A stretch of DNA of 64,000 nt, taken from the NCBI RefSeq assembly GCF_000013365.1, contig NC_007778.1, positions 124,001-188,000 of the forward strand, in the 5' to 3' direction. Under the pieces are notes generated by a model that saw only the letters and a list, made by a program, of their open reading frames with translations, made no database searches and had not been told where the DNA came from. The position numbers were made by a program, and so were the translations under genes. Below are positions 1 through 64,000 of this stretch, one piece after another; position 1 is the stretch's first letter, and the number at the start of each line of letters is the position of its first letter. This DNA comes from Rhodopseudomonas palustris HaA2. GTDB taxonomy: Bacteria; Pseudomonadota; Alphaproteobacteria; Rhizobiales; Xanthobacteraceae.

Positions 1-93
1 GGCCACTCTGTGAGCATTTGCCGCGAAAATGCGCGCCAGCTCCGTGCCGATGCCAGCCGATGCCCCCGTTATCAACGTCACGCGTTCAGTCAC
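1..93 (-). CDS. SDR-family oxidoreductase, N-terminal fragment (runs off window)
   Basis: Only the first 31 codons lie in the window; the gene continues past base 1. Reading on the minus strand from a GTG at 93, the product begins VTERVTLITGASAGIG and goes on to TELARIFAANAHRVA. This is the start of a classical short-chain dehydrogenase: beta-strand 1, then the TGxxxGIG dinucleotide-binding turn, then helix alpha-1. It should bind NAD(H) or NADP(H). The only nearby upstream ATG is followed at once by an in-frame stop, so GTG is preferred. Substrate cannot be inferred from this fragment. Confidence 0.8.
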   Translation of the reverse strand, partial: MTERVTLITGASAGIGTELARIFAANAHRVA

Positions 94-355
94 GATGAGA
101 GACTCATGAATTGAAAGACTTGAATCGAGAGGCCGGATGGCCCGCGGATCATCACTAGGCCTTATGCAAGATGCAAGCAGCGTGCAAGGCCATTGGCGGC
201 TCCGGTTCCGACCGCGCAACGGCCGCCGCCAAGCGCTTCATAAAACAGACGCATCCCAGTCACGCCGCAGCTGCCGCCGCGTGAGGTGTCCCGATCGGAC
301 ATGCGGTCGGCGGTCTCCGTTCGATGTCCCGCACCTCTCGCCAGAGCTTCGCAGG
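94..355. other. intergenic region, no gene seen
   Basis: This 262-base stretch separates two minus-strand genes. It should hold the promoter of the SDR gene and the end of the TerB-like transcript. I see no convincing reading frame, RNA gene or strong hairpin with a T-run. Confidence 0.4.
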
Positions 356-835
356 TTAGTTCGCGGGGTCGGTTTCCGATTGCTGTGCGGCGACCTGGCG
401 CTTGAGATTGATACGGTCGCGCGACGACACCGCGAGCAGGTCGGCCGCGCGCCACACCACGTTCTCCTCGAACTCGGTGACCTGGCCGTCGGCGAACACC
501 AGCTCCCACATCATCTCGATGATCCGCAGCCGGCCCTGCTCGTTGACCGAGCGCATGATGACGCTGGTGAAATTATACAGATCGACCGCCTCTCCCTCGA
601 CCAGCGTCGCCGAGGCGATCAGCCGGCTCGCGGTCGCCGCATCGAGCTCGAAGCGGGTCTCCAGCAGATCCTGCAATTTGCGGCGTTCGACCTCGGAGGG
701 ATCGCCGTCGAGCGAGATGACGTGAATCAGCAACGCCGTGGCGGCCAGCCGGTAGCCGCCGTCGTCGAGGGTGAGTTCGTCCGGCGCGGTCGGCGCGACG
801 ACGTCGGAAATGAATTGGCGCAGTTTATCCAGCAT
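356..835 (-). CDS. TerB-like (tellurite-resistance TerB family) protein
   Basis: The product is a 159-residue, mostly helical protein. I start it at the ATG at 835, giving MLDKLRQFISDVV, because GAGAG lies about ten bases upstream and the open upstream extension is Arg/Pro-rich and atypical. The core (DGGYRLAATALLIHVISLDG, then RFELDAATASRLI, then MWELVFADGQVTEFEENVVWRAADLL) matches the TerB/DjlA-like helical domain, including its acidic DG motifs, which are thought to bind metal. It is a stand-alone protein, not part of a ter operon, so a role in tellurite resistance should not be assumed. It is probably cytoplasmic and of unknown function. Confidence 0.75.
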   Translation of the reverse strand: MLDKLRQFISDVVAPTAPDELTLDDGGYRLAATALLIHVISLDGDPSEVERRKLQDLLETRFELDAATASRLIASATLVEGEAVDLYNFTSVIMRSVNEQGRLRIIEMMWELVFADGQVTEFEENVVWRAADLLAVSSRDRINLKRQVAAQQSETDPAN

Positions 836-957
836 CGGCGTTCGGACTCTCGCGAAGGGGGCGAACTCAGGCTCGCTTGATGAGGCGAAATCGTAACGTT
901 GGCAATCCGGCCGGGTTCCGGCGGGCTTCATGACGGTTCGGCAATGTCGCCAATGCG

Positions 958-2376
958 TTAAGGAATTTCATAGACCAGCACCTTGTCGGCAATGCCGCGC
1001 AGCGCGGCGTGCTTTTCGATCGGCGCGATCGCCTCGCGATCGAGCATCGCGGTGACCGCCGGCGTATCGATTACCGCCCCGGTGAGATGAATCGCCTGGG
1101 TGGTGGCGAGGCCGAGAACGCGCGCCGCGATGTTGACGGTCTGGCCGAAATAATCCTGCCGCTCGTTCAGCATCACCGCAAGGCACGGGCCTTCGTGAAT
1201 GCCGATCTTCACCACCAGATCCCGGGTGCCGCGTTCCTCGTTGAGCGCATCCATCGCCTCGCGCATCCGCAGCGCGGCGGCGAGCGCGTCCTCGGGGCGG
1301 TTGAAGGTCGCCATCACCGCGTCGCCGATGGTCTTCACCACCGCGCCCTTTTCGGCGGCGATGATCTCGAGCAGCGCGCGGAAATGCGCCCGCACCAGAT
1401 CGAACGCTTTGAGGTCGCCGACGCGCTGATACAGCGCCGTGGAGCCCTTGAGATCGGTGAACAGGAAGGTCAGCGAGGTGATCTTCAGCCGCTGGTCGGG
1501 ACTGAGGTTGTCGGCCTTGAAGACGTCGCGGAAGGTCTGATTGGTCAGCATCCGCTTCGCGGTGAGGATCGGCTTGCGCTTGCCGAGCAGCGTATGCAGC
1601 GCGTCTGCGGCGACCCAGACCGCGGGTATCACCCGCTTGTCCGCATGGTTGGTCAGCGACAGTTTCAGCGGCCCCGGCCGCAGCGACAATGTCGGCGTCA
1701 GCGGGTGCTGGCGCTCGAAGCTCAGCGCCAGCGATTGCACTTCGTCGGTCGGCTCCCCGGCGACGTCGATGAACTGCGCCGAATGCGTCACCGGCTCGAA
1801 GACGATGATGAACTCGCTCGGCAGAGCGATCGACAGCTCGGCGGTCTCGCCGGGCTGCAGCGCCGCGGCGCCCAGCGTGTCCTGATCGGACAGCCGCGCC
1901 AGCACATCCTCGTCGAGCTCGATGCCGGAGCTCCAGAACATCTGCCGGGTGTAGTCCCATAGCGGCAGGCTGTCGGGATCGTGCGCGCCGATCCGGCGGA
2001 TGCCCGGACTGACGGTGAAGGCGGCCTCGACCTGATCGTCGACCGACGCCTCATAGGCTTTCGCACACAGCGCGCAGGTGTATTCGTCGTGCCTCAGCGC
2101 CTTCAGCGACGGATGGCTGTCGAGCACGCCGCTGCAGCCCGGGCACAACACGTTCCAGCTCATGTCGAACAGACCGAGCTGGGCCGCATGCAGAAAGCCG
2201 GAGATCACCTTCTCCTCGTCGAGGCCGGTGCGCGTCGCGAATTCCAGCACGTTGATGCGGTTGAGCTCGCTGTCGGCGCCATCGGCGATCAGATGCGCGA
2301 TGGCGTCGACGACGGGGGCCTCGGTGGTCTGCCGCAGCACGGTGTAGAGAGGTCGAACGTCGGTCATGGCCTTCAT
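958..2376 (-). CDS. class III adenylate/guanylate cyclase with N-terminal zinc-ribbon sensor region
   Basis: The 472-residue product should convert ATP (or GTP) to the cyclic nucleotide. The C-terminal catalytic domain starts near residue 300 with FLFTDLKGST (metal-binding Asp). It continues with KTIGDAVMATF (second metal Asp) and VNIAAR, which supplies the Asn and Arg that stabilise the transition state. The N-terminal 290 residues have no membrane segment. They carry two CxxC pairs (C78/C81 and C101/C104), a likely zinc ribbon, inside a region resembling the domain (DUF5939) often found before cytosolic cyclases. Start is ATG 2376; ATG 2367 is an alternative. No partner gene is adjacent. 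Confidence 0.9.
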   Translation of the reverse strand: MKAMTDVRPLYTVLRQTTEAPVVDAIAHLIADGADSELNRINVLEFATRTGLDEEKVISGFLHAAQLGLFDMSWNVLCPGCSGVLDSHPSLKALRHDEYTCALCAKAYEASVDDQVEAAFTVSPGIRRIGAHDPDSLPLWDYTRQMFWSSGIELDEDVLARLSDQDTLGAAALQPGETAELSIALPSEFIIVFEPVTHSAQFIDVAGEPTDEVQSLALSFERQHPLTPTLSLRPGPLKLSLTNHADKRVIPAVWVAADALHTLLGKRKPILTAKRMLTNQTFRDVFKADNLSPDQRLKITSLTFLFTDLKGSTALYQRVGDLKAFDLVRAHFRALLEIIAAEKGAVVKTIGDAVMATFNRPEDALAAALRMREAMDALNEERGTRDLVVKIGIHEGPCLAVMLNERQDYFGQTVNIAARVLGLATTQAIHLTGAVIDTPAVTAMLDREAIAPIEKHAALRGIADKVLVYEIP

Positions 2377-2414
2377 TTAGGTCACGTCTCGATTTCAGCC
2401 AAATGAAGCCTTGA

Positions 2415-3803
2415 TCACCGGCGCGTGAGCCTGAACATCGGCGAGCGGTCCGGCTGGGTGGTGACGATGCCGATCGGCATCACCGGCGCGGCGTCGATCA
2501 GTTCGATCCGGAACGCGCCGACGACCCGGGCCAGCGCCAGCGTCGCCTCGACCAGCGCAAAATGCGCACCGATGCAGATCCGCGGGCCGACGCCGAACGG
2601 CAGATAGGCGAAGCGATCCGGCGGCGGCGCGCCCGGCAGGAAGCGCGACGGCATGAAGGCGGAGGGATTGTCCCACAGCTTCTCGTGCCGGTGCAGCAGC
2701 CACGGCGCGATCAGCAACACGTCGTGGCGGTGGATGGCGTGGCCGGCGACGGTGTCGGGGCCGGCGGCCTCGCGCGCGATCAGGAACGCCGGCGGATACA
2801 GCCGCAACGTTTCGTCGAGCACCGCGCGGGTGAAGGGCAGCCGGTCGAGCGCAGGCGTTTCGCCGCTGCCGGCGGCGCGGACTTCGTCCGCGAGGTCGTC
2901 CTGGGTGCGCGGATCGAGCGCCAGCAGATACAAAGCCCAAAACAACGCGGTCGCGGTGGTCTCGTGGCCGGCGAGAATCATCGTCGCGACCTGATCGCCG
3001 AGCTGATCATCGGAGAACGCCTCGCCGGTCTCGGGATCGCGCGCCGCGACCATCAGGTCGAACAGATCGCGCGGCGGCGCGCCTTCGCCCTTGCCGGCGG
3101 CGCGGCGGGCGGCGATCAGTTCGCCGACGAATTTGGTCCAGCGCCGGCGAAAGAACGCGCGGGAAATATCCTGCGGCGTCGGCCAACCGAGCGGCAGCAG
3201 CAGATCGAGAAATCGCGGGCTCGCGAGTCTGGTGCCGTACTCGATGACGAAATCACGCAGCGCCTTGCCGTGGCTGCCCATCTCGAACGAGAACATCGTC
3301 CGCCCGGCGATCTCCAGCGCCAGATGCTGCATCTTCTCGCGCAGGTCGACCGGCGCGCCGGCGCTGTCGCGCAGTTCGGCGACGGTCTCCTCGGTGGCCG
3401 AGATCATATGCGGCACCAGCGTGCCGACGGCGCGCGGCGTGAACGCCGGCGCCAGCGTGCGGCGCTGATGCTTCCAGACGCGGCCCTGCGCCAGCAGCAG
3501 GCCTTCGCCGAGCATCGGCTGCAGCACGCGGATGCCCGTCGCGGTGCGGGTGTAGTTCTCGTCGTTGTCGACCAGCACATGCCGGATCGCATCGGGCGTA
3601 TTGAGGATGTAGCTGGCGTGAGTGAAGAACCTGCCCTTGACGATGTCGTCCTGATAGGCTCGCGCGCCCCAGCTCGCGATCGCATTGCGGCGGATCGCCG
3701 CGAGCCGGCCGAGCGCCGAGATATTTTCCGGCGCGCGTGGCGGCGTCGGCGGCACCAGCGGCGCAGGACGATCAGCGACAGCGTAGACTTCGGCGATGCT
3801 CAC
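2415..3803 (-). CDS. cytochrome P450 monooxygenase
   Basis: The 462-residue soluble P450 has all signature elements: C-helix WKHQRR, I-helix AGHETTATALFW with the oxygen-activating Thr, K-helix ExxR in DETLRLYPP, and heme loop FGVGPRICIGAHFA with the thiolate ligand at C410. The ExxR and heme-loop style resemble the CYP4/CYP102-like bacterial families that oxidise fatty acids or hydrocarbons, but substrate is not determined by sequence. The start is GTG at 3803, supported by GAGGAGAG just upstream. No ferredoxin or reductase gene lies nearby, so electrons must come from partners encoded elsewhere. The gene stands alone between the cyclase and a hydrolase on the same strand. Confidence 0.93.
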   Translation of the reverse strand: MSIAEVYAVADRPAPLVPPTPPRAPENISALGRLAAIRRNAIASWGARAYQDDIVKGRFFTHASYILNTPDAIRHVLVDNDENYTRTATGIRVLQPMLGEGLLLAQGRVWKHQRRTLAPAFTPRAVGTLVPHMISATEETVAELRDSAGAPVDLREKMQHLALEIAGRTMFSFEMGSHGKALRDFVIEYGTRLASPRFLDLLLPLGWPTPQDISRAFFRRRWTKFVGELIAARRAAGKGEGAPPRDLFDLMVAARDPETGEAFSDDQLGDQVATMILAGHETTATALFWALYLLALDPRTQDDLADEVRAAGSGETPALDRLPFTRAVLDETLRLYPPAFLIAREAAGPDTVAGHAIHRHDVLLIAPWLLHRHEKLWDNPSAFMPSRFLPGAPPPDRFAYLPFGVGPRICIGAHFALVEATLALARVVGAFRIELIDAAPVMPIGIVTTQPDRSPMFRLTRR

Positions 3804-3872
3804 AGGGCTCTCCTCGTCTCGGTTTCCTCACCTCTCAAGCTAGGAAGCAAACCGGGCGCCGGGAAGGCCTGC

Positions 3873-5246
3873 CTAAGAGGTCAGTTCCGCCACGATGACG
3901 CGGTTCTCCGCCAGCGGCCACGCCCGCGCCACGATGCGTTCCTCGTTGAAATGGCCAGCCACCGCGCGTCCGACCTCGGACGCCGGCAGCTTCGCCGTGG
4001 TCAGCGCATCGGTCGGCACGCCCGGCTTGACGTCGGCTGGCTGTTGGCCGTCGAGCAGCACGATGTCGCGCGGCAGGCCGAAATAGCCGCGCGGCCTCGA
4101 CAGCATCACCACCGCGCCGGTCTCGGCCTCCGGCTTGGCGGCGGGCCGCGCCGCGCGCAGATGCACGACATCGGAGGAGCGCGGAAACGGCGAGCGATAG
4201 ATATGGGTGATCATCTCGCCGGGCTGGCTGAGCACGAATTCCAGCGGCCAGGGCGGCTGCGTATCGACGGGGCCCCAGCGGCCGTCGGGGCCGGTCTTGC
4301 CGCTGTACAGCGCCGCGCCGATGCGCTCGCCGCTATCGGGCGCGACGCGAAACACTTCGACGCCGGCGCCCGCAACCGGGCGATTGGTCGGCACGCCGCC
4401 CGGCGTAGCGGTGACCAGCCCGCTGAGCTGCACCGTCCGTTCCGGCGCGATCGCGATCAGATCCGGCTCGCGGCCGGCGATGAATTTGTAGATCTCGCGG
4501 AAGGCGCGCGGATGAAAAGCGACTTCGCGATGGTCGAGCGCGCTGAGCGCCAGATTGGTCGCGCCACGCAGTTCGGGACCTTCGGCCGTCACGCCGGTCG
4601 GCGTGCCCGGCTTGCCGAGGAAGCGGCCGTCGGCCTGCGCGTATTTGTCCAGACCGTCGCTGCGCAGCGTCAGGAACGCCACGCCCGGCGTCACTTCCGA
4701 CTCGCCCTCGTTGAGTCCACGCAGGAACGGCCCCTTGCCGTTGAACTCGTTGCCGAGGCCCGCATCCCAGGCATAGACGCCGTGATTGGGCGTGCCGCAC
4801 AGCACCGCGTGCGAGACATCGGCGGCGCCGCCGACCTTGATGTAGTTGCGCACCGCGTTGCCGCCACGCGAACTCGCCACCAGGGCGACCTTGGCGGCGC
4901 CGGTGCGACGCTTCAGCTCGGCGATCGCGACGCCGAGCTCGCGGCGTTGGTCCTCGGTCGAGGACCGGTCGGGCTGCGCCACGCCGTCGTCGGTGCGCGC
5001 CAGCGGATCGGTGAAGTTCAGTGCCGCCAGCCGTAGCCTTGCGATGCCGTTGGATTCCATCCGCCAGATCTGCGTGATCCACAGCGCCGCATGATCGCCA
5101 TTGCCGTGCACGAACAGGATCGGCGGAACCGGGGTCTCGGGCGACGCGGCGACCGGCCCCTGCGCAAAGGCGCGCAAACTCGGCCCGCCGAACACCAAGG
5201 GCAGCGCCCCGAGTCCCTTCAAGATGCTGCGCCTGGAGCTGTGCAC
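3873..5246 (-). CDS. Tat-exported alpha/beta hydrolase (lipase/esterase-like)
   Basis: The 457-residue protein starts at GTG 5246 with GGGAG upstream. Its N-terminus, SSRRSILKGLGALPLVFGG, is a twin-arginine signal, so it is probably exported folded to the periplasm. The mature part opens with FVHGNGDHAALW (oxyanion-hole HG) and contains VASSRGGNAV, the nucleophile elbow with Ser in an SxSxG-like context, then GTPNHG typical of lipases. The C-terminal half, from about residue 265, looks like a beta-sandwich extension (VTATPGGVPTNRPVAGAGVEVF) rather than hydrolase core. An extracellular lipase, esterase or polyester depolymerase is possible; substrate is unknown. It is divergent from the MFS gene across about 160 bases. 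Confidence 0.8.
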   Translation of the reverse strand: MHSSRRSILKGLGALPLVFGGPSLRAFAQGPVAASPETPVPPILFVHGNGDHAALWITQIWRMESNGIARLRLAALNFTDPLARTDDGVAQPDRSSTEDQRRELGVAIAELKRRTGAAKVALVASSRGGNAVRNYIKVGGAADVSHAVLCGTPNHGVYAWDAGLGNEFNGKGPFLRGLNEGESEVTPGVAFLTLRSDGLDKYAQADGRFLGKPGTPTGVTAEGPELRGATNLALSALDHREVAFHPRAFREIYKFIAGREPDLIAIAPERTVQLSGLVTATPGGVPTNRPVAGAGVEVFRVAPDSGERIGAALYSGKTGPDGRWGPVDTQPPWPLEFVLSQPGEMITHIYRSPFPRSSDVVHLRAARPAAKPEAETGAVVMLSRPRGYFGLPRDIVLLDGQQPADVKPGVPTDALTTAKLPASEVGRAVAGHFNEERIVARAWPLAENRVIVAELTS

Positions 5247-5404
5247 GTTGGTTTCTCCCTGATTTTTTCAAACCCTAGCAGGCGCTTGGGCCCGTTCAAG
5301 GGGCGGTTGGCACTGGACAGGCCCGGAGGTTCGCAGGCATCACTGCAATCAAGCGCCGGGAATCGGCGCAAGCGGCGAGGATAGCGTCGAATGGAACGGC
5401 TTTG

Positions 5405-7093
5405 ATGACGGGCAGGCCGAAGCGTGGCGCATTTTCCGCCGGCGGCGTCGCGGCGCCGCTGCGCTATGCGCTGTTCCGGCGGATCTGGCTGGCCAGCCTG
5501 CTGTCCAATCTCGGCCTGATGATCAACGGCGTCGGCGCCGCCTGGGCGATGACCCAGATGACGTCCTCGGCCGACAAGGTGGCCTTGGTGCAGACCGCCC
5601 TGATGCTGCCGATCATGCTGGTGGCGATGCCGGCCGGCGCGATCGCCGACATGTATGACCGCCGGCTGGTCGGGCTGGCGTCGCTGACGCTCGGCCTCGG
5701 CGGCGCCACGGCGCTCGCGGTGCTGGCGCATCTCGGCCTGGTGACGCCGGAGATCCTGCTCGCCTTCTGCTTCGTGATCGGCACCGGCATGGCGCTGTTC
5801 GGCCCCGCCTGGCAGGCCTCGGTCAGCGAGCAGGTGCCGGGCGAGGCGTTGCCGGCCGCGGTGGCGCTGAACGGTATCAGCTACAACATCGCCCGCAGCT
5901 TCGGCCCCGCGGTCGGCGGCATCGTGGTGGCAAGCGCCGGCGCGGTCGCGGCATTCGCGGCGAATGCGGTGCTGTATCTGCCGCTGCTGGCGGTGCTGTT
6001 GCTGTGGCGGCGGGTCAGCGAGCCGCCGCGGTTGCCGCCGGAGCGGCTCAACCGCGCGATCGTGACCGGCGTGCGCTACATCGCCAACTCGCCGTCGATC
6101 CGGATCGTGCTGGCGCGAACGCTGATCACCGGCATCGCCGGCTCGTCGGTGCTGGCGCTGATGCCGCTGGTGGCGCGCGACCTGCTGAAGAGCGGCGCCG
6201 AGACCTACGGCATCCTGCTCGGCGCGTTCGGGGTCGGCGCGGTGATCGGCGCGCTCTATGTCGGGATGGTGCGCGAGCGGATGAGCAGCGAGGCCGCGAT
6301 CCGCAGCTGCGCGCTGATCATGGGCGTGGCGATGGCGGCGGTGGCGATGAGCCGCTGGTCGATACTCACCGCCGCGGCGCTGGTGATTGCGGGCGCGGTG
6401 TGGATGCTGGCGATCGCGCTGTTCAACATCGGCGTGCAGCTGTCGGCGCCGCGCTGGGTCGCCGGCCGCTCGCTGGCGGCGTTCCAGGCCTCGATCGCCG
6501 GCGGCATCGCGATCGGGAGCTGGGGCTGGGGCCACGTCGCCGATCTCTCGGGCGTCGCGCCGTCGATGCTGATCTCGGCGGGCGCCATGGTCGTCTCGCC
6601 GCTGCTCGGGCTGTGGCTGCGGATGCCGGCGGTCGGTACCCAGATCGAGGACGCCGACCTCCTGGCCGACCCGGAAGTGCGGCTGGCGCTGACGCCGCGC
6701 AGCGGACCGCTGGTGGTCGAGATCGAGTACCGCGTCGATCCCGACGACGCCCGCGCGTTTCACGGGGTGATGCAGCAGGTGCAGCTCAGCCGCCAGCGCA
6801 ACGGCGCCTATGGCTGGTCGATCGCCCGCGACATCGCCGATCCGGAATTGTGGACCGAGCGCTATCACTGCCCGACCTGGCTCGACTACTTGCGGCAGCG
6901 CAACCGCTCGACCCAGGACGATCGCAATCTGCATCAGCGCGCGATGGCGTTCCACCGCGGCGCAGACCCGATCCGGGTCCGCCGGATGCTGGAGCGGCCG
7001 TTCGGATCGGTGCGCTGGAAGGACGATTCGCCCGATCGCGCCACCGGCACCGAAGTGCTGCCGGTCGCCGGCGTCAGCGGCGGCTCGACCTGA
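5405..7093 (+). CDS. MFS transporter, EntS-like (MFS_3) with C-terminal soluble domain
   Basis: The 562-residue inner-membrane protein has about twelve hydrophobic segments in residues 20-410. Motif-A-like sequence DMYDRRLVG follows TM2, as in the EntS/MFS_3 exporters of siderophores or small molecules. The last 140 residues form a soluble domain (EIEYRVDPDDARAF, then ERYHCPTWLDYLRQRNRST) that recurs as a fusion in this transporter family and resembles a dimeric alpha/beta-barrel fold. The start is the ATG at 5405, directly after an in-frame TTG that is less likely. Substrate is unknown; no siderophore genes are next to it. Confidence 0.85.
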   Translation: MTGRPKRGAFSAGGVAAPLRYALFRRIWLASLLSNLGLMINGVGAAWAMTQMTSSADKVALVQTALMLPIMLVAMPAGAIADMYDRRLVGLASLTLGLGGATALAVLAHLGLVTPEILLAFCFVIGTGMALFGPAWQASVSEQVPGEALPAAVALNGISYNIARSFGPAVGGIVVASAGAVAAFAANAVLYLPLLAVLLLWRRVSEPPRLPPERLNRAIVTGVRYIANSPSIRIVLARTLITGIAGSSVLALMPLVARDLLKSGAETYGILLGAFGVGAVIGALYVGMVRERMSSEAAIRSCALIMGVAMAAVAMSRWSILTAAALVIAGAVWMLAIALFNIGVQLSAPRWVAGRSLAAFQASIAGGIAIGSWGWGHVADLSGVAPSMLISAGAMVVSPLLGLWLRMPAVGTQIEDADLLADPEVRLALTPRSGPLVVEIEYRVDPDDARAFHGVMQQVQLSRQRNGAYGWSIARDIADPELWTERYHCPTWLDYLRQRNRSTQDDRNLHQRAMAFHRGADPIRVRRMLERPFGSVRWKDDSPDRATGTEVLPVAGVSGGST

Positions 7094-7144
7094 AGGACGC
7101 CGCGACCGACACGCGGCTACTCGCCCGCGGCTACTGGCCCGCGA

Positions 7145-7363
7145 CTATTGGCCGTTGTCGGTCAGCACCTTGGCGCAGGTCTTGCTGAGCCGCGCGCGGT
7201 TCTTCTGCAGGCAGGCGAGGATCACGCCGTCGCCCTGGTCCATCACCGCGCGACAGAACCGCGAGACGTCGCGGCCGCAGCCGGGGTCGGGGCGGCCGGA
7301 CTGAGCCTGCGCCGCGGACACCAGCAGCAAGAGCGAAGCGACCGTAACAACCGATTTCAACAT
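7145..7363 (-). CDS. small secreted cysteine-containing protein
   Basis: The product is 72 residues if started at ATG 7363 (MLKSVVTVASLLLLVSAAQA, a clear Sec signal with cleavage after AQA). An ATG three codons upstream (7372) is an alternative. The mature 52 residues contain four cysteines (C29, C37, C51, C63) spaced as C-x7-C-x13-C-x11-C with FCRAV, ACLQKNRARLS and TCAKVL. This resembles the Cys-rich repeat (Cys_rich_FGFR) seen in small periplasmic proteins of rhizobia. Two disulfides are likely. Function is unknown. Confidence 0.7.
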   Translation of the reverse strand: MLKSVVTVASLLLLVSAAQAQSGRPDPGCGRDVSRFCRAVMDQGDGVILACLQKNRARLSKTCAKVLTDNGQ

Positions 7364-7446
7364 GGCGGCCATCCAAATGCGTGAACGACTTGCACGAAGC
7401 ATGCGGCAAGTCGGGCGCGGCTGGTTTAGTTCCCACCGCGCCGCCG

Positions 7447-7474
7447 GGCAAGCGAATTGGGGCAAGCGAATTGG
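7447..7474. repeat. perfect 14-bp tandem duplication
   Basis: The 14-mer GGCAAGCGAATTGG occurs twice in direct contact (7447-7460 and 7461-7474) just downstream of the phasin stop codon. It is probably a replication-slippage product in an untranslated spacer. Confidence 0.85.
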
Positions 7475-7494
7475 CGGCGCCGGGCCGGGACGAA

Positions 7495-7836
7495 CTAACC
7501 GTCGCGGGGAACGATCACCGTCGGCTTGGTCATCTCGACCACGTCCTTGGCCTGATCGGTCAGCACCCGGAACTGGGTCTGCAGAAACTCGGTCTGGATC
7601 CGGACGACGTCCTGGAAATCCTTGGCGTGCAGCAATTGCTGCGAAAAATCGAAGGTCGCCTGGATGTTCTTTTCGACATAGTCCTTGAGCGTGTTGGCCT
7701 GACTGCTCGCCCCGACCGGCGACACCGACATGCTCTTTTCGATGAACTGCAGATAGTTGTTCATCGCGCCGCGCGCCTGATCGAGGTTCTTCGACATCAT
7801 GTTCAGGATGACGTCGGATGAGTTCTTGTCTGCCAT
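7495..7836 (-). CDS. phasin family protein
   Basis: The 113-residue protein starts at ATG 7836, with GAGGAG six bases upstream. It is amphipathic and all-helical: SDVILNMMSKNLDQARGAMNNYLQFIEKSM, then YVEKNIQATFDFSQQLLHAKDFQDVVRIQTEFLQ, then QFRVLTDQAKDVVEMTKP. The KDFQDVVRIQTEFLQxQ block is the hallmark of phasin_2 proteins, which coat polyhydroxyalkanoate granules and control their size. No PHA synthase or depolymerase gene is adjacent. The 130-base spacer downstream contains the 14-bp tandem repeat. Confidence 0.88.
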   Translation of the reverse strand: MADKNSSDVILNMMSKNLDQARGAMNNYLQFIEKSMSVSPVGASSQANTLKDYVEKNIQATFDFSQQLLHAKDFQDVVRIQTEFLQTQFRVLTDQAKDVVEMTKPTVIVPRDG

Positions 7837-8153
7837 CGCAATCTCCTCGGGCCGCAAACGTCGTTGCTATCGTATCGCTCTATTGATCTACAAATCGTTC
7901 GCGCCGTCCAGTGCCGGCGGAGACCGTTTGAAAAATGGCCGGCCGGCAACAGGCGGACGCGCGCGACGAATCGCGCGCGCACGACGTCCTCCTCGAGCAA
8001 GCCACGAGCCGCGATCGGGTCGAGCCATGCGCCCGTGACACCATCCTGCGACGGCTCGCCGGTGCAGGCGAGCCTCGGGACGACATCCGCATCGTTCGTT
8101 GCAGCGCGTGAACCCGGCCGGACGATCGCTTGCGCGGACCGTCGCGCCCGGCG
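7837..8153. other. intergenic region of 317 bases, no gene seen
   Basis: This stretch lies between the phasin start and the end of the next minus-strand gene. The first 60 bases are relatively AT-rich (tatcgtatcgctctattgat) and probably hold the phasin promoter. The open frames in the rest are Arg-rich and have no ribosome-binding site or family likeness. Confidence 0.4.
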
Positions 8154-8558
8154 TCAGTTGAACCGCGCCCGATCGAGCTGATCGGTGCTCTTCTGCGCGC
8201 GATAGATCTCGGTGACGTACCAGGCCAGCACGACCAGCGTCGCGATCCGCACCACCGACACCGGCAGCATCAGGCTGAAGGCGACGATCAGCAGCGCCAC
8301 CGCGGCCGCCTTCACCACTTTCACGCGATCGCCGAAGATCGGATAGAACCAGACCTTGTTCTCTTCGGCCCAGAACGGCGGCTTGACGCGGTTGAGGCCG
8401 TAGCGCGCCCAGGTGTCCTTGAAGCCGAGCTCATAGGCCCAGACCAGATACAGCGTGACCCAGAACGACAAGAAAGCGACGACGACGGACATCGGTCCGG
8501 CAGCGAAGCCGACGACGATCAGCACCGCAACGGCGAGTGCGACGAACCAGTTTTGCAT
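8154..8558 (-). CDS. small conserved-type membrane protein, function unknown
   Basis: The product has 134 residues from ATG 8558 (MQNWFVALAVAVLIVVGFAAG). There are about four hydrophobic helices in two pairs: residues 4-45 and 80-120. Between them lies a conserved-looking amphipathic loop (FKDTWARYGLNRVKPPFWAEENKVWFYPIFGDRVK). I do not recognise a family. The next gene on the same strand, a small secreted protein, ends about 80 bases upstream. The longer open frame reaching to 8816 overlaps that gene and is not believable as coding. Confidence 0.65.
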   Translation of the reverse strand: MQNWFVALAVAVLIVVGFAAGPMSVVVAFLSFWVTLYLVWAYELGFKDTWARYGLNRVKPPFWAEENKVWFYPIFGDRVKVVKAAAVALLIVAFSLMLPVSVVRIATLVVLAWYVTEIYRAQKSTDQLDRARFN

Positions 8559-8638
8559 CGGTTTGACCCTTGATACTGCAGAGGGCTCCGCGTCGGACGC
8601 CCGACCGCGCAGCCCTCTTTGAGAAGTGCCGGCGGCGC

Positions 8639-8983
8639 TTATTTGCGGGCGCAGGACACCACGATGGCCGTCGAGGACGGGCCGCAGCTCGCGGTGATCT
8701 GTCCGTTCTCGATCAGAAGATTGTCGCTGAATTTCGCACCCGTGGAGCCGACGCAGATCGCCGAGATCAGCGCCTCGTCGGCCTCGCAGGTGGTCGGGCA
8801 GCCATTCGACGAGCACGACGACGACGTCACGGTGCGAAACGCGGGCGGCGGCGGCGGAGCCACTGGCGTCGCGGCGACGGCGGGTTCGATCAGCACGCCA
8901 CTCGGGCCGCCGATGCGGTCGCTGACCGCGAGCGCAGCAACAAGGGCGAAGGAGCCGAGCAGGATCATCGTTGAGGAGCGCAT
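8639..8983 (-). CDS. small secreted protein with C-terminal cysteine motifs, function unknown
   Basis: The 114-residue product starts at ATG 8983 behind an excellent GGAGGT ribosome-binding site. MRSSTMILLGSFALVAALAV is a signal peptide or anchor. It is followed by a Pro/Ala linker (PVAPPPPPAF) and a C-terminal domain with six cysteines (SSSCSSNGCPTTCEADE, ISAICVG, TASCGPS, VVSCARK), suggesting a disulfide-stabilised periplasmic domain. I cannot assign a family. It is the second small Cys-bearing secreted protein within 2 kb. Confidence 0.7.
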   Translation of the reverse strand: MRSSTMILLGSFALVAALAVSDRIGGPSGVLIEPAVAATPVAPPPPPAFRTVTSSSCSSNGCPTTCEADEALISAICVGSTGAKFSDNLLIENGQITASCGPSSTAIVVSCARK

Positions 8984-9673
8984 ACTACCTCCATACCAGT
9001 TGGGTTTGCACGATACCGGTCTTAACTGCAGCATCGTAGCAACACTCGCGAATTTCAACAGTGACAAGTTCAATCAGACTAAATGCCGGACCCGCGAAGC
9101 CGGGCGGCAGCCCGCAAAAACGCCGACCAAGTTCCGCGGCGGGCGCAGACGATCCGCCGCGCAGGCCCTGCACGAAGCACGATACCGATGTCTATCGGTC
9201 TGGCAAACCGAGCGTATTTCGGTGACTGCCGGGATGTCACCAAACCGGCAGACGGCGTGCTTGCCACCACCAGCGGGAACTCGGCAGTGGACTCGCACGA
9301 ATGGCGACGTTGCAACGCGCCGCGATCGCCACGGCGTCGTTGTCAGTTAGTTGGGCATCCTTCGTCCGGGACATTCCGGACAACGCGCCGCAATGCACGC
9401 AGATGATTCGCCGCAACGCACATCAGCGCGGCCAAGTGATTCGCACGGCCCGATCCGCGTCGCGACCGATCGGTCGATATCAGGCGCCGCCATTGTCGGC
9501 ATCGTGAGCCATGATGATTTCGGATCCCTGGCACGCGATGTCGCGTTTGTCAGCGGCCCGATAGGTTGAAGGCGCTAGACAGCCTCTGCCGAGTGTGGCG
9601 ACGCCGCGGGCAGATCGGAGCCCCCGTGTCGGAACCGCCATCGCTCGCACCATCGCTGAAGATTGGACATCCG
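8984..9673. other. intergenic region of 690 bases, no convincing gene
   Basis: This is one of the longest gene-free stretches in the window, between divergently oriented genes. The part next to 8984 is AT-richer and probably holds the promoter of the secreted-protein gene. Open frames of 60-110 codons exist on both strands but lack ribosome-binding sites and family resemblance, and their composition looks random. The 11-mer GCACGATACCG occurs at 9008-9018 and 9177-9187, possibly by chance. A decayed gene or small RNA cannot be excluded by eye. Confidence 0.4.
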
Positions 9674-10597
9674 ATGAACAACGCCTTGCTTCTCAAGCTG
9701 CACCGCTGGACCACCTTCGTATTCGCTCTGCCGCTGATCGCGATCATCTTCACCGGGCTGATCCTGTCGGTCGAACCGATCATCCAGAGCCGTGGCCTGC
9801 CCGCCGGCATGGTCGACGCCGAGCGCATCACCGGCCTGCTGCAGCGCTACGATCCCGCCGGCAAGGCGCGCGGTCTCGCGATCAACGCCGGCGGACAGCA
9901 GATGCGCCTGATGGGCGTCAATGCGCCGACGATCGACCTCGCCACCGGCGAAGCCGCGGCGGCGTCCGATCCGGTCGGCGACGTGCTGCTGTGGGCGCGG
10001 CGCACCCACGAGCGTCTGCTCGGCTACGAGTGGCTGGTGATATCCTCCACCATCGCGCTGGTGGTGATCATGGGCATCGGAATCCTGATGGGCCTGCCGC
10101 GGCTGCGCAACAGCCTCGCCGGCTGGCACAAGGGCGCGGCGTGGTTCACGCTGCCGCTGCTGCTGCTGAGCCCAATCACCGGCCTGTTTCTGGCGTTCGG
10201 GCTGACGCTGCAGAGCGCACCGCCGCCGGCTGCGGCCAGGGCGCCGCTGCCGCTCGCCGACGCCGTCCGCGCGGTCGCGCAATCGCACGACGTCGCGCAT
10301 CTGGCGATGATCGCCAATCGCGGCGGGCGGATGATGGCGCGTATCTACGAAGGCGGCGAACTGCGCGCCTACAGCTTCACCGCCGACGGCGTCACGCCGC
10401 TGCCGCGCAACTGGCCGCGGCTGCTGCACGAGGGCAATTGGTCCGCGCTGATCTCGGGGGCGCTCAATGTGACCGTCTCGGTGGTGCTGTTCGGCCTGCT
10501 GATCACCGGCGTGCTGCTGTGGTCGCGCCGCAGGCTGCGCCGACGCCCGCAGGGGACGAGGACGGCGAGCGGGACGGCCGCCACCGGCGCGGCCTGA
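9674..10597 (+). CDS. PepSY-associated TM helix protein
   Basis: The 307-residue membrane protein starts at ATG 9674 (MNNALLLKLHRWTTFVFALP). The opening LHRW followed by a long hydrophobic helix and GLILSVEP is the standard start of PepSY_TM proteins. There are further helices near 150-170 (WLVISSTIALVVIMGIGILMG), 185-205 and 270-295, ending RRRLRRRP. The loop WHKGAAWFTLPLLLLSPITGLFLAFG contains the family's conserved His. Such proteins often sit beside TonB-dependent siderophore receptors and may act as ferric-siderophore reductases. No receptor is adjacent here, so this role is only suggestive. Confidence 0.82.
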   Translation: MNNALLLKLHRWTTFVFALPLIAIIFTGLILSVEPIIQSRGLPAGMVDAERITGLLQRYDPAGKARGLAINAGGQQMRLMGVNAPTIDLATGEAAAASDPVGDVLLWARRTHERLLGYEWLVISSTIALVVIMGIGILMGLPRLRNSLAGWHKGAAWFTLPLLLLSPITGLFLAFGLTLQSAPPPAAARAPLPLADAVRAVAQSHDVAHLAMIANRGGRMMARIYEGGELRAYSFTADGVTPLPRNWPRLLHEGNWSALISGALNVTVSVVLFGLLITGVLLWSRRRLRRRPQGTRTASGTAATGAA

Positions 10598-10721
10598 TCG
10601 CCGAGGCGCGATGGCTGACGGCGGCTTAACGGGATTGCTCGCATTGTCGGGGTGCGGTGAACGGATCGTTCCGCGGTGCGGGCATTAGGTTGGGGCCGAT
10701 CTCCACCGCTGCGAGCGCCTC

Positions 10722-11132
10722 ATGTCCAGCATTTCCGCGATTGCCGTCTCCGGGCTGAAGGCCGCGACCAGGCGGCTCGAAGTCTCCGCCAGCAACGTCG
10801 CCAATCAGCAGTCCACCGGCGCGCTGCCGACGGCGAACGGCGCGGTGCCCGCCGGCGCGCCGCAGGCCTACACGCCGCTGCAAGTAACACAGACCGCCGT
10901 CCCGGGCAGCGGTACGCAGACCAGCGTCACCCCGACGACACCGGGCACGATCGCGATCGCCGATCCCCAGGCGCCGTTCGCTGATGAGAGCGGCATGGTC
11001 GCGGCACCGAATGTCGATCTGGCGCAGGAACTGATCGGCCAGATGGTCGCCAAATACAGCTACACCGCAAACCTCGCGACGCTGAAGGCCGACCGCGACA
11101 TGACCAAGGCGTTGCTCGACACCACGGCGTAG
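10722..11132 (+). CDS. orphan FlgC-like flagellar rod protein
   Basis: The 136-residue protein has both ends of a flagellar proximal-rod protein. The N-terminus MSSISAIAVSGLKAATRRLEVSASNVANQQ carries the SNVAN motif of flagellar axial proteins. The C-terminus (ESGMVAAPNVDLAQELIGQMVAKYSYTANLATLKADRDMTKALLD) matches the FlgC C-terminal domain. The middle is short and low-complexity (TPLQVTQTAVPGSGTQTSVT). FlgC is about the same length, so this is not clearly truncated. No other flagellar gene lies in the window. It may be a paralogue of the true flgC with a divergent role. A weak hairpin (11152-11164) follows it. Confidence 0.8.
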   Translation: MSSISAIAVSGLKAATRRLEVSASNVANQQSTGALPTANGAVPAGAPQAYTPLQVTQTAVPGSGTQTSVTPTTPGTIAIADPQAPFADESGMVAAPNVDLAQELIGQMVAKYSYTANLATLKADRDMTKALLDTTA

Positions 11133-11194
11133 CACCGGCCGACGGGCTCATCCGGCACCGCCGGAGCGCGCATCGCCGAACTCCCGGCAGCACA

Positions 11195-11911
11195 TCAGCG
11201 ATCGTCCCGGCGCCGAACCAGATCCTCGATCATCGCCTGGACGTGGGCCAGCCAGGCCTTGCGCCGCTCCTGATCGGCGAGGTCGATCTGCATGTAGTTC
11301 GACAGCGTGTAGAGGTTCGACCGATAGAAATAGGTCAGCGACAGGATCGAGAGATAGATGAAGGTGCGGTCGCAGTCCGGCCGGAAGTCCCGCCGGTCGA
11401 TGCCGGCGTTCAAGATCCGTTCGAGCAGGCCGAACTGGGCATTGGCGAACACGTCGCGGATCTTGTTCTTGACGTGGCGCCCCTTGAACAGATTTTCCGA
11501 CGCGAGGATGCTGAGCAGCTCCGGATTTTCCCAATAGTACTGCCAGTTGAACGCGACCAGCGCGGCGAGCGCTTCGCGCGGCCGCGTCAGATCGAGGTCG
11601 AGCGCCTCCTCGCTTGCGACGAGCTGAGCATAGCAGTGCTCGATGACGTGGTGGAACAGCTTCTCCTTGCTGACGAAGTAATAATACAGCATGCGATCGT
11701 TGCTCTTCGCCGCCTTGCTGATGCGGTCGACCCGCGCGCCGCCGTAGCCTTCCCGCGCGAATTCGGCGATCGCGGCGCGCAACAATGCCTCGCGCGTCTG
11801 ATCCGGCGTCCGGGTCCGGCGGCGCGGCTTTGCCGAGGTGTTTCGCTTCGCCGCAGCCTTGCGGCGAGGAGCCGCGAGTTCCCGCGCCGCGACGTCCGTT
11901 TCGCTGGCCAT
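11195..11911 (-). CDS. TetR-family transcriptional regulator
   Basis: The 238-residue regulator starts at ATG 11911 with GAGGTGGGGA upstream. A basic N-terminal tail (RRKAAAKRNTSAKPRRRTRTPDQ) precedes the TetR_N helix-turn-helix: TREALLRAAIAEFAREGYGGARVDRISKAAKSNDRMLYYYFVSKEKLF. The C-terminal ligand domain (residues 100-238) resembles the TetR_C group with NPELLSILASENL. It is divergent from a solute-binding protein and Rieske oxygenase across 162 bases that contain a perfect palindrome, so it very likely represses that pair and perhaps itself. The inducer is probably a substrate of the Rieske oxygenase (inference). Confidence 0.9.
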   Translation of the reverse strand: MASETDVAARELAAPRRKAAAKRNTSAKPRRRTRTPDQTREALLRAAIAEFAREGYGGARVDRISKAAKSNDRMLYYYFVSKEKLFHHVIEHCYAQLVASEEALDLDLTRPREALAALVAFNWQYYWENPELLSILASENLFKGRHVKNKIRDVFANAQFGLLERILNAGIDRRDFRPDCDRTFIYLSILSLTYFYRSNLYTLSNYMQIDLADQERRKAWLAHVQAMIEDLVRRRDDR

Positions 11912-11996
11912 CCGTCCCCACCTCGAGCCCGCCTGAGTCGGCGCCGGGATCATAGGTTTGCCCGTTCTTTTGGCAAGCCTTGCCACTTCTTGGGCG

Positions 11997-12043
11997 TTGA
12001 CAATACCTCCAGAACGCATTCTGTTATGTAGTAAGTACTACAT
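11997..12043 (+). promoter_or_regulatory. promoter with perfect 18-bp TetR-type operator
   Basis: ATGTAGTAAGTACTACAT at 12026-12043 is a perfect inverted repeat (8-bp arms, 2-bp centre). It lies 30 bases before the solute-binding-protein start. TTGACA at 11997-12002 is a good -35 element, with TGTTAT at 12022-12027 as a weaker -10. The palindrome overlaps the -10/+1 region, the usual placement for TetR repression. Confidence 0.75.
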
Positions 12044-12073
12044 TCAATTGCAACGGGGTCATGGAGGTTCGGG

Positions 12074-13282
12074 ATGGCTGGGCGCTTCGCGGTGAAACTG
12101 GTCTCGGTCGCGGTGGCATTGATGGCGAGCGGTTGGCGGGCCGACGCCGCCGATCAACCACCGATCCGGATCGGCGACGTCTCCAGCTATTCGGCTCTGC
12201 CGATCGGCGCCCGTGGCTATCGGCAGGGCTGGGAGCTCGCGCGCGACGAGATCAACGGCAAAGGCGGCGTGCTGGGCCGGCAGCTCCAGATCATCTCCCG
12301 CGACGACGCCGGCAAGCCCGACGCGGCCATCACGCAGGCCGCGCAACTGGTCGACGCGGAGAACGTGGATCTGCTGACCGGGACGATCCTCTCCAATGTC
12401 GGCCTCGCCGTCTCCGATTTCGCCAAACGGCGGAAGATCTTCTTCCTGGCCTCGCAGCCCCTGACCGACGCGCTGATCTGGGACAAGCGCAGCCGCTACA
12501 CTTACCGGCTGCGGCCTTCGACCTACACCCAGACCACCATCCTGGCCCAGGAAGCCGCCAAGCTGCCGGCGCGGCGCTGGGCCACGATCGCACCCAACTA
12601 CGAGTTCGGGCAGGCGGCCGTCTCCAACTTCAAGCAGGAATTGCGGCGACTCCGACCTGATGTCGAGTTCATTTCCGAGCAATGGCCGCCGCTCGGCAAG
12701 ATCGATGCGGGCTCGGTCGTGCAGGCGATGGCCGCCGATAACCCGGAGGCGATCTTCAACGTCACCTTCGGGTCCGATCTCGCCCGGCTGGTGCGGGAGG
12801 GAACCACGCGCAAGACGTTTGCGAACCGCACCGTCGTCAGCCTCCTGACCGGCGAGCCGGAATATCTGGCGCCGCTGAAGGACGAGGCGCCCGAGGGATG
12901 GATCGTGACCGGCTATCCGTGGAACGAGATCGCGACGCCAGAGCACCGCGCCTTCGTCGAGGCCTATCGGGCGCGCTTCAAGGATGCGCCGAACATCGGT
13001 GCGCTGATCGGCTACATCAACACGCTGGTGCTCGCCAAAGCGATCGAAACCGCCGGCTCGACCGAGACCGAAGCGCTTCTCGCGGCGATGGAGCACTTGA
13101 AAATCGACACGCCGTGCGGGCCGATCTCGTTCCGTGCCGTCGACCATCAGTCCACGCTGGGCATCTACATCGGCAAGCTGGCGGTGAGGGATGGCCAGGG
13201 GGTGATGACCGACTGGCGTTATGTCGACGGCGCCACTCACCAGCCGTCGGACGCCGACGTTCTGGCCAAAATCAAAGAGTAG
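12074..13282 (+). CDS. ABC transporter substrate-binding protein, Liv/amide type (Peripla_BP_6)
   Basis: The 402-residue periplasmic protein starts at ATG 12074 after GGAGG. Signal peptide MAGRFAVKLVSVAVALMASGWRADA precedes the mature ADQPPIRIGDVSSYSALPIGARGYRQGWELARDEINGKGGVLG. That block is the type I periplasmic-binding fold used for branched-chain amino acids, amides and aromatic acids. NIGALIGYINTLVLAKAIETAG is the conserved C-lobe helix. No Liv permease or ATPase gene accompanies it; the next gene is a Rieske oxygenase. It may work with a transporter encoded elsewhere or deliver the oxygenase substrate. It is probably controlled by the TetR palindrome directly upstream. Confidence 0.88.
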   Translation: MAGRFAVKLVSVAVALMASGWRADAADQPPIRIGDVSSYSALPIGARGYRQGWELARDEINGKGGVLGRQLQIISRDDAGKPDAAITQAAQLVDAENVDLLTGTILSNVGLAVSDFAKRRKIFFLASQPLTDALIWDKRSRYTYRLRPSTYTQTTILAQEAAKLPARRWATIAPNYEFGQAAVSNFKQELRRLRPDVEFISEQWPPLGKIDAGSVVQAMAADNPEAIFNVTFGSDLARLVREGTTRKTFANRTVVSLLTGEPEYLAPLKDEAPEGWIVTGYPWNEIATPEHRAFVEAYRARFKDAPNIGALIGYINTLVLAKAIETAGSTETEALLAAMEHLKIDTPCGPISFRAVDHQSTLGIYIGKLAVRDGQGVMTDWRYVDGATHQPSDADVLAKIKE

Positions 13283-13332
13283 CGCCGGCCATCGCCCTCA
13301 TCACAACGCCACACGCCGTGAAAGACTCCGGA

Positions 13333-14385
13333 ATGAAACTGATCGCCCCCCGCAACAACTGGTATCCGCTGACATGGTCACGCGACGTGACGCGCGCGCT
13401 CGGCTGCCATCGCATCCTCGGCATCGATCTCGTGGTCTACCGCAGCGAGGCCGGCGAACCGATCGCGCTCGACGACGTCTGCCCGCATCGGCTGGCGCCG
13501 CTGTCGATCGGCAAGCTCAAGGGCGATGCGATCGAGTGCGGTTATCACGGCATGACCTTCGCACGCGACGGCCGCTGCATCCGGATTCCCGGCCAGCCGA
13601 TCATCCCGCCCAACGCCCGCGTGCCGTCCTATCCGCTGCACGAGAAGATGGGCCTGGTGTGGATCTGGCCCGGCGATCCCGCGCTGGCGGACCCCGCGCT
13701 GATCTACGATCTGCCGCAATACGGCCAGCCGGACTGGCACGCGGCCCATGGCGACGCGCTTCGGATCGGCACCAACTATCTCAACCTCGCCGACAATTTG
13801 TGCGACCCCGCCCATGTCAGCTTCGTGCATTTGTCGACGCTCGGCAATGCGGCGAGCGAGGAGATTCCGGTCGAACACACGGTCAACGCGCGCGGCGTGC
13901 TGGTCTGGCGCTGGATCAACGACGCGCCGCCGATCCCGCTGTTCGCAAAGTACGGCAGCTTCACGGGCCACGTCGATCGCTGGCACTATTACGACTACCG
14001 CGCGCCGAGCATTGCGGTGATCGACTTCGGCAGCGCCGAGGCGGGCGCGATTGCCGATCCGGAGCAGCGCGACGCCGGGCTTCGGATCTTCGCCTGCCAC
14101 TTCATCACCCCGGTCGACGATCACAGCTGCATCGACCATTGGCTGCATGTGCGCAATTTCGCCCTGAACGATCCCGACGTCGATCAGCGGCTGCATGCGG
14201 ATTTCCGCATCGCCTTCAACGAGGACAAGGAGATCCTGGAGCGCATCGAGCAGGTCGATCGGGCCCGGCCGGGCTTCAAGCGGATCCGGCTCGGCATCGA
14301 CGTCGCCCCGCAACGCATGCGCCGGATCGTCGAGCGCATGGTCGCGGAGGAAGCCGAACCGAGGGCCGCGATTCCGGCGGAGTGA
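13333..14385 (+). CDS. Rieske non-heme iron oxygenase, VanA-like oxygenase component
   Basis: The 350-residue protein starts at ATG 13333, 50 bases after the binding-protein stop. The Rieske [2Fe-2S] ligands are C50-P-H52 and C69-x2-H72 (DDVCPHRLAPLS, IECGYHGMTF). The mononuclear iron site is in NLADNLCDPAHVSFVH, with H161 and H166 and the bridging Asp. The fold and length match vanillate O-demethylase oxygenase subunits and related aromatic or N-demethylating oxygenases. No reductase (VanB) is present in the window, so electron supply is external. Co-regulation with the upstream binding protein suggests that an imported aromatic or quaternary amine is the substrate (inference). A hairpin follows before the convergent ABC operon. 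Confidence 0.9.
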   Translation: MKLIAPRNNWYPLTWSRDVTRALGCHRILGIDLVVYRSEAGEPIALDDVCPHRLAPLSIGKLKGDAIECGYHGMTFARDGRCIRIPGQPIIPPNARVPSYPLHEKMGLVWIWPGDPALADPALIYDLPQYGQPDWHAAHGDALRIGTNYLNLADNLCDPAHVSFVHLSTLGNAASEEIPVEHTVNARGVLVWRWINDAPPIPLFAKYGSFTGHVDRWHYYDYRAPSIAVIDFGSAEAGAIADPEQRDAGLRIFACHFITPVDDHSCIDHWLHVRNFALNDPDVDQRLHADFRIAFNEDKEILERIEQVDRARPGFKRIRLGIDVAPQRMRRIVERMVAEEAEPRAAIPAE

Positions 14386-14413
14386 GCGCCGCGCAGACTG
14401 GGGCGACGGCGCT
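14385..14413. terminator. hairpin between convergent operons
   Basis: AGCGCCG at 14385-14391 pairs with CGGCGCT at 14407-14413 across a 15-base loop, in the 36-base gap between two convergent genes. There is no T-run on either side, so it is at best a weak bidirectional terminator. Confidence 0.35.
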
Positions 14414-14421
14414 CCTGAGGC

Positions 14422-15462
14422 TCAGCTCTTCGGCGCAAAGTCCGGCACGCCGAGTTCGTCCTTGCGATGGCACGCGACGTAGTGCTCCGGCCCGGTCGCG
14501 TCGAGGAACGGCAATTCCTCGCGGCAACGCTCGATCGTGAACGGGCAGCGCTGCGCGAAGCGGCAGCCGGGCGGCGGATCGACCGGCGACGGCGGCTCGC
14601 CCTTGACCAGATACTTCGCCTTCAATTCGTCGCGCAGCGGCCCGGGCGGCACCGCGGCCGAGACCAGCGACCACGTATAGGGATGCCGCGGCCCGGTGAA
14701 CAGCGCCGAGGCCGGCGCCTGCTCGGCGATCTTGCCGAGATACATTACGGCGATCTCGTCGCAGAATTGCTGGATCACGCCGAGGTCGTGCGAGATGAAG
14801 ATGTAGGTCAGCCCGCGCTCGCGCTGCAGCTTCTTCAGCAGGTTCAGAATCTGCGCCTGGATCGCGACGTCGAGCGCCGAGACCGCCTCGTCGCAGACGA
14901 TCAGTTCGGGTTCGGGCGCCAGCGCCCGGGCGATGCACAGCCGCTGGCGCTGGCCGCCGGAGAACTGATGCGGAAACAGGTCGGCGGCCTCCGGCGGCAG
15001 CCCGACCTCGGCCAGCAATTGCCGCACCCGCTCGTCGCGTTCGCGGCTGGTGCCGATCTGCAGCAGATCGAGCGGCTCTCGGATCTGGTCGCCGGCGCGG
15101 CGGCGCGGATCGAGCGCCGAGAACGGATCCTGAAACACGATCTGCACATGGCGGCGCACCTGCCGCAGCGGCTCGCCGCTGAGCGGCATGATGTCCTCGC
15201 CGCGGAACACGATCTGGCCGGAGGTCGACGGCACCAGCCGCATGATCGCCTGCGCGGTGGTCGACTTGCCCGAGCCGCTTTCGCCGACGATGCCGAAGGT
15301 GGTGCCGCGCCGGACCCGGAAACTGACGCCGTCGACGGCGTGCACGAAGGACGGCTTGCCCCAGGGGCGCTTCCGCCCGGTGCGGAAATGCACCACGAGG
15401 TCGTTGACGTCGAGCAGATAGGGGCTGGCGTCGTCGGGCCGCAGGTCTTCGTGAATCATCAT
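14422..15462 (-). CDS. ABC transporter ATP-binding protein, DppF/OppF-like
   Basis: The 346-residue ATPase is the last gene of the peptide-type importer. Walker A GESGSGKST, signature FSGGQRQRLCIARAL and Walker B LIVCDEAVSALD are intact; Ala replaces the usual Pro after DE. The C-terminal oligopeptide/dipeptide motif GCRFAQRCPFTIERC carries the Cys pattern that in some OppD/DppF proteins binds an iron-sulfur cluster. The start at 15462 overlaps the upstream ATPase stop (ATGA-type overlap), showing translational coupling. It would energise import with its partner ATPase at 15459-16457. Confidence 0.93.
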   Translation of the reverse strand: MMIHEDLRPDDASPYLLDVNDLVVHFRTGRKRPWGKPSFVHAVDGVSFRVRRGTTFGIVGESGSGKSTTAQAIMRLVPSTSGQIVFRGEDIMPLSGEPLRQVRRHVQIVFQDPFSALDPRRRAGDQIREPLDLLQIGTSRERDERVRQLLAEVGLPPEAADLFPHQFSGGQRQRLCIARALAPEPELIVCDEAVSALDVAIQAQILNLLKKLQRERGLTYIFISHDLGVIQQFCDEIAVMYLGKIAEQAPASALFTGPRHPYTWSLVSAAVPPGPLRDELKAKYLVKGEPPSPVDPPPGCRFAQRCPFTIERCREELPFLDATGPEHYVACHRKDELGVPDFAPKS

Positions 15463-16457
15463 GCCGCGATCTCCTCGGCGCGCCAGCACGACACCGCGTG
15501 CCCGGTCGAGACCGCGTCGAGCGGCGGCTGCGGCCGCGACCGGCAGACGTCGCGGGCATTTGCGCACCGCGGCAGGAATGCGCAGTCCGGCCCGCGCTGC
15601 CCGAGCGACGGCACCATGCCGGGGATCTCGCCGAGATCGATCCATTGCGGCGGCTTGGCCACGCCGACGGCGAGATGCGGCACGCAGGCCAGCAGCCCGC
15701 GGGTGTAGGGATGGCGCGGCGCGGCGGCGATCTCGTGCGACGGCCCGGTCTCGATGCAGCGGCCGGCATACAGCACGGCGATGTCGTCGGCGAGTTCGGC
15801 GACCGCGCCGAGATCGTGGGTGATCAGCACGATCGCGGTCTCGGTCTCGTCCTGCAGCTTGGCCAGCAGATCGAAGATCTGCGCCTGCACGGTGACGTCG
15901 AGCGCGGTGGTGGGCTCGTCGGCGATCAAGAGCTTCGGCTTGCAGGCCAGCGCCATCGCAATCATCACCCGCTGCCGCATCCCGCCGGACAATTGGTGTG
16001 GATAGGCTTTGGCGCGCTGCTCGGCGGCCGGGATCTGCACCGCCTTCAGGAACTGCACGGCTTGCTCGGCGGCGTCCTTGCGGCTCATCCGGCGGTGATA
16101 ATACAGCACCTCGGCGATCTGGTCGCCGACGGTATAGAGCGGGTTGAGCGCGGTCATCGGCTCCTGGAACACCATCGACACGGCGTCGCCGCGCAGCGCC
16201 CGCATCCGCCGGTTGTGCACCGCCAGCACGTCCTCGCCCTCGAGCAGGACCCGCCCGCCGGTGATGACGAAGCCCTCCGGCAGCAGCCGCATGATCGCCA
16301 GCGCCGTCATGCTCTTGCCGCAGCCCGACTCGCCGACCAGCGCGATGGTCTTGCCCTTGTCGATGGTGAACGACAGATTCTCGAGCACCGGGACCAGGTC
16401 GCCATGGCGATCGGTCATGCTGACGCTGAGCTTGTCGACCTCGAGTACCGGCGCCAT
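15459..16457 (-). CDS. ABC transporter ATP-binding protein, DppD/OppD-like
   Basis: The 332-residue ATPase starts at ATG 16457. Its GGAGG ribosome-binding site lies inside the last codons of the permease gene upstream. It shows Walker [11 protein letters not shown]-loop [11 protein letters not shown], signature [15 protein letters not shown] and Walker [13 protein letters not shown]. The C-terminal [14 protein letters not shown] is the oligopeptide-family Cys motif. It is the partner of the DppF-like ATPase just downstream. Together with the two permeases and the family-5 binding protein it makes a complete peptide/opine/nickel-type importer. Confidence 0.93.
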
Positions 16458-16459
16458 CG

Positions 16460-17380
16460 TCACCTCCGTCGCAGCCGCGGATTGACCGCATCGTTGATGC
16501 CGTCGCCGACCAGGCTGATCGCCAGCACCGACAGGAAGATCGCGGCGCCGGGGAAGGTCACCGCCCACCAGGCGTCGAGCACGTAGTTGCGGTTCTGGCC
16601 GATCATCAGGCCCCAGCTCATGGTGTTGGGATCGCCGAGGCCGAGGAAGCTCAGCCCGCCCTCGAACAGGATGGCGACGCCGATCGCCAGCGTCGCCGAC
16701 ACGATGATCGGCGGCAGCGCATTGGGCAGCACCACCCGCAGGATCAGATGCAGATTGCCGGCGCCGGCGGCGCGCGAGGCCTTGATGAAATCGAGATCGC
16801 GCAGCCGCATGAATTCCGCGCGCGTCAGCCGCGCCGCCGAAGTCCAGCTCACCGCGCCGATCGCCAGCGTGATGGTCATGAGTTTCGGCCCGAACAGCGT
16901 CACCAGCACCATCGCGAACAACAGCGGCGGCAGCACCTGGAAGAATTCGGCGATCTTCACCAGCAGGCTGTCGATCCATCCGCCGAAGAAACCCGCCAGC
17001 GAGCCGACCGTCACGCCGATGGCGATGGTGAGCAGCGCCGCGACGGCGCCGACCGTGAGCGTCGCGCGGCCGCCATGCACCAGCCCCGCGAGCACGTCGC
17101 GGCCGAGATAGTCGGTGCCGAGCCAGGCATCGGCGGACGGCGGCGTGAACGGCAGGCCGACGATTTCCAGCGGGTCGAGCGAATAGATCCACGGCCCGAA
17201 CAACGTCCCCGACACCAGCACGATCAGCAGCACCGCGCCGGCGACGCCGGACGGGCTCTTCAGAAATTGACGAAACGCGGCGCTGGCCGGCGACACCGCC
17301 TTGGCGGCCGGCAGTGCGCCCGGCGCCGCGGGCGGCGGCGCGGTCTGCGCCACGATCAGCGTCTGGTCGAGCGTGCTCAT
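16460..17380 (-). CDS. ABC transporter permease, DppC/OppC-like
   Basis: The 306-residue inner-membrane permease has an N-terminal cytoplasmic tail of about 45 residues. TM1 follows (GVAGAVLLIVLVSGTLFGPWIY), then the OppC_N motif DAWLGTDYLGRDVLAGLVHGGRATL and five further helices. The EAA coupling loop is RAAGAGNLHLILRVVLPNALPPIIV. Its start overlaps the stop of the DppB-like gene by four bases. It forms a heterodimer with that permease. Confidence 0.92.
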   Translation of the reverse strand: MSTLDQTLIVAQTAPPPAAPGALPAAKAVSPASAAFRQFLKSPSGVAGAVLLIVLVSGTLFGPWIYSLDPLEIVGLPFTPPSADAWLGTDYLGRDVLAGLVHGGRATLTVGAVAALLTIAIGVTVGSLAGFFGGWIDSLLVKIAEFFQVLPPLLFAMVLVTLFGPKLMTITLAIGAVSWTSAARLTRAEFMRLRDLDFIKASRAAGAGNLHLILRVVLPNALPPIIVSATLAIGVAILFEGGLSFLGLGDPNTMSWGLMIGQNRNYVLDAWWAVTFPGAAIFLSVLAISLVGDGINDAVNPRLRRR

Positions 17381-18357
17381 CGGGCCCCCGCGCGGATACG
17401 TGGATCGACCAGGCGATACACCAGGTCGGTGATGATATTGGCGGCGATCACCATCACCGCGGAGAAGAACAGCACCGCCATCAGCGTCGGATAGTCGCGG
17501 CGCAGGATCGAATCGAACACCAGCCGCCCCATGCCCGGCCAGCTGAACACCGTCTCGACCAGCACCGCGCCGGCGAACAGATTGCCGAACTGATGCCCGA
17601 CGACCGTGACGATCGGGATCAGGGCGTTGCGCAGCGCGTGCTTGAAGATCACCACGCGTTCCGGCAGGCCCTTGGCGCGGGCGGTTCGGACGTAATCCGC
17701 CGACAGCACGTCGATCATGTTGACGCGCGCCAGCCGCGAATATTGCGCGATGAACACCAGCGCCAGCGTCAGCGACGGCAGCACCAGATGGGTCGCGACG
17801 TCGAGCGCATAGGCGAAGCCGGCCTTGGGGTTGACGACGTCGGCCATGCCGCTGACCGGCAGCACCGGCCACACCGAGCCGAACAGCAACAGCAACATCA
17901 GTCCGGTCCAGAAGATCGGCGCCGCATAGCCGGTCAGCGACAGCACCGTGACGACGTGGCTGAGCGCCCCGTTCGGGCGGCGCGCGCTGACCACGCCGAG
18001 CAGCGTGCCGATCACCACCGCGGTGAACAGCGACGACAGCGCCAGATACAGCGACGCCGGCAGCCGCTGCGCGATCAGGTTCAGCACCGGCTGGTTGAAG
18101 TAGTAAGAATAGCCGAAATCGCCCTGAACGACGTTTCCGAGATAGGTGAAGAGCTGCTGCAGCAGACTCTGATCGAGGCCGTATTTGGCGCGCAACTCGG
18201 CGATCACTTCCGCCGACGCCCCACCCATCTCTCCGGCGATCACTTGCACCGGATCGCCCGGTGCAAGATGGATCAAGCAGAAATTCAGCACCAGCACCGC
18301 GAGCAGCAGCGCCGCGGCGTTGGCGAGTTTTCCGAACAGATGGGTGAGGAGCGTCAT
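17377..18357 (-). CDS. ABC transporter permease, DppB/OppB-like
   Basis: The 326-residue permease has six membrane helices. The N-terminus is typical of DppB (LLAVLVLNFCLIHLAPGDPVQVIAG), with the periplasmic YGLDQSLLQQLFTYLGNVVQGDFGYSY block. The EAA loop is RTARAKGLPERVVIFKHALRNALIPIV. It starts 26 bases after the binding-protein gene ends and overlaps the next permease by four bases, so it sits inside one operon. Substrate is set by the upstream binding protein. Confidence 0.92.
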   Translation of the reverse strand: MTLLTHLFGKLANAAALLLAVLVLNFCLIHLAPGDPVQVIAGEMGGASAEVIAELRAKYGLDQSLLQQLFTYLGNVVQGDFGYSYYFNQPVLNLIAQRLPASLYLALSSLFTAVVIGTLLGVVSARRPNGALSHVVTVLSLTGYAAPIFWTGLMLLLLFGSVWPVLPVSGMADVVNPKAGFAYALDVATHLVLPSLTLALVFIAQYSRLARVNMIDVLSADYVRTARAKGLPERVVIFKHALRNALIPIVTVVGHQFGNLFAGAVLVETVFSWPGMGRLVFDSILRRDYPTLMAVLFFSAVMVIAANIITDLVYRLVDPRIRAGAR

Positions 18358-18383
18358 GGTGCTGTCTGTCTACCCGGTTGGGT

Positions 18384-19982
18384 TCAGGTCTTCGGCGGCG
18401 TGACCCAGTGCACTTCGTCGAGCGGCGAGACGACGCCCCAGATCGTGGTCGGCAGCCCGCCGAGGCCGTTGGCGAAGGCGTTGTGGAACGGCACGGCGTT
18501 GATGAAGAACACCGGCACCTCGTCGACGACGATCTTCTGGAACTCCGAATAAAGCGCCTTGCGCTTCTCCGCCGAGGTCTCCACAGCGGCCTTGCCGAGG
18601 ATCTCGTCGACCTTCGGGTTGGAATATTGCTGCGTGTTCGACCAGATGATGCCCTTGCGGATATTCGAGGTCAGATAGGTCCGGTCGACGCCGATCACCG
18701 GATCGGCCCAATTGTAGACCGAGTCCATGGTCAGATCGAAGTCGAAGTTCGAGACCCGCTGCGCCCAGGTCGGGAAGTCGGGCGCGGCGCGGACTTCGAG
18801 GTTCAGGCCGACACGCTTCAGCGCCGAGCGCATGTATTCGGCGACGTTGCGCTGCTGCTCGTCGCTGCCCGGGAGGTAGTCGATCGTCAGCGTGGCGCGG
18901 ACGCCGTTGCCGTCCGGCTTGAGGCCGGCCTCGTCGAGCAGCTTTTTGGCCTTGGCGACGTCGAACTTGTAGAGCTGGACGTTCTTCTCCTCGAACGGCG
19001 AGCCCGGCGCGATCGGCCCAGTCGACGGCATCGCCTTGCCGCCCATCAGCTTGTTGACGATGAAGTCGCGATTGGCCGCGTAGGCGATCGCCTGGCGGAC
19101 GCGGACGTCGTCGAGCGGCTTCTTCTTGGTGTTGAAGGCGAGCCAGTTCAGCGCGCCGAGACCGGCGAAGCCCTTGTCGACGACCTTGAGGTTCTTCGAC
19201 TTCTCCAGCCGGTCGATGTCGCGCACGCCGGTGACGAACGGCACGGCGTGGACCTCGCCGCGCTCGGCCGAGACCATCAGCGCGTTCGGATCCGAGATCA
19301 GCCGCACCACGATCTTGTCGAGCTTCGGACGGCCCGGGATGAAGAATTTGTCGAACTTCTCCAGCGTGTAGTACTCGCCCTGCTTGTATTCGGCGAGCTT
19401 GTACGGGCCGGAACCGATCGGCTTGAGGTTGGCCGGATGCGCCTTGACGTCCTGGCCGTCGCCGTAGACGTGCTTCGGCAGGATCGGCATCAGCGCCGGC
19501 GACATCGCCAGCAGCAGCGCCGGATGCGGATGCGCCAGCTTGATCACCGCGGTCTTCGGATCGGGCGTCTCCACCTTGTCGACCGCGGCCAGCATGGTCT
19601 TGAACGGGTGGTTGGCCTTGATCGTCATGATCGAGAACGCGACGTCCTCGGAGGTCACCGGCTTGCCGTCGTGAAACACCGCGTCGTCGACCAGCTTCAG
19701 GGTAATCGACAGACCGTCGGGCGCGACCTCCCAGGATTTGGCGAGATACGGCTGCGGATTCCAGTTCTCGTCGAAGCGCAGCGGGCTGGCGAAAATCTGC
19801 GTGCTCGGCAGCGCGGTGGCGATGCCCGACTGCACCGCGCCGTTGAAGTGCCGCGGCACCTGCGTCGAGCCGATCACCAACGTGCCGCCGCCGGCCTGCT
19901 GCGCGCGCAGATCGGCCGGCAGGCCGAGCATCGCCAGGCCTCCGAGGGAGCCGATAACAAAGGACCGCTTCGTCAACTTCAT
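18384..19982 (-). CDS. ABC transporter substrate-binding protein, family 5 (peptide/opine/nickel type)
   Basis: The 532-residue periplasmic protein begins MKLTKRSFVIGSLGGLAMLGLPADLRAQQ, a signal with a Tat-like KRSF motif and cleavage near AQQ. Mature landmarks of SBP_bac_5 are NPQPYLAKSWEVAPDGLSITLKL, DGKPVTSEDVAFSI, GSGPYKLAEY and VRQAIAYAANRD. The start at 19982 has GGAG ten bases upstream. It follows the COG0523 GTPase gene by 84 bases and precedes four ABC genes. Ligand could be a peptide, an opine-like conjugate or a metal chelate. The amidohydrolase in the same operon argues for an amide (inference). Confidence 0.92.
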   Translation of the reverse strand: MKLTKRSFVIGSLGGLAMLGLPADLRAQQAGGGTLVIGSTQVPRHFNGAVQSGIATALPSTQIFASPLRFDENWNPQPYLAKSWEVAPDGLSITLKLVDDAVFHDGKPVTSEDVAFSIMTIKANHPFKTMLAAVDKVETPDPKTAVIKLAHPHPALLLAMSPALMPILPKHVYGDGQDVKAHPANLKPIGSGPYKLAEYKQGEYYTLEKFDKFFIPGRPKLDKIVVRLISDPNALMVSAERGEVHAVPFVTGVRDIDRLEKSKNLKVVDKGFAGLGALNWLAFNTKKKPLDDVRVRQAIAYAANRDFIVNKLMGGKAMPSTGPIAPGSPFEEKNVQLYKFDVAKAKKLLDEAGLKPDGNGVRATLTIDYLPGSDEQQRNVAEYMRSALKRVGLNLEVRAAPDFPTWAQRVSNFDFDLTMDSVYNWADPVIGVDRTYLTSNIRKGIIWSNTQQYSNPKVDEILGKAAVETSAEKRKALYSEFQKIVVDEVPVFFINAVPFHNAFANGLGGLPTTIWGVVSPLDEVHWVTPPKT

Positions 19983-20066
19983 GGATTCAACTCCGCTGTG
20001 AAGGTTCGAGGGCGAGGATGATCGATGCGCACGGCGTGCGTATCGGCAAAACGACGAGACCGGCGC

Positions 20067-21023
20067 TCATGACGAGGCTCCGGCCGCCAGCGCGCGATCG
20101 AGGATCGCGTCGAGCACCGCCGGCGGCGGCAAATCGCAGGTGCCGACGCCGACCAGCACGATGCCCGGGGACACAGGCTGATCAGGCGCCGGCGGCGTCA
20201 GCGACCATGCCCGGTCGACCAACTGGAAAACGTGGGCGCCGGCCTCGCCGGCGAGCCGGCACGACCCCTTCAGCCGCAGCAGCTCCGGCGGCAGCGCCGC
20301 CAATGCGCCGGCGATCCGGGCGCGATCGAACGCGCCGTCGCGGCGATAGGCCCAGCTCCGGAACGCGGCGCCGTGATCGCGCGGCACAGCGTCGGGCGAG
20401 TCGGCGCGAAAAGCCGACATTGCAGCGCCCACGTCGAGCGACGCCAATGTCGGCAGCGCCGCTCGCGACGTCTCGATGATACGCAGACCGGGGCGCAGCG
20501 CCAGCAACGCGGCGCGTGCGGCAGCGAGCCCGGCCACATCGACCAGATCACTCTTGTTCAGCAGTACGACGTCGCACTGCGCGAACTGCCCGCACACGGT
20601 GTCGCCGACGCGAGCGTCGTCGATCAGTTGTACGATCCGGCTGGCATCGGCCAAGACGACGACGCGCTCGAGCCGCAAGCTCGGCTCGATCAGCGCGATC
20701 TCGGCGATCTTCCACGGATCGCCGACGCCCGAGGCTTCGATGACGATGCGCTCGAACGGCACCTCGGCGTCGAGCACCTTGCACATCGTGTCGATGAAGC
20801 CGGTGCCGATGCTGCAGCAGATGCAGCCGTTGGTCAGCGTCATCGTGCTGCCATCGTGGCTGGCGATCAGCGTCGCATCGACATTGATCTCGCCGAAATC
20901 ATTGACCAGCACCGCGGTGCGCGGGCTGCCGGTGGCGAGCAGATGATTGACGAAAGTGGTTTTGCCGGCGCCGAGAAAGCCGCCGATCACCGTGACGGGA
21001 ATGGTCGCGGACGATCCCGTCAT
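20067..21023 (-). CDS. COG0523 (CobW/ZNG1-type) metallochaperone GTPase
   Basis: The 318-residue GTPase has Walker A GGFLGAGKT (residues 14-22), the metal-binding CxCC motif C67-I-C69-C70 in LTNGCICCSIG, and NKSD for guanine recognition. The C-terminal CobW_C domain is degenerate and ends LPPPAVLDAILDRAL. The family delivers zinc, cobalt or iron to client metalloenzymes. The gene overlaps the amidohydrolase stop by four bases (20-bp-scale coupling), and the amidohydrolase itself is a metalloenzyme, so this chaperone is probably dedicated to it. The start is the ATG at 21023. Metal identity cannot be read from sequence. Confidence 0.9.
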   Translation of the reverse strand: MTGSSATIPVTVIGGFLGAGKTTFVNHLLATGSPRTAVLVNDFGEINVDATLIASHDGSTMTLTNGCICCSIGTGFIDTMCKVLDAEVPFERIVIEASGVGDPWKIAEIALIEPSLRLERVVVLADASRIVQLIDDARVGDTVCGQFAQCDVVLLNKSDLVDVAGLAAARAALLALRPGLRIIETSRAALPTLASLDVGAAMSAFRADSPDAVPRDHGAAFRSWAYRRDGAFDRARIAGALAALPPELLRLKGSCRLAGEAGAHVFQLVDRAWSLTPPAPDQPVSPGIVLVGVGTCDLPPPAVLDAILDRALAAGASS

Positions 21024-22663
21024 GCCCGGGGCGCCTCCCGGACGACGCCGCCGACCACGGTGCCCCAGATCGCGATGTCCTTCAGCCGCTCCGGCGCCAC
21101 CGTGAGCGGATCATCCTCCAGCACGACGAAATCGGCGAATTTGCCGGTCTCGATGCTGCCGACCAGATGATCCATCTTCAGCGTATAGGCCGCCCCGATG
21201 GTGATCGCCGCGAGCGCCTGCGGCACTGTCAGAGCCTCGGTGTCGCGGCCGAGCACCCGACCGCCCGAAGTGACCCGGTTGACGGCGCACCACGCCGTGA
21301 ACAGCGGCGCCAGCGGCGTTACCGGCGCGTCCGAATGGATCGCGAACGGCACGCCGATGCGCTGCGCCGTGCCGGTGGCGTCGAGCCTTGCGGCGCGCTC
21401 CGGGCCCATCGTCAGTTCGTAGTGCGAGTCGCCCCAGTAGTAGACGTGATTGGCGAACAAATTGGCGCAGACGCCGAGCGCCTTCATCCGCCGGAATTGC
21501 GCGGCGTCGGCCATCTGGCAGTGCTGCAGCGTATGACGGTGATCAGGCCGAGGGGTATCGATCTGCGCCGCCTCGATGGCATCGAGCGCGAGTTCGGTGG
21601 CTTCGTCGCCATTGGTGTGGATGTGGAGCTGGATGCCGGCGCGGTGATACGCGCCGACCAGCCGCGGCAGTTCCTCCGGCGCGATGTACCACAGCCCGTT
21701 GGCGACGCCGTTGTGATAACCGGGCCAGCGCAGCCGCGCGGTGAAACCCTGGATCGAACCGTCGACCACCAGCTTGACGATGCCGTAATGCAGCCGGTCG
21801 TTGCCGCCTTGGCGCAGCGCCTCGATCTTGGCGACGCCCTGCTCCGGCGTGTGCGACACCGCGGCCAGCGCCGGAACTAATCGCACGCCGAAATCGGCGG
21901 CCTCGGTCGCGGCGCGATACACCTCGACGGTCTGGTCGGACATGTCGTTGTGCAGATCGGTGACCGTGGTGACGCCCTGGACGCAGCACGAAGCGGCATA
22001 GCGCGCGACATCGGCGGCGGTGATGTTGCCGGTCTGCGGATTGTTGCCGAGCGACCGAAACAGCCGCATCCGCGCCGGGATGCCCTGCAGTTCGCCGCTG
22101 GCGAGGCCGTCGGCGCCGGCGACGACGCCGGAGATATTGGTGGCGTGCAACAGCTCGGCGCGCTCCAGCGTCGTGGTGTTGACGTTGTTGATGTGGAACG
22201 AGGCGTGGACGACGACCACCGGGCGCGTCGTCGACACCCGGTCGAGGTCCTGGCGCGTCAGCATCTTGCCGCCGATATGCAGCGGATCGAAGCCCCAGGC
22301 GAACAGCGGCGTGTTGGGCTCCTGCAGCAGCGCTTCGGCCTGCTGCAGCCGCGCGACGATCGCATCGATGTCGGGGACACCGGCGACAATGCGGCCTTCC
22401 GGCGAGCGGCGGTCGAACGCGCCGATATAGGGAAGCTTCCACATCAGGCCTTCCATGATGTGGCTGTGGCCCTCGACGAAGCCCGGCATCAACACCTTGT
22501 CGGCGAAACGATTGTCGAGCCGCGCGCCGCCGACGCACAACTCGCCCGCCGTGCCGGTTGCGACGATCCGCCCGTCTCGCACCGCAACATGCGTAGCAGC
22601 GGGACGCGACGGGTTCATCGTGATGATGTTGCGGGCCGAGTAGACGACGGTGTCGTGGTTCAC
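21020..22663 (-). CDS. metal-dependent amidohydrolase, YtcJ-like (Amidohydro_3)
   Basis: The 547-residue protein belongs to the amidohydrolase superfamily. Metal-site motifs are GFVEGHSH (H66, H68) after strand 1, QLHIHTNGDEA, HTLQHCQMAD and the late HSDAPVTPL. N- and C-terminal beta-sandwich segments (IITMNPSRPAATHVAVRDGRIVATG, FADFVVLEDDPLTV) frame the TIM barrel. YtcJ-like enzymes hydrolyse N-substituted amides and formamides such as N-substituted formamide or N-acyl derivatives. No signal peptide is present, so it is cytosolic. It is the first gene of the importer operon and divergent from a MocR regulator. It would act on the imported compound (inference). Confidence 0.88.
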   Translation of the reverse strand: MNHDTVVYSARNIITMNPSRPAATHVAVRDGRIVATGTAGELCVGGARLDNRFADKVLMPGFVEGHSHIMEGLMWKLPYIGAFDRRSPEGRIVAGVPDIDAIVARLQQAEALLQEPNTPLFAWGFDPLHIGGKMLTRQDLDRVSTTRPVVVVHASFHINNVNTTTLERAELLHATNISGVVAGADGLASGELQGIPARMRLFRSLGNNPQTGNITAADVARYAASCCVQGVTTVTDLHNDMSDQTVEVYRAATEAADFGVRLVPALAAVSHTPEQGVAKIEALRQGGNDRLHYGIVKLVVDGSIQGFTARLRWPGYHNGVANGLWYIAPEELPRLVGAYHRAGIQLHIHTNGDEATELALDAIEAAQIDTPRPDHRHTLQHCQMADAAQFRRMKALGVCANLFANHVYYWGDSHYELTMGPERAARLDATGTAQRIGVPFAIHSDAPVTPLAPLFTAWCAVNRVTSGGRVLGRDTEALTVPQALAAITIGAAYTLKMDHLVGSIETGKFADFVVLEDDPLTVAPERLKDIAIWGTVVGGVVREAPRA

Positions 22664-22684
22664 GCTGCTGAGCCTCTCCGGATT

Positions 22685-22843
22685 TCAGTTGCGAACGTGA
22701 AGCGATCCACCGGACCGCACTAGCGCCAGATGCCCCGCACGAATGGAGCCAGTGCCATCCGCCCAGCGCCGGGCTCGATGGCAGACTTCTTGCTTCTCAG
22801 TTGCAAACAGACATACTCGGATACAGCACTCCACCGGGTCCGC
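22685..22843. promoter_or_regulatory. divergent control region with two repeated blocks, probable MocR sites
   Basis: The 220-base gap between the amidohydrolase and MocR genes holds two imperfect direct repeats. TCAGTTGCGAAC (22685-22696) recurs as TCAGTTGCAAAC (22797-22808). TCCACCGGACCGC (22706-22718) recurs as TCCACCGGGTCCGC (22830-22843). MocR-type regulators usually bind direct repeats next to divergent promoters, so these are candidate operators. Confidence 0.5.
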
Positions 22844-22883
22844 TGTGCCGGCATGGTAGATCGTCAAGGAAAGTTATAGCGTC

Positions 22884-24467
22884 TTGGGAAAGCTCGCACA
22901 GCTCGCTTATCAGGAAGCCGGTCGCAACGGTTCGCTCGATCGTTCGGCAAATGCCTCCGCGAATGCCGCATCGTTAGGCAACAGCGATGCGCTGTTCTGG
23001 GGCGCCTTATTCCGCGGAATGGATCGCGGCGGGTCGTTTCTGCAACTGCAGATCCGCCAGATCATCGTCACCGCGATCGAAGACGGCCGGCTGCCGCTCG
23101 GGATGCGGATGCCGTCGAGCCGCGATCTCGCCGCGGTGCTCAAGGTGTCGCGCAACACCGTTGTGATCGCCTACGAGCAGCTGGTCGACCAGAACTTCCT
23201 GGTGTCGCGGCAGCGCAGCGGCTACTTTGTCGCCGGCCTGTCGAAGAAGGTCGCCTCCGGCGCCGGCAAGCCTGCCGAGGCGGCGAGCCGCGACGATGCG
23301 CATTGGGCCGCGCGCTACGCGGTGCAGCCGTCGGCGCATCGCAACATCGTCAAGCCCGCCGACTGGCAGGCGCAGCCCTACCCTTTCATCTTCGGGCAGT
23401 TCGACCCCAGCCTGTTTCCGACCAACGACTGGCGCGAATCCGCGCGGGCCGCGCTGAGCGTCCCCGAGATCAACAACTGGGCGCGTGACCTGATCGACGG
23501 CGACGACCCGGCGCTGATCGAGCAGTTGCAGCTTCAGGTGCTGCCGCGCCGCGGCATTCATGCGCGCTCCGACGAAATCATGATGACGATCGGCGCGCAG
23601 CACGCGCTGTATCTGATCGCGACGCTGTTCATCAACGACCGCACCCGCGTCGGCATCGAGGAGCCCGGCTATCCCGACGCGCGAAACATCTTCCGGATGC
23701 TGACGCCCGACGTCGTCCCGCTCGCCTCCGACGCGCAGGGCCTGTTGCCGGACGAGCGCTTGCAGAGTTGCGCGCTGGCCTATGTCACCGCCAGCCATCA
23801 ATGCCCGACCGCGACGGTGATGCCACTGCAGCGGCGACTGGAGTTGCTCAAGGCCGCCGAGACCGGCGACGTCGTGCTGGTGGAGGACGACTACGAGGGC
23901 GAACTGATGCCGGAGGCGGCGACGCTGCCGCCGCTGAAGAGCCTCGATCACGCCAGCAACGTGCTCTATGTCGGCAGCCTGTCGAAGGCGCTGGCACCCG
24001 GGCTGCGGCTCGGCTACGTGGTGGCGCCCGCGCCGGTGATCCGCGAGCTGCGGGCGCTGCGGCGGCTGATGCTGCGCCACCCCCCGCTCAACAACCAGCG
24101 CGTCGCCGCATTGTTCATCGGGCTCGGGCACTATCGCTCGCATCTGGCCCAGGTCGGCCGCGTGCTGCTGGAGCGCGCCAAGATGCTCGACCGCCTGCTG
24201 CCGAAACATCTGCCGGACTGCAGCTTCTCGCGCGGACCGGGCAGCACCAACTACTGGATCGCCTGCCCGCCCGGTACCGACACCACGGCACTGGCGCGGG
24301 AAGCGCTGGCGCAGGGCGTGGTAATCGAGCCGGGCGCGGTGTTCTCGATGGACGAGACCGCCAGCCGGCATTGCTTCCGGCTCGGCTTCTCCTCGATCCG
24401 CACCGACCGGATCGAAACAGGCATCCAGCGCCTCGGCGAAGTGATTGCGGAGTATTTGAAGAAGTAG
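22884..24467 (+). CDS. MocR/PdxR-type regulator (GntR HTH fused to aminotransferase fold)
   Basis: The 527-residue protein has a winged helix (residues 50-120: LQLQIRQIIVTAIEDGRLPLGMRMPSSRDLAAVLKVSRNTVVIAYEQL). A fold-type I aminotransferase domain follows. PLP-site landmarks are VEDDYEGE and the Schiff-base Lys in YVGSLSKALAPGLRLGY. I start it at TTG 22884, preceded by AAGGAAAG; no earlier ATG is in frame, and the first internal ATG would cut into the conserved region. MocR proteins sense amino compounds through PLP and often activate the divergent operon, here the amidohydrolase/importer genes. An amine or amino acid inducer is therefore likely (inference). Confidence 0.88.
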   Translation: MGKLAQLAYQEAGRNGSLDRSANASANAASLGNSDALFWGALFRGMDRGGSFLQLQIRQIIVTAIEDGRLPLGMRMPSSRDLAAVLKVSRNTVVIAYEQLVDQNFLVSRQRSGYFVAGLSKKVASGAGKPAEAASRDDAHWAARYAVQPSAHRNIVKPADWQAQPYPFIFGQFDPSLFPTNDWRESARAALSVPEINNWARDLIDGDDPALIEQLQLQVLPRRGIHARSDEIMMTIGAQHALYLIATLFINDRTRVGIEEPGYPDARNIFRMLTPDVVPLASDAQGLLPDERLQSCALAYVTASHQCPTATVMPLQRRLELLKAAETGDVVLVEDDYEGELMPEAATLPPLKSLDHASNVLYVGSLSKALAPGLRLGYVVAPAPVIRELRALRRLMLRHPPLNNQRVAALFIGLGHYRSHLAQVGRVLLERAKMLDRLLPKHLPDCSFSRGPGSTNYWIACPPGTDTTALAREALAQGVVIEPGAVFSMDETASRHCFRLGFSSIRTDRIETGIQRLGEVIAEYLKK

Positions 24468-24487
24468 TTGCTGCGAGAGGCAGCGCG

Positions 24488-25288
24488 TCACATCAGTTCG
24501 CTGAAGCCCTTGGCGGCGCTGATCAGCGCGATCACGCCGAGGCTGACGATCGACACGTGGCGGTGCAATCGCTCGGTGCCGCGGCGGAAGCCGAGTTCGC
24601 CGATCCAGGTGCCGAGCAGCATCACCGGCAGCGCCAGCACCGCCAGCCACACCACCGCCGAGGAGGCCAAGCCGACCGCCACGATGCTGGTGAAGGCCGC
24701 GATCGAGGTGGCGAGGAAGAACACCAGCAGCGAGGCTCGCGCCGTGGCGGCGCGGAACGGACCCGACATGTAGTAGACGATCGCCGGCGGACTCGGCATC
24801 GCCGCCAACCCGTTGAACAGACCCGAGGTCGCGCCCACCAGCACGGTGGCGAAGCGCGACGGCACCGCCGCGAGCGCGAAACCGCGTCCGAGCATCAGCA
24901 CCGCCAGCGCGATGATCACCGAGATCACGATCCGCGCCACCGGCGCCGGCGCGACGCTGAGCGCCAGCACCCCGAGCGGCGAGCCGATCACCGCGCCGAC
25001 GATCAGCCATCGCAGCGACGGCCAGTGGCAGTCGCGGCGATTGCGGCGCAGATCGGCCAGGCCGCCGAGCAATTGCAGCAGCACAGCGATCGGCACCGCC
25101 TTGGCCGGGGCCATGACCAGCCCCATCAGCGGCACCGCGGCGAGCGCGAAGCCGAAGCCGGTGAAGCCGCGCAACAGCGCGGCCGCCATCACCGCCGCGA
25201 GCGTCGCCGCGATCGCGCCCGGCGTCGGCAGCGCGCCGAGAAAGCTTGCCTGCGCCGCGGCGATCAGGTTCTGCATGGTGGCGTTCAC
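24488..25288 (-). CDS. TauE/SafE-type membrane exporter
   Basis: The 266-residue membrane protein has about eight helices and the family repeat layout. The first half starts AAALLRGFTGFGFALAAVPLMGL (the conserved GxxG-F/G-Y/F-G motif). The second half starts LVGATSGLFNGLAAMPSPPAIVYYMSG. The family exports sulfite, sulfoacetate or other small organic anions. Its start overlaps the stop of the aldehyde dehydrogenase by four bases, so the two are cotranscribed, and the exported anion may be a product of that oxidation (inference). Confidence 0.83.
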   Translation of the reverse strand: MNATMQNLIAAAQASFLGALPTPGAIAATLAAVMAAALLRGFTGFGFALAAVPLMGLVMAPAKAVPIAVLLQLLGGLADLRRNRRDCHWPSLRWLIVGAVIGSPLGVLALSVAPAPVARIVISVIIALAVLMLGRGFALAAVPSRFATVLVGATSGLFNGLAAMPSPPAIVYYMSGPFRAATARASLLVFFLATSIAAFTSIVAVGLASSAVVWLAVLALPVMLLGTWIGELGFRRGTERLHRHVSIVSLGVIALISAAKGFSELM

Positions 25289-26796
25289 CGCATGTCGATC
25301 ACGACGGTCTTCTTCTTGGTGAAGTGTTCGAGCATCGCCTCCAGCGACGCCTCCTTGCCGAGACCGGATTTGCGGAAACCACCGTAGGACAGATTCGGCT
25401 GGATCGTCAGGTTCTGATTGACCTGCACGTAGCCGGCGTCGAGCCGCTGCACCGCGCGCAACGCGGTGCGCAGGTCGTGGGTCCAGACCGTGGCGGCGAG
25501 GCCGAAATCGCTGTCATTGGCGCGCGCGATGACGTCGTCCTCGTCGTCCCACGGCTGCACGCAGACCACCGGGCCGAAGATTTCCTCGCGCATCAGCGGG
25601 CTGTCTTCCGGCAGGCCGGTGACGATGGTCGGCTGCAGGAACAGGCCGTCTTTCAGATGACCGGCGCGCGGAAGCTCGCCGCAACGCGCGACCTGAGCGC
25701 CGGCGGTGCGTTCGCCGAGCGCCAGATAGGATTCGATCTTCGCCTTCTGCCGCTGCGAGATCACGGTGCCGATGTCGGTCGCCTCGTCGAGCGGATCGCC
25801 GATCACGAGCTTCGCCACCGCATCGCGCAGCGCCGCGACGAAGGCGTCGATCAGGGTGTTGTGCACGTAGATGCGGCTCGCCGCGGTGCAGCTCTGGCCC
25901 TGCCGGGTGAAGCGCATCCCGGCGATCGCGCCGGCGACGACCCGCGCCATGTCGGCGTCCGGATAGACGATCATCGGGCTCTTGCCGCCGAGCTCGAGGC
26001 TGACCGGAATGATTTTGCGCGCCGCGGTCTGGTAGATCAGTTCGCCGACCGCCTGCGAGCCGGTGAAGGTCACCTTGGCGACCGCCGGATGCTCGACCAG
26101 CGCCGAGCCGCAATCGCGGCCGGTGCCGCAGATCACGTTGAGCACGCCGGCCGGCAGCAGTTCGGCCATCAGCCGCGCCATCTCGATGGTGGCGAACGGG
26201 GCTTCTTCCGACGCCTTGACCACCACCGTGTTGCCGGCCACCAGCGCCGGCGCGATCTTCAGCATCATCAGCACCAGCGGCACGTTCCACGGCAGGATCG
26301 CGGCGACGACGCCGAGCGGCTCGCGGCTGGTGTAAGTCAGGATCTGCGGATCGAACGGCAGCGTCTCGCCCTTCAGTTCCGAGGCGAGGCCCGCATACAT
26401 CGTGACGATATCGATCGCGGTGGCAATCTCGCCGCGGCATTCGGTGCGGATTGCCTTGCCGGTTTCCAGCGCCAGCACCGCGGCCAGCGCGCCCGACTTC
26501 GCCGCGATGGCGCGCGCGGCTTCAGCGAGCAGCTTGCCGCGCTGCCGCGACGGCGTCGCCGCCCAGCCCGGAAACGCCGCCGACGCGGCGTCGACGGCCC
26601 GCGCGACGTCGTCCGTGGTCGCGGCCGGCGCTTCGCCCAGCACCGCACCGGTCGCGGGGTCGAGAACCTCGAGCGTCGCGCCGGCCACGGCCGGAACCAG
26701 CGCATTGCCGATCAGGTGACGGCCGTGCAGTTGAGTGATCGTCTCGGAAACAGCGGAGGCGATGGCGGGATCGATGCGGGTGGCGATGTTGATCAT
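25285..26796 (-). CDS. NAD(P)+-dependent aldehyde dehydrogenase
   Basis: The 503-residue enzyme starts at ATG 26796 after AAGGTGG; an upstream in-frame extension is rejected because it lacks a ribosome-binding site. It oxidises an aldehyde to the acid. Signatures are PWNVPLVLMMLKIAPALVAGNTVVVKASEEAP (cofactor site), FTGSQAVGELIY, the general base in SLELGGKSP and the catalytic Cys in GQSCTAASRIYV. It is nearest in style to gamma-aminobutyraldehyde/betaine-aldehyde dehydrogenases such as PuuC. The neighbouring PuuB-like oxidase would generate an aldehyde, so a shared amine pathway is plausible. Confidence 0.92.
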   Translation of the reverse strand: MINIATRIDPAIASAVSETITQLHGRHLIGNALVPAVAGATLEVLDPATGAVLGEAPAATTDDVARAVDAASAAFPGWAATPSRQRGKLLAEAARAIAAKSGALAAVLALETGKAIRTECRGEIATAIDIVTMYAGLASELKGETLPFDPQILTYTSREPLGVVAAILPWNVPLVLMMLKIAPALVAGNTVVVKASEEAPFATIEMARLMAELLPAGVLNVICGTGRDCGSALVEHPAVAKVTFTGSQAVGELIYQTAARKIIPVSLELGGKSPMIVYPDADMARVVAGAIAGMRFTRQGQSCTAASRIYVHNTLIDAFVAALRDAVAKLVIGDPLDEATDIGTVISQRQKAKIESYLALGERTAGAQVARCGELPRAGHLKDGLFLQPTIVTGLPEDSPLMREEIFGPVVCVQPWDDEDDVIARANDSDFGLAATVWTHDLRTALRAVQRLDAGYVQVNQNLTIQPNLSYGGFRKSGLGKEASLEAMLEHFTKKKTVVIDMR

Positions 26797-27022
26797 GCCG
26801 CCACCTTGGCGATTGCGGTTCGCGCGCGAAGGTCCAGCCGCAGCCAAGCCATTGGGCCAGTTGGCCGGACCGGTTCGGCGGCGCGGCGATTCTGGCCGCA
26901 GACGTCACGGCCATCTGGTTCTAAACCGCCCTCGGCCGTCATGGCACCGTCCGATCGAAGCTGCCGGCCGATCCGCGCCATCATCACGGAGACGCTCGCG
27001 CGCCCACCATGATGGAAGCTCC

Positions 27023-27457
27023 ATGTCTGATCCTGCTGTGTCTGATCCTGCTGTGTCCGATCTCGATGCCCTGCGACTGCGCAAGCTGGAACTCGTGTTC
27101 GAGGCCTTCAATCGCCACGACGGCGCCGGGGTGATGTCGGCGATGACCGACGACGTCGTGTTCGATGCCGCCGCCGGTCCCGAGGCCTGCGGCCGCCGCA
27201 TCGTCGGCACCGCCGCTGTCCGCGCCGCCTTCGAAGGCACCTTCGCGACCTTCCCCGATGTGAGCTGGGAATGCACCCGCCACGCCGTGTTCGGCGACCG
27301 CGGCATCTCCGAATGGGTTTTTCGCGCGACCGCAAAGGATGGATCGCGGATCGAGGCCGAGGGCGTCGACCTGTTCGGATTCCGCGGCGAGCTGATCTGC
27401 AGCAAGAGCGCATTCCGCAAGGACCGGCCGGCGCTGCCCGCCCAGGGAGCCGCGTGA
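27023..27457 (+). CDS. SnoaL-like / NTF2-fold protein
   Basis: The 144-residue protein starts at ATG 27023 after GGAAG. After a short repetitive tail (SDPAVSDPAVSDLDA) comes RLRKLELVFEAFNRHDGAGVMSAMTDDVVFDAAAGP, then a cone-shaped alpha/beta fold ending GVDLFGFRGELICSKSAFRK. This is the SnoaL_2 pattern. Members bind or isomerise small organic molecules; no catalytic set can be assigned here. Its stop overlaps the start of the FAD oxidoreductase by one base, so it probably serves the same pathway. The tail repeat comes from a 15-bp tandem duplication. Confidence 0.78.
   Translation: MSDPAVSDPAVSDLDALRLRKLELVFEAFNRHDGAGVMSAMTDDVVFDAAAGPEACGRRIVGTAAVRAAFEGTFATFPDVSWECTRHAVFGDRGISEWVFRATAKDGSRIEAEGVDLFGFRGELICSKSAFRKDRPALPAQGAA
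27026..27055 (+). repeat. 15-bp in-frame tandem duplication in the SnoaL-like gene
   Basis: TCTGATCCTGCTGTG is present twice in direct contact (27026-27040, 27041-27055), followed by a degenerate third unit. It encodes SDPAV twice right after the start codon. Slippage here would change length by five residues without a frameshift. Confidence 0.9.
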
Positions 27458-28851
27458 TGAACCGGCCGCTGAAGACGCCGCCGGTCGCGGCCTACGATCC
27501 GCATTACGATCCGCTGGTCAGCGACGGCCCGGGCCACAATCGCGACTACGCGCCAACCTACTGGCACGCCACCGCCGGTCCGCTGCCCGCCGACGACGGC
27601 CCGGTGACATCCGACATCGACGCCGACGTCGCGATCGTCGGGTCCGGCTACACCGGACTCGCCTGCGCGATCTATCTGGCTCGCGAACATGGTATCAAGC
27701 CCATCGTGCTGGAGGCCAATCGCGTCGCCTGGGGCTGCAGCACCCGCAATGGCGGCCAGGGCCAGAACGCCGCCGGCCGACTGACACGGTCGCAATGGAT
27801 CGCGCGCTGGGGCATCGACGTCGCAAAGCAGCTTCACGCCGAAATCCGCGACGGCTTCGACACCTTCGAGGAGTTGATCCGGCAAAGCCCGATCGATTGC
27901 GAGCCGCAGCGCGGCGGGCATCTCTACATTGCGCACCGCCAGCGCAACCTCGACAAGATCGCCGCCGAAGCTAAGGTGCTGCGCGACGTGTTCGGCGAAA
28001 AGACCAGCGTGGTGAGCGCCGAGCAACTGCGGAGCGACTATCTCAATGAAGCCGAAGCGGTCGGCGCCGTGCTGGAGCCGCTCGGCACCGGCGTGCACCC
28101 CGCCAAGCTCGCTTTCGGCTATCAGCAGATGGCCCGCGATCTCGGCGTCAGGATTCATCCGGCGAGCCCCGTCGCCGAAATCCAGTCCCGCGACGGCGCG
28201 CTGTATCTGCGCACGCCGGGCGGCACGGTGCGGGCGCGCGCGGTCGGCATCGCCACCGGCGCCTACACGGCGCCCGGCCTGACCCCGGCGCTGCGCGGCC
28301 GCTGCATGCCGATCCTGTCGAACTCGATCGTGACCCGGCCGCTGACCGCGGCCGAACTCGACGCCACCGGCTTCAGGACCAAGCTGGTGCTGACCGACAC
28401 AAGGACGCTGCGCTACTACTACCGCCTGCTGCCCGACAACCGCATCCAGATCGGCAGCCGCTCCTCGATCACCGGCGCCGACGCCGATCATCCGAAGCAT
28501 CTCCAGCTCCTGATCGACGGGCTGCATCGCAAATTTCCGGCGCTGCAGGGCATCGAGATCGACTATTCGTGGTGGGGCTGGGTCGACGTCAGCCACGACA
28601 TGATGCCGCGCATCTTCCAGCCCGATCAGCAGACCAAGATGTTCTACGCGCTCGGCTATGGCGGCAACGGCGTGTCCTATTCGGCCCAGGCCGGCCGCCG
28701 CATGGCGCAGATGATCGCCGGCCAGCACTTCAAGGGCCAGGACCTGCCGATCTTCACCTCGCCGCTGCCGACCCACACTTTCGAGCCGTTCCGTCGGCTC
28801 GGCCAGCGCATGCTGTATCGCTGGTACCACATGCGCGACGAGGCGGCGTAG
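27457..28851 (+). CDS. FAD-dependent amine oxidoreductase, PuuB-like (DAO family)
   Basis: The 464-residue flavoprotein begins with the family tail HYDPLVSDGPGHNRDYAPTYWHATAG. The dinucleotide fold DVAIVGSGYTGLACAIYLA lies near residue 58, with the adenosine-binding Glu in IVLEANRVAWGCSTRNGGQ. GYGGNGVSYSAQAGRRMAQMI is the C-terminal FAD contact. This is typical of gamma-glutamylputrescine oxidase and related enzymes that oxidise secondary amines to an aldehyde, ammonia or amine, and peroxide. It is translationally coupled to the SnoaL-like gene (TGATG). The aldehyde dehydrogenase 0.6 kb away on the other strand could process its product. A REP element follows the gene. Confidence 0.88.
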   Translation: MNRPLKTPPVAAYDPHYDPLVSDGPGHNRDYAPTYWHATAGPLPADDGPVTSDIDADVAIVGSGYTGLACAIYLAREHGIKPIVLEANRVAWGCSTRNGGQGQNAAGRLTRSQWIARWGIDVAKQLHAEIRDGFDTFEELIRQSPIDCEPQRGGHLYIAHRQRNLDKIAAEAKVLRDVFGEKTSVVSAEQLRSDYLNEAEAVGAVLEPLGTGVHPAKLAFGYQQMARDLGVRIHPASPVAEIQSRDGALYLRTPGGTVRARAVGIATGAYTAPGLTPALRGRCMPILSNSIVTRPLTAAELDATGFRTKLVLTDTRTLRYYYRLLPDNRIQIGSRSSITGADADHPKHLQLLIDGLHRKFPALQGIEIDYSWWGWVDVSHDMMPRIFQPDQQTKMFYALGYGGNGVSYSAQAGRRMAQMIAGQHFKGQDLPIFTSPLPTHTFEPFRRLGQRMLYRWYHMRDEAA

Positions 28852-28899
28852 CCGTTCGCTTCCTCGCTGAAAGTCGAGTTTCGCGCCGTCCTAACAACC

Positions 28900-28989
28900 C
28901 GTCTTGGCCGGCCTTGTGCCGGCCATCCACGAACTGGGCTCACGCCGCAAGCAGGACGTGGATGGCCGGGACGAGCCCGACCATGACGG
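28900..28989. repeat. REP-like palindromic element, family A copy 1
   Basis: The left arm GGCCGGCCTTGTGCCGGCC at 28907-28925 and the right arm ending GACCATGACGG at 28989 form a long imperfect palindrome with GGCCATCCACG / CGTGGATGGCC at its inner ends. It lies between two convergent genes. Copies of the same family are at 42635-42726 and 48292-48384. It may also act as a transcription terminator. Confidence 0.85.
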
Positions 28990-29000
28990 TTGGGGGAGCA

Positions 29001-29903
29001 TTACTCCCGCGCGCGCTTCATCCGCGCGATCAGCAGGTCCGCCACCATCCGGCACGACGGCGAGATATTGCGGGTGGCGAGTTGCACCAGCGTCACCTGC
29101 GTCGCCTCCAACCGCTTGTCGCGCAGCGGAACAGCCACCAGCCGCCCCGCCGCGATCGCCGGCATCGCGGTGTCGCGCGGCAGGAAGGTGGCGAGATCGG
29201 TGCGCGACGCCAGCATCTGCGCGAACGCCAGCGAATTGGTCTCGCTGCAGATCTCCAGCCGTACCTTGGCGTTGGCGCAGGCGCGATCGACTTCCTGACG
29301 GATGCCGAACGACGGATCGGGGACGATCACCCGCAGCCCCGCGAGATCCTTGACCGCGCAGGCTTCGCGATCGGCCATCGGATGATCGGGCGCGACGATC
29401 AGGCACAGCGACTGCCGCATCCGCGCCAGCTCGATCAGGTCGCGCCGCGGCGCCCGCCCGAACACCAGCCCGAGATCGACCTCGTTGCGTCCGACCAGTT
29501 CGGCGACCGCGCGGGACCCCACCACCGTCGTGGAGACGAAAATGCCGGGATAATCCACCGACAGCTCGACCAGGAAGTTGGACAGGAAATTCGCCAGCAT
29601 GCCTTCCACGGTGGCGAACCGGATCTGGCCGCGGCGCATGGTTTCGAATTCCTGCACCTTGGCGCGGATGCCGTCGAGCTGGCTGCGGTTCTCGACCGCG
29701 TAGCGATACAGCAGCCGGCCGGCGTCGGTCAGCGCCATGCCGCGGGCATTGCGCTCGAACAGCTTGACCGACATTTCCTCCTCGATCGCCTGAATCTGCC
29801 GGCTGATCGCCGACGGCGCGATCCGCAGCGTCGCGGCGGCCTGCTTGATCGATCCGGATTCCGTCACCTCGCGGAAATAGCGGATCGCCGCCGATTCGAT
29901 CAT
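29001..29903 (-). CDS. LysR-family transcriptional regulator
   Basis: The 300-residue regulator has an N-terminal winged helix (AAIRYFREVTESGSIKQAAATLRIAPSAISRQIQAIEEEMSVKLFERNARGMALTDAG). A LysR substrate-binding domain with two alpha/beta lobes follows from about residue 90 (GQIRFATVEGMLANFLSNFL). It is divergent from the Liv-type importer operon across 160 bases, the usual arrangement for an activator responding to the imported compound. The domain is most like the CbbR/CynR-type regulators in overall form; the effector is unknown. Confidence 0.9.
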   Translation of the reverse strand: MIESAAIRYFREVTESGSIKQAAATLRIAPSAISRQIQAIEEEMSVKLFERNARGMALTDAGRLLYRYAVENRSQLDGIRAKVQEFETMRRGQIRFATVEGMLANFLSNFLVELSVDYPGIFVSTTVVGSRAVAELVGRNEVDLGLVFGRAPRRDLIELARMRQSLCLIVAPDHPMADREACAVKDLAGLRVIVPDPSFGIRQEVDRACANAKVRLEICSETNSLAFAQMLASRTDLATFLPRDTAMPAIAAGRLVAVPLRDKRLEATQVTLVQLATRNISPSCRMVADLLIARMKRARE

Positions 29904-29962
29904 CGCAGCCGTGTCCTTCGGGTTGTTCCGGCTGCCGAAGATTCCGGCAGCAGCTGGCTAAT

Positions 29963-29993
29963 GGTCTAATTATTCGATCTGAGACCTCTAATT
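29963..29993. promoter_or_regulatory. candidate LysR binding site
   Basis: GGTCT (29963-29967) and AGACC (29982-29986) form an inverted repeat. TCTAATT occurs at 29965-29971 and again at 29987-29993, 22 bases apart, about two helical turns. The block lies about 70 bases before the importer start in the LysR divergent gap. Confidence 0.45.
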
Positions 29994-30063
29994 TCAATGC
30001 TTTAATTCGAATGGCCGGTTTGGCAGAGTCGACTCAACCAAAGGCCGCCAAGGAGAACTACAG

Positions 30064-31284
30064 ATGCTTCACGCGTGGGTTGCTCGCTGCGTTCGCCTCT
30101 CGATCCCGCTCGGCATTGCCGCGCTGGCATCCGGAATCCAGATATCCGCAGCGTCGGCCGACGACGTCATCAAGATCGGCGCGCCGCTGCCGATCACCGG
30201 GCCGCTGGCGCCGGAAGCCATCAAGCAGCAGCAGGGCTACAATCTGTGGGCCGAACAGGCCAACAAGGCCGGCGGCATTTCGGTCGGCGGCAAGAAGTAC
30301 AAGGTCGAGATCGTCTACACCGACTACCAGTCGAACACGCCGCGCGCGGTGCAGGCGACCGAGCAGCTGATCACCCAGAACAACGTCAACTTCGTGTTCT
30401 CGCCGTTCGGCTCCGGTGCGGCGAAGGCGGCCAGCACGGTGTCGGAAAAGCACAAGGTGCCGACGCTGGCGGCGACCGCCTCGTCGTCCCAGGTCTACGA
30501 CCAGGGCTACAAATATCTGTTCGGCACCTTCACCCCGAACGACACCCTGACCACGCCGCTGACCGAAATGATCAAGGCCAAGGTGCCCGAGGTCAAGAAG
30601 GTCGCGATCCTCGCCCGCAACGATCTGTTCCCGCTGGCGATCGCGCAGGAGATGGAGAAGTCGGCCAAGGCCAACGGCCTCGAGGTGGTGTATTTCGAGA
30701 AATACGCGATCGGCACGCTCGACCATTCCGCCACGCTGTCGTCGATCAAGGCGCAGTCGCCGCAGTGGATCTTCGTCACCGGCTACACCAACGACCTGCT
30801 GCTGGTGCGCAAGCAGATGATCGACCAGCAGATGAAGGCCCCGGTGGTCTCGATGATCGCCGGCCCGGCCTATCAGGAGTTCATCGACGCGCTCGGCAAG
30901 GGGGCCGAGAACGTCTCGAGCGCCGCCTGGTGGCATCCGGCCGCGCGCTATGACGGCAAGGACATCTTTGGCTCCACCGCCAATTTCGTGAAGCTGTTCA
31001 AGGACAAGTACAACGCCGAACCGGACTACGCGCATGCTTCGGCGGCGCTGTGCGGCGCGCTGTTCCAGATCGCGATCGAGAAGGCCGGTTCGATCGATCG
31101 CGACAAGGTGCGCGACGAACTCGCCAAGATGGACGTCGTCACCTTCTTCGGCCCGGTCAAGTTCGGCGCCAACGGCCAGATCAACTCGCTCGACCCGCCG
31201 GTCTTCCAGATCCAGGGCGGCAAGCCGGTGGTGCTGTTCCCGCAGGCGATCAAGCAAGGCGACCTCAAGATCGGCCTCGAGTAA
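30064..31284 (+). CDS. ABC transporter substrate-binding protein, Liv/amide type
   Basis: The 406-residue periplasmic protein starts at ATG 30064 after AAGGAG. Its signal peptide ends ASGIQISAASA, then DDVIKIGAPLPITGPLAPEAIKQQQGYNLWAEQANKAGGI begins the type I binding fold. KYKVEIVYTDYQSNTPRAVQATEQLI and NVNFVFSPFGSGAAKAAS follow. It heads a complete livHMGF set, separated from it by a 235-base gap that contains a REP element. Ligand class includes amino acids, amides and aromatic acids. The downstream aspartate-dehydrogenase-like gene points to an amino acid or a precursor of one (inference). Confidence 0.92.
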   Translation: MLHAWVARCVRLSIPLGIAALASGIQISAASADDVIKIGAPLPITGPLAPEAIKQQQGYNLWAEQANKAGGISVGGKKYKVEIVYTDYQSNTPRAVQATEQLITQNNVNFVFSPFGSGAAKAASTVSEKHKVPTLAATASSSQVYDQGYKYLFGTFTPNDTLTTPLTEMIKAKVPEVKKVAILARNDLFPLAIAQEMEKSAKANGLEVVYFEKYAIGTLDHSATLSSIKAQSPQWIFVTGYTNDLLLVRKQMIDQQMKAPVVSMIAGPAYQEFIDALGKGAENVSSAAWWHPAARYDGKDIFGSTANFVKLFKDKYNAEPDYAHASAALCGALFQIAIEKAGSIDRDKVRDELAKMDVVTFFGPVKFGANGQINSLDPPVFQIQGGKPVVLFPQAIKQGDLKIGLE

Positions 31285-31334
31285 GCATCGCTCGGATCCA
31301 GTTCGGTTCAGGGCAACAAACGAAACTCCGACGT

Positions 31335-31420
31335 CCGTCATTGCGAGGAGCGAAGCGACGAAGCAATCCATGCCACGCATGGAGCCTTTCTGGATTGCTT
31401 CGCAACGCTCGCAATGACGG
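31335..31420. repeat. REP-like palindromic element, family B
   Basis: CGTCATTGCGAGGAGCGAAG at the left end is mirrored by CGCTCGCAATGACG at 31406-31419, with GAAGCAATCCA / TGGATTGCTTC as inner arms. It lies inside the operon between the binding-protein gene and livH. It is a different family from the elements at 28900, 42635 and 48292. A stable hairpin here could protect the upstream mRNA. Confidence 0.88.
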
Positions 31421-31519
31421 GACGAAGGCTTCGCTGCACGATCTGAATCGCTGCCCCGGCGCCGCTTCATCCCGGCTCTCGACATTCCTCGCCTCCTCCA
31501 ACCAAGCGAAGCCGCTCTC

Positions 31520-32386
31520 ATGCAAGCCGTCCAGATCCTGATCAACGCGCTGGTGCTGGGCAGTCTCTACGCCTGCATCGCGATCGGGTTTTCGCTGGTG
31601 TGGGGCGTGCTCAACGTCATCAACCTGATCCACGGCTCGTTCATCGTGCTCGGCGCCTACCTCGCCTTCGGCCTGTACCAGTCGCTGCATCTGTCGCCGT
31701 GGTACGCGATCGTGGTCGCGGCGCCCGTGTTCTTCGTGTTCGGCTACATCGTGCAGCGGCTGATCCTCAACCGGGTCATCACCGCGCCGGTGCTGGTGAC
31801 GCTGACGCTGACCTTCGGGCTCGATCTGATCCTGAACAATGCGATGATCTATGTCTTCACCGCCGATTATCGCCGCCTGACGCTGATTCCGCCGCTCGGC
31901 TCGGTGTCGTTCGAGGGCGTGGTGGTTCCGGTCGACCGGCTGATCGCGACCGCGACCGCGCTGGCGCTGACCGGCCTGCTGTATCTGCTGCTGCGCCGCT
32001 CCAGAGTCGGCCGCGCCATCGTCGCGGTGCGGCTCGATCGTGACGCCGCGGTGCTGATGGGCGTCCATGTACCCTCGATCTACGCGGTTGCGTTCGGCCT
32101 CGGCGCGGCGCTGGCCGGCTGCGCCGGCGTGCTGATGGCGCTGATCTTCCCGATCTCGCCGCTGACCTCGTCGGCCTATCTGGGCAAGGCCTTCGTGGTC
32201 TGCGTGCTCGGCGGGCTCGGCAGCGTGTCCGGCGCGCTGGCCGGCGGAATGTTGCTGGCGCTGGTCGAAAGCGTCGGCTCGGCGTTCTTCGGCCCGGCGC
32301 ACGCCACCACGCTGTCGTTCCTGCTGTTGATCATCTTCCTGATCCTGCGCCCGCAGGGCCTGGTCGGCCGAAAGGGCTTCGAATGA
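31520..32386 (+). CDS. livH: branched-chain amino acid-type ABC permease, LivH-like
   Basis: The 288-residue permease has eight or so helices and the LivH opening (ILINALVLGSLYACIAIGFSLVWGVLNVINLIHGSFIVLGAYLAF). The cytoplasmic coupling loop is VGRAIVAVRLDRDAAVLMGVHVPSIYAVAFGLGAALAG. Its stop overlaps the LivM start by four bases. It pairs with LivM to form the channel. The start is ATG 31520, about 100 bases after the REP element. Confidence 0.93.
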   Translation: MQAVQILINALVLGSLYACIAIGFSLVWGVLNVINLIHGSFIVLGAYLAFGLYQSLHLSPWYAIVVAAPVFFVFGYIVQRLILNRVITAPVLVTLTLTFGLDLILNNAMIYVFTADYRRLTLIPPLGSVSFEGVVVPVDRLIATATALALTGLLYLLLRRSRVGRAIVAVRLDRDAAVLMGVHVPSIYAVAFGLGAALAGCAGVLMALIFPISPLTSSAYLGKAFVVCVLGGLGSVSGALAGGMLLALVESVGSAFFGPAHATTLSFLLLIIFLILRPQGLVGRKGFE

Positions 32387-33318
32387 GCCGCAGCAATATC
32401 GCCCTTCTGGTCCTGATCGCCTGCGTCGCGGCTCTGCCGCTGTTCGGCGGCGCCTATGCGCTGCGGCTCGGCACCATCGCCTGCATGTATGCGGTGCTGG
32501 CGCTGTCGTGGAACGTGGTCGGCGGCTTCGCCGGCTATCCGTCCTTCGCCACCGCGGCGTTCTTCGGCTTCGGCGCCTATTGCGGCGGCGTGCTGATGGG
32601 CAAGGGCTTCCCGCTGTGGGCGGCGGCGGCGGTCGCCGGATTGCTGGCGCTGGTCTCCGCGGTGGCGCTCGGCGCGGTGCTGCTGCGGCTGCGCGGGCAT
32701 TATTTCGCGATCGCCAGCCTGTCGCTCGCCGAGGTGCTGCGCGAGGTCGTCAACAACGCCACCGACCTCACCGGCGGCGGCATGGGGCTGAACATCCCGC
32801 TCGCCTCCGGCGCCGGCGTGATGGCGGAGGCGACGTTCTTCTTCTACGCGATGTGGGGCGTGATGCTGATCACCGCGCTGATGGTGATCGTGGTGGCGAA
32901 TTCCAAGCTCGGCTTCGCGCTGAACTGCATCCGCCAGAACGAGACCGCCTCCAGCATGGTCGGCCTCAACACCACGCTGGCCAAGAGCATCGCCTTCGGC
33001 CTGTCGGCCTGCTTCGTCAGCGTCGCCGGCGGCATCTACGCCGCCTGGGTGCACTACATCGATCCGTCCGATGTGTTCGACATCCTGTATTCGGTCAAGC
33101 CTATCGTGATGGCGCTGATGGGCGGACTCGGCTCGCCGCTCGGCGTCGCCTGTGGCGCCTTCATGTATCTCGGCCTCGAGGAAGTGGTGTGGCGCAACTA
33201 CACCCACATCCACACCGGCGTGCTCGGCGTGCTGATCGTGATGCTGCTGCTGTTCCTGCCGCACGGCCTGAGCTCGCTGCGGTTCGACCGGCTGCGGCGG
33301 AGGACGAAGCATGTCTGA
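32383..33318 (+). CDS. livM: branched-chain amino acid-type ABC permease, LivM-like
   Basis: The 311-residue permease has the LivM pattern RLGTIACMYAVLALSWNVVGGFAGYPSFATAAFFGFGAY, the conserved HYFAIASLSLAEVLREVVNN and the coupling loop CIRQNETASSMVGLNTTLAKSIAF. It overlaps livH by four bases and livG by eight bases, giving a tightly coupled operon. Confidence 0.93.
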   Translation: MSRSNIALLVLIACVAALPLFGGAYALRLGTIACMYAVLALSWNVVGGFAGYPSFATAAFFGFGAYCGGVLMGKGFPLWAAAAVAGLLALVSAVALGAVLLRLRGHYFAIASLSLAEVLREVVNNATDLTGGGMGLNIPLASGAGVMAEATFFFYAMWGVMLITALMVIVVANSKLGFALNCIRQNETASSMVGLNTTLAKSIAFGLSACFVSVAGGIYAAWVHYIDPSDVFDILYSVKPIVMALMGGLGSPLGVACGAFMYLGLEEVVWRNYTHIHTGVLGVLIVMLLLFLPHGLSSLRFDRLRRRTKHV

Positions 33319-34060
33319 GCTGCTGCAACTCACCGGCGTCTCCCGGCACTTCTCCGGCCTGCAGGCGCTGCGCGACGTCTCGCTGTCGGTGTCGGGCGGC
33401 GAGGTGCTCGGCCTTATCGGGCCGAACGGCGCCGGCAAGACCACGCTGGTCAACACCATCTGCGGCGTCACCCCGGCGAATTCCGGCACCGTCAGCTTCG
33501 ACGGCAGGGACATCACGAAGATCAAGACCTATCAGGCCGCCCGGCTCGGGCTGGCACGCACCTTCCAGATCGTGCAGCCCTTCGCCGAATTCTCCGCGCT
33601 CGACAACGTCGCCGCCGCGGCGCTGTTCTCGCAGCCGGGCGCCAGCCTGAGATCGGCCCGCGAGGCGGCGCGCGAGCATCTGGCTTTCGTCGGGCTGGAA
33701 CCACAGGCCGATCAATCCGCCGCCACCCTGACGCTGGCGATGCGCAAGCGGCTCGAGCTGGCCAAGGCGCTGGCGATGAAGCCGAAGCTGCTGTTTCTCG
33801 ACGAGGTCAATGCCGGGCTCAACAGCGCCGAGGTCGAACGCGCCACCAGCCTGATCCATCAGCTCGCGGCGAACGGCATCACCATCGTGATGATCGAGCA
33901 TCTGATGAAAGTGGTGCTGAACGTCTGCACCCGCATCGTCGTGCTGCACAACGGCCAACTCATCGCCGACGGCGCGCCGCGCGAGGTGATCAGCAATCCC
34001 GCCGTGGTCGAGGCCTATCTCGGCCAGCAATACGCCAAACGGACCGCCCGCAATGGCTAG
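33311..34060 (+). CDS. livG: ABC transporter ATP-binding protein, LivG-like
   Basis: The 249-residue ATPase has Walker A GPNGAGKTT, Walker B LLFLDEVNAGLN and H-loop IEH. The signature loop reads LTLAMRKRLELAKAL instead of LSGGQ, a degeneracy also seen in other LivG subfamilies. VKLAxx-type elongated features of metal importers are absent. It overlaps livM and livF by eight bases each. It should work as a heterodimer with LivF. Confidence 0.92.
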   Translation: MSELLQLTGVSRHFSGLQALRDVSLSVSGGEVLGLIGPNGAGKTTLVNTICGVTPANSGTVSFDGRDITKIKTYQAARLGLARTFQIVQPFAEFSALDNVAAAALFSQPGASLRSAREAAREHLAFVGLEPQADQSAATLTLAMRKRLELAKALAMKPKLLFLDEVNAGLNSAEVERATSLIHQLAANGITIVMIEHLMKVVLNVCTRIVVLHNGQLIADGAPREVISNPAVVEAYLGQQYAKRTARNG

Positions 34061-34784
34061 CGAACTGATCCTCGAAGCCAAAGGCCTCGACGCCGGCTAC
34101 GGCGAAATCCAGGTGCTGTGGGGCATCGACCTCGCGGTGCGCCGCGGCGAGATCACCGCGCTGATCGGCTCCAACGGCGCCGGCAAGACCACGCTGATGC
34201 GCGCACTGTCCGGGCTGATCCCGGTCCGCGCCGGCCGATATCTCTCCGAAGCAGAGGACATCACCGGGAGCACGGCCGCGCAGATCCTGACCCACGGCAT
34301 CGTCCACGTCCCGGAAGGCCGGCGGCTGTTCGGCGCGATGAGCGTCGAGGAAAATCTGATGATGGGCGCGTATTTGCGTAAAGCGAGCCGCGCCGAGATC
34401 AAACGCGACCTCGACCGCGTCTACGCCACCTTCCCGAAACTGCGCGAGCGCGGCAACCAGCAGGCCGCGACGCTGTCCGGCGGCGAGCAGCAGATGTGCG
34501 CGATCGGCCGCGGCCTGATGAGCGCGCCGAAACTGCTGATGATCGACGAATTGTCGCTCGGGCTGTCGCCGCTGCTGGTCGAGCAGCTGGTCGATGCGCT
34601 GCGGGTGCTGAACGCCGGCGGCACCTCGATCCTGCTGGTCGAGCAGGACGTCACCATCGCGCTCGACCTCTGCCACCGCGCCTTTGTCATGGATATGGGC
34701 CGGATCGTGCGCGAGGGCTCGGGCGAGGATCTGCTCGCCGACCCGATCGTGCGCGACGCCTATCTGGGCGTGCTGCAGGACTGA
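34053..34784 (+). CDS. livF: ABC transporter ATP-binding protein, LivF-like
   Basis: The 243-residue ATPase shows Walker A GSNGAGKTT, the LivF marker HVPEGRRLFGAMSVEENLMMGAY, signature LSGGEQQMCAIGRGL and Walker B LLMIDELSLGLSPLL. The intact signature here complements the degenerate one in LivG. It ends 36 bases before the RidA-like gene, which probably shares the transcript. Confidence 0.93.
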   Translation: MASELILEAKGLDAGYGEIQVLWGIDLAVRRGEITALIGSNGAGKTTLMRALSGLIPVRAGRYLSEAEDITGSTAAQILTHGIVHVPEGRRLFGAMSVEENLMMGAYLRKASRAEIKRDLDRVYATFPKLRERGNQQAATLSGGEQQMCAIGRGLMSAPKLLMIDELSLGLSPLLVEQLVDALRVLNAGGTSILLVEQDVTIALDLCHRAFVMDMGRIVREGSGEDLLADPIVRDAYLGVLQD

Positions 34785-34820
34785 CACACCAAGTTTCACT
34801 GCCTGATCGAAAGAGGAATC

Positions 34821-35570
34821 ATGATCGAGACCGTCGAAGCCCCGAACAGCGGCTATCGCTACATGCCGGGCGTCTTCCAATATTCCTGCGGCATCGCCGC
34901 GCTGCCTGGCTTCGCCATCGAGCGCGTGCGCTTCGCCGAGCCGGTGCCGCTGAAGCAGGGCTTCGCGAAGATCGCCGAAATCCTCAAAGCCGCCGGCCGG
35001 CCGTTGACCGCTTTCGGGGCCTGCGAACTGCGCTCGCCCGCGCCGTTCACCGAGGACGGCTTCAAGGCGTTCAACGAGATCTACATCCAGACGCTGGTCG
35101 ACTGGGGCATCATGAAGGACGGCATCAACCCGATCGCCCGCAGCAATGTCTGCCCGCAGATCGATCCGCCGGCCGAGCCGAGCTTCTACGCCTTCTCCTA
35201 CACGGTGCCCGCCGACAATGCGCCGAAATCCTTCGTCATCGCCGGCAGCGGCGAGGCGCCCGAGGGCAAGGGCAATTATCGCGATCACACCGTCGCGCTC
35301 GGCGACACCAGCCCGGCCGGTCTGCAGAAGAAGGCGCAGTTCGTGCTCGGCGAGATGGAGCGCCGCATGAGCGCGTTCGGCGGCAGCTGGCGCGACATCA
35401 CCGGGGCGCAGCTCTACACCGTGCACGACATCCATCCGTTCCTGGAGAGCGAGCTCGGCAACCGCGGCGTGTTCCGCCACGGCCTGACCTGGCACTTCAA
35501 CCGCCCGCCGGTGGAAGGGCTCGACTACGAGATGGACTGCCGCTGCGTGCATCGCGAGCGCGTGGTCTGA
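34821..35570 (+). CDS. double RidA-like protein, candidate imine/enamine deaminase
   Basis: The 249-residue protein starts at ATG 34821 after AAAGAGG. The C-terminal half reads like a RidA (YjgF) domain: QFVLGEMERRMSAFGGSWRDITGAQLYTVHDIHPFLESEL, then a final strand DYEMDCRCVHRERVV. The N-terminal half has a parallel pattern (FAKIAEILKAAGRPLTAFGACELRS). The protein may therefore be a tandem duplication acting as a pseudo-dimer. From memory it resembles proteins named 2-aminomuconate deaminase CnbZ, but I cannot confirm that. Context is a Liv importer upstream and an aspartate-dehydrogenase-like gene overlapping by one base, so a role in hydrolysing an iminosuccinate-like intermediate is attractive (inference). 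Confidence 0.6.
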   Translation: MIETVEAPNSGYRYMPGVFQYSCGIAALPGFAIERVRFAEPVPLKQGFAKIAEILKAAGRPLTAFGACELRSPAPFTEDGFKAFNEIYIQTLVDWGIMKDGINPIARSNVCPQIDPPAEPSFYAFSYTVPADNAPKSFVIAGSGEAPEGKGNYRDHTVALGDTSPAGLQKKAQFVLGEMERRMSAFGGSWRDITGAQLYTVHDIHPFLESELGNRGVFRHGLTWHFNRPPVEGLDYEMDCRCVHRERVV

Positions 35571-36388
35571 TGCGCAGCGGCCGGGCCCCGCAGCGCGTCG
35601 CCATTGCCGGGCTCGGCGCCATCGGCAAGGCGATCGCGCGTGAACTCGATCGCGGGCTCGACGGGCTGACGCTCGGCGCCGTCGCCAGCGGCGACCCGGA
35701 GAAGCATCGCGCCTTCCTCGACGGCCTGCGGACGACGCCGCCGGTGGTCCCGCTGGATCAGTTGCACGCCCACGCAGACCTCGTGATCGAGGCGGCGCCG
35801 AGCAGGCTGCTGCGCGCGATCGTCGAGCCGTTCGTCAGCCGCGGCAGGACCGCGATCGTGCTCAGCGCCGCGGCGCTGCTGCAGAACGAGGACCTGATCG
35901 ATCTGGCCAATCTGAACGGCGGCCAGATCATCGTGCCGACCGGCGCGCTGATCGGGCTCGACGCCGTCACTGCCGCCGCCGTCGGCACGATTCATTCGGT
36001 GCGGATGATCACCCGCAAGCCGGTCGATGGCCTGCGCGGCGCGCCGTTCATCGTCGACAACGGCATCGACCTCGACGGATTGCGCGAACCGCTGAAACTG
36101 TTCGAAGGCACCGCGCGCGAAGCCGGCAAGGGCTTTCCGGCCAATCTCAACGTCGCGGTGGCGCTGTCGCTGGCCGGCATCGGGCCGGATCGCACCATGG
36201 TGGAGATCTGGGCCGATCCGGGCGTCACCCGCAACACCCACCGCATCGAGGTCGATGCGGATTCGGCGCGGTTCGCGATGACGATCGAGAACGTGCCGTC
36301 CGACAATCCCCGCACCGGCCTGATCACGCCGCTGTCGGTGATCGCGCTGCTGCGCAAGCAATCCGCCGCGCTGCGGGTCGGGACCTGA
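35570..36388 (+). CDS. L-aspartate dehydrogenase-like NAD(P)-dependent enzyme
   Basis: The 272-residue protein begins RVAIAGLGAIGKAIARELDRG, an NAD(P)-binding Rossmann turn. It contains the family blocks IIVPTGALIGLDAVTAAAVG, GFPANLNVAVALSLAGIGPD, VTRNTHRIEVDAD and VPSDNPRTGLITPLSVIALL. These match L-aspartate dehydrogenase (NadX type), which oxidises aspartate to iminosuccinate that becomes oxaloacetate and ammonia or feeds NAD synthesis. No nadA or nadC is nearby, and linkage to an importer argues for catabolism or another amino acid. The start ATG overlaps the RidA-like stop (TGATG). Confidence 0.85.
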   Translation: MRSGRAPQRVAIAGLGAIGKAIARELDRGLDGLTLGAVASGDPEKHRAFLDGLRTTPPVVPLDQLHAHADLVIEAAPSRLLRAIVEPFVSRGRTAIVLSAAALLQNEDLIDLANLNGGQIIVPTGALIGLDAVTAAAVGTIHSVRMITRKPVDGLRGAPFIVDNGIDLDGLREPLKLFEGTAREAGKGFPANLNVAVALSLAGIGPDRTMVEIWADPGVTRNTHRIEVDADSARFAMTIENVPSDNPRTGLITPLSVIALLRKQSAALRVGT

Positions 36389-36666
36389 GGCGGCGACGAC
36401 CTCCCGGGGGGCGACGGGCGTTCGGGCGCGCCGAAATGCCGCCTTCCCCTGCGAATTGCGGGAAGCGAAAATACCGCAACCGCACAAAAATGGTTGCCCC
36501 GATTGATTTCATCCCGCTGCTTCGCGGCCTGTCCCGGCCTGGCGCCGCCATCTGCCGCCCTTGCATCCGTCCGCCAATCCTGCAAACCCTGTCAAACATC
36601 TCCGCGGGCTGAGATTTCGGCGGTCGGGGATGCGCAAACCGGCGTCGCGGAGAACGGCGTGCACGG
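36389..36666. other. intergenic region before the antiporter operon
   Basis: This 278-base gap should contain the mnh promoter. It has one A-rich patch (36463-36490) inside a small inverted repeat, TTGCGG at 36456-36461 and CCGCAA at 36474-36479. No riboswitch family is recognisable and no gene is seen. Confidence 0.4.
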
Positions 36667-39552
36667 ATGGGGTCGATGCCGCTCGCACTGATTGCTTTGA
36701 TACCACTGTTCGGCGCCGTCCTGCCCCTGGTCGCGATCCGGTCCGGACGCAACGCCTGTACCATCGTGACCGCCTCGATCAGCCTGGTCGCGCTGGTGGT
36801 CCTGCTCGCGCATGCGCCTGCGGTGTTCGACGGCGAGACGATTCGCTCGGGCACCGAATGGGTGCCGGCGCTCGGGCTGTCGTTCCGGTTCTTTCTCGAC
36901 GGCCTCGGCCTGTTCTTCGCCGCGATGATCCTGGTCATCGGCCTGCTGGTCATCGTCTATTCCCGGTTCTATCTCGGGCGCAACGATCCGATGGGCCGGT
37001 TCTTCGCGTTTCTGCTGCTGTTCCAGGGCGCGATGCTGGGCATCGTCACCAGCGACAATATGCTGCTGCTGGTGGTGTTCTGGGAACTGACCAGCCTCAG
37101 CTCGTTCCTGCTGATCGGCTATTGGAGTCATCTGCCCGAAGGCCGGCAGGGCGCGCGGATGGCGCTGGTCGTCACCGGCGGCGGCGGGCTGCTGCTGATG
37201 GCCGGGATGCTGCTGCTCGGCCAGGCCGCCGGCTCCTATGAGCTGACCGAGATCCTGCAGCGCGGCGACGCGATCAAGGCGTCGCCTCTGTACGTCCCGA
37301 TCCTTCTGCTGGTGCTGGGCGCGGCATTCACCAAATCGGCGCAGTTTCCGTTCCACTTCTGGCTGCCGCACGCGATGGCGGCGCCGACGCCGGTGTCGGC
37401 CTATCTGCACTCCGCCACCATGGTGAAGGCCGGCATCTTCTTGCTGGCGCGGCTGTGGCCGGTGCTGTCCGGCACCGAATGGTGGTTCTGGATCGTCGCC
37501 ACCACCGGTCTGGTGACGATGCTGATCGGCGCCTGGATCGCGCTGTTCAAGGACGATCTCAAGGGCATTCTGGCGCATTCGACGGTCAGCCATCTCGGCC
37601 TGATGACGATGCTGCTCGGCTTCGGCACCCGCTTCGCCGTGATCGCCTGCATATTTCACGTCCTCAACCACGCGACCTTCAAGGCGGCTCTGTTCATGAG
37701 CGCCGGCATCGTCGACCACGAGACCGGCACCCGCAGCCTGCGCCGGCTCGGCGGGCTGGCGCGACGGATGCCGATCAGCGCCGTGCTGGCGTTGATCGCC
37801 GCGGCGTCGATGGCCGGCGTACCGCTGTTCAACGGCTTCCTGTCCAAGGAAATGATGCTGGAGGCCGCGGCCGACACCCAGGTGTTCGGCAGCGTCTGGC
37901 TGGTGCCGGCGGCGGCGACGCTCGGCGCGCTGCTGTCGGTGGCCTATTCGGTGCGGTTCGCGGTCTCGACCTATCTCGGGCGGCCCCGCGCCGTGCTCGA
38001 CGTCACGCCGCACGATCCGCCGTTCGGGATGTGGGCGCCGGTCGCCGCCCTGGTGATCCCGGTGGTGGCGATCGGGCTGGCGCCGCAACTCCTCGCCGGC
38101 GCGGTGGTCGAGCGCACCGCGCAGGCCGTCGTCGGCGCAGCAGAGCTCGACTTTCATCCGCTGGCGATCTGGCACGGCCTGACATGGCCGCTGGCGATGA
38201 GCGCGATCGCGCTGGCGGGCGGCCTGCTGCTGCTGATCGTCCACGCCCCGATCGAGACGCTGCGCGGCTGGCTGCCGCGGCCCGACGCCAAGACGATGTT
38301 CGACGCGGTCGTGGCGGCGGCGGTGCGCAGCGCGCGCTGGACCATCCGCCGGCTGCACACCGGCTCGCTGCCGCGCTATCTCATGGTGATCACGCTGACG
38401 ATCCTCGCGGTCGGCGCGGTCGGCTTCTTCGGCGGTCGGCACGACGCCGGCCTCCGCGCGACGCTGCCGGCCAGCCTGCCGGCGGCGGCGGCGTGGATCC
38501 TGCTCGTCGCCGCCAGTCTCGGGGTGATGATGTTCCACATCCACCGCCTGCTGACCCTGATCCTGAGCAGCGTGGTCGGCCTGGTCGTGTCGCTCACCTT
38601 CATGCAGTTCTCGGCGCCGGATCTGGCGCTGACGCAGATCTCCGTTGAAGTCGTGACGGTGATCCTGCTGCTGCTGGCGCTCAACCTGCTGCCGAAGCTG
38701 ACGCCGCCGGATCCGCAGTTCGGCCGCAAGCTGCGCAACAGCCTGATCGCCGGCTGCGGCGGGCTCGCCGCCGGCGCGCTGGCCTATGCGGTGATGACCC
38801 GCGACGTCAGCTCGATCTCGGCGTACCACCTCGCCGAATCCAAGCCCGGCGGCGGCGGCACCAATGTGGTCAACGTCATCCTGGTCGACTTCCGCGGCTA
38901 CGACACCTTCGGCGAGATCATCGTGCTGTGCATCGCCGCGCTGGTGATCTACGCGCTGCTCAGCAATGCGCTCGAAGGGGCCGCGGCGCGGCGGCTGGAT
39001 TCGATGCGGCAACACGTCGACTCCGCCGACGCCCATCCGCTGCTGCTGGTGGTCGCGGCGCGCGCGCTGTTGCCGCTGGCGATCACGGTCGGCGCCTACA
39101 TCTTCTTGCGCGGCCACAATCAGCCGGGCGGCGGCTTCATCGCCGGGCTGGTCGTCGCCACCGCGGTCATCATGCAGTTCATGGCGAGCGGCTACACTTG
39201 GTCGGCCGAGCAGCGCCGGATCGACGGCCATCGCCTGCTGGGCGCCGGAGTGCTCGCCGCGGCCGCCACCGGCATCGGCGCGTTGCTGTTCGGGCGGCCG
39301 TTCCTCACCAGCGCCTTCGTCTATGTGCCGGTGCCGCTGATCGGCGACGTCGAACTGGCGACCGCGATCCTGTTCGACATCGGCGTGTTCCTCACCGTGG
39401 TCGGCACGGTGGTGCTGTCGCTGTCGCAGATCGCGCGCGTCGAGCGCCGCGCCAAGCGGTCCCCGGTGCCGCCCGGCCCGTCCGACATCCCGATTCTGCC
39501 CCGCGCCCGGATGCGGCCGCGGTCCGCAGCGCCCTCGGCCGAGGAGGGCTGA
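36667..39552 (+). CDS. mnhA: Mrp/Mnh/Pha-type Na+(K+)/H+ antiporter subunit A fused to B
   Basis: The 961-residue membrane protein is the large subunit of the multi-subunit cation/proton antiporter. Residues 1-780 form MrpA, related to complex I NuoL: FFLDGLGLFFAAMILVIGLLVIVYSRFY, VVFWELTSLSSFLLIGYW, HSATMVKAGIFLLARLWP with the essential Lys, and HSTVSHLGLMTMLLG. Residues 790-961 (DAHPLLLVVAARALLPLAITVGAYIFLRGHNQPGGGFIAGLV) form MrpB, so A and B are one chain, as in the Pha systems of rhizobia. ATG 36676 is an alternative start. The complex exports Na+ or K+ for pH and salt homeostasis. The gene abuts mnhC. Confidence 0.95.
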   Translation: MGSMPLALIALIPLFGAVLPLVAIRSGRNACTIVTASISLVALVVLLAHAPAVFDGETIRSGTEWVPALGLSFRFFLDGLGLFFAAMILVIGLLVIVYSRFYLGRNDPMGRFFAFLLLFQGAMLGIVTSDNMLLLVVFWELTSLSSFLLIGYWSHLPEGRQGARMALVVTGGGGLLLMAGMLLLGQAAGSYELTEILQRGDAIKASPLYVPILLLVLGAAFTKSAQFPFHFWLPHAMAAPTPVSAYLHSATMVKAGIFLLARLWPVLSGTEWWFWIVATTGLVTMLIGAWIALFKDDLKGILAHSTVSHLGLMTMLLGFGTRFAVIACIFHVLNHATFKAALFMSAGIVDHETGTRSLRRLGGLARRMPISAVLALIAAASMAGVPLFNGFLSKEMMLEAAADTQVFGSVWLVPAAATLGALLSVAYSVRFAVSTYLGRPRAVLDVTPHDPPFGMWAPVAALVIPVVAIGLAPQLLAGAVVERTAQAVVGAAELDFHPLAIWHGLTWPLAMSAIALAGGLLLLIVHAPIETLRGWLPRPDAKTMFDAVVAAAVRSARWTIRRLHTGSLPRYLMVITLTILAVGAVGFFGGRHDAGLRATLPASLPAAAAWILLVAASLGVMMFHIHRLLTLILSSVVGLVVSLTFMQFSAPDLALTQISVEVVTVILLLLALNLLPKLTPPDPQFGRKLRNSLIAGCGGLAAGALAYAVMTRDVSSISAYHLAESKPGGGGTNVVNVILVDFRGYDTFGEIIVLCIAALVIYALLSNALEGAAARRLDSMRQHVDSADAHPLLLVVAARALLPLAITVGAYIFLRGHNQPGGGFIAGLVVATAVIMQFMASGYTWSAEQRRIDGHRLLGAGVLAAAATGIGALLFGRPFLTSAFVYVPVPLIGDVELATAILFDIGVFLTVVGTVVLSLSQIARVERRAKRSPVPPGPSDIPILPRARMRPRSAAPSAEEG

Positions 39553-39915
39553 ATGGAAATTCTGGTCGCGAGCGGAATCGGCGTGCTGACGATGGTCGGC
39601 CTGTATCTGGTGCTGAGCCGGCACGCCTTTCCGGTGATCATCGGCACCACGTTCCTGTCCTATGCGGTGAACCTGTTCCTGTTCGTGATGGGGCGGCTCG
39701 AGATCGACAAGGCGCCGATCATTACCAAGGGCGTTACCGACTACGCCGATCCGCTGCCGCAGGCGCTGGTGCTGACCGCCATCGTGATCTCGTTCGGAAT
39801 GACCGCGCTGGTGGTGGTGCTGGCGCTGCGCGGCTTCCTCGAGACCGGCACCGAGCGGGTCGAGAAGGGCGAACCGCAGCGCGACGCGCGCAAGCGCAAG
39901 GCGGCGCAGCCATGA
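39553..39915 (+). CDS. mnhC: Mrp-type antiporter subunit C
   Basis: The 120-residue subunit is related to complex I NuoK and has three helices: EILVASGIGVLTMVGLYLVLSRH, PVIIGTTFLSYAVNLFLFVMG, and ALVLTAIVISFGMTALVVVLAL. The middle block DYADPLPQALVLTAIVISFG is the family signature. It starts directly after the mnhA stop and overlaps mnhD by four bases. Confidence 0.94.
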   Translation: MEILVASGIGVLTMVGLYLVLSRHAFPVIIGTTFLSYAVNLFLFVMGRLEIDKAPIITKGVTDYADPLPQALVLTAIVISFGMTALVVVLALRGFLETGTERVEKGEPQRDARKRKAAQP

Positions 39916-41447
39916 GTCACCTGATCGTCGCCCCGATCATCCTGCCCGCCGTCGTCGCCGCCTTCCTGGTGCTGGTGCTGCGGCACGATCTGACCAGCCA
40001 GCGCATCGTCTCGATGGCGTCGACGCTCGTGCTGCTCGCGATCACGATCTGGCTCTATGTGTCGGCGGCGGAGGGCGCGCCGACGCCCTATCTGCTCGGC
40101 GAATGGCGCGCGCCGTTCGGCATCGTGCTGGTGCTCGACCGCCTCGCGGCGACGATGCTGCTGCTGACGGCGCTGCTGGCCGTCGCGGTGCTGATCTATG
40201 CGATCGCCGGCTGGGACCATCGCGGCCAGCATTTCCATCCGCTGTTCCAGTTTCAGCTGATGGGCCTCAACGGCGCTTTCCTGACCGGCGACGTGTTCAA
40301 TTTGTTCGTGTTCTTCGAGGTCATGCTGATCGCCTCCTACGGCCTGATGCTGCATGGCGGCGGCGCGCGGCGGCTGCGCACGGGCTTCCACTATATCGCG
40401 ATCAATCTGGTCGGCTCGACGCTGTTCCTGTTCGCCGTCGGCCTGATCTACGCGGTGACCGGCACGCTCAACATGGCGGACCTCGCCGCCCGGGTGGCGC
40501 AGATCGCGCCCGGCGACGAAGCCATCCTGCGCGTCGGGGCGCTGCTGCTGCTGCTGGTGTTCGCGCTCAAGGCCGCGTTGGTGCCGCTGCAATGGTGGCT
40601 GCCCTCGGCCTATGCGGCGGCGCCGGGGCCGGTGGCGGCGCTGTTCATGATGATGACCAAGGTCGGTGCCTATTCGATCGTGCGGGTCTACACTGTAGTG
40701 TTCGGCGCCGACGCCGGCGCGTTGGCGGACATCGCCGCGCCCTGGGTGGTGCCCGCGGCGCTGGCGACGCTGGCGCTCGGCGCGGTCGGCGTGCTGGCGA
40801 GCCCGACCTTGCTGGGGATGGTCTGCTTCTCGATCGTCTGGTCGATGGGCTCGCTGCTGCTGGCGCTCGGCCTGTTCGACCCGGTCGGCCTGTCCGCCGG
40901 GCTGTATTATCTGCTGCACTCAACGCTGAGCGGCGCCGCGCTGTTCCTGCTGGCCGATCTGGTCGCCGCGCAGCGCGGTCGCCTCGCCGACCGGCTGGTG
41001 CCGGCGCCGCGGCTGCCCCATGCCGATCTGCTCGCCGGGCTGTTCTTCGTCGCGGCGATCGCCATGACCGGGATGCCGCCGCTGTCGGGTTTTCTCGGCA
41101 AGCTGTTGATCCTCGACGCGACCTGGCGCAGCCCGCTCGCGGTGACGAGCTGGGTGATCCTGCTCGGAAGCAGCCTTCTGGTGATCGTCGGCTTCGCCCG
41201 CGCCGGCAGCACGCTGTTCTGGAAGATCGCCGACCGGCCGGCCGAGCCGGCCGAACCGGCGCGGTCGATCGCGCTGCCGGTCACGGTGATCGCCGGTCTG
41301 CTCGGCGCCACCGCGCTGCTGTCGGTGTTCGCCGGCCCGATCAGCCGCGAACTGGCGGCGACGGCGCAACAGACGCTCGACATCAAGGCCTATGTCCGCG
41401 CGGTGAACCCCGCCGACCTGGCACTGTCGCGGGGGGCGCCGCAATGA
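39912..41447 (+). CDS. mnhD: Mrp-type antiporter subunit D
   Basis: The 511-residue membrane protein is related to complex I NuoM/NuoN. It has about fourteen helices, the FFEVMLIASYGLMLHGG block with the conserved Glu, and the transport Lys in LLLLVFALKAALVPLQWWLPSAYAAAPGPVAALFMMMTKVGAYSIVR. The start is the ATG at 39912, overlapping the mnhC stop; the longer open frame upstream belongs to a shadow of mnhA. It is part of the same coupled operon. Confidence 0.95.
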   Translation: MSHLIVAPIILPAVVAAFLVLVLRHDLTSQRIVSMASTLVLLAITIWLYVSAAEGAPTPYLLGEWRAPFGIVLVLDRLAATMLLLTALLAVAVLIYAIAGWDHRGQHFHPLFQFQLMGLNGAFLTGDVFNLFVFFEVMLIASYGLMLHGGGARRLRTGFHYIAINLVGSTLFLFAVGLIYAVTGTLNMADLAARVAQIAPGDEAILRVGALLLLLVFALKAALVPLQWWLPSAYAAAPGPVAALFMMMTKVGAYSIVRVYTVVFGADAGALADIAAPWVVPAALATLALGAVGVLASPTLLGMVCFSIVWSMGSLLLALGLFDPVGLSAGLYYLLHSTLSGAALFLLADLVAAQRGRLADRLVPAPRLPHADLLAGLFFVAAIAMTGMPPLSGFLGKLLILDATWRSPLAVTSWVILLGSSLLVIVGFARAGSTLFWKIADRPAEPAEPARSIALPVTVIAGLLGATALLSVFAGPISRELAATAQQTLDIKAYVRAVNPADLALSRGAPQ

Positions 41448-41932
41448 CCAGGATGTTTCCGCATCCGATCCTCAGCCTGGTGATCGCCGGCGTGTTCGTC
41501 GGCCTGATCAACACGCTGTCGCTCGGGAGCGTGGTGCTGGGCCTGCTGCTCGGCATCGCGATCCCGTGGTTCACCAGCCCGTATTGGCCGAATCGGCCGA
41601 CGGTCCGCAGCCCGTTGAAGCTCGCCGCCTATCTGGCGATCGTCGGCTGGGACATCGTCGTGTCCAACGTCCAGGTCGCCTACTGGGTGCTGTTCCGGCG
41701 CAGCGCGAGCCTGCAATCGCAATTCGTCGTGGTGCCGCTGGAGCTGACCTCACCCGAGGCGATCGCGCTGCTGGCGGGGACGATCACGATGACGCCGGGG
41801 ACGGTCAGCGCCGATCTCGCCGCCGACGGCAGCGCCATTCTGGTGCATTGCCTGCACACCACCGATCCCGTCGACACGGTCGAGCAGATCAAGACTCGCT
41901 ACGAACGACGACTGAAGGAGATCTTCGGATGA
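41444..41932 (+). CDS. mnhE: Mrp-type antiporter subunit E
   Basis: The 162-residue protein has two or three N-terminal helices (ILSLVIAGVFVGLINTLSLGSVVLGLLLGIAIPWF) and a soluble C-terminal domain with the marker TITMTPGTVSADLAADGSAILVHCLHTTD. The start overlaps the mnhD stop (ATGA) and its end overlaps mnhF. MrpE is specific to these antiporters. Confidence 0.94.
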   Translation: MTRMFPHPILSLVIAGVFVGLINTLSLGSVVLGLLLGIAIPWFTSPYWPNRPTVRSPLKLAAYLAIVGWDIVVSNVQVAYWVLFRRSASLQSQFVVVPLELTSPEAIALLAGTITMTPGTVSADLAADGSAILVHCLHTTDPVDTVEQIKTRYERRLKEIFG

Positions 41933-42198
41933 TCGCAACAGCGTGCCTCATCGCCGTCGGGGTGATCAGCGTCTCGGCGCTGATGAACCTCTTCCGGCTC
42001 GCCACCGGGCCCGACGTGCTCGACCGGATCCTGTCGCTCGATACGCTGACGATCAACGCCATCGGCCTCGTCGTGGTGATCGGAATCTGGTTCGGCACCA
42101 GCCTGTATTTCGAAATCGCGCTTTTGTTCGCGTCGGTCGGGTTCCTGTCGACGGTCGCGTTCTGCAAATATCTGCTGCGCGGCAACGTGATCGAATAG
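41929..42198 (+). CDS. mnhF: Mrp-type antiporter subunit F
   Basis: The 89-residue subunit has three helices and the family block RLATGPDVLDRILSLDTLTINAIGLVVVIGI. The conserved Asp residues in the first loop are present. It overlaps mnhE by four bases and is followed one base later by mnhG. Confidence 0.93.
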   Translation: MIATACLIAVGVISVSALMNLFRLATGPDVLDRILSLDTLTINAIGLVVVIGIWFGTSLYFEIALLFASVGFLSTVAFCKYLLRGNVIE

Positions 42199-42199
42199 C

Positions 42200-42619
42200 A
42201 TGACGATGGCCGGACTGAGCGAATTGCTGGTGTCGGCGCTGATCCTGATCGGCGCGTTCTTCCTGTTCGTCGGATCGTTCGGTCTGGTGAAGCTGCCGGA
42301 CGTGATGCGCCGGCTGCATGCGCCGACCAAATCCACCACGCTCGGCATCGGCTCGCTGCTGATCGCCTCGATGCTGTATTTAGCGCTGCTGCGGGACGAT
42401 CCGTCGCTGCACGAACTGATCATCTCGGTGTTCCTGTTCCTCACCGCGCCGATCACCGCGCACATGATCTCCAAGGCCCACATCCTGCGCAACCGCGCGC
42501 TGCAGCAGGAATTGCCGCAGCCGCCCGGCGACGAAGGCTGGGCGACGCTCGACCCGCATGGGGCGAACGAGACGCGCCTCGATCCGGAACCGACACGGTC
42601 GACAAACGCCAAAGATTGA
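42200..42619 (+). CDS. mnhG: Mrp-type antiporter subunit G
   Basis: The 139-residue subunit has three helices and the signature LIGAFFLFVGSFGLVKLPDVMRRLHAPTKSTTLGIGSLLIAS. The tail after residue 105 is hydrophilic and longer than in short MrpG proteins. ATG 42206 is an alternative start. It ends the operon; a family A REP element begins 15 bases later and probably helps terminate transcription. Confidence 0.93.
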   Translation: MTMAGLSELLVSALILIGAFFLFVGSFGLVKLPDVMRRLHAPTKSTTLGIGSLLIASMLYLALLRDDPSLHELIISVFLFLTAPITAHMISKAHILRNRALQQELPQPPGDEGWATLDPHGANETRLDPEPTRSTNAKD

Positions 42620-42634
42620 AAACACCCGTTTCAG

Positions 42635-42726
42635 CCCGTCATGGCCGGGCTCGTCCCGGCCATCCACGTCTTGCCTCTTGCACGATCCTCAGACGTGGAT
42701 GCCCGCGACAAGCGCGGGCATGACGA
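42635..42726. repeat. REP-like palindromic element, family A copy 2
   Basis: CCCGTCATGGCCGGGCTCG opens the element. It is mirrored by CGCGGGCATGACG ending at 42725, with CCATCCACGTC / GACGTGGAT inner arms. It lies between the convergent mnhG and the small oxidase-associated gene, the same position type as copy 1. Confidence 0.88.
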
Positions 42727-42743
42727 AGCGTTGGTCGATGTCT

Positions 42744-43097
42744 CTACAGGCACGCCGACACAGCCGGAATCACCAGCCCGGTCCACACCGTCGCGACCAG
42801 CGCCGCGGCATTCGACCCGATCGCGACCCGGCGCGTGAAGGCGGCGGTGCCGTCGTCTGTGCGCCGGGGCAAACGCAGGCAATAGATCAAGAGGCCCATC
42901 AGGGCGACCAGATGCACGCCCAGGATCAGCAACAGGACGAAGCGCTGCAGGCTGATCCCGGCGATCATCGTCTGTTGCCAGCCGAACGCACAACCGAACG
43001 ACAGCCCGCCATACAGCAACGAAAAAGCCGAGGCCCAGACCACGAAGCCGGAGGCGATCAGCAGCAGCGAGGCGGAACGGGCGGGCGAACGCGTCAT
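42744..43097 (-). CDS. small membrane protein of the oxidase operon
   Basis: The 117-residue protein has about three helices: LLLIASGFVVWASAFSLLYGGLSFGCAFGW, FVLLLILGVHLVALMGLLIYCL, and IGSNAAALVATVWTGLVIPAVSACL. It begins four bases after the fused oxidase subunit gene ends, so it is very likely cotranscribed. I do not recognise the family. It could be an assembly factor, a small subunit, or the missing part of subunit III, because the fused III domain upstream appears to have only about five helices. Confidence 0.65.
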   Translation of the reverse strand: MTRSPARSASLLLIASGFVVWASAFSLLYGGLSFGCAFGWQQTMIAGISLQRFVLLLILGVHLVALMGLLIYCLRLPRRTDDGTAAFTRRVAIGSNAAALVATVWTGLVIPAVSACL

Positions 43098-43101
43098 GCC
43101 G

Positions 43102-45627
43102 TCACCCCATCACGCGCGGCAGGCCGTAGACGATCAGCAGCGTCGCGATCCCGATCGCGGCGGTAGCGTCGCTCCACAGCGCGCCGATCCGCAGATCGAC
43201 GGTCCGCGTTTGCGAGACGTAGCCGGTCCGGCTGCGCCAGATGCCGAAGCCGGCGAACACCGCGGCGAGCGCGGCGTGCAGACCGGCATAGATCAGGATG
43301 ATCGTGGTCGCCGCGGCGTAAGCGTGCTGGGTCGGCGGCGGCACCGCGAGGATGACGTCGGCAATGCCGAACAGCGCCACGATCTGCCCGAGCACCGCGA
43401 CCGCCAGCGCCGCCTCGCGCCGACGCCCGCTGCCGATCACCCTGCGGGCGGTCGCGAGCCGGCCGGCGATGAAGCCGAGCAGGAGGCCGGCCGTGCTCAA
43501 CGAGATTCCCCAGGGCGCGAAGGCGATCATCGCAGGCGGCGGCCAGTTCGGCGCCACCACCCACAGAAACAGAATGCCGAAGGCGAGCGACGCGAAGGCG
43601 GTGGCGTCAGCCGCGAGCGTCAACCCCAGCGCCCACAATGACGGCGGCGACGACGCCTCGCTGTGCAGCACCGCCGCGGCGCCGTGGCCGATCGGCAGCG
43701 CGCCGCGATCGCGCCGCTCGCCGGACACCGGCGTCCAGGCCAGCAGCATCGCGACGATCGCCGGCAGCGCCAGCAGCGCCACGACGTACAGCTTGAACAG
43801 CACCGCGACGAAGAACACGCCCGTCACCAGCGCGGTGAACAGCGGCAGCAGCGTGCGGTTCGGCAGCCGCACGATCTGCTCGACCCGCCCCGACATCACA
43901 TCGACGCCGAGCGTCTCCAGCCAGCCGTGGCGGACGAAGCCGAGATAGCCGCCGCCGCGTGCCAGATGGTTGCCGAGATCCGGCCGCTGCTGCAGCGGCG
44001 TGCGCGTCGCGACATCGGGCAATGAGGCGAAGGCGTAGTTCGTCGGCGGCACGGCGATGGACCATTCCAGCGTCCCGGCGCCCCATGGATTGCGCGTACT
44101 GCGTTGGCCGTGCAGCCAGTGCATCAGCACATCGACGGTGAACAGCGCAAACCCGATCGCCATCACGAAGCTGCCGGCCGATGAAATCAGATTCGGCCAC
44201 TCCCATCCGGTCTCGGCGCCGTAGCCGTGAATCCGCCGCGGCATGCCGAGCAGGCCGGTCAGATGCATCACCAGGAACGTCACATTGAAACCGATGATGA
44301 TCAGCCAGAACGCCGGCACGCCGAGGCTGTGGCGCGGCACCCGCCCGGTGATATGCGGCAACCAGTAATACGCCGCCGCCAACATCGGAAACACGAAGCC
44401 GCCGACCAACACGTAGTGCAGATGCGCGACGACGAAATGGGTGTCGTGGACCTGCCAGTTGAACGGCACGATCGCCAACATCACGCCGGTGAGGCCGCCG
44501 ACCACGAACACCGAGAAGAAGCCGAGCAGATACAGCATCGGCAGCTTGAGCTGCGGCCGCCCCGCCGCCAGCGTGCCGATCCAGGCGAAGATCTGCACCG
44601 CGGTCGGCACCGCCACCGCGGTGCTCGCCGAGGAGAAGAACGCCAAAGCGAGATGCGGAATGCCGACCGTGAACATGTGGTGGACCCACAGCCCGAAGCT
44701 GAGGAACGCCAGCGCCACGATGCTGATCACGATCGCGCTGTAGCCGAGGATCTCGCGCCGCGCGAGCACCGGCAGGATGGTCGAGACCATGCCGGCGGCC
44801 GGCAGGAAGATGATGTAGACCTCGGGATGGCCGAACAGCCAGAACAGATGCTGCCAAAGCAGCGCGTCGCCGCCGCGGGTCGGATCGAAGAACGGCAGAT
44901 CGAACGCGCGCTCGACCTCGAGCAGGATCGAGCCGAGGATCAGCGGCGGAAAGCCGAACAGCATCATGAAGGCGGTGACCAGCAGGTACCACGCCAACAG
45001 CGGCATCTTGTCGAGCGACATCCCGGGCGCGCGCATCTTCAGGATCGTCGCGATGATTTCGACCGCGGCCGACAGCGCCGAGATCTCCACGAAGGTGATG
45101 CCGATCAGCCAGATGTCGGAATTGATGCCGGGCGTATAGACCCGCGAGCTCAGCGGCGTGTACATGAACCAGCCGCCGTTCGGCGCCAGCCCGACCGCCA
45201 TCGCGATCAGCAGCATCGAGCCGCCGAACAGATAGCACCAATAGCCGTAGGCGCCGAGCCGCGGAAACGCCATGTCGCGCGCGCCGAGGATCTTGGGCAG
45301 CAGATAGATCGCGAAGCCCTCGAACATCGGGATCGCGAACAGGAACATCATCACCGTGCCGTGCATGGTGAAGACCTGATTGTAGATCTCGGGCTGGAGA
45401 AACGCGCTGCGCGGCGTCGCGAGTTGCGCCCGGATCAGCATCGCCAGGATGCCGCCGATGCCGAAGAACACGAAGGCGGTGGCGATGAAGCGGCGGCCGA
45501 CGATGGTGTGGTTCACCGCTGCGAGCCGGCCCCAGCCGCCCGGCGTGCCCCACACCGCCTCGAGCTGCTTGTGCAGGCGGATCGGGCTCGCCGCCGCTGC
45601 GGATGCGTCCGGACGCTGGTTCGTCAT
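43102..45627 (-). CDS. ctaD: cytochrome oxidase subunit I fused to subunit III-like domain
   Basis: The 841-residue protein has a complete subunit I (residues 1-560). Heme a ligand H89 is in TMHGTVMMF. CuB/cross-link motif HPEVY is H267-Y271, including the A-type Glu269, and CuB ligands are H316-H317. DTHFVVAHLHYVL carries the heme a3/a ligands. D118 of the D-channel entrance is present, but the Asn seven residues later is Gly125, and the K-channel Lys position in the PT-x2-K-IF motif is Gln345. The C-terminal 250 residues (GLTLAADATAFASLAFGILFLWVV onward) resemble part of subunit III. It is close in layout to alternative oxidases of Bradyrhizobium (coxMN type, from memory). The start overlaps the subunit II stop. 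Confidence 0.93.
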   Translation of the reverse strand: MTNQRPDASAAAASPIRLHKQLEAVWGTPGGWGRLAAVNHTIVGRRFIATAFVFFGIGGILAMLIRAQLATPRSAFLQPEIYNQVFTMHGTVMMFLFAIPMFEGFAIYLLPKILGARDMAFPRLGAYGYWCYLFGGSMLLIAMAVGLAPNGGWFMYTPLSSRVYTPGINSDIWLIGITFVEISALSAAVEIIATILKMRAPGMSLDKMPLLAWYLLVTAFMMLFGFPPLILGSILLEVERAFDLPFFDPTRGGDALLWQHLFWLFGHPEVYIIFLPAAGMVSTILPVLARREILGYSAIVISIVALAFLSFGLWVHHMFTVGIPHLALAFFSSASTAVAVPTAVQIFAWIGTLAAGRPQLKLPMLYLLGFFSVFVVGGLTGVMLAIVPFNWQVHDTHFVVAHLHYVLVGGFVFPMLAAAYYWLPHITGRVPRHSLGVPAFWLIIIGFNVTFLVMHLTGLLGMPRRIHGYGAETGWEWPNLISSAGSFVMAIGFALFTVDVLMHWLHGQRSTRNPWGAGTLEWSIAVPPTNYAFASLPDVATRTPLQQRPDLGNHLARGGGYLGFVRHGWLETLGVDVMSGRVEQIVRLPNRTLLPLFTALVTGVFFVAVLFKLYVVALLALPAIVAMLLAWTPVSGERRDRGALPIGHGAAAVLHSEASSPPSLWALGLTLAADATAFASLAFGILFLWVVAPNWPPPAMIAFAPWGISLSTAGLLLGFIAGRLATARRVIGSGRRREAALAVAVLGQIVALFGIADVILAVPPPTQHAYAAATTIILIYAGLHAALAAVFAGFGIWRSRTGYVSQTRTVDLRIGALWSDATAAIGIATLLIVYGLPRVMG

Positions 45628-46322
45628 CGCTTGTCCTGTGGCAGCGCGCGCAGCCGATCGGCGAAGGCATCCGCCTCGAGCGCCTCGACGCTGAAATCCA
45701 TGATGGTGTGGCCGGTGCCGCAGAATTCGGCGCAGACGCCGCGATACATCCCCGGCTGCGCGGCGGAGAGCCGGATCAGATTGACGTGGCCCGGAATCGC
45801 ATCGATCTTGCCGCCGAGCCGCGGGATCCAGAAGCTGTGGATCACATCGGCGCTGCTGACGCGCAGGTCGACCGGCCGGCCGGCCGGGATGTGCAATTCA
45901 TTGACCGAGAACCGCCCGCCGCCCTGCCCGGGATAGCGGAACGTCCACTGCCACTGCTTCGCCTCGACATCGACCCGCAGCGCGTCGGCCGCGGGATGCG
46001 CGAGCAGCCGCTCGCCGGTCAGCAGCCCGTAGCCGAGCAGCGGCGTCAGCACCAGCGCCGGCAGCAACAGCCCGCCGCCGACGAGCCAGAGCTTCGGCGA
46101 GGTCGTGCCGTCGCCGCGCCGCACGAAGGCCCACCACAGCAACCCCATCACCAGCATGAACAGCGCGGTTGCGCCGATCAGCATCACCCACCACAGCTCA
46201 GCGATCGCCGAGGCCGCGGGACCGGCCGGATCGAGCGTCGACAGCGGCCCCCCGCAGCCGGCCAGCGGCAATCCCGACGCCGCGACGATGCCGGCGGTGA
46301 ACCAAGCGCGGCATCGGCGCAT
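45624..46322 (-). CDS. ctaC: cytochrome oxidase subunit II (CuA)
   Basis: The 232-residue lipoprotein-type subunit starts at ATG 46322. The lipobox LAGC falls at the end of the signal, followed by two helices (WWVMLIGATALFMLVMGLLWWAF and LVGGGLLLPALVLTPLLGYGLL). The periplasmic CuA cupredoxin domain has the Trp-rich WQWTFRYPG, the His in DVIHSFWIP and CAEFCGTGHTIM with both Cys, Glu, His and Met ligands. There is no fused cytochrome c domain, so this is aa3-like rather than caa3. It overlaps ctaD by four bases. Only 21 bases separate it from the divergent DUF2231 gene. Confidence 0.93.
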   Translation of the reverse strand: MRRCRAWFTAGIVAASGLPLAGCGGPLSTLDPAGPAASAIAELWWVMLIGATALFMLVMGLLWWAFVRRGDGTTSPKLWLVGGGLLLPALVLTPLLGYGLLTGERLLAHPAADALRVDVEAKQWQWTFRYPGQGGGRFSVNELHIPAGRPVDLRVSSADVIHSFWIPRLGGKIDAIPGHVNLIRLSAAQPGMYRGVCAEFCGTGHTIMDFSVEALEADAFADRLRALPQDKR

Positions 46323-46343
46323 TAGGTCGGGGCGAGGTGCAAG

Positions 46344-46826
46344 ATGCCGAAGACGATTCTCGAAGAAGTCCGCGCTTACGACACCAATTCGATCGTGGCC
46401 CTCGCCGGCCATCCGATCCACGCCATGATGGTCTCGTTTCCGATCGCGCTGGTGATCGCGACGCTCGGCTGCGACATCTTCTACTGGTGGGGCGGCGATC
46501 CGTTCTGGGCGCGCGCCGGGCTGTGGGCCAGCGGCTTCGCGTTCTGGCTCGGCGTCGCCGCCAGTCTCGCCGGCACCGCGGAACTGCTGCTGGTCGAGGG
46601 CATACGCAAGCGCGCGGCGAGCTGGATGCACGCCATCGCCGGGGTGATGCTGGTGTCGATCGCCGGCGCCAATTGGGGTCTGCGGCTGGTCGACCACGAG
46701 AACGTGCTGCCGGTCGGCCTGATGGTGTCGGCGCTGGGCTCGGTGTTCGTCGGCATCGCCGGCTGGCACGGCGGCAAGCTGGTGTTCGATCACGGCATCG
46801 GCCTGATGGTCTCGACGAAGGACTGA
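46344..46826 (+). CDS. DUF2231-type membrane protein
   Basis: The 160-residue protein has four helices. HPIHAMMVSFPIALVIATLGCDIFYWW is the typical DUF2231 opening with conserved His residues, and GWHGGKLVFDHGIGL is the typical ending. The family is uncharacterised but may bind heme or quinone. It is transcribed against the oxidase genes on both sides. Its promoter must lie within the 21-base gap or the subunit II gene, and its last 37 bases overlap the 3' end of the HemJ/CopD-like gene. Confidence 0.85.
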   Translation: MPKTILEEVRAYDTNSIVALAGHPIHAMMVSFPIALVIATLGCDIFYWWGGDPFWARAGLWASGFAFWLGVAASLAGTAELLLVEGIRKRAASWMHAIAGVMLVSIAGANWGLRLVDHENVLPVGLMVSALGSVFVGIAGWHGGKLVFDHGIGLMVSTKD

Positions 46827-47284
46827 AGTCCCCCGGGCTGCCGCATCCATGGCGGAAAGGCCGCGGTTTCGATCGCAGGCTTGTCGAGGATCAGCACCAG
46901 GATGACGCCGATCACCGCGACCGTCACGACGGTCATCACCCAGCGCCGCCACGGCGCGTAGTAGCCCTCCGGTTCGAACACGCTCAGGATCAAATAGCCG
47001 GCCCGCATGTGGATGATCACCAGCAGCCCGACGGCGAGGAGCTTCAGCATCATCCAGGTGGTGAAGACCTCGCGCATGAACAGCAGCGTCGTCCCCGCCA
47101 CCACCGCCACGAACGCCGCCGGCGAGGTGACGGCGATGAACAGCGTCCGGGTGAAGCGGTTCAGCTCGACCGCAGGGCCGCGGCCGAGCCGGCTGCGCTG
47201 GGCAAACAGGCCCGGCAGCACCAGCAGCCCGGCGCACCACACGATCAGCGCCAGAATGTGGATGGCCTTCAGCCACGCGATCAT
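46790..47284 (-). CDS. HemJ/CopD-like membrane protein
   Basis: The 164-residue membrane protein opens MIAWLKAIHILALIVWCAGLLVLPGLFAQ, the HemJ/CopD pattern with a conserved His on helix 1 and a second in LVIIHMRAGYLI. Four helices are visible. Members include protoporphyrinogen oxidase HemJ and copper-resistance CopD, so it may serve heme or copper assembly of the oxidase. It overlaps the CtaG-like gene by four bases. Its stop end overlaps the opposing DUF2231 gene. Confidence 0.75.
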   Translation of the reverse strand: MIAWLKAIHILALIVWCAGLLVLPGLFAQRSRLGRGPAVELNRFTRTLFIAVTSPAAFVAVVAGTTLLFMREVFTTWMMLKLLAVGLLVIIHMRAGYLILSVFEPEGYYAPWRRWVMTVVTVAVIGVILVLILDKPAIETAAFPPWMRQPGGLQSFVETIRPMP

Positions 47285-48048
47285 CGCACCGCTTCATCGA
47301 TTGTCGCGACAGGCTGGTCGAGACGGCTCGCCAGCAGCGCCAACGCCGCCGCCAAATAGGGAATCGATGCCGGCACCCACATGATCAGCCCGGCGAGCTG
47401 CTGATCCTGCAGCGCGGTCAGCCCCCAGGGCGCGGTGACGCCGAGATGCGCCTCGTACAGCGGCGTCCGCGCGAAAGTGATGACGGCGCCGAGCAACCCC
47501 ATCTGCACCACCGAGCCGAGCAAGAGCGCCAGCGTGGTGCCGAGCCGCGTCGCCGGCGACAGCACCGCGCTCCACAGCCACATCGCGCTGCCCAGCAGGC
47601 TCAGCTCCATCACCCAGAACATCGCCGGATCGGCCAGCGCCGCGACGTAGGGCGCCGGCGCGTGCCACAGCCACAGCAGCACCAGATGCACCACGAACGC
47701 CGCGCTGCCGGACGCGGCTCCGAGTCTTTGTGGCACAAGCCGGCGCGGCAGCGACCACGCCAGCAACGGCGCCGCAATTGCGACCATCACGGCATGATGC
47801 GCGACCCGCGCGGAAAACAGCGCCGAGGTCAGCGCACACAGCGGCGACACGAACAGCGCGAACAACAGCGCCCAGGCGGTCGCCGCCGACGCCATGCGGC
47901 TGCGCCGATCGCCTTCGCGCTCGCGCCACAGCAGGCCGAGATGCAGCACACAACCGCCGCCGAGCGCCACCAGCAGCACCGGATCGACATTCCATCGGCT
48001 CAAAAGTTCAGCGGGAAGCGGCGCTGCGCCGCAATAGGGATTGATCAT
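47281..48048 (-). CDS. ctaG: CtaG-like cytochrome oxidase assembly protein (caa3_CtaG family)
   Basis: The 255-residue protein starts at ATG 48048; a longer frame upstream is unlikely. It has about seven helices with the family motifs RVAHHAVMVAIAAPLLAWS, HLVLLWLWHAPAPYVAAL and DQQLAGLIMWVPASIPYLAAAL. The His-rich helices probably bind copper or heme. The family assists CuA/CuB assembly, as for Bacillus CtaG. It is the first gene of the oxidase cluster on this strand. Confidence 0.85.
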   Translation of the reverse strand: MINPYCGAAPLPAELLSRWNVDPVLLVALGGGCVLHLGLLWREREGDRRSRMASAATAWALLFALFVSPLCALTSALFSARVAHHAVMVAIAAPLLAWSLPRRLVPQRLGAASGSAAFVVHLVLLWLWHAPAPYVAALADPAMFWVMELSLLGSAMWLWSAVLSPATRLGTTLALLLGSVVQMGLLGAVITFARTPLYEAHLGVTAPWGLTALQDQQLAGLIMWVPASIPYLAAALALLASRLDQPVATIDEAVR

Positions 48049-48509
48049 GGTACTGTTCCGAAAACGACGATCCCGATGGAGTATCGAAGCGAACGACGGC
48101 GGCGACGGCGCGGCCTCGCCACCACCTGGCGCTACCGCGCGAACGAGCGGCGCTACGCAGAGCTGAGAAGCGCCGGACGGCCAACGCCCGAGCGCACGCC
48201 GGGATGCAGCGCAACATGGTGGCAAAAGGTCACAGGACCGGGACGACACTCCGTCCGGATCGGCAGCGCTGCGCGGGTTTTCGATTCAACTCGTCATGCC
48301 CGGCCTTGTGCCGGGCATCCACGTCTTGCAGCGGGAGCCGCGGGAGAAAGGCGTGGATGGCCGGGCCAAGCCCGGCCACGACGGGAATTGGTTGCGATTG
48401 AGCGGTTTACAGAATGCGCTCTTTGCAGCTCGCATCATGAGTCCGACTGGCGGGATCAGAAGTCACCGCGTCGTGGGGGCCTATCGCTTCAATCCCTCGA
48501 TAAAGCGGA
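48049..48509. other. intergenic region of 461 bases
   Basis: It holds the promoter region of the ctaG-led operon next to 48049, a family A REP element at 48292-48384 and the 3' flank of hutX. No gene is supported. Open frames around 48100-48290 are Arg-rich and lack ribosome-binding sites. Confidence 0.45.
48292..48384. repeat. REP-like palindromic element, family A copy 3
   Basis: CGTCATGCCCGGCCTTGTGC opens the element. It is mirrored by GCCAAGCCCGGCCACGACGG ending at 48384, with GCATCCACGTC / GCGTGGATGG inner arms. It lies downstream of hutX. Arm changes are partly compensated between copies, as expected for a selected stem. Confidence 0.88.
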
Positions 48510-49037
48510 CTAGCCGCCCTGCCCGGCGCCGCAGCGGTCGGCAAGCGCCCTGAACCGCACCAACTGGTCGGCGCGCAATTCGCGGCTGGAATCGCGGCCG
48601 ACGAACACCTTGAACATGATGCCGCCGCCCTGGTTGAGAAATGCCACGAAGGCGCTGGACTTGCCCATGAACGGCCGCTCGACGAAAGCGACGCCGCCGC
48701 AATTGTCGTGTTTCAAATGGCCGTGCAGCCCTTTCGGCTGCATCAGGTTGAAGTAGCCGCGGCCGATTTCACCGGCCGGCACCTCGCCGGTGAATTCGAA
48801 GATCGCATCCTCAGTGTGCACGATCAGCGTCACCTCGCCCCAGCCGGCGATGTCGGCCATCGCCGGGACGAAGCCGTCGCCCGGACCGAGCCGCGCCATG
48901 CCGGGCGGCAGCGCCTCGATCACGTCGCGCGGCGACACCTTCCATTGCCGCGCCACGTCCTCGATCACGGCGGCCGGATTGTCGGCCATATAGGCCCGAA
49001 GATCGGCGGGCTCCGACGTCACGACGGACGCGACCAT
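48510..49037 (-). CDS. hutX: HutX-type cytosolic heme carrier
   Basis: The 175-residue protein matches HutX/HuvX: VARQWKVSPRDVIEALPPGMARLGPGDGFVPAMADIAGWGEVTLIVHTEDAIFEFTGEVP, then GRGYFNLMQPKGLHGHLKHDNCGGVAFVERPFMGKSSAFVAFLNQGGGIMFKVFVGRD. HutX binds heme in the cytoplasm and passes it to a heme-degrading enzyme. It begins 18 bases after the IsdG-like monooxygenase gene, so donor and enzyme are cotranscribed. It is the last gene of the hmuR-led operon. Confidence 0.92.
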   Translation of the reverse strand: MVASVVTSEPADLRAYMADNPAAVIEDVARQWKVSPRDVIEALPPGMARLGPGDGFVPAMADIAGWGEVTLIVHTEDAIFEFTGEVPAGEIGRGYFNLMQPKGLHGHLKHDNCGGVAFVERPFMGKSSAFVAFLNQGGGIMFKVFVGRDSSRELRADQLVRFRALADRCGAGQGG

Positions 49038-49055
49038 GGTGTTCTCCGTTTCCGT

Positions 49056-49391
49056 TCAGGCGGCCGCGGCCGATTTGCGTTCGGTGCGCAGCACTTCGAA
49101 TCCCTCGAACCGGGGATGGCCGAGATACAGGCTCTCCCCGGTCTCGTTGCCGGCCCGCGCATGCGAGCGGCGGAACTGCTCGGACGTCGTCCAGGCCTCG
49201 AACGCGGCCTTGTCGGCCCAGGTGGTGTGGGTCGAATACAGCGTGTGGTCGTCGCTGACCGGCCCCTTGAGGAGATGAAACTCGATGAACCCCTGCATCT
49301 CGCCGAGATAGGATTCGCGCGCGCTCCAGACCGCCTCGAACGCCTGCTCGGCGCCACGTTTCACCTGGAACCGATTCATCGCAATGAACAT
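49056..49391 (-). CDS. IsdG-like heme-degrading monooxygenase (HmuQ/HmuD type)
   Basis: The 111-residue protein starts at ATG 49391 behind GGGAGATGAC. It is a one-domain antibiotic-biosynthesis-monooxygenase fold. The residues equivalent to the IsdG catalytic triad are N6 (MNRFQV), W67 (FEAWTTSEQF) and H77 (RRSHARAG), at almost the same numbers as in IsdG. It should bind heme and open it with oxygen, releasing iron. Rhizobial HmuQ/HmuD are the closest characterised type, but which one this is cannot be said. It lies between hmuR and hutX on one transcript. Confidence 0.88.
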   Translation of the reverse strand: MFIAMNRFQVKRGAEQAFEAVWSARESYLGEMQGFIEFHLLKGPVSDDHTLYSTHTTWADKAAFEAWTTSEQFRRSHARAGNETGESLYLGHPRFEGFEVLRTERKSAAAA

Positions 49392-49462
49392 GTCATCTCC
49401 CTGCCGTTGACTTCGCCACACACCCGCTGCGTTCGGCCCGACGCGCGGGCTGCAGCGAATTC

Positions 49463-51799
49463 CTATGCACCTCCGAAGTGCACCTTGATCCCGCCCTTGT
49501 ACACGATGCCGGCTCCCGGACTGCTGAACAGAACATCGTTCTGCGACGTGCCATCGGTCGACGATCCGGGGATCGCATACGGACGATAGTAGTTGTTGAG
49601 GATATTATCGACCGAGAAGTGCAAGGTCACGTCCGCCGTCGGCCGATAGGCGACGTTGAGATTGACCAGATCGTAGGAGGTCGCCGGCAGATAGCCGGCG
49701 GGCAGATTGGTGTTGGCGGCGTACGACGCCCATTGCGCAGCGATCGTCAGCTTGCGGTCGAGCAGGCGCACGCCGCCCGACGTGACGACCTTGCGCGACG
49801 GCACCGAGGCGAGGCCGAGGCCGGTGTCGGTGTTGACGCCGCGCAGCGTCGAGGCCGACAGGCCGACGAACCACAGCCCGGCGTCGTAGGAGGTCTCGAG
49901 CTCGACGCCTTCGATGCGGGCGTGCGGGATGTTCTGATACTGATAATACTTGCTGTACATGCCGTAGATCGTCGCCTGCGGCGTCGAGGCGACGAGCTCG
50001 ATATAGTCGTCGACGTCGTTGCGGAAGGCGTTGATCTTGCCGCGGAAGCTGTCGCCCGACACGAACACGTCGTTGTATTTCAGATTGATGCCGACTTCCT
50101 TGTTCTTGCCGACTTCGGGCCGCAGCCCGGTGTTCGGGATCAGACAGAACAGGCCGCTGGTGCCGTCCGCGCAGGTGAACAGCGCGGGGCCGCCGCCGGT
50201 GGCGTGCGCGCCCGAGATCAGCGTCTCGGTGATCGACGGCGCGCGATAGCCTTCGGCGTAGCTGACATAGGGCGTCAGCCCCGCCAGCGGTGTGACGCCG
50301 ACGGTGATCTTAGGCGACAGCCGGCTGCCGCTCGCCGAGCTGGTCTCCGAACTGAGCTCGTAATGGTCGTACCGCGCCGCGCCGATCACCTCGAGCCAGC
50401 TCGCGTAGTTGTTCTTGAGCTGGATGAAGCCGCCGGACACGGTGCGCTCGCCGCTCGGGGTGGTGATGTTGGAATTGCCGCGCGAATCCCAGGTCGTGAC
50501 CTTGTCGTTGAAGACATCGAAGCCGTAGGTGACGGCGGTGCGCCAGTCGCCGTAATCGAACCGCGTGGTGTTGTTGGCGTCGATGCCGATCGTATCCAGC
50601 CGGTAGCCGCGCTGGTCGCCGACGCAACCCGAGATGTTGTTGCCGACATTGCCGGTGCCGCAATAGGCCGCGCCGCTGGTGGAGTTGTGATAGGTCTTGG
50701 TCTGATCGTTGTCGGTGCGGTTGCCGTACAGGCTGATGTTCCAGTCGAACAGCATGTCGTCCGGCCGCGAATACTTCCAGCTCATCGTTCCGGTGTAGTT
50801 CTTCACGTTGGATTCGTAGACCGACGAACCCTGATACAGCGCGCGCTGCGCCGCGGTCAGCACCGGGCCGCGATTGAACTGGCCGATATCGTAATTGTAG
50901 TCCTGGAAGATGCCGCCGAACTTGATCTCGTGGCCGTCGGCCGGCCGCACCGTCAGCTTCAGCAGCCCGCCGGCGATGTCGTTGCCGGTGTTGCCGATCT
51001 CGGTGCCGGCGCCGTCCTTGTAGTTGCCTTGCGTGCGATACAGCGCACCGCCGAACACGTCGACGGTGGGATCGACCCGGACGCCGCCGAATATCGAGCC
51101 GAGCCCGCGCGCATTGTTGCTGCCGTAGGACCCCGTCATGTCGACGCCCCAGCGCTCGCCGGCACGCAGCACGTCGTCGATGTCCTTGGTGCGGAACGAC
51201 ACCACGCCGCCGATCGCGCCCGAACCGTAGACGTTGGCGCTGGGGCCGCGCACCACGTCGACGCCGCCGATCAATTCGGGATCGAGAAAGAACGAGCCCT
51301 GCGCATTGTGGCCGGAGCGCTGGTAGTTCTGCCGCGCGCCGTCGACCACCACGGCGACCCGGCCGAAATCCTGCAGGCCGCGGATGTTGATGGCGGTGGA
51401 CGGATCGTCGCCGCGGTCCTGGAACGCCACGCCCGGGGTGGCGACGAAAATGTCCTGCAGCCGGTTCGGCTGCAGCCGCTCGATCTGCCCCTGGGTGATC
51501 GCGCTCGCCGGCGCCAGCGCGTCGATCGCGCGCTCCTCAGTCTTCGTCGCCGACACGGTGATGGTGTCGAGCGCCTGGACGCCTTGCCCGGCCTGCGCCA
51601 GCGCGTCGCGCGGATCGCGCGCAGGCGTTTGCACCTGCTGTTGCGCCGCTGGCTTCGCCGCCTGCTGCCGTTTGGCTTGCTTCTGCTGGTTCGGTGGCGA
51701 CGAGGTCGTCGCGGTTTGCGCCGCAGCGGGCGCCACCGCCAGTGCGACGACGGATCCAGATAGCAACAGCGCACGGATGCGCGAGTTCAGCCCCACCAT
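49463..51799 (-). CDS. hmuR: TonB-dependent heme/hemoglobin receptor
   Basis: The 778-residue outer-membrane receptor starts at ATG 51799. It has a signal peptide to AAAQ near residue 28, a Gln/Ala-rich linker (residues 30-70), TonB box LDTITVSAT (77-85), a plug with DRGDDPSTAINIRGLQDFGRVAVVVDGARQNYQRSGHN, then a 22-strand-type barrel. The heme-receptor box appears as EGYRAPSITETL and NTGLRPEVGKNKEVG, close to the FRAP/NPNL pair. The last residue group KVHFGGA lacks a terminal aromatic, which is unusual. No exbB, exbD or tonB is in the window. An Irr-box-like sequence lies about 140 bases upstream. Confidence 0.92.
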   Translation of the reverse strand: MVGLNSRIRALLLSGSVVALAVAPAAAQTATTSSPPNQQKQAKRQQAAKPAAQQQVQTPARDPRDALAQAGQGVQALDTITVSATKTEERAIDALAPASAITQGQIERLQPNRLQDIFVATPGVAFQDRGDDPSTAINIRGLQDFGRVAVVVDGARQNYQRSGHNAQGSFFLDPELIGGVDVVRGPSANVYGSGAIGGVVSFRTKDIDDVLRAGERWGVDMTGSYGSNNARGLGSIFGGVRVDPTVDVFGGALYRTQGNYKDGAGTEIGNTGNDIAGGLLKLTVRPADGHEIKFGGIFQDYNYDIGQFNRGPVLTAAQRALYQGSSVYESNVKNYTGTMSWKYSRPDDMLFDWNISLYGNRTDNDQTKTYHNSTSGAAYCGTGNVGNNISGCVGDQRGYRLDTIGIDANNTTRFDYGDWRTAVTYGFDVFNDKVTTWDSRGNSNITTPSGERTVSGGFIQLKNNYASWLEVIGAARYDHYELSSETSSASGSRLSPKITVGVTPLAGLTPYVSYAEGYRAPSITETLISGAHATGGGPALFTCADGTSGLFCLIPNTGLRPEVGKNKEVGINLKYNDVFVSGDSFRGKINAFRNDVDDYIELVASTPQATIYGMYSKYYQYQNIPHARIEGVELETSYDAGLWFVGLSASTLRGVNTDTGLGLASVPSRKVVTSGGVRLLDRKLTIAAQWASYAANTNLPAGYLPATSYDLVNLNVAYRPTADVTLHFSVDNILNNYYRPYAIPGSSTDGTSQNDVLFSSPGAGIVYKGGIKVHFGGA

Positions 51800-51941
51800 G
51801 ACAGCCCCGATCGTGTGTGTTGGTTGCGGCTGGCGGGCTCGCCCGAAGGCGGCTGGCTGGCAGAGAAACCGCCAGCAGATGCCGACGGCTTTGAATTTGG
51901 TAACGGAGCCGTGACGGACGGTCAACGTCGCTGCACAACCG

Positions 51942-51959
51942 ATTAAAACGATTGTAAGA
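51942..51959. promoter_or_regulatory. Irr-box-like site upstream of hmuR
   Basis: ATTAAAACGATTGTAAGA lies in the 190-base gap between hmuR and the SDR gene. It agrees at 14 of 18 positions with the site at 54412-54429 and resembles, from memory, the A/T-rich Irr box (ICE) of rhizobia. Irr with HmuP would be the expected regulators. Confidence 0.55.
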
Positions 51960-51989
51960 ACGCGCCGATGCGCGCCGCGTAGTGACGAA

Positions 51990-52661
51990 CTACACGGGCG
52001 CCGGAACGACGAACTCGCGCAGACCGGCCGGTTCGGCCGCCAGCGTCGTCCGATCCACCGTCGACAGCGTCAGACCGTGCGTCGCGGCCACCGCGACGAT
52101 CGGCAGCACGACCGCGGCGAGATCGGCGCGGGCGATCATTCCATGCACGCGGGGATCGTCGTACAGCGCGCCGCTGCCGGTCGGCGCGCCGTCGGTCAGC
52201 CCGCCGGGGCGGATGATCGTCCAGTCGAGATCGAGCCGGCGCAGATGATCCTCGGCGCGGGTCTTGGCCTCGAGCACCGGCCCGATCGCGGCGATGATCC
52301 GGTCGGACGCGAATGGCCGGCTGTCGCCGCAGGCCAGCGAGGAGATCTGCACCAGCCGGCGCACGCCGCCGCTCACGGCCGCATCGGAAATCGCGTTGTT
52401 GCCGAACTCGTCGACCAGCCGCCCGTCCGGCAGCGCACCGCCGACGGTGGCGATGATCGCATCGGGCGCGACGCGCTTCACCACTTCGGCGACTTCTTCG
52501 GCCTCGGCGAGATCGACCACGGAGATCGCCGCGGCGTCGCCGAGGTCCTGCAAACGATCGGCGTTGCGGCCGGCGGCGTGCACGCTCCAGCCGATCGCGG
52601 CGGCCTGCGACACCAGTTGCCGACCGGTCCTGCCGGTCGCGCCGAAGATCAGAACTTTCAT
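51990..52661 (-). CDS. atypical SDR, NAD(P)H-binding, biliverdin/flavin reductase-like
   Basis: The 223-residue protein begins MKVLIFGATGRTGRQLVSQA, the GATGxTG nucleotide-binding turn of atypical SDRs. It ends with DLAAVVLPIVAVAATHGLTLS and the family motif WTIIRPGGLTDG. It is close in size and style to BLVRB-type reductases. Its position 60 bases after hutW in a heme-degradation locus suggests that it reduces a linear tetrapyrrole product (inference). A generic NAD(P)H-binding role is equally allowed by sequence. Confidence 0.7.
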   Translation of the reverse strand: MKVLIFGATGRTGRQLVSQAAAIGWSVHAAGRNADRLQDLGDAAAISVVDLAEAEEVAEVVKRVAPDAIIATVGGALPDGRLVDEFGNNAISDAAVSGGVRRLVQISSLACGDSRPFASDRIIAAIGPVLEAKTRAEDHLRRLDLDWTIIRPGGLTDGAPTGSGALYDDPRVHGMIARADLAAVVLPIVAVAATHGLTLSTVDRTTLAAEPAGLREFVVPAPV

Positions 52662-52721
52662 ACCAACCCGATCAGTCAGAGACGCGGTCGACCCGCTTGC
52701 GTGTTCGCAGCATAGCCGACG

Positions 52722-54146
52722 TCACGCAGATGCGCAGCAGCCCGATGTCGCAGCCTGCGTCGCCGATTGCAGTCCGGCGGACAGTCCGCTGGTCAGATTG
52801 CTGATCCAGAACGAACCGGCGCGATTGGGCCTAAAACCGTCGTGGCTGAGTTCGCCGAGGCCGCCCGCCGCCCAATTCGCCAGCAGCGGCGCCACCGCTG
52901 CGCGGAAACCCGGCCGCAGCGCCTCGATCGCGGCGAGGTCGAGACGTCCGGCTTCGAGGCCGGCCGCGATCATCGCGTGGGCGGCGTGATCGGCCGGCAC
53001 CTGCGCCAGCCCTTCGACCGGCGCACGCTGCTGCGCGATCATGTCGCGGCGTTGCGCGATGTCGATGACGTTGCGCCAGCGATAGCCATGAGCCTGGCCG
53101 CCCGCACCCGCCCCGAACGGCAGGCAGGCGACGCCGCGCTTGATCGCCGCATTGTAGCGGTTGAACTCGCGCGCCGAGCGCACGAGGTGCGACTGCGACA
53201 CCTGCAGCCAGCCCCGCCCCGCCAGCCGCTCGACCGCTTCCGCATAAACGCGCGCCTGCACGCCGGGCGCCGCCGGCGGCGCCAGCTTGCCGTTCTCGAT
53301 CGCGCGCGCCATCGGCCCGCCGGGAAACATATTGAGCGCATAGAGCGTGACGCCGTCGAGCCCGAGCCGATCGACGATCTCGATATCGTTCGCCCAAATG
53401 TCGTCGGTCTGTCCCGGCAGGCCGTAGATCAGATCGCACACCACCGCGGTGCGGCCGAGCGCCACCAGATCGGCGAGAAACGACTGCACCTCGGGACCCG
53501 CGAGCTTGCGGCCGAGCCGGCGCCGCACCTGCGTCGAGAACGTCTGCACCCCAATCGACAGCCGGGTCACGCCGGCGTCCGCCACCTTCTCGGCCTTCGC
53601 CAGATCGAAGCCGAAGCCGCGACCTTCGAGCGTGATCTCGCAGTCGCTCGTCAGCGGCAGATAGCGGCGCAGGCCCTCGACCAGGCGCGCGAGATCGTCG
53701 GCCGCGAGCGCCGACGGCGTGCCGCCGCCGAGATACACCGCGTCGATCGGCGCCGACGCGATCAGCGGGGTGGAGGACCGCGCCGCGAGTTCGGCGAGCA
53801 CGTCGTCAACATAAGCGGGACCGGCCTCGGCGCGCCAGACGTTCTGGAAGAAGCCGCAGAACAGGCAATGCGTCTGGCAGAACGGCACGTGCACATAGGC
53901 GACCGCGGTCTCGTTGCGGAGCGTCGCGAAGATCCGCGCGAGCACCGCCTCGACATCGTCGCCGTCGACCGGCCGGCTGCCGCGCCATGGCGGCGAGAAT
54001 GAGCGCTTCGCGAACGCCTCGGTCAAGGCATCGCAGCCGATCCGCACGAAGTAATCGCTGATCTGCAACGCCGCGGCCGCCGCCGGATGATGCCCGTGTC
54101 CGCCATGCGGCGCACCGCCGCTCGTCGTCGCACGCGCCATCGTCAT
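52722..54146 (-). CDS. hutW: radical-SAM heme-degradation enzyme HutW/ChuW-like
   Basis: The 474-residue protein starts at ATG 54146, with GAGGCGACGCC upstream. The radical-SAM cluster ligands are C90-x3-C94-x2-C97 (PFCQTHCLFCGF), followed by YLGGGTPS and RLSIGVQTFS, as in HemW-like proteins. The long C-terminal part (ALNMFPGGPMARAIENGKLAP, YNAAIKRGVACLPFGAGAGGQ) is the ChuW/HutW type that opens heme without oxygen using SAM. Residues 11-20 are GAPHGGHGHH, a His-rich stretch not expected in the family. It is divergent from hmuP. Being related to HemW, it could also be misnamed, but context favours heme breakdown. Confidence 0.88.
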   Translation of the reverse strand: MTMARATTSGGAPHGGHGHHPAAAAALQISDYFVRIGCDALTEAFAKRSFSPPWRGSRPVDGDDVEAVLARIFATLRNETAVAYVHVPFCQTHCLFCGFFQNVWRAEAGPAYVDDVLAELAARSSTPLIASAPIDAVYLGGGTPSALAADDLARLVEGLRRYLPLTSDCEITLEGRGFGFDLAKAEKVADAGVTRLSIGVQTFSTQVRRRLGRKLAGPEVQSFLADLVALGRTAVVCDLIYGLPGQTDDIWANDIEIVDRLGLDGVTLYALNMFPGGPMARAIENGKLAPPAAPGVQARVYAEAVERLAGRGWLQVSQSHLVRSAREFNRYNAAIKRGVACLPFGAGAGGQAHGYRWRNVIDIAQRRDMIAQQRAPVEGLAQVPADHAAHAMIAAGLEAGRLDLAAIEALRPGFRAAVAPLLANWAAGGLGELSHDGFRPNRAGSFWISNLTSGLSAGLQSATQAATSGCCASA

Positions 54147-54334
54147 CGGCGTCGCCTCGCACCGGAAGCGACCGCATCGATCGCGATCGGCCACGATGCG
54201 GGTCCGCGCACGAGCGCGCGCAGATGCGCACGCAGGTAACTGGCCAGCACGACCATCCTGAATTCCAATCAGATCATCGGTGATGGGCTGGCGGGCGCTG
54301 CGACTGCAGGGGGCTGGCTGGCCAAACAAACTCG

Positions 54335-54360
54335 CGACAATCACGCCGAGCGGATTGTCG
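54335..54360. promoter_or_regulatory. 8-bp perfect inverted repeat in the hutW-hmuP gap
   Basis: CGACAATC (54335-54342) and GATTGTCG (54353-54360) are perfect inverted repeats with a ten-base spacer, about 190 bases upstream of hutW and 130 upstream of hmuP. It could be an operator for an unidentified regulator. Confidence 0.4.
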
Positions 54361-54411
54361 TCAACCAAACTTGACGGCGGCGCCGTCGCGCGTCAAGCGG
54401 ACCCGAGCCGG

Positions 54412-54455
54412 TTTAAAGTGATTGTAAGACACAATCCGGCGGCAGCGCCTATATT
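54412..54455 (+). promoter_or_regulatory. Irr-box-like site and promoter of hmuP-hmuTUV
   Basis: TTTAAAGTGATTGTAAGA at 54412-54429 closely matches the site in front of hmuR. TATATT at 54450-54455 is a good -10 element, and the box overlaps the expected -35 position, 37 bases before the hmuP start. Binding here could control both hmuP and, on the other strand, hutW. Confidence 0.6.
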
Positions 54456-54491
54456 GGATCGGACCCAGGCTCGACGACCGAGACGGCTTCC

Positions 54492-54689
54492 ATGACCGCA
54501 CAGACTGATAACAAGAATCCCACCGCCAGCGCGGCTGACCCGGCCGCCGAACGCGCCGTCAGCATCGTCGGCAATCAGCTCGAGAGCCGCGAGCTGTTTT
54601 CGCTGGGGCGCGAGATCGTCATCGCTCACGGCGGCGACAGATACCGGCTTCGCCTGACCTCCCAGAACAAGCTGATCCTGACGAAATGA
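54492..54689 (+). CDS. hmuP: HmuP (HemP family) regulator of heme uptake
   Basis: The 65-residue protein has a variable N-terminus and the conserved HemP C-terminus ELFSLGREIVIAHGGDRYRLRLTSQNKLILTK. In Bradyrhizobium the HemP-family protein HmuP is a coactivator needed with Irr for expression of heme-uptake genes (established for that genus). The gene starts at ATG 54492 and its stop overlaps the hmuT start by four bases. A regulator at the head of its own target operon suggests feedback control. Confidence 0.93.
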   Translation: MTAQTDNKNPTASAADPAAERAVSIVGNQLESRELFSLGREIVIAHGGDRYRLRLTSQNKLILTK

Positions 54690-55657
54690 TCGCCGCAATC
54701 CTTTCAAAGCCCGCGCGCTACGCGATCGTCTCGCTGCTGGCGTCGACCGTCGTCACAGCGAGCCCCGGCCTCGCCGGCGACATCGCGGTGCGCGACGCGC
54801 TCGGCCGTGAGGTCGTGATCGCCGACACCTCGCGCACGCTGTCGATCGGTGGCGCCATCACCGAAGTTCTCGTCGCCCTCGGACTCGAACAGCGCATCAC
54901 CGGGATCGATTCGACCAGCACCTATCCGCCGACGGCGGTGAAGGACAAACCGAATGTCGGCTATCTGCGGCAACTGTCCGCCGAAGGCGTGATCGGGCTG
55001 AACCCGACGCTGATTCTGGCGATGGACAGCGCCGGCCCGAAGCAGACCATGCAGGCGATCGAATCGGCGAAGATTCCGCTGGTGCTGATTCCGGAGAAAC
55101 TCACCGAGCAGGGACTGCTCGACAAGATCCGGCTGATCGGCCATGCCATGAACGCCGATGCGTCCGCGAACTGTCTCGCGACCGCGGTCGCCGAGGATTT
55201 CGATCAGCTCCGCCAGCTCAGGGCGAAGATCGACCGGCCGCTGCGGGTGATGTTCGTGATGTCGCTGGTCAATGGCCAGGCGATGGCGGCCGGCCGCAAC
55301 ACCGCGGCCAACGAGATCATCGAACTGTCCGGCGGCGTCAATGCCATCGACGGCTATGACGGCTACAAGTCGATCAACGACGAGGCAATCGTCGCGGCGA
55401 AGCCCGACGCGGTGCTGACGATCAGGCGCAGCCGCGACACCTTCGAGGCCGACGCGTTCTACGCCCATCCCGGCTTCGCGCTGACGCCGGCCGCGAAGAA
55501 CCGCGTCTTCGTGGCGATGGACGGGCTGTATCTGCTCGGCTTCGGCCCGCGCACTCCGGCCGCCGCGCGCGACGTCGCCGCGACGCTGTATCCGCAGCTC
55601 GCGAGCCAGGCCGGCGACTTCAAGCCGAAGGCGGCGTCGGCCGTTTGCCGCCCATGA
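54686..55657 (+). CDS. hmuT: periplasmic heme-binding protein HmuT
   Basis: The 323-residue protein has a signal peptide (YAIVSLLASTVVTASPGLAG). The mature type III binding fold begins DIAVRDALGREVVIADTSRTLSIGGAITEVLVALGLEQRITGIDSTSTYPP. Two lobes joined by a long helix, and the RTPAAARDVAATLYP ending, are typical of HmuT. YLRQLSAEGVIGLNPTLIL carries the tyrosine used for heme ligation in HmuT-like proteins. It is coupled to hmuP and hmuU by four-base overlaps. Confidence 0.93.
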   Translation: MIAAILSKPARYAIVSLLASTVVTASPGLAGDIAVRDALGREVVIADTSRTLSIGGAITEVLVALGLEQRITGIDSTSTYPPTAVKDKPNVGYLRQLSAEGVIGLNPTLILAMDSAGPKQTMQAIESAKIPLVLIPEKLTEQGLLDKIRLIGHAMNADASANCLATAVAEDFDQLRQLRAKIDRPLRVMFVMSLVNGQAMAAGRNTAANEIIELSGGVNAIDGYDGYKSINDEAIVAAKPDAVLTIRRSRDTFEADAFYAHPGFALTPAAKNRVFVAMDGLYLLGFGPRTPAAARDVAATLYPQLASQAGDFKPKAASAVCRP

Positions 55658-56739
55658 CGGTGATGGAGATCGGACGCCGGCGGGTGGCGAGGTCGTTCCG
55701 GCCGCGCTCCGGCGTCACCCTGGCGGTGTTGCTCGTGTTGCTGCTGATCTGCCTGGCGCTGGCGCTGACCGTCGGCGCCGCCGGCATTCCGCTGTCGCGC
55801 CTGCCCGCCGCGCTCGGGCTGCTGCCCGCCGCCGATGCCGGGCCGATGGCGGCGCGCGATCAAATGGTGTTGTGGTCGATCCGGCTGCCGCGCATCCTCA
55901 CCGCCGCGATCGTCGGCAGCCTGCTGGCGGCATCGGGCGCGCTGATGCAGGGGCTGTTCCGCAATCCGCTGGCCGATCCGGCGCTGGTCGGCGTCTCCAG
56001 CGGCGGCGCGTTCGCGGCCGCGTCGTCGATCGTGCTGCTCGATCATGCGCTCGGCGACAATCTGCGCTTCCTGCAGGATCATCTGCTGCCTGTCGCCGCT
56101 TTCGCCGGCTCGCTGGTCACCACCATCGCGCTGTACCGGATCGCCAGCCGCGCCGGCCGCACCTCGATCGCGCTGTTCCTGCTCGCCGGCCTCGCCATCG
56201 CGGCCATCGCCAATGCGGGGATCGGCGTTCTGGTGTATCTCGCCGACGACCGGCAGTTGCGCGACATCACCTTCTGGATGATGGGATCGCTCAGCGGCGC
56301 CAACTGGGCCAAGGCGTCGTCGACCGCGCTGGTGCTGCTGATCGCGCTTGCGGTGTTCGTCAAGGTCGCGCGCCATCTCGATCTGCTCGTACTCGGCGAG
56401 TCGGAGGCGTTTCACACCGGCGTCGACGTCGAACGGCTGAAGCGCCTGTCGATCGTGCTGGTGTCGCTGATGACCGGCGTCGCGGTCTCGGTCTGCGGCG
56501 TGATCGGCTTCGTCGGCATTGTGGTGCCGCATCTGCTGCGGCTGTTGATCGGCCCGTCGCACCGGCTGCTGCTGCCCGCCTCTGCCTGCCTCGGCGCGGT
56601 GATGCTGGTCGCCGCCGACACCGTGGCCCGCACCATCGTGGCGCCGGCCGAGATGCCGATCGGCATTCTCACCGCGGCGATCGGCGCGCCGTTCTTCCTC
56701 GTCATCCTGCTGCGGCAGCGCAAGCTGGTCGGGCTGTGA
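55654..56739 (+). CDS. hmuU: heme ABC permease HmuU
   Basis: The 361-residue FecCD-type permease has about ten helices. Family motifs are IRLPRILTAAIVGSLLAASGALMQGLFRNPLADPALVGVSSGGAFAAAS, FWMMGSLSGANW and GVIGFVGIVVPHLLRLLIGPSHRLLLPASACLGAVML. The start is the ATG at 55654, overlapping the hmuT stop. It moves heme across the inner membrane with HmuV. Confidence 0.94.
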   Translation: MTVMEIGRRRVARSFRPRSGVTLAVLLVLLLICLALALTVGAAGIPLSRLPAALGLLPAADAGPMAARDQMVLWSIRLPRILTAAIVGSLLAASGALMQGLFRNPLADPALVGVSSGGAFAAASSIVLLDHALGDNLRFLQDHLLPVAAFAGSLVTTIALYRIASRAGRTSIALFLLAGLAIAAIANAGIGVLVYLADDRQLRDITFWMMGSLSGANWAKASSTALVLLIALAVFVKVARHLDLLVLGESEAFHTGVDVERLKRLSIVLVSLMTGVAVSVCGVIGFVGIVVPHLLRLLIGPSHRLLLPASACLGAVMLVAADTVARTIVAPAEMPIGILTAAIGAPFFLVILLRQRKLVGL

Positions 56740-57524
56740 GCACCGCGCTCGAGGCCCGCAAGGCCGGCTTTGCGACAGGCGGCGCGACGCTGGTCCACAA
56801 TGTCGATCTCGCCGTCGCACAGGGCGAGCTGATCGCTATCGTCGGGCCGAACGGCGCCGGCAAATCCACTTTGCTGCGGATGCTGTCGGGCGATCTGCGT
56901 CCGACCTCGGGCTCGGTCCGGCTCGGCGACCGCGAGCTGTCGTCCTATTCGCCGCGCGAACTGGCGGACCGGCGCGCGGTGCTGGCCCAGCATATCAATG
57001 TCAGCTTCCCGTTCACGGTCGAGGAGATCGTGCGGATGGGCACCGGCGATGTCGGCCATCGCAAGGCCGGCGCGCTGATCGACGCCGCGCTGCACGAGGT
57101 CGGGCTCGGCGAGTTTCGCTCGCGCGACATCACCACGCTGTCCGGCGGCGAGCAGCAGCGCGCGCATTTTGCCCGCGTGCTGGTCCAGCTCTGGAGCAGC
57201 GAAGCCGTGCGCGGCCCCGGCATCCTGCTGCTCGACGAGCCGACCTCGAGCCTCGACATCCGCCATCAGCTCGACCTCGCGCACACCGCGCGGCGCTGCG
57301 CCCGCAACGGCGCCACCGTGATCGCGATTCTGCACGATCTCAACCTGGCGACCCGCTTCGCGGAGCGCATCGTCGTGATGCATCGCGGCGCCGTCGCCGC
57401 CGACGGCCCACCGTCCACGGTGATGCGCCCGGAGCTGATCGGCGCCGTGTTCGACGTCGAACTGACGGTGCAGATGGATGCGTCAGGCAGCCCGTTCGTG
57501 CTGCCGGAGCTGACGCGGGCGTAG
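56736..57524 (+). CDS. hmuV: heme ABC ATPase HmuV
   Basis: The 262-residue ATPase starts at GTG 56736, overlapping the hmuU stop by four bases. It shows Walker A GPNGAGKST, the HmuV marker FPFTVEEIVRMG, signature LSGGEQQRAHFARVL with the insertion SSEAVRGPGILLL before Walker B DEPTSSLD, and H-loop ILHDLNLA. It is the last gene of the heme operon. 36 bases separate it from the convergent export operon. Confidence 0.95.
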   Translation: MSTALEARKAGFATGGATLVHNVDLAVAQGELIAIVGPNGAGKSTLLRMLSGDLRPTSGSVRLGDRELSSYSPRELADRRAVLAQHINVSFPFTVEEIVRMGTGDVGHRKAGALIDAALHEVGLGEFRSRDITTLSGGEQQRAHFARVLVQLWSSEAVRGPGILLLDEPTSSLDIRHQLDLAHTARRCARNGATVIAILHDLNLATRFAERIVVMHRGAVAADGPPSTVMRPELIGAVFDVELTVQMDASGSPFVLPELTRA

Positions 57525-57560
57525 CACGCGGCTCGCCTCCTTGCCGACCCGACCCCCGCC

Positions 57561-58676
57561 TCACGCCGCCAGAAATCGCCGGAACTGGCGCAGCGCCAGA
57601 GCGAACAGCACCGCGCCGATCGCGAACAGCGCCGCGAGCTGCGGCCAGACCACGTCGAGGCCGGCGCCGCGAAACAGCACCGCTTGCGCCAGCGAGACGA
57701 AATGCGTGTTCGGCGCGATCAGCATGATGTCCTGAATGATCTGCGGCATGCTTTCGCGCGGCGTCATTCCGCCCGAGAGCGCCTGCAGCGGCAGCAGGAT
57801 CAGCATCAGCAGCAGGCCGAACTGCGGCATGGTGCCGGCCGCGGTCGCGAGAAAGATCCCCATGCAGGTGGTGGCGAACAGTTGCAGCGCGGTGCCGACC
57901 AGGAACAGCGCCACCGAGCCGTACACCGGGACCGCCAGGATTCCCTGCACGACCACGAACAGCGCGAAGCTCGAGGCCAGCAGCACCACCGCGCCCATCG
58001 ACCAGATCTTGCTCACCATGATCTCGAACGGGGTGACCGGCATCACCAGCAGATGCTCGATGGTGCCGTGCTCGCGCTCGCGGATCAGCGCCGCGCCGGT
58101 GAGGATGATCGACAGCATGGTGATCGACGAAACCAGCTGATTGATCGCGCCGAACCAGCCTTTGTTGAGCTCGGCGTTGAACCGCACACGGAGCGCCTGT
58201 TCGACCGGGACGGTGGTGGCGGCGCGATGCTTGGCGAGGAATTCGTCGACCTCGCCGGTGACGATCGACTGCACGTAGCCGCCACCCGAAAAGGCCTGGG
58301 TCATCCGCGTCGCGTCGACGTTGAGCTGGATGGTGGGCGACTTGCCCGCCAGCAGATCGCGCTGGAATTCCGGCGGAATGTCGAGCGCGAAAGTGTCGAG
58401 CCCGGCGTCCATCCGGGCATCCATCTCGCGTTGGTCGATCAGCTTCGGGATCGAGAAATAGGGCGGGTTGAACGCCGTGACGATGCGCTGCGAGACCGGC
58501 GACTGATCCTCGTCGACGATCGAGATCGCGGCGTGATTGAGCGTCTCCGGCAGCGCGGTGGAGCCGCTGTAGATCGAGAAGGTGAACGAATAGACGATCA
58601 GCGCCAGCATCATCGGATCGCGCAGCAGGCCGCGCAATTCCTTGACGCCGAGTTCGACGATGTTGGCGATCCGCAT
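57561..58676 (-). CDS. ABC-2 type permease, YhhJ/YbhR-like
   Basis: The 371-residue permease starts at ATG 58676, sharing one base with the RbbA-like stop. TM1 (LALIVYSFTFSIYSG) is followed by a large periplasmic domain (residues 45-180) and five C-terminal helices. The ABC-2 motif is LIREREHGTIEHLLVMPVTPFEIMVSKIW. The C-terminal LPLQALSGGMTPRESMPQIIQDIMLIAPNTHFVSLAQAVLFRG is typical of exporters paired with RbbA and HlyD-like proteins. It probably forms a heterodimer with the permease domain of the upstream gene. Confidence 0.9.
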   Translation of the reverse strand: MRIANIVELGVKELRGLLRDPMMLALIVYSFTFSIYSGSTALPETLNHAAISIVDEDQSPVSQRIVTAFNPPYFSIPKLIDQREMDARMDAGLDTFALDIPPEFQRDLLAGKSPTIQLNVDATRMTQAFSGGGYVQSIVTGEVDEFLAKHRAATTVPVEQALRVRFNAELNKGWFGAINQLVSSITMLSIILTGAALIREREHGTIEHLLVMPVTPFEIMVSKIWSMGAVVLLASSFALFVVVQGILAVPVYGSVALFLVGTALQLFATTCMGIFLATAAGTMPQFGLLLMLILLPLQALSGGMTPRESMPQIIQDIMLIAPNTHFVSLAQAVLFRGAGLDVVWPQLAALFAIGAVLFALALRQFRRFLAA

Positions 58677-61453
58677 CACTTGGCCTGTTTCTGGAGCAGC
58701 GCGGCGCCGAGGCCGAACAGCAGCGGCACCGCGATCAGCAGCGGGACGAAGGACCCCCACATCTGTTCGAAGCCCAGCCCCTTCGAGAACGCGCCGCGCG
58801 TGATGTCGACGAAATAGGTGGTCGGATAGATCTTGCCGATGAACGCACCGGCGCCCTGCAGCGACGAAACCGGATCGATCAGGCCGGAGAACTGGATCGC
58901 CGGGATCAGCGTCAGCAGCGTGGTGCCGAAGATCGCCGCGATCTGGCTGTTCATGAAGGTGGACAGCAGCAGGCCGAGCGCGGTGGCGAACACGACGTAG
59001 AGCAGCGCGCCCGTGCCGAAGGCCAAGAAGCTGCCGGTGAACGGCACCCGGAACACCACAATCGCGAACGCCGTCAGCATCACGAAATTCAGCATCGCCA
59101 GCACCACATAGGGCAGTTGCTTGCCGATCAGGAATTCCAGCCGCGTGGTCGGCGTCGCGTAGAAATTGATGATCGAGCCGAGCTCCTTCTCGCGCACCAC
59201 GCTGAGCGCTGCGAGCATCGCCGGAATCATCAGCAACAGCAGCGGAATCACCGCGGGCGCCATCGCCACCACGCTCCGGATGTCCGGATTGTAGCGATAG
59301 CGCATCGCGATCTGGAAGCTGCCGGCGGTCGCGGCATCGCCGTAGAGCTCGCTTGCCTTCCGCTTGAGCCAGCCGAGATGCATCGCCTGCGCGTAGCCGC
59401 GCGCGGTTTCCGCCCGCGACGGCATCGCGCCGTCGATCCAGGCGCCGACCTCGACCGAACGGCCGCGCGAGACGTCGCGGCCGAATCCCGGCGGGATCTC
59501 GATCGCCATCGTCAGCTCGCCGCTGCGCATCCTGCGGTCGAGATCGGCGTAATCGGTGATCGGGCGCTGCTCGGCGAAATAGCGCGAGCCCGCGATGTCG
59601 AGGATGTAGTCGCGGCTGATCGCAGTGTCGTCGCGATCGAGCGCGGCGAAGGTCAGTTTTTCGACGTCGAGATTGATGCCGTAACCGAGCACGAACATCA
59701 GCACCACGCTGCCGATCAGCGCCAGCGTGGCGCGGATCGGATCGCGCTGCAGTTCGAGCGCCTCGCGCCGCGTATAAGCCAGCATCCGCCGCAGATCGAA
59801 CCAGGACGACGATGCCCGGGGCGGATGCGGGGCGTCCTCATCTGCTGCGGATGTGACTTGCGCGGCAGTGGTCTGCGGCGCCGATGGCGTCGCCGCGGTT
59901 CCGATCGCCTCCTCCAGATAGGCGATGAAGGCGTCCTCCAGGCTCGCCGCCGATCGGCTCGCGACGATCGCGCCCGGCGTGTCGCTGATCAGCACGCGGC
60001 CGGCATGCATCAGCGAAATGCGGTCGCAGCGCTCCGCCTCGTTCATGAAGTGGGTGGAAACGAAGATGGTGACGTTGTCGTTGCGCGACAGGTCGGACAA
60101 CATCTGCCAGAAGCCGTCGCGCGCGATCGGATCGACGCCGGAGGTCGGCTCGTCGAGGATCAGAATGTCGGGCGAGTGGATCATCGCCACCGCCAGCGAC
60201 AGCCGCTGACGGATGCCGAGCGGCAACTCATCCGGCAGCTTGTCGATCACCTCGGCGAGATCGAAGCGGCGCTCCATCTCGGCGATCCGCGGCGCGATCT
60301 TGGCGGGCTCCATCTGGAACAGCCGCGCGTGCAGTTCGAGATTCTGCCGCACGGTGAGTTCGGTGTAGAGCGAGAACGCCTGCGACATGTAACCGACGCG
60401 CCGGCGCACCGCCATGTCGTTCGGATCGACCTCGTTGCCGAACAGCTTCGCGGTGCCCTCGCTGGCCGCGAGCAGACCGGTCAGCATCTTCATCGTCGTG
60501 GTCTTGCCGCAGCCGTTGGAGCCGAGGAAGCCGAAGATCTCGCCCTGCTCGATCCGGAACGAGACGTCGTCGACCGCGGTGAAGTCGCCGAACCGCATGG
60601 TGAGATGTTCAGCCTCGATCGCGATGCCGGTCGTGCCGGTCGTGCGCGGCGGAATCACCACCTCGGCATGGCCGCGGCGCTCGTCTTCGGGCAACAGCGC
60701 GATGAAGGCGGCATCCAACGATTTGCCACCAGTTTGCCGCAACAGATCCGCAGGCGTTCCGGTCGCCAGCACCTGCCCGGCATTCATCGCCACCAGATGG
60801 TCGAAGCGCTCCGCCTCCTCCATGTAGGCGGTCGCCACGATCACGCTCATACCGGGGCGTTGCGCCCTGATGTCGTTGATCAATTCCCAGAACTGCCCGC
60901 GCGACAGCGGATCGACGCCGGTGGTCGGCTCGTCTAGGATCAGCAGATCCGGATCGTGGATCAGCGCGCAGCACAGCCCGAGCTTCTGCTTCATACCGCC
61001 GGACAGCTTTCCGGCAGGCCGCTCGGCGAACGGCGAAAGCCCGGTACTTTCAAGTAGTTCGGCGATCCGCGCGGCGCGCTCGCGACGGCCTTGGCCGAAC
61101 AGCCGGCCGAAGAAGTCGACATTCTCGAACACCGACAGCGTCGGATACAGATTCTTGCCGAGCCCCTGCGGCATATAGGCGATCCGCGGACACGTATCGC
61201 GGCGATGTGCGGCATCGGCGATGTCGCCGCCGAACACCTCGACGCGACCCTGCTGCACCGCGCGCGCCCCCGAGACCAGCGACAGCAGGCTCGATTTGCC
61301 GACGCCATCGGGACCGATCAGGCCGATCATGCAGCCCGACGGCAAATCGAGCGTGACGTCGTCGAGCGCCAGCGTCTTGCCGTAGCGCAGCGACACCGCG
61401 GCGAGCCGGACCACCGGCGCGCGCGCGTCCGTCCCGACCGCGGGATCACTCAT
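58676..61453 (-). CDS. rbbA: RbbA/YhiH-like fused ABC exporter (two ATPases plus ABC-2 permease)
   Basis: The 925-residue protein starts at ATG 61453. ATPase 1 (residues 15-240) has Walker [10 protein letters not shown], signature [15 protein letters not shown] and [12 protein letters not shown]. ATPase 2 (275-510) has GSNGCGKTT, a degenerate signature [15 protein letters not shown] and [10 protein letters not shown]. The last 370 residues are an ABC-2 permease with a large external domain and [27 protein letters not shown]. This matches E. coli RbbA, whose ribosome link was reported but whose transport role is unclear. It overlaps the HlyD-like gene by four bases. Confidence 0.92.
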
Positions 61454-62520
61454 TGCGCCAGCGTGCCGCTGAGATTGGCCGGCCATTCGGCCTTCGGATC
61501 GAGCCGAATATAGGCCACGCCCGGCAGTCCGGTCTTGACGCGCTGGATGTACTTGCGCAGCAGCTCCTGGGGGATGTGCGCCTTGACCCGGAACATCAGC
61601 TTCTGCCGTTCCTCTTCGGTCTCCACCGTCTTCGGCGTGAACTGCGCGGTGTCGGCGACGAAGGTCGCCTTCGCCGGAATCACCACCTGCGGCAGCGCGT
61701 CGAGCACCAGACGCACATCGGCGCCGATCGCGATCTGCCCGGCCTGCGCGGTCGGCAGGAAGAAGGTCATGTAGACGTCGCTGAGATCGACCAGATTCAG
61801 CACGCGCCCGCCGGCGGCGATCACTTCGCCGGGCTGGGCGACGCGATATTGCACGCGGCCGTCGCGCGGCGATTTCAACGTGCTGTCGTTGATCTCGACA
61901 GTGATGCTGTCGATCGCGGCCTTGGCGGCGTCGACCGCCGCGCCGGCGTCGATCACTTGCGCTTTCGCCGAGCTGATCGCCGCCTCGCTGGCCGCGAGCT
62001 GCGCCTTGGCGGCGGCGACCGCGGCCTTCGCGCCCTGCTCGTTGGCGCGGTCGTCGTCCAGCACCTGCTGCGACACCGCGCTGGTCTTGATCAGCGCTTC
62101 GGCGCGCGCCAGCTTGCGCTCCAGCGCGTCGAGCTGGGCGTCGCGCTGCGCGATCACCGCGACAGCCGCCTCACGCTCGGCTTCGCGCTGCGTGACCAGG
62201 CTGGTCGCGGTCTCGATGCCGATGCTGGCCCGCCGCAACTGCGCCTCCGCCTGGCGGCGCTGCGCCTCGAGCTGATCCGTATCCATCCGCGCCAGCACCT
62301 GACCCGCGGTGACGAAATCGCCCTCGCGCACGAGAATGTCGCGGATGCGGCCGGCCGACTTCGTGGAAACGTCGATCTCGGTCGCCTCGATCCGGCCGTT
62401 GCCGCTGGCGATGCCGGGCGGCAACCCCTTGGCGCCGAACGTTCGCCACGCGAAGTAACCTCCACCCGCAACCGCCACCACGGCGACGATCACGACCCAA
62501 CGCATCCAGCTACTTGCCAT
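61450..62520 (-). CDS. HlyD-family periplasmic adaptor, YhiI-like
   Basis: The 356-residue adaptor has an N-terminal anchor ([18 protein letters not shown]), a lipoyl-like segment [39 protein letters not shown], and a long Ala/Glu/Lys coiled-coil hairpin (residues 85-200). The second lipoyl half is [28 protein letters not shown], and the tail is rich in beta-strand. It links the inner-membrane exporter to an outer-membrane channel encoded elsewhere. It is the first gene of the operon; an inverted repeat lies about 110 bases upstream. Confidence 0.92.
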
Positions 62521-62919
62521 CGGCCACTTCTCCGGTTGACGCCGCTGCGCGGCGACACCACTCCAATAGTGCCTTCACGACTCGACTAACAGTCTCTTGG
62601 CAGTGACCGACTTTGAGAACCTTGACAGTGATCAACTACGGTTGACTAAACATTGAGGCAACTGTGTCCCTCGTGCATCAATCGCCACCTCGACGGTGGT
62701 ACGCCACGCGCTCTCGTCGACGCGATCGGCCTACACCCGATGCTGCGGTCGCGGTCCTGCGGTTCACAGGACTATCCGAATGAAGAAGCTGGTGACCGAT
62801 ATCACTGCCGCGATCGAAGGCGGAATCAAGGCGGCCGACCCTATGGTCGCCTCCCGTGTCACGATCGCACCGTAATGCCGATCGCCGAAGGGGCCGTCGC
62901 CGAGGCTCGACGAGCGCGC
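62521..62919. other. intergenic region of 399 bases with possible 31-codon frame
   Basis: It holds the promoter of the HlyD-led operon and the 3' end of a metallophosphoesterase gene. A 31-codon frame at 62780-62875 on the plus strand (MKKLVTDITAAIEGGIKAAD...) has reasonable composition but no strong ribosome-binding site and no recognised family. I leave it unannotated as a gene. Confidence 0.4.
62629..62648. promoter_or_regulatory. inverted repeat upstream of the HlyD/RbbA operon
   Basis: TCAAC (62632-62636) and GTTGA (62641-62645) flank TACG, and outer bases T and A at 62629 and 62648 extend the symmetry partly. The spacing suits a TetR-type dimer; such exporters are often under TetR control, but no TetR gene is adjacent here. 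Confidence 0.45.
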
Positions 62920-63744
62920 TCAGAACTCGGCGCGTTCGAGCGCAGCCTTGTCGTGCAGCGAGAACAGCGGTCCGTCGTACAGGAACGAGCGCTGATGGAT
63001 CACGATGCGGTCGCCCTCGACGCTGACATGCGCGTAGTCCGGCGCCTCATGCGAGCCGGGGATGTGGCCTTCGGTCACGAGATCGAACGCGACCTGATGC
63101 GCCAGCGCGCGCTGGATGTGGAACGGAATGCCGCGCCAGACACCCGCGATCGGCCGGTGCAGATGGCCCATGAACAGATAATCGGGCCGCCGCGTCCGCG
63201 CGATCACCTCCCATTCGGCTTCGGGATTGGCAAGCCGGATCGTATCCATGTAGCGCAGCCCGGTGTCGAACGGCGGGTGATGCTGGAACAGCAGCAACGG
63301 CCGGTCGGTCGGCGCCGAAGTCAGCGCGTGTTCGAGAAACGCCAGCCGGGCGTCGCACAACAGCCCCTCGTGATTGGGTGCGGCTTCGTTCAGCGTGTCG
63401 AGCGTCACAACAGTGGCGGCGTCGAACACCTGCATGGTCTGGACGAAGCCGTCGGCGTCGCGCGGCACGCCCGGGAAATAGCGCGCGAAGCCGTCGCGCT
63501 TGTCGTGATTGCCCATCAGCAGAATCGTCAGCGCACGCAGTTCGCCGAGGACTTCGGCCAACGCTTCATAAGCGGCGTCCTCGCCCCAATGCGCGAGATC
63601 GCCGGTGACGATCACGAAGGCGATCTCCGGGTGGTCGCGATTGATGCAGCCGATTGCGGCCCGCAGCCGCTCGGCGGGATCGAGCCCGTAGATGCGGCGG
63701 CCGCGGGCGACGAAATGAGTGTCGGTCAGAACGACGAATTTCAT
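62920..63744 (-). CDS. CpdA-like metallophosphoesterase
   Basis: The 274-residue protein has the full calcineurin-like motif series: TDTHFVARG (DxH), VTGDLAHWG (GDxxxxG), LLMGNHDKRDGF (GNHD), LFQHHPPFDTG and FMGHLHRPIAG (GHxH). These bind two metal ions. It is of the cyclic nucleotide/glycerophosphodiester phosphodiesterase type; the actual substrate is open. Its ATG overlaps the stop of a second metallophosphoesterase-like gene upstream by four bases. Confidence 0.92.
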   Translation of the reverse strand: MKFVVLTDTHFVARGRRIYGLDPAERLRAAIGCINRDHPEIAFVIVTGDLAHWGEDAAYEALAEVLGELRALTILLMGNHDKRDGFARYFPGVPRDADGFVQTMQVFDAATVVTLDTLNEAAPNHEGLLCDARLAFLEHALTSAPTDRPLLLFQHHPPFDTGLRYMDTIRLANPEAEWEVIARTRRPDYLFMGHLHRPIAGVWRGIPFHIQRALAHQVAFDLVTEGHIPGSHEAPDYAHVSVEGDRIVIHQRSFLYDGPLFSLHDKAALERAEF

Positions 63745-64000
63745 CGCACCATGGTCTCCCGGTCCCAGGCCGTGTATTCGGGCGAGCCTTCCACCCGGAT
63801 CGGGCCGTCGTAGCCGAACTCGACCATGTGGACCGTGACGTAGTCCGCACCGACGAAGCAGACGCCGTAGGATTGCGGCAGGTCGGAGGCGCTCAGCATC
63901 GCCGTTTCGGAGAACAGCGGAAACGATGCGTGATTGGTGCCGCGCAGCGACGAGGTCGGCACGCCGCCGATCGAACCGGCGAGCGGCAGGTGGCAGTGGC
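63741..64000 (-). CDS. second metallophosphoesterase-like protein, C-terminal part (runs off window)
   Basis: Only the last 86 codons are visible; the frame stays open to base 64000, so the true start lies outside. The visible part begins HCHLPLAGSIGGVPTSSLRGTN and ends YTAWDRETMVR. HCHLPLAG corresponds to GHLHRPIAG of the next gene, with the first Gly just beyond the window, and is followed by a matching G-x-P...RGTNH block. It is thus probably another calcineurin-like phosphoesterase with an extra C-terminal strand pair (FVGADYVTVHMVEFGYDG). The two genes overlap by four bases. Confidence 0.7.
   Translation of the reverse strand, partial: HCHLPLAGSIGGVPTSSLRGTNHASFPLFSETAMLSASDLPQSYGVCFVGADYVTVHMVEFGYDGPIRVEGSPEYTAWDRETMVR

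Follow-up and report, generated by a model that had tools for sequence, protein, structure and literature searches.

How would an A-family haem-copper oxidase take up its protons if the lysine of its K-channel were gone? Passages of PMC12901375 describe A-family oxidases with both D- and K-pathways, and the question is raised by a gene in the 64,000-nucleotide stretch of Rhodopseudomonas palustris HaA2 DNA analyzed here (NC_007778.1, positions 124,001 to 188,000; hereafter the window).

An A-family oxidase with altered proton channels

The ctaD-type gene (43102..45627, minus strand) encodes an 841-aa protein, P0001, in which subunit I (approximately residues 1-560) is fused to subunit III (approximately residues 590-841). 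The protein matches PF00115 and scores 707.4 bits against TIGR02891 (CtaD_CoxA), above the curated cut-off of 670.75, and Foldseek ranked 2yev_A, the Thermus caa3 polypeptide I+III, first (TM 0.84/0.91). All six His ligands (H89, H267, H316, H317, H402 and H404) and the helix-VI tyrosine Y271 are present. We then compared P0001 with the A1-type fingerprint given in passages of PMC3084760 (P. denitrificans numbers) and found Glu278 of the GHPEVY motif as E269, the D-channel Asp124 as D118, and the K-channel residues Thr351 and Ser291 as T342 and S282, with Asn113, Asn131 and Asn199 absent (I107, G125 and E190 instead) and the K-channel Lys354 likewise absent (Q345). The B-type oxidases of the same passages have an alternative K-channel of Thr, Ser and Tyr; a B-type identity was rejected on Q345 at the Lys position and on the best family models, which are A-type. 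Identity as an NO reductase, a group without the cross-link tyrosine in those passages, was rejected on the presence of Y271. The fused I+III gene, with CoxB and Caa3_CtaG nearby, agrees with COX1-3 of COX operon type a. Judged from sequence, P0001 is probably the catalytic subunit of a CuA-containing A-family cytochrome c oxidase that lacks the K-channel and carries a glutamate-rebuilt D-type path, a reading that we hold with moderate confidence.

R. sphaeroides numbers (1m56) were transferred through the canonical paralogue of the same genome (L001), giving D118 = D132, G125 = N139, E269 = E286 and Q345 = K362. The translated ORF and the residue table bear out the initial annotation in placing the D-channel mouth residue D118 (codon 45274..45276, minus strand, as are all codons below) and the active-site E269 (44821..44823). 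Alignment with solved oxidases, together with the residue table, upholds the two substitutions that it reported: G125 (45253..45255) stands at the D-channel asparagine position seven residues after the aspartate, and Q345 (44593..44595) falls under the lysine of PTG(V/I)K. Beyond these, the other two D-channel asparagines are also replaced, N121 by I107 (45307..45309) and N207 by E190 (45058..45060), and two glutamates are new, E103 in helix II (45319..45321; R. sphaeroides 117 or 116, owing to a one-residue alignment gap) and E181 in helix IV at the G198 position (45085..45087). Subunit II, in addition, lacks the K-channel mouth glutamate. The His-Tyr cross-link tyrosine Y288 corresponds to Y271 (44815..44817) and is a tyrosine in 172 of 172 aligned sequences (rows).

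The K-less enzymes form a selected, widespread clade

Among the 172 A-type rows tabulated, K362 is present in 67 and absent from 105. This table left out two remote ORFs (L118.2 and L131.2), a cbb3 oxidase (L004), an oxidase that is bo3-like by eye with the lysine present (L002) and two copies of the window gene (L003 and L005). The rows are a similarity-ranked sample that includes near relatives, with loci taken from at most the best 30 genomes per search and from the best 80 of 592, so row counts are not counts of independent events. N121, D132, N139, N207 and G198 each occur in all 67 K-bearing rows, and position 362 of the K-less rows is occupied by Q, A, S or G only. We divided the K-less rows into four parts by residues 118, 181, 269 and 345, which are constant within the parts because they define them, D or E being accepted at 118 for the subgroup that contains P0001; N121, N139, N207, E103 and the metal ligands lie outside this definition.

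The subgroup of P0001 comprises 79 of the 105 K-less rows. Q345 is found in all 79, nine of them from Rhodopseudomonas itself, and position 118 is D in 74 and E in 5. None has N121, N139 or N207: N121 is replaced by I, V, M or L, N139 by S (45 rows), G (20), T (13) or A (1), and N207 by E in 79 of 79. Glutamate occupies the E103 position in 78/78 aligned rows of this subgroup and in 10/13 rows of the subgroup lacking D132, as opposed to 0/67 K-bearing rows, while 92 K-less rows have E at position 198 and the other 13 have G. Further parts of the clade differ, with 13 of the 105 rows lacking both D132 and K362, ten having W at E286 together with A, S or G rather than Q at 362, and three retaining the canonical D-channel residues. 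In the 30 of the 105 K-less rows that were fetched only once the pattern had been set, Q345, E181 and E190 were present in 30/30 each and E103 in 29/30.

A displaced Lys or Asn was sought by alignment, since the initial annotation had named an equivalent residue one helical turn away as grounds for withdrawing its claim. A compensating Lys at that distance was found in 0/105 K-less rows, and positions 337-353 hold no K, R, H, D or E in any of them; Asn at 121-129 or 183-194 occurs in 0/79 rows of the P0001 subgroup and somewhere in 100-112 in 4/79. Sequencing error or a lone pseudogene was likewise rejected, on Q345 in 30/30 of the later relatives and on dN/dS, which for the core is 0.11-0.26 across ten pairs among five near relatives. 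The gene of P0001 is under purifying selection. No aligned row departs from the six His ligands, Y288, W172 or R481, apart from a gap at H102 in a single row, and R482 is kept in 105/105 K-less rows. W172, R481, R482, H411 and D412, which we take to be the proton-exit region, are retained in 79/79 rows of the P0001 subgroup.

To place the clade we built a tree of 56 K-less and 31 K-bearing rows with the trait columns excluded, in which the K-less rows form one branch (ultrafast bootstrap/SH-aLRT 100/100). On this 87-row tree K362, E101 of subunit II, 198E, D132 and N139 require one change each; 117E and 207E require three changes and are thus not constant. A quick tree of 67 K-less and 54 K-bearing rows, which omitted 22 near-duplicates and three remote rows, recovered the same single K-less branch. 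Both the 87-row tree and the outgroup trees (65+3 rows) are hand-picked sets. With the cbb3 oxidase (L004) and two divergent oxidases (L174 and L175) as outgroup, the K-less (41) and K-bearing (24) rows are sisters (90/82 and 91/79), in trees that retained the trait columns and have an outgroup end branch of 7.55; since the two groups are sisters with distant outgroups, this is compatible both with loss of the lysine and with its never having been gained. At the level of sequence, these data show a large, overlooked branch of mitochondrial-type oxidases in which K362 and E101 of subunit II are both absent.

Every one of the four K-less proteins run against NCBIfam (P0001, L079, L086 and L104) passes the ordinary CtaD_CoxA cut-off. 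Automatic annotation therefore conceals the missing lysine, and yield models may credit K-less oxidases with full pumping. The clade, being selected and widespread and in part also devoid of the asparagine gate or of D132, offers natural multi-site variants for separating the roles of the K-channel, the gate and the D-channel.

Subunit II lacks the mouth glutamate of the K-channel

The subunit II gene coxB (45624..46322, minus strand) lies directly upstream, its stop codon overlapping the ctaD start (ATGA). Its product carries a CuA motif, a start codon and lipoprotein-like start assigned by eye, and scores 169.4 bits against TIGR02866 (cut-off 147.7) when the longer upstream reading is used. 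It contains no CxxCH and hence no haem c motif, leaving it without the cytochrome c domain that marks the caa3 type, and has no equivalent of the K-channel mouth glutamate E101. This glutamate is present in 57 of 58 K-bearing rows (the remaining one unaligned) and in none of 68 K-less rows; among the later-fetched members it was present in none of the 28 subunit II sequences located, two of the 28 having a gap at the site. A residual acidic mouth was considered and rejected, as the acidic residue (D or E) that 10 of 96 K-less rows carry four positions ahead of the E101 column occupies a different site, and 86 of the 96 have no D or E within -4 to +8 of that column.

A proposed glutamate-based proton route and its alternatives

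The proposal in the initial annotation that the enzyme uses different proton routes is strongly supported, as the K-channel is missing at its ends in both subunits, three D-channel asparagines are replaced and E103 and E181 are new. According to passages of PMC12901375, K319M (bovine number) stops haem a3 reduction in the canonical enzyme, so a K-less enzyme would need compensation. We propose that all cytoplasmic protons most likely enter through a rebuilt D-type path, in which glutamates E103, E181 and E190 of helices II and IV would lie between D118 and E269. Such a path would supply E269 as well as the haem a3-CuB-tyrosine site, and would also deliver the proton canonically taken through the K-channel during reduction. 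The predicted helices spanning 79-114 and 169-197 contain E103, E181 and E190 (model pLDDT 90.5), and positions 198 and 207 lie in or beside the D-channel lining, given that the lining residues listed in passages of a molecular dynamics study (PMC10341450) include N121, N139, S197, S200, S201 and N207. By a hand helix count at 100 degrees per residue, E181 points about 125 degrees away from the mean direction of S197, S200, S201 and N207 and may face a neighboring helix rather than the D-channel. As three K-less rows retain the canonical D-channel, these glutamates cannot underlie the missing lysine in all members. A K-free glutamate route around E181 would constitute a further natural proton-input architecture, neither D+K as in A-family enzymes nor K alone as in B and C; we advance this tentatively, at appreciably below even likelihood. 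If correct, the K-channel is not universal among oxygen-reducing haem-copper oxidases, and the subgroup lacking D132 must have an undescribed proton entrance, because both textbook mouths are gone.

The strongest rival is an enzyme that reduces O2 at full rate without pumping, its asparagine gate gone, serving electron disposal at low proton yield. Canonical N98D/T/S variants (bovine number, equivalent to N139) lose pumping and keep O2 reduction in passages of PMC12901375, and the P0001 subgroup has only S, G, T or A at this site with N121 and N207 gone as well. The accessory status of the enzyme fits this reading: a second A-type oxidase occurs in 14 of the 14 carrier genomes in the searched listing, K-bearing in both genomes checked for it, and P0001 is thus an extra oxidase beside another A-type oxidase. 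This co-occurrence is also the nearest evidence bearing on the high-flux electron disposal that the initial annotation suggested as a possible role. However, W172, R481, R482, H411 and D412 are all kept across the subgroup, the gain of three acidic residues looks like rebuilding rather than decay, and with many other channel positions differing, single-mutant phenotypes need not transfer between backgrounds. We place this reading only a little short of even, and absence of pumping from the P0001 enzyme, judged on residues, is somewhat the less probable outcome; textbook rules of proton uptake and pumping may nonetheless fail when applied to it. A residual K-type route, in which Q345 and water carry the haem a3 reduction proton through an entry other than E101, draws on the Gln at 362 in 95/105 K-less rows and on a hydroxyl residue (T or S) kept at the positions of T359 (98/105) and S299 (90/105). 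It appears unlikely in view of the absence of E101 from subunit II in all 68 K-less rows examined for it, the A, V or C at the S365 position in 96/105 K-less rows, the lack of any titratable residue at 337-353 in all 105, and the A, S or G of the ten W286 relatives.

Proton uptake from the periplasm, non-electrogenic as in cNOR, is suggested by the 13 rows in which no known cytoplasmic mouth is visible, yet P0001 itself retains D118 and E269, and E190 and E103 are closer to the cytoplasmic ends of helices IV and II by predicted helix limits, assuming the helix sense that we used to place them; we regard it as improbable. Least probable, to the point of being very doubtful, is a decaying gene or a role other than O2 reduction, such as NO reduction. 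Residues invariant across the 67 K-bearing rows are indeed gone, and passages of PMC4274787 report that an R. etli coxM-P mutant (alternative aa3, its CoxN a possible member of the clade) had no distinct growth defect. Against this, the core dN/dS range is that of a constrained gene, the operon is intact including Caa3_CtaG, and the ligands are kept together with the cross-link tyrosine that NO reductases lack (passages of PMC3084760).

Relation to known oxidases

Like the canonical A1 aa3 oxidases (R. sphaeroides, P. denitrificans and L001), P0001 has the haem and copper ligands, E286, Y288, D132, R481, R482 and W172; unlike them, it lacks K362, E101 of subunit II and N121/N139/N207, has the new E103, E181 and E190, and is fused to subunit III. 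The Thermus thermophilus caa3 oxidase (2yev) shares the I+III fusion and the overall fold. Among solved structures, coxB is matched best by the subunit II of this enzyme, although that subunit has an LEVVWT motif that coxB lacks. In coxMNOP-type systems subunit III is a separate gene, coxO, whereas in P0001 it is fused.

These alternative aa3/ccaa3 enzymes (KF707, passages of PMC5492768; R. etli, passages of PMC4274787) are also extra proteobacterial A-type oxidases, and the KF707 CoxM has two haem c motifs (PMC5492768). The K-less subgroups lacking D132 or having W286 are approximately 640-670 aa, a size like that of the coxMNOP type, the named CoxN being compared by description only. Archaeal family A oxidases include K-channel variants that are losses under one hypothesis, in passages of PMC8239418 that contain neither a bacterial K-less clade nor the new glutamates. 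The I+III fusion family itself is already published: COX1-3 of COX operon type a, including R. palustris BisA53 (PMC4013037), is likewise fused, and the BisA53 COX3 query spans residues 550 to 841, the same length class as P0001. The main text of PMC4013037 has no occurrence of "channel" or "proton", and the channel changes are undescribed there. In the freely accessible literature searched we found no report of a bacterial K-less A-type clade and no biochemical work on any member of the P0001 subgroup.

Neighboring genes of the oxidase operon

Directly after ctaD, a gene for a 117-aa hydrophobic protein (42744..43097, minus strand) has no match in Pfam or NCBIfam, and relatives occupy the equivalent position on plasmids of Roseomonas, Pelagibacterium and Rhodobacter; from its position and these relatives, it is a probable small oxidase subunit. 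Upstream of coxB, a HemJ-related membrane protein (46790..47284, minus strand) matches PF03653 at 58.1 bits (cut-off 34.2) and reaches 43.9 bits against the HemJ model TIGR00701, whose cut-off is 138.05; two plasmid records name the PF03653 protein as CopD family. The next gene encodes a Caa3_CtaG copper-insertion factor (47281..48249, minus strand, start codon provisional; PF09678, 100.6 bits), a family that passages of PMC6431628 frequently associate with operons of A1 subtype a. On the plus strand, opposite to the operon, lies a gene for a DUF2231 membrane protein (46344..46826; PF09990), which occurs at the same place in several relatives of the P0001 subgroup and is not annotated on the Pelagibacterium plasmid.

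Identity of P0001 and its channel residues

The minus-strand ORF at window positions 45627-43102 encodes an 841-aa product, P0001, whose score in a profile search exceeded the CtaD_CoxA cut-off and whose top structural match was the fused subunit I+III of the Thermus caa3 oxidase (TM 0.84/0.91; mean pLDDT of the predicted model, 90.5). Using phmmer alignments to solved oxidases, and passing through the canonical paralogue from the same genome (L001) to reach R. sphaeroides 1m56, we obtained equivalents of D132, N139, E286, Y288 and K362 (R. sphaeroides numbering, as below unless stated otherwise); position 117 carries a one-residue uncertainty, since an extra residue is present there in canonical sequences of proteobacteria. 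The initial annotation had assigned D118, G125, E269 and Q345 to the D-channel, active-site and K-channel positions, and reading the P0001 sequence bore these out exactly, together with Y271. As judged from the alignments, the change in P0001 goes further than was described: N121 and N207 are replaced by I107 and E190, so that with N139 all three D-channel asparagines are absent, and new glutamates stand at E103 (~117) in predicted helix II and E181 (198) in predicted helix IV.

Relatives were gathered from 61 near genomes, 385 genomes of the class, 398 of the phylum, the best 80 of 592 loci in a named genome collection, and two plasmid loci. The resulting residue table, ranked by similarity to P0001 and with near relatives included, holds 67 rows with K362 (K-bearing) and 105 without (K-less), after exclusion of six (L118.2, L131.2, L004, L002, L003 and L005). 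K362, N121, D132, N139, N207 and G198 each occur in 67/67 K-bearing rows, none of which has Glu at 117, 198 or 207. Divided by P0001 residues 118, 181, 269 and 345, the K-less rows comprise three with Q362 and canonical D-channel residues (L090, L096 and L104, from MAGs titled actinobacteria); ten in which W replaces E286 and position 362 is A, S or G, with D132 and N139 retained; 13 with N or S at D132, retaining N139 and having E at 198; and 79, including P0001, with Q362, E198 and either D or E at position 132. Beyond this definition, the subgroup of 79 has Glu at 207 throughout (79/79) and at 117 in all 78 aligned rows, while N121 and N139 are each missing in 79/79, the latter replaced by S (45), G (20), T (13) or A (1). 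The three glutamates occur jointly in 86 K-less rows, are all absent from 13 and form other combinations in six. Thirty members read after the pattern was set, namely 28 loci of the phylum sample and the two plasmid loci, all included in the 105, showed Q362, E198 and E207 in 30/30 and E117 in 29/30; having been picked by similarity to P0001, they test constancy within the clade, not its edge.

The initial annotation had allowed that an equivalent Lys or Asn might sit one helical turn away. No titratable residue was found at 337-353 (P0001 numbering, as for the next ranges) in any of the 105 K-less rows, and Asn was found in 0/79 subgroup rows at 121-129 or 183-194 and in 4/79 at 100-112, so that this reservation does not hold.

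K-channel residues absent at both ends, and the phylogenetic extent of the trait

Absence of the lysine is a clade trait by the sequence trees. With trait columns omitted, the K-less rows formed one side of a branch in both trees, the quick tree separating 67 K-less from 54 K-bearing rows (SH-aLRT 100) and the careful tree 56 from 31 (100/100; 100% of 200 bootstrap trees). On the careful tree, K362, E101 of subunit II, 198E, D132 (as D or E) and N139 each required one change, and 117E and 207E three each. When remote outgroups were added with trait columns kept, the K-less and K-bearing groups were sisters (support 90/82 and 91/79), and we therefore make no claim that the lysine was lost rather than never gained. 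That three K-less rows keep a canonical D-channel suggests that the K-less state preceded the glutamates or is independent of them.

Two reports place the K-channel mouth of R. sphaeroides at H96 and E101 of subunit II (PMC10341450, PMC9687966). Of the 58 K-bearing rows for which a subunit II was found, 57 have E101, within a motif [LIV]E[VIL]xWT that shows some variation, and the other was unaligned; E101 occurs in 0/68 K-less rows. By our own count, aligning the L001 subunit II to 1m56_B put the mouth Glu at chain index 76 and the His at 71, which become 101 and 96 once the 25-residue signal peptide is added. In a larger set, 10/96 K-less rows had D or E four residues upstream of the E101 site, and 86/96 had no D or E near it. 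Both ends of the K-channel are thus missing, in two genes, which argues against a harmless single substitution. At the subunit II place on the plasmid locus L181 (3121-3753), the gene is annotated 'cytochrome B', a name shared by matches of other plasmid rows.

Earlier work describes COX1-3 fusion proteins of 'COX operon type a', one of them from R. palustris BisA53 (PMC4013037), the linkage of Caa3_CtaG to such operons (PMC6431628) and K-channel variants in archaeal family A (PMC8239418); in the literature searched, no paper dealt with a K-less clade of A-type oxidases in bacteria. In a survey published in 2011 and covering 1216 sequences, only four are reported to be without their family's channel residues, all nearest B-type (PMC3084760). 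That result is at odds with the K-less rows found here; the survey criteria may have been looser.

A candidate proton route

In model enzymes, as described in PMC12901375, a K-channel mutant blocks haem a3 reduction, and N98D/T/S (equivalent to N139) retain O2 reduction but lose pumping. Given that block, a natural K-less enzyme would need another way to supply the reduction-phase proton. The acidic residues both new and conserved in the subgroup are E117, E198 and E207; a further candidate is D499 (P0001 numbering; 44131-44133, minus strand), near the end of helix 476-506, which is D in 56/62 rows with E198 and in 0/67 K-bearing rows. In the predicted model, E190 (207), E103 (117) and E181 (198) lie 7, 11 and 16 residues from the helix ends that we presume, from an assumed helix sense, to be cytoplasmic, and could form a ladder from D118 towards E269; by a helix count done by hand, E198 partly faces away from S197/S200/S201. 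We lean towards a rebuilt D-type route as the sole cytoplasmic proton input of P0001, a reading that makes no claim on pumping.

A probably functional, accessory oxidase

P0001 is best read as functional. Every aligned row retains the six His ligands, Y288, W172 and R481 (with a gap at H102 in one), R482 is present in 105/105 K-less rows, and ten pairs among five near relatives give dN/dS values of 0.11-0.26 for the oxidase core. The operon is intact. Its products are Caa3_CtaG, a membrane protein related to HemJ, a CoxB that has a CuA motif, CtaD and a hydrophobic protein of 117 aa, and a DUF2231 gene lies beside it on the opposite strand. Gene order is the same on Roseomonas and Rhodobacter plasmids; a Pelagibacterium plasmid carries ctaG, coxB, ctaD and a small gene, with the HemJ-related and DUF2231 genes not annotated there. 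No CxxCH motif occurs in the window CoxB, and CxxCH is found in CoxB at 34 of the 42 K-less loci that have a CoxB. The DUF2231 gene (window 46344-46826, plus strand) and the HemJ-related gene (46790-47284, minus strand) adjoin the oxidase in several relatives. Na+/H+ antiporter subunits of the MNHE and PhaG/MnhG families lie just downstream on the opposite strand (40103-42619, plus strand), and a ChuX/HutX haem-utilisation gene and a TonB-dependent receptor (48510-51925, minus strand) also adjoin the cluster.

The gene is accessory, its type being present in 9/16 genomes of the genus. All 14 carriers among the 61 near genomes have a further A-type match (333-388 bits), and the second oxidase read in two of them (L001 and L178) is K-bearing in both; by our reading of types, a K-bearing oxidase resembling bo3 and one of the cbb3 type are also encoded in the P0001 genome. 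In the class sample, the best match exceeded 540 bits in at least 24 of 384 other genomes, a lower bound in that the search scored two candidates per genome, and the next lower score was 421; all 24 loci over 540 bits (L035-L058) are K-less.

Other divergent oxidases

The W286 rows (L056-L058, the second ORF of L081, L085, L086, L088, L092, L093 and L095) carry a GHPWVY or AHPWVY motif and A, S or G for K362, and their hosts include Caballeronia, Burkholderia, Paraburkholderia, Rhodanobacter, Methylobacter and Roseovarius. The rows with N or S at D132 and Q at K362 include L079, L082, L089 and L144 (6001-7896), among others. L079 is matched at 60-90% identity by 86 plasmid records, mostly from rhizobia among the matches listed, with residues checked in L144 only. 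On a Bradyrhizobium barranii plasmid, an oxidase gene of this type is flanked by fdhD and an FdhF/YdeP oxidoreductase gene, with several cytochromes c. One genome holds two divergent oxidases (L174 and L175) with GHPAVYLP, lacking E286, and by eye a His at the K362 position. An A-type oxidase that is K-bearing and whose subunit II has a haem c motif occurs in L100, a MAG titled Bifidobacterium breve; this is unexpected for that species, and the MAG is perhaps misnamed.
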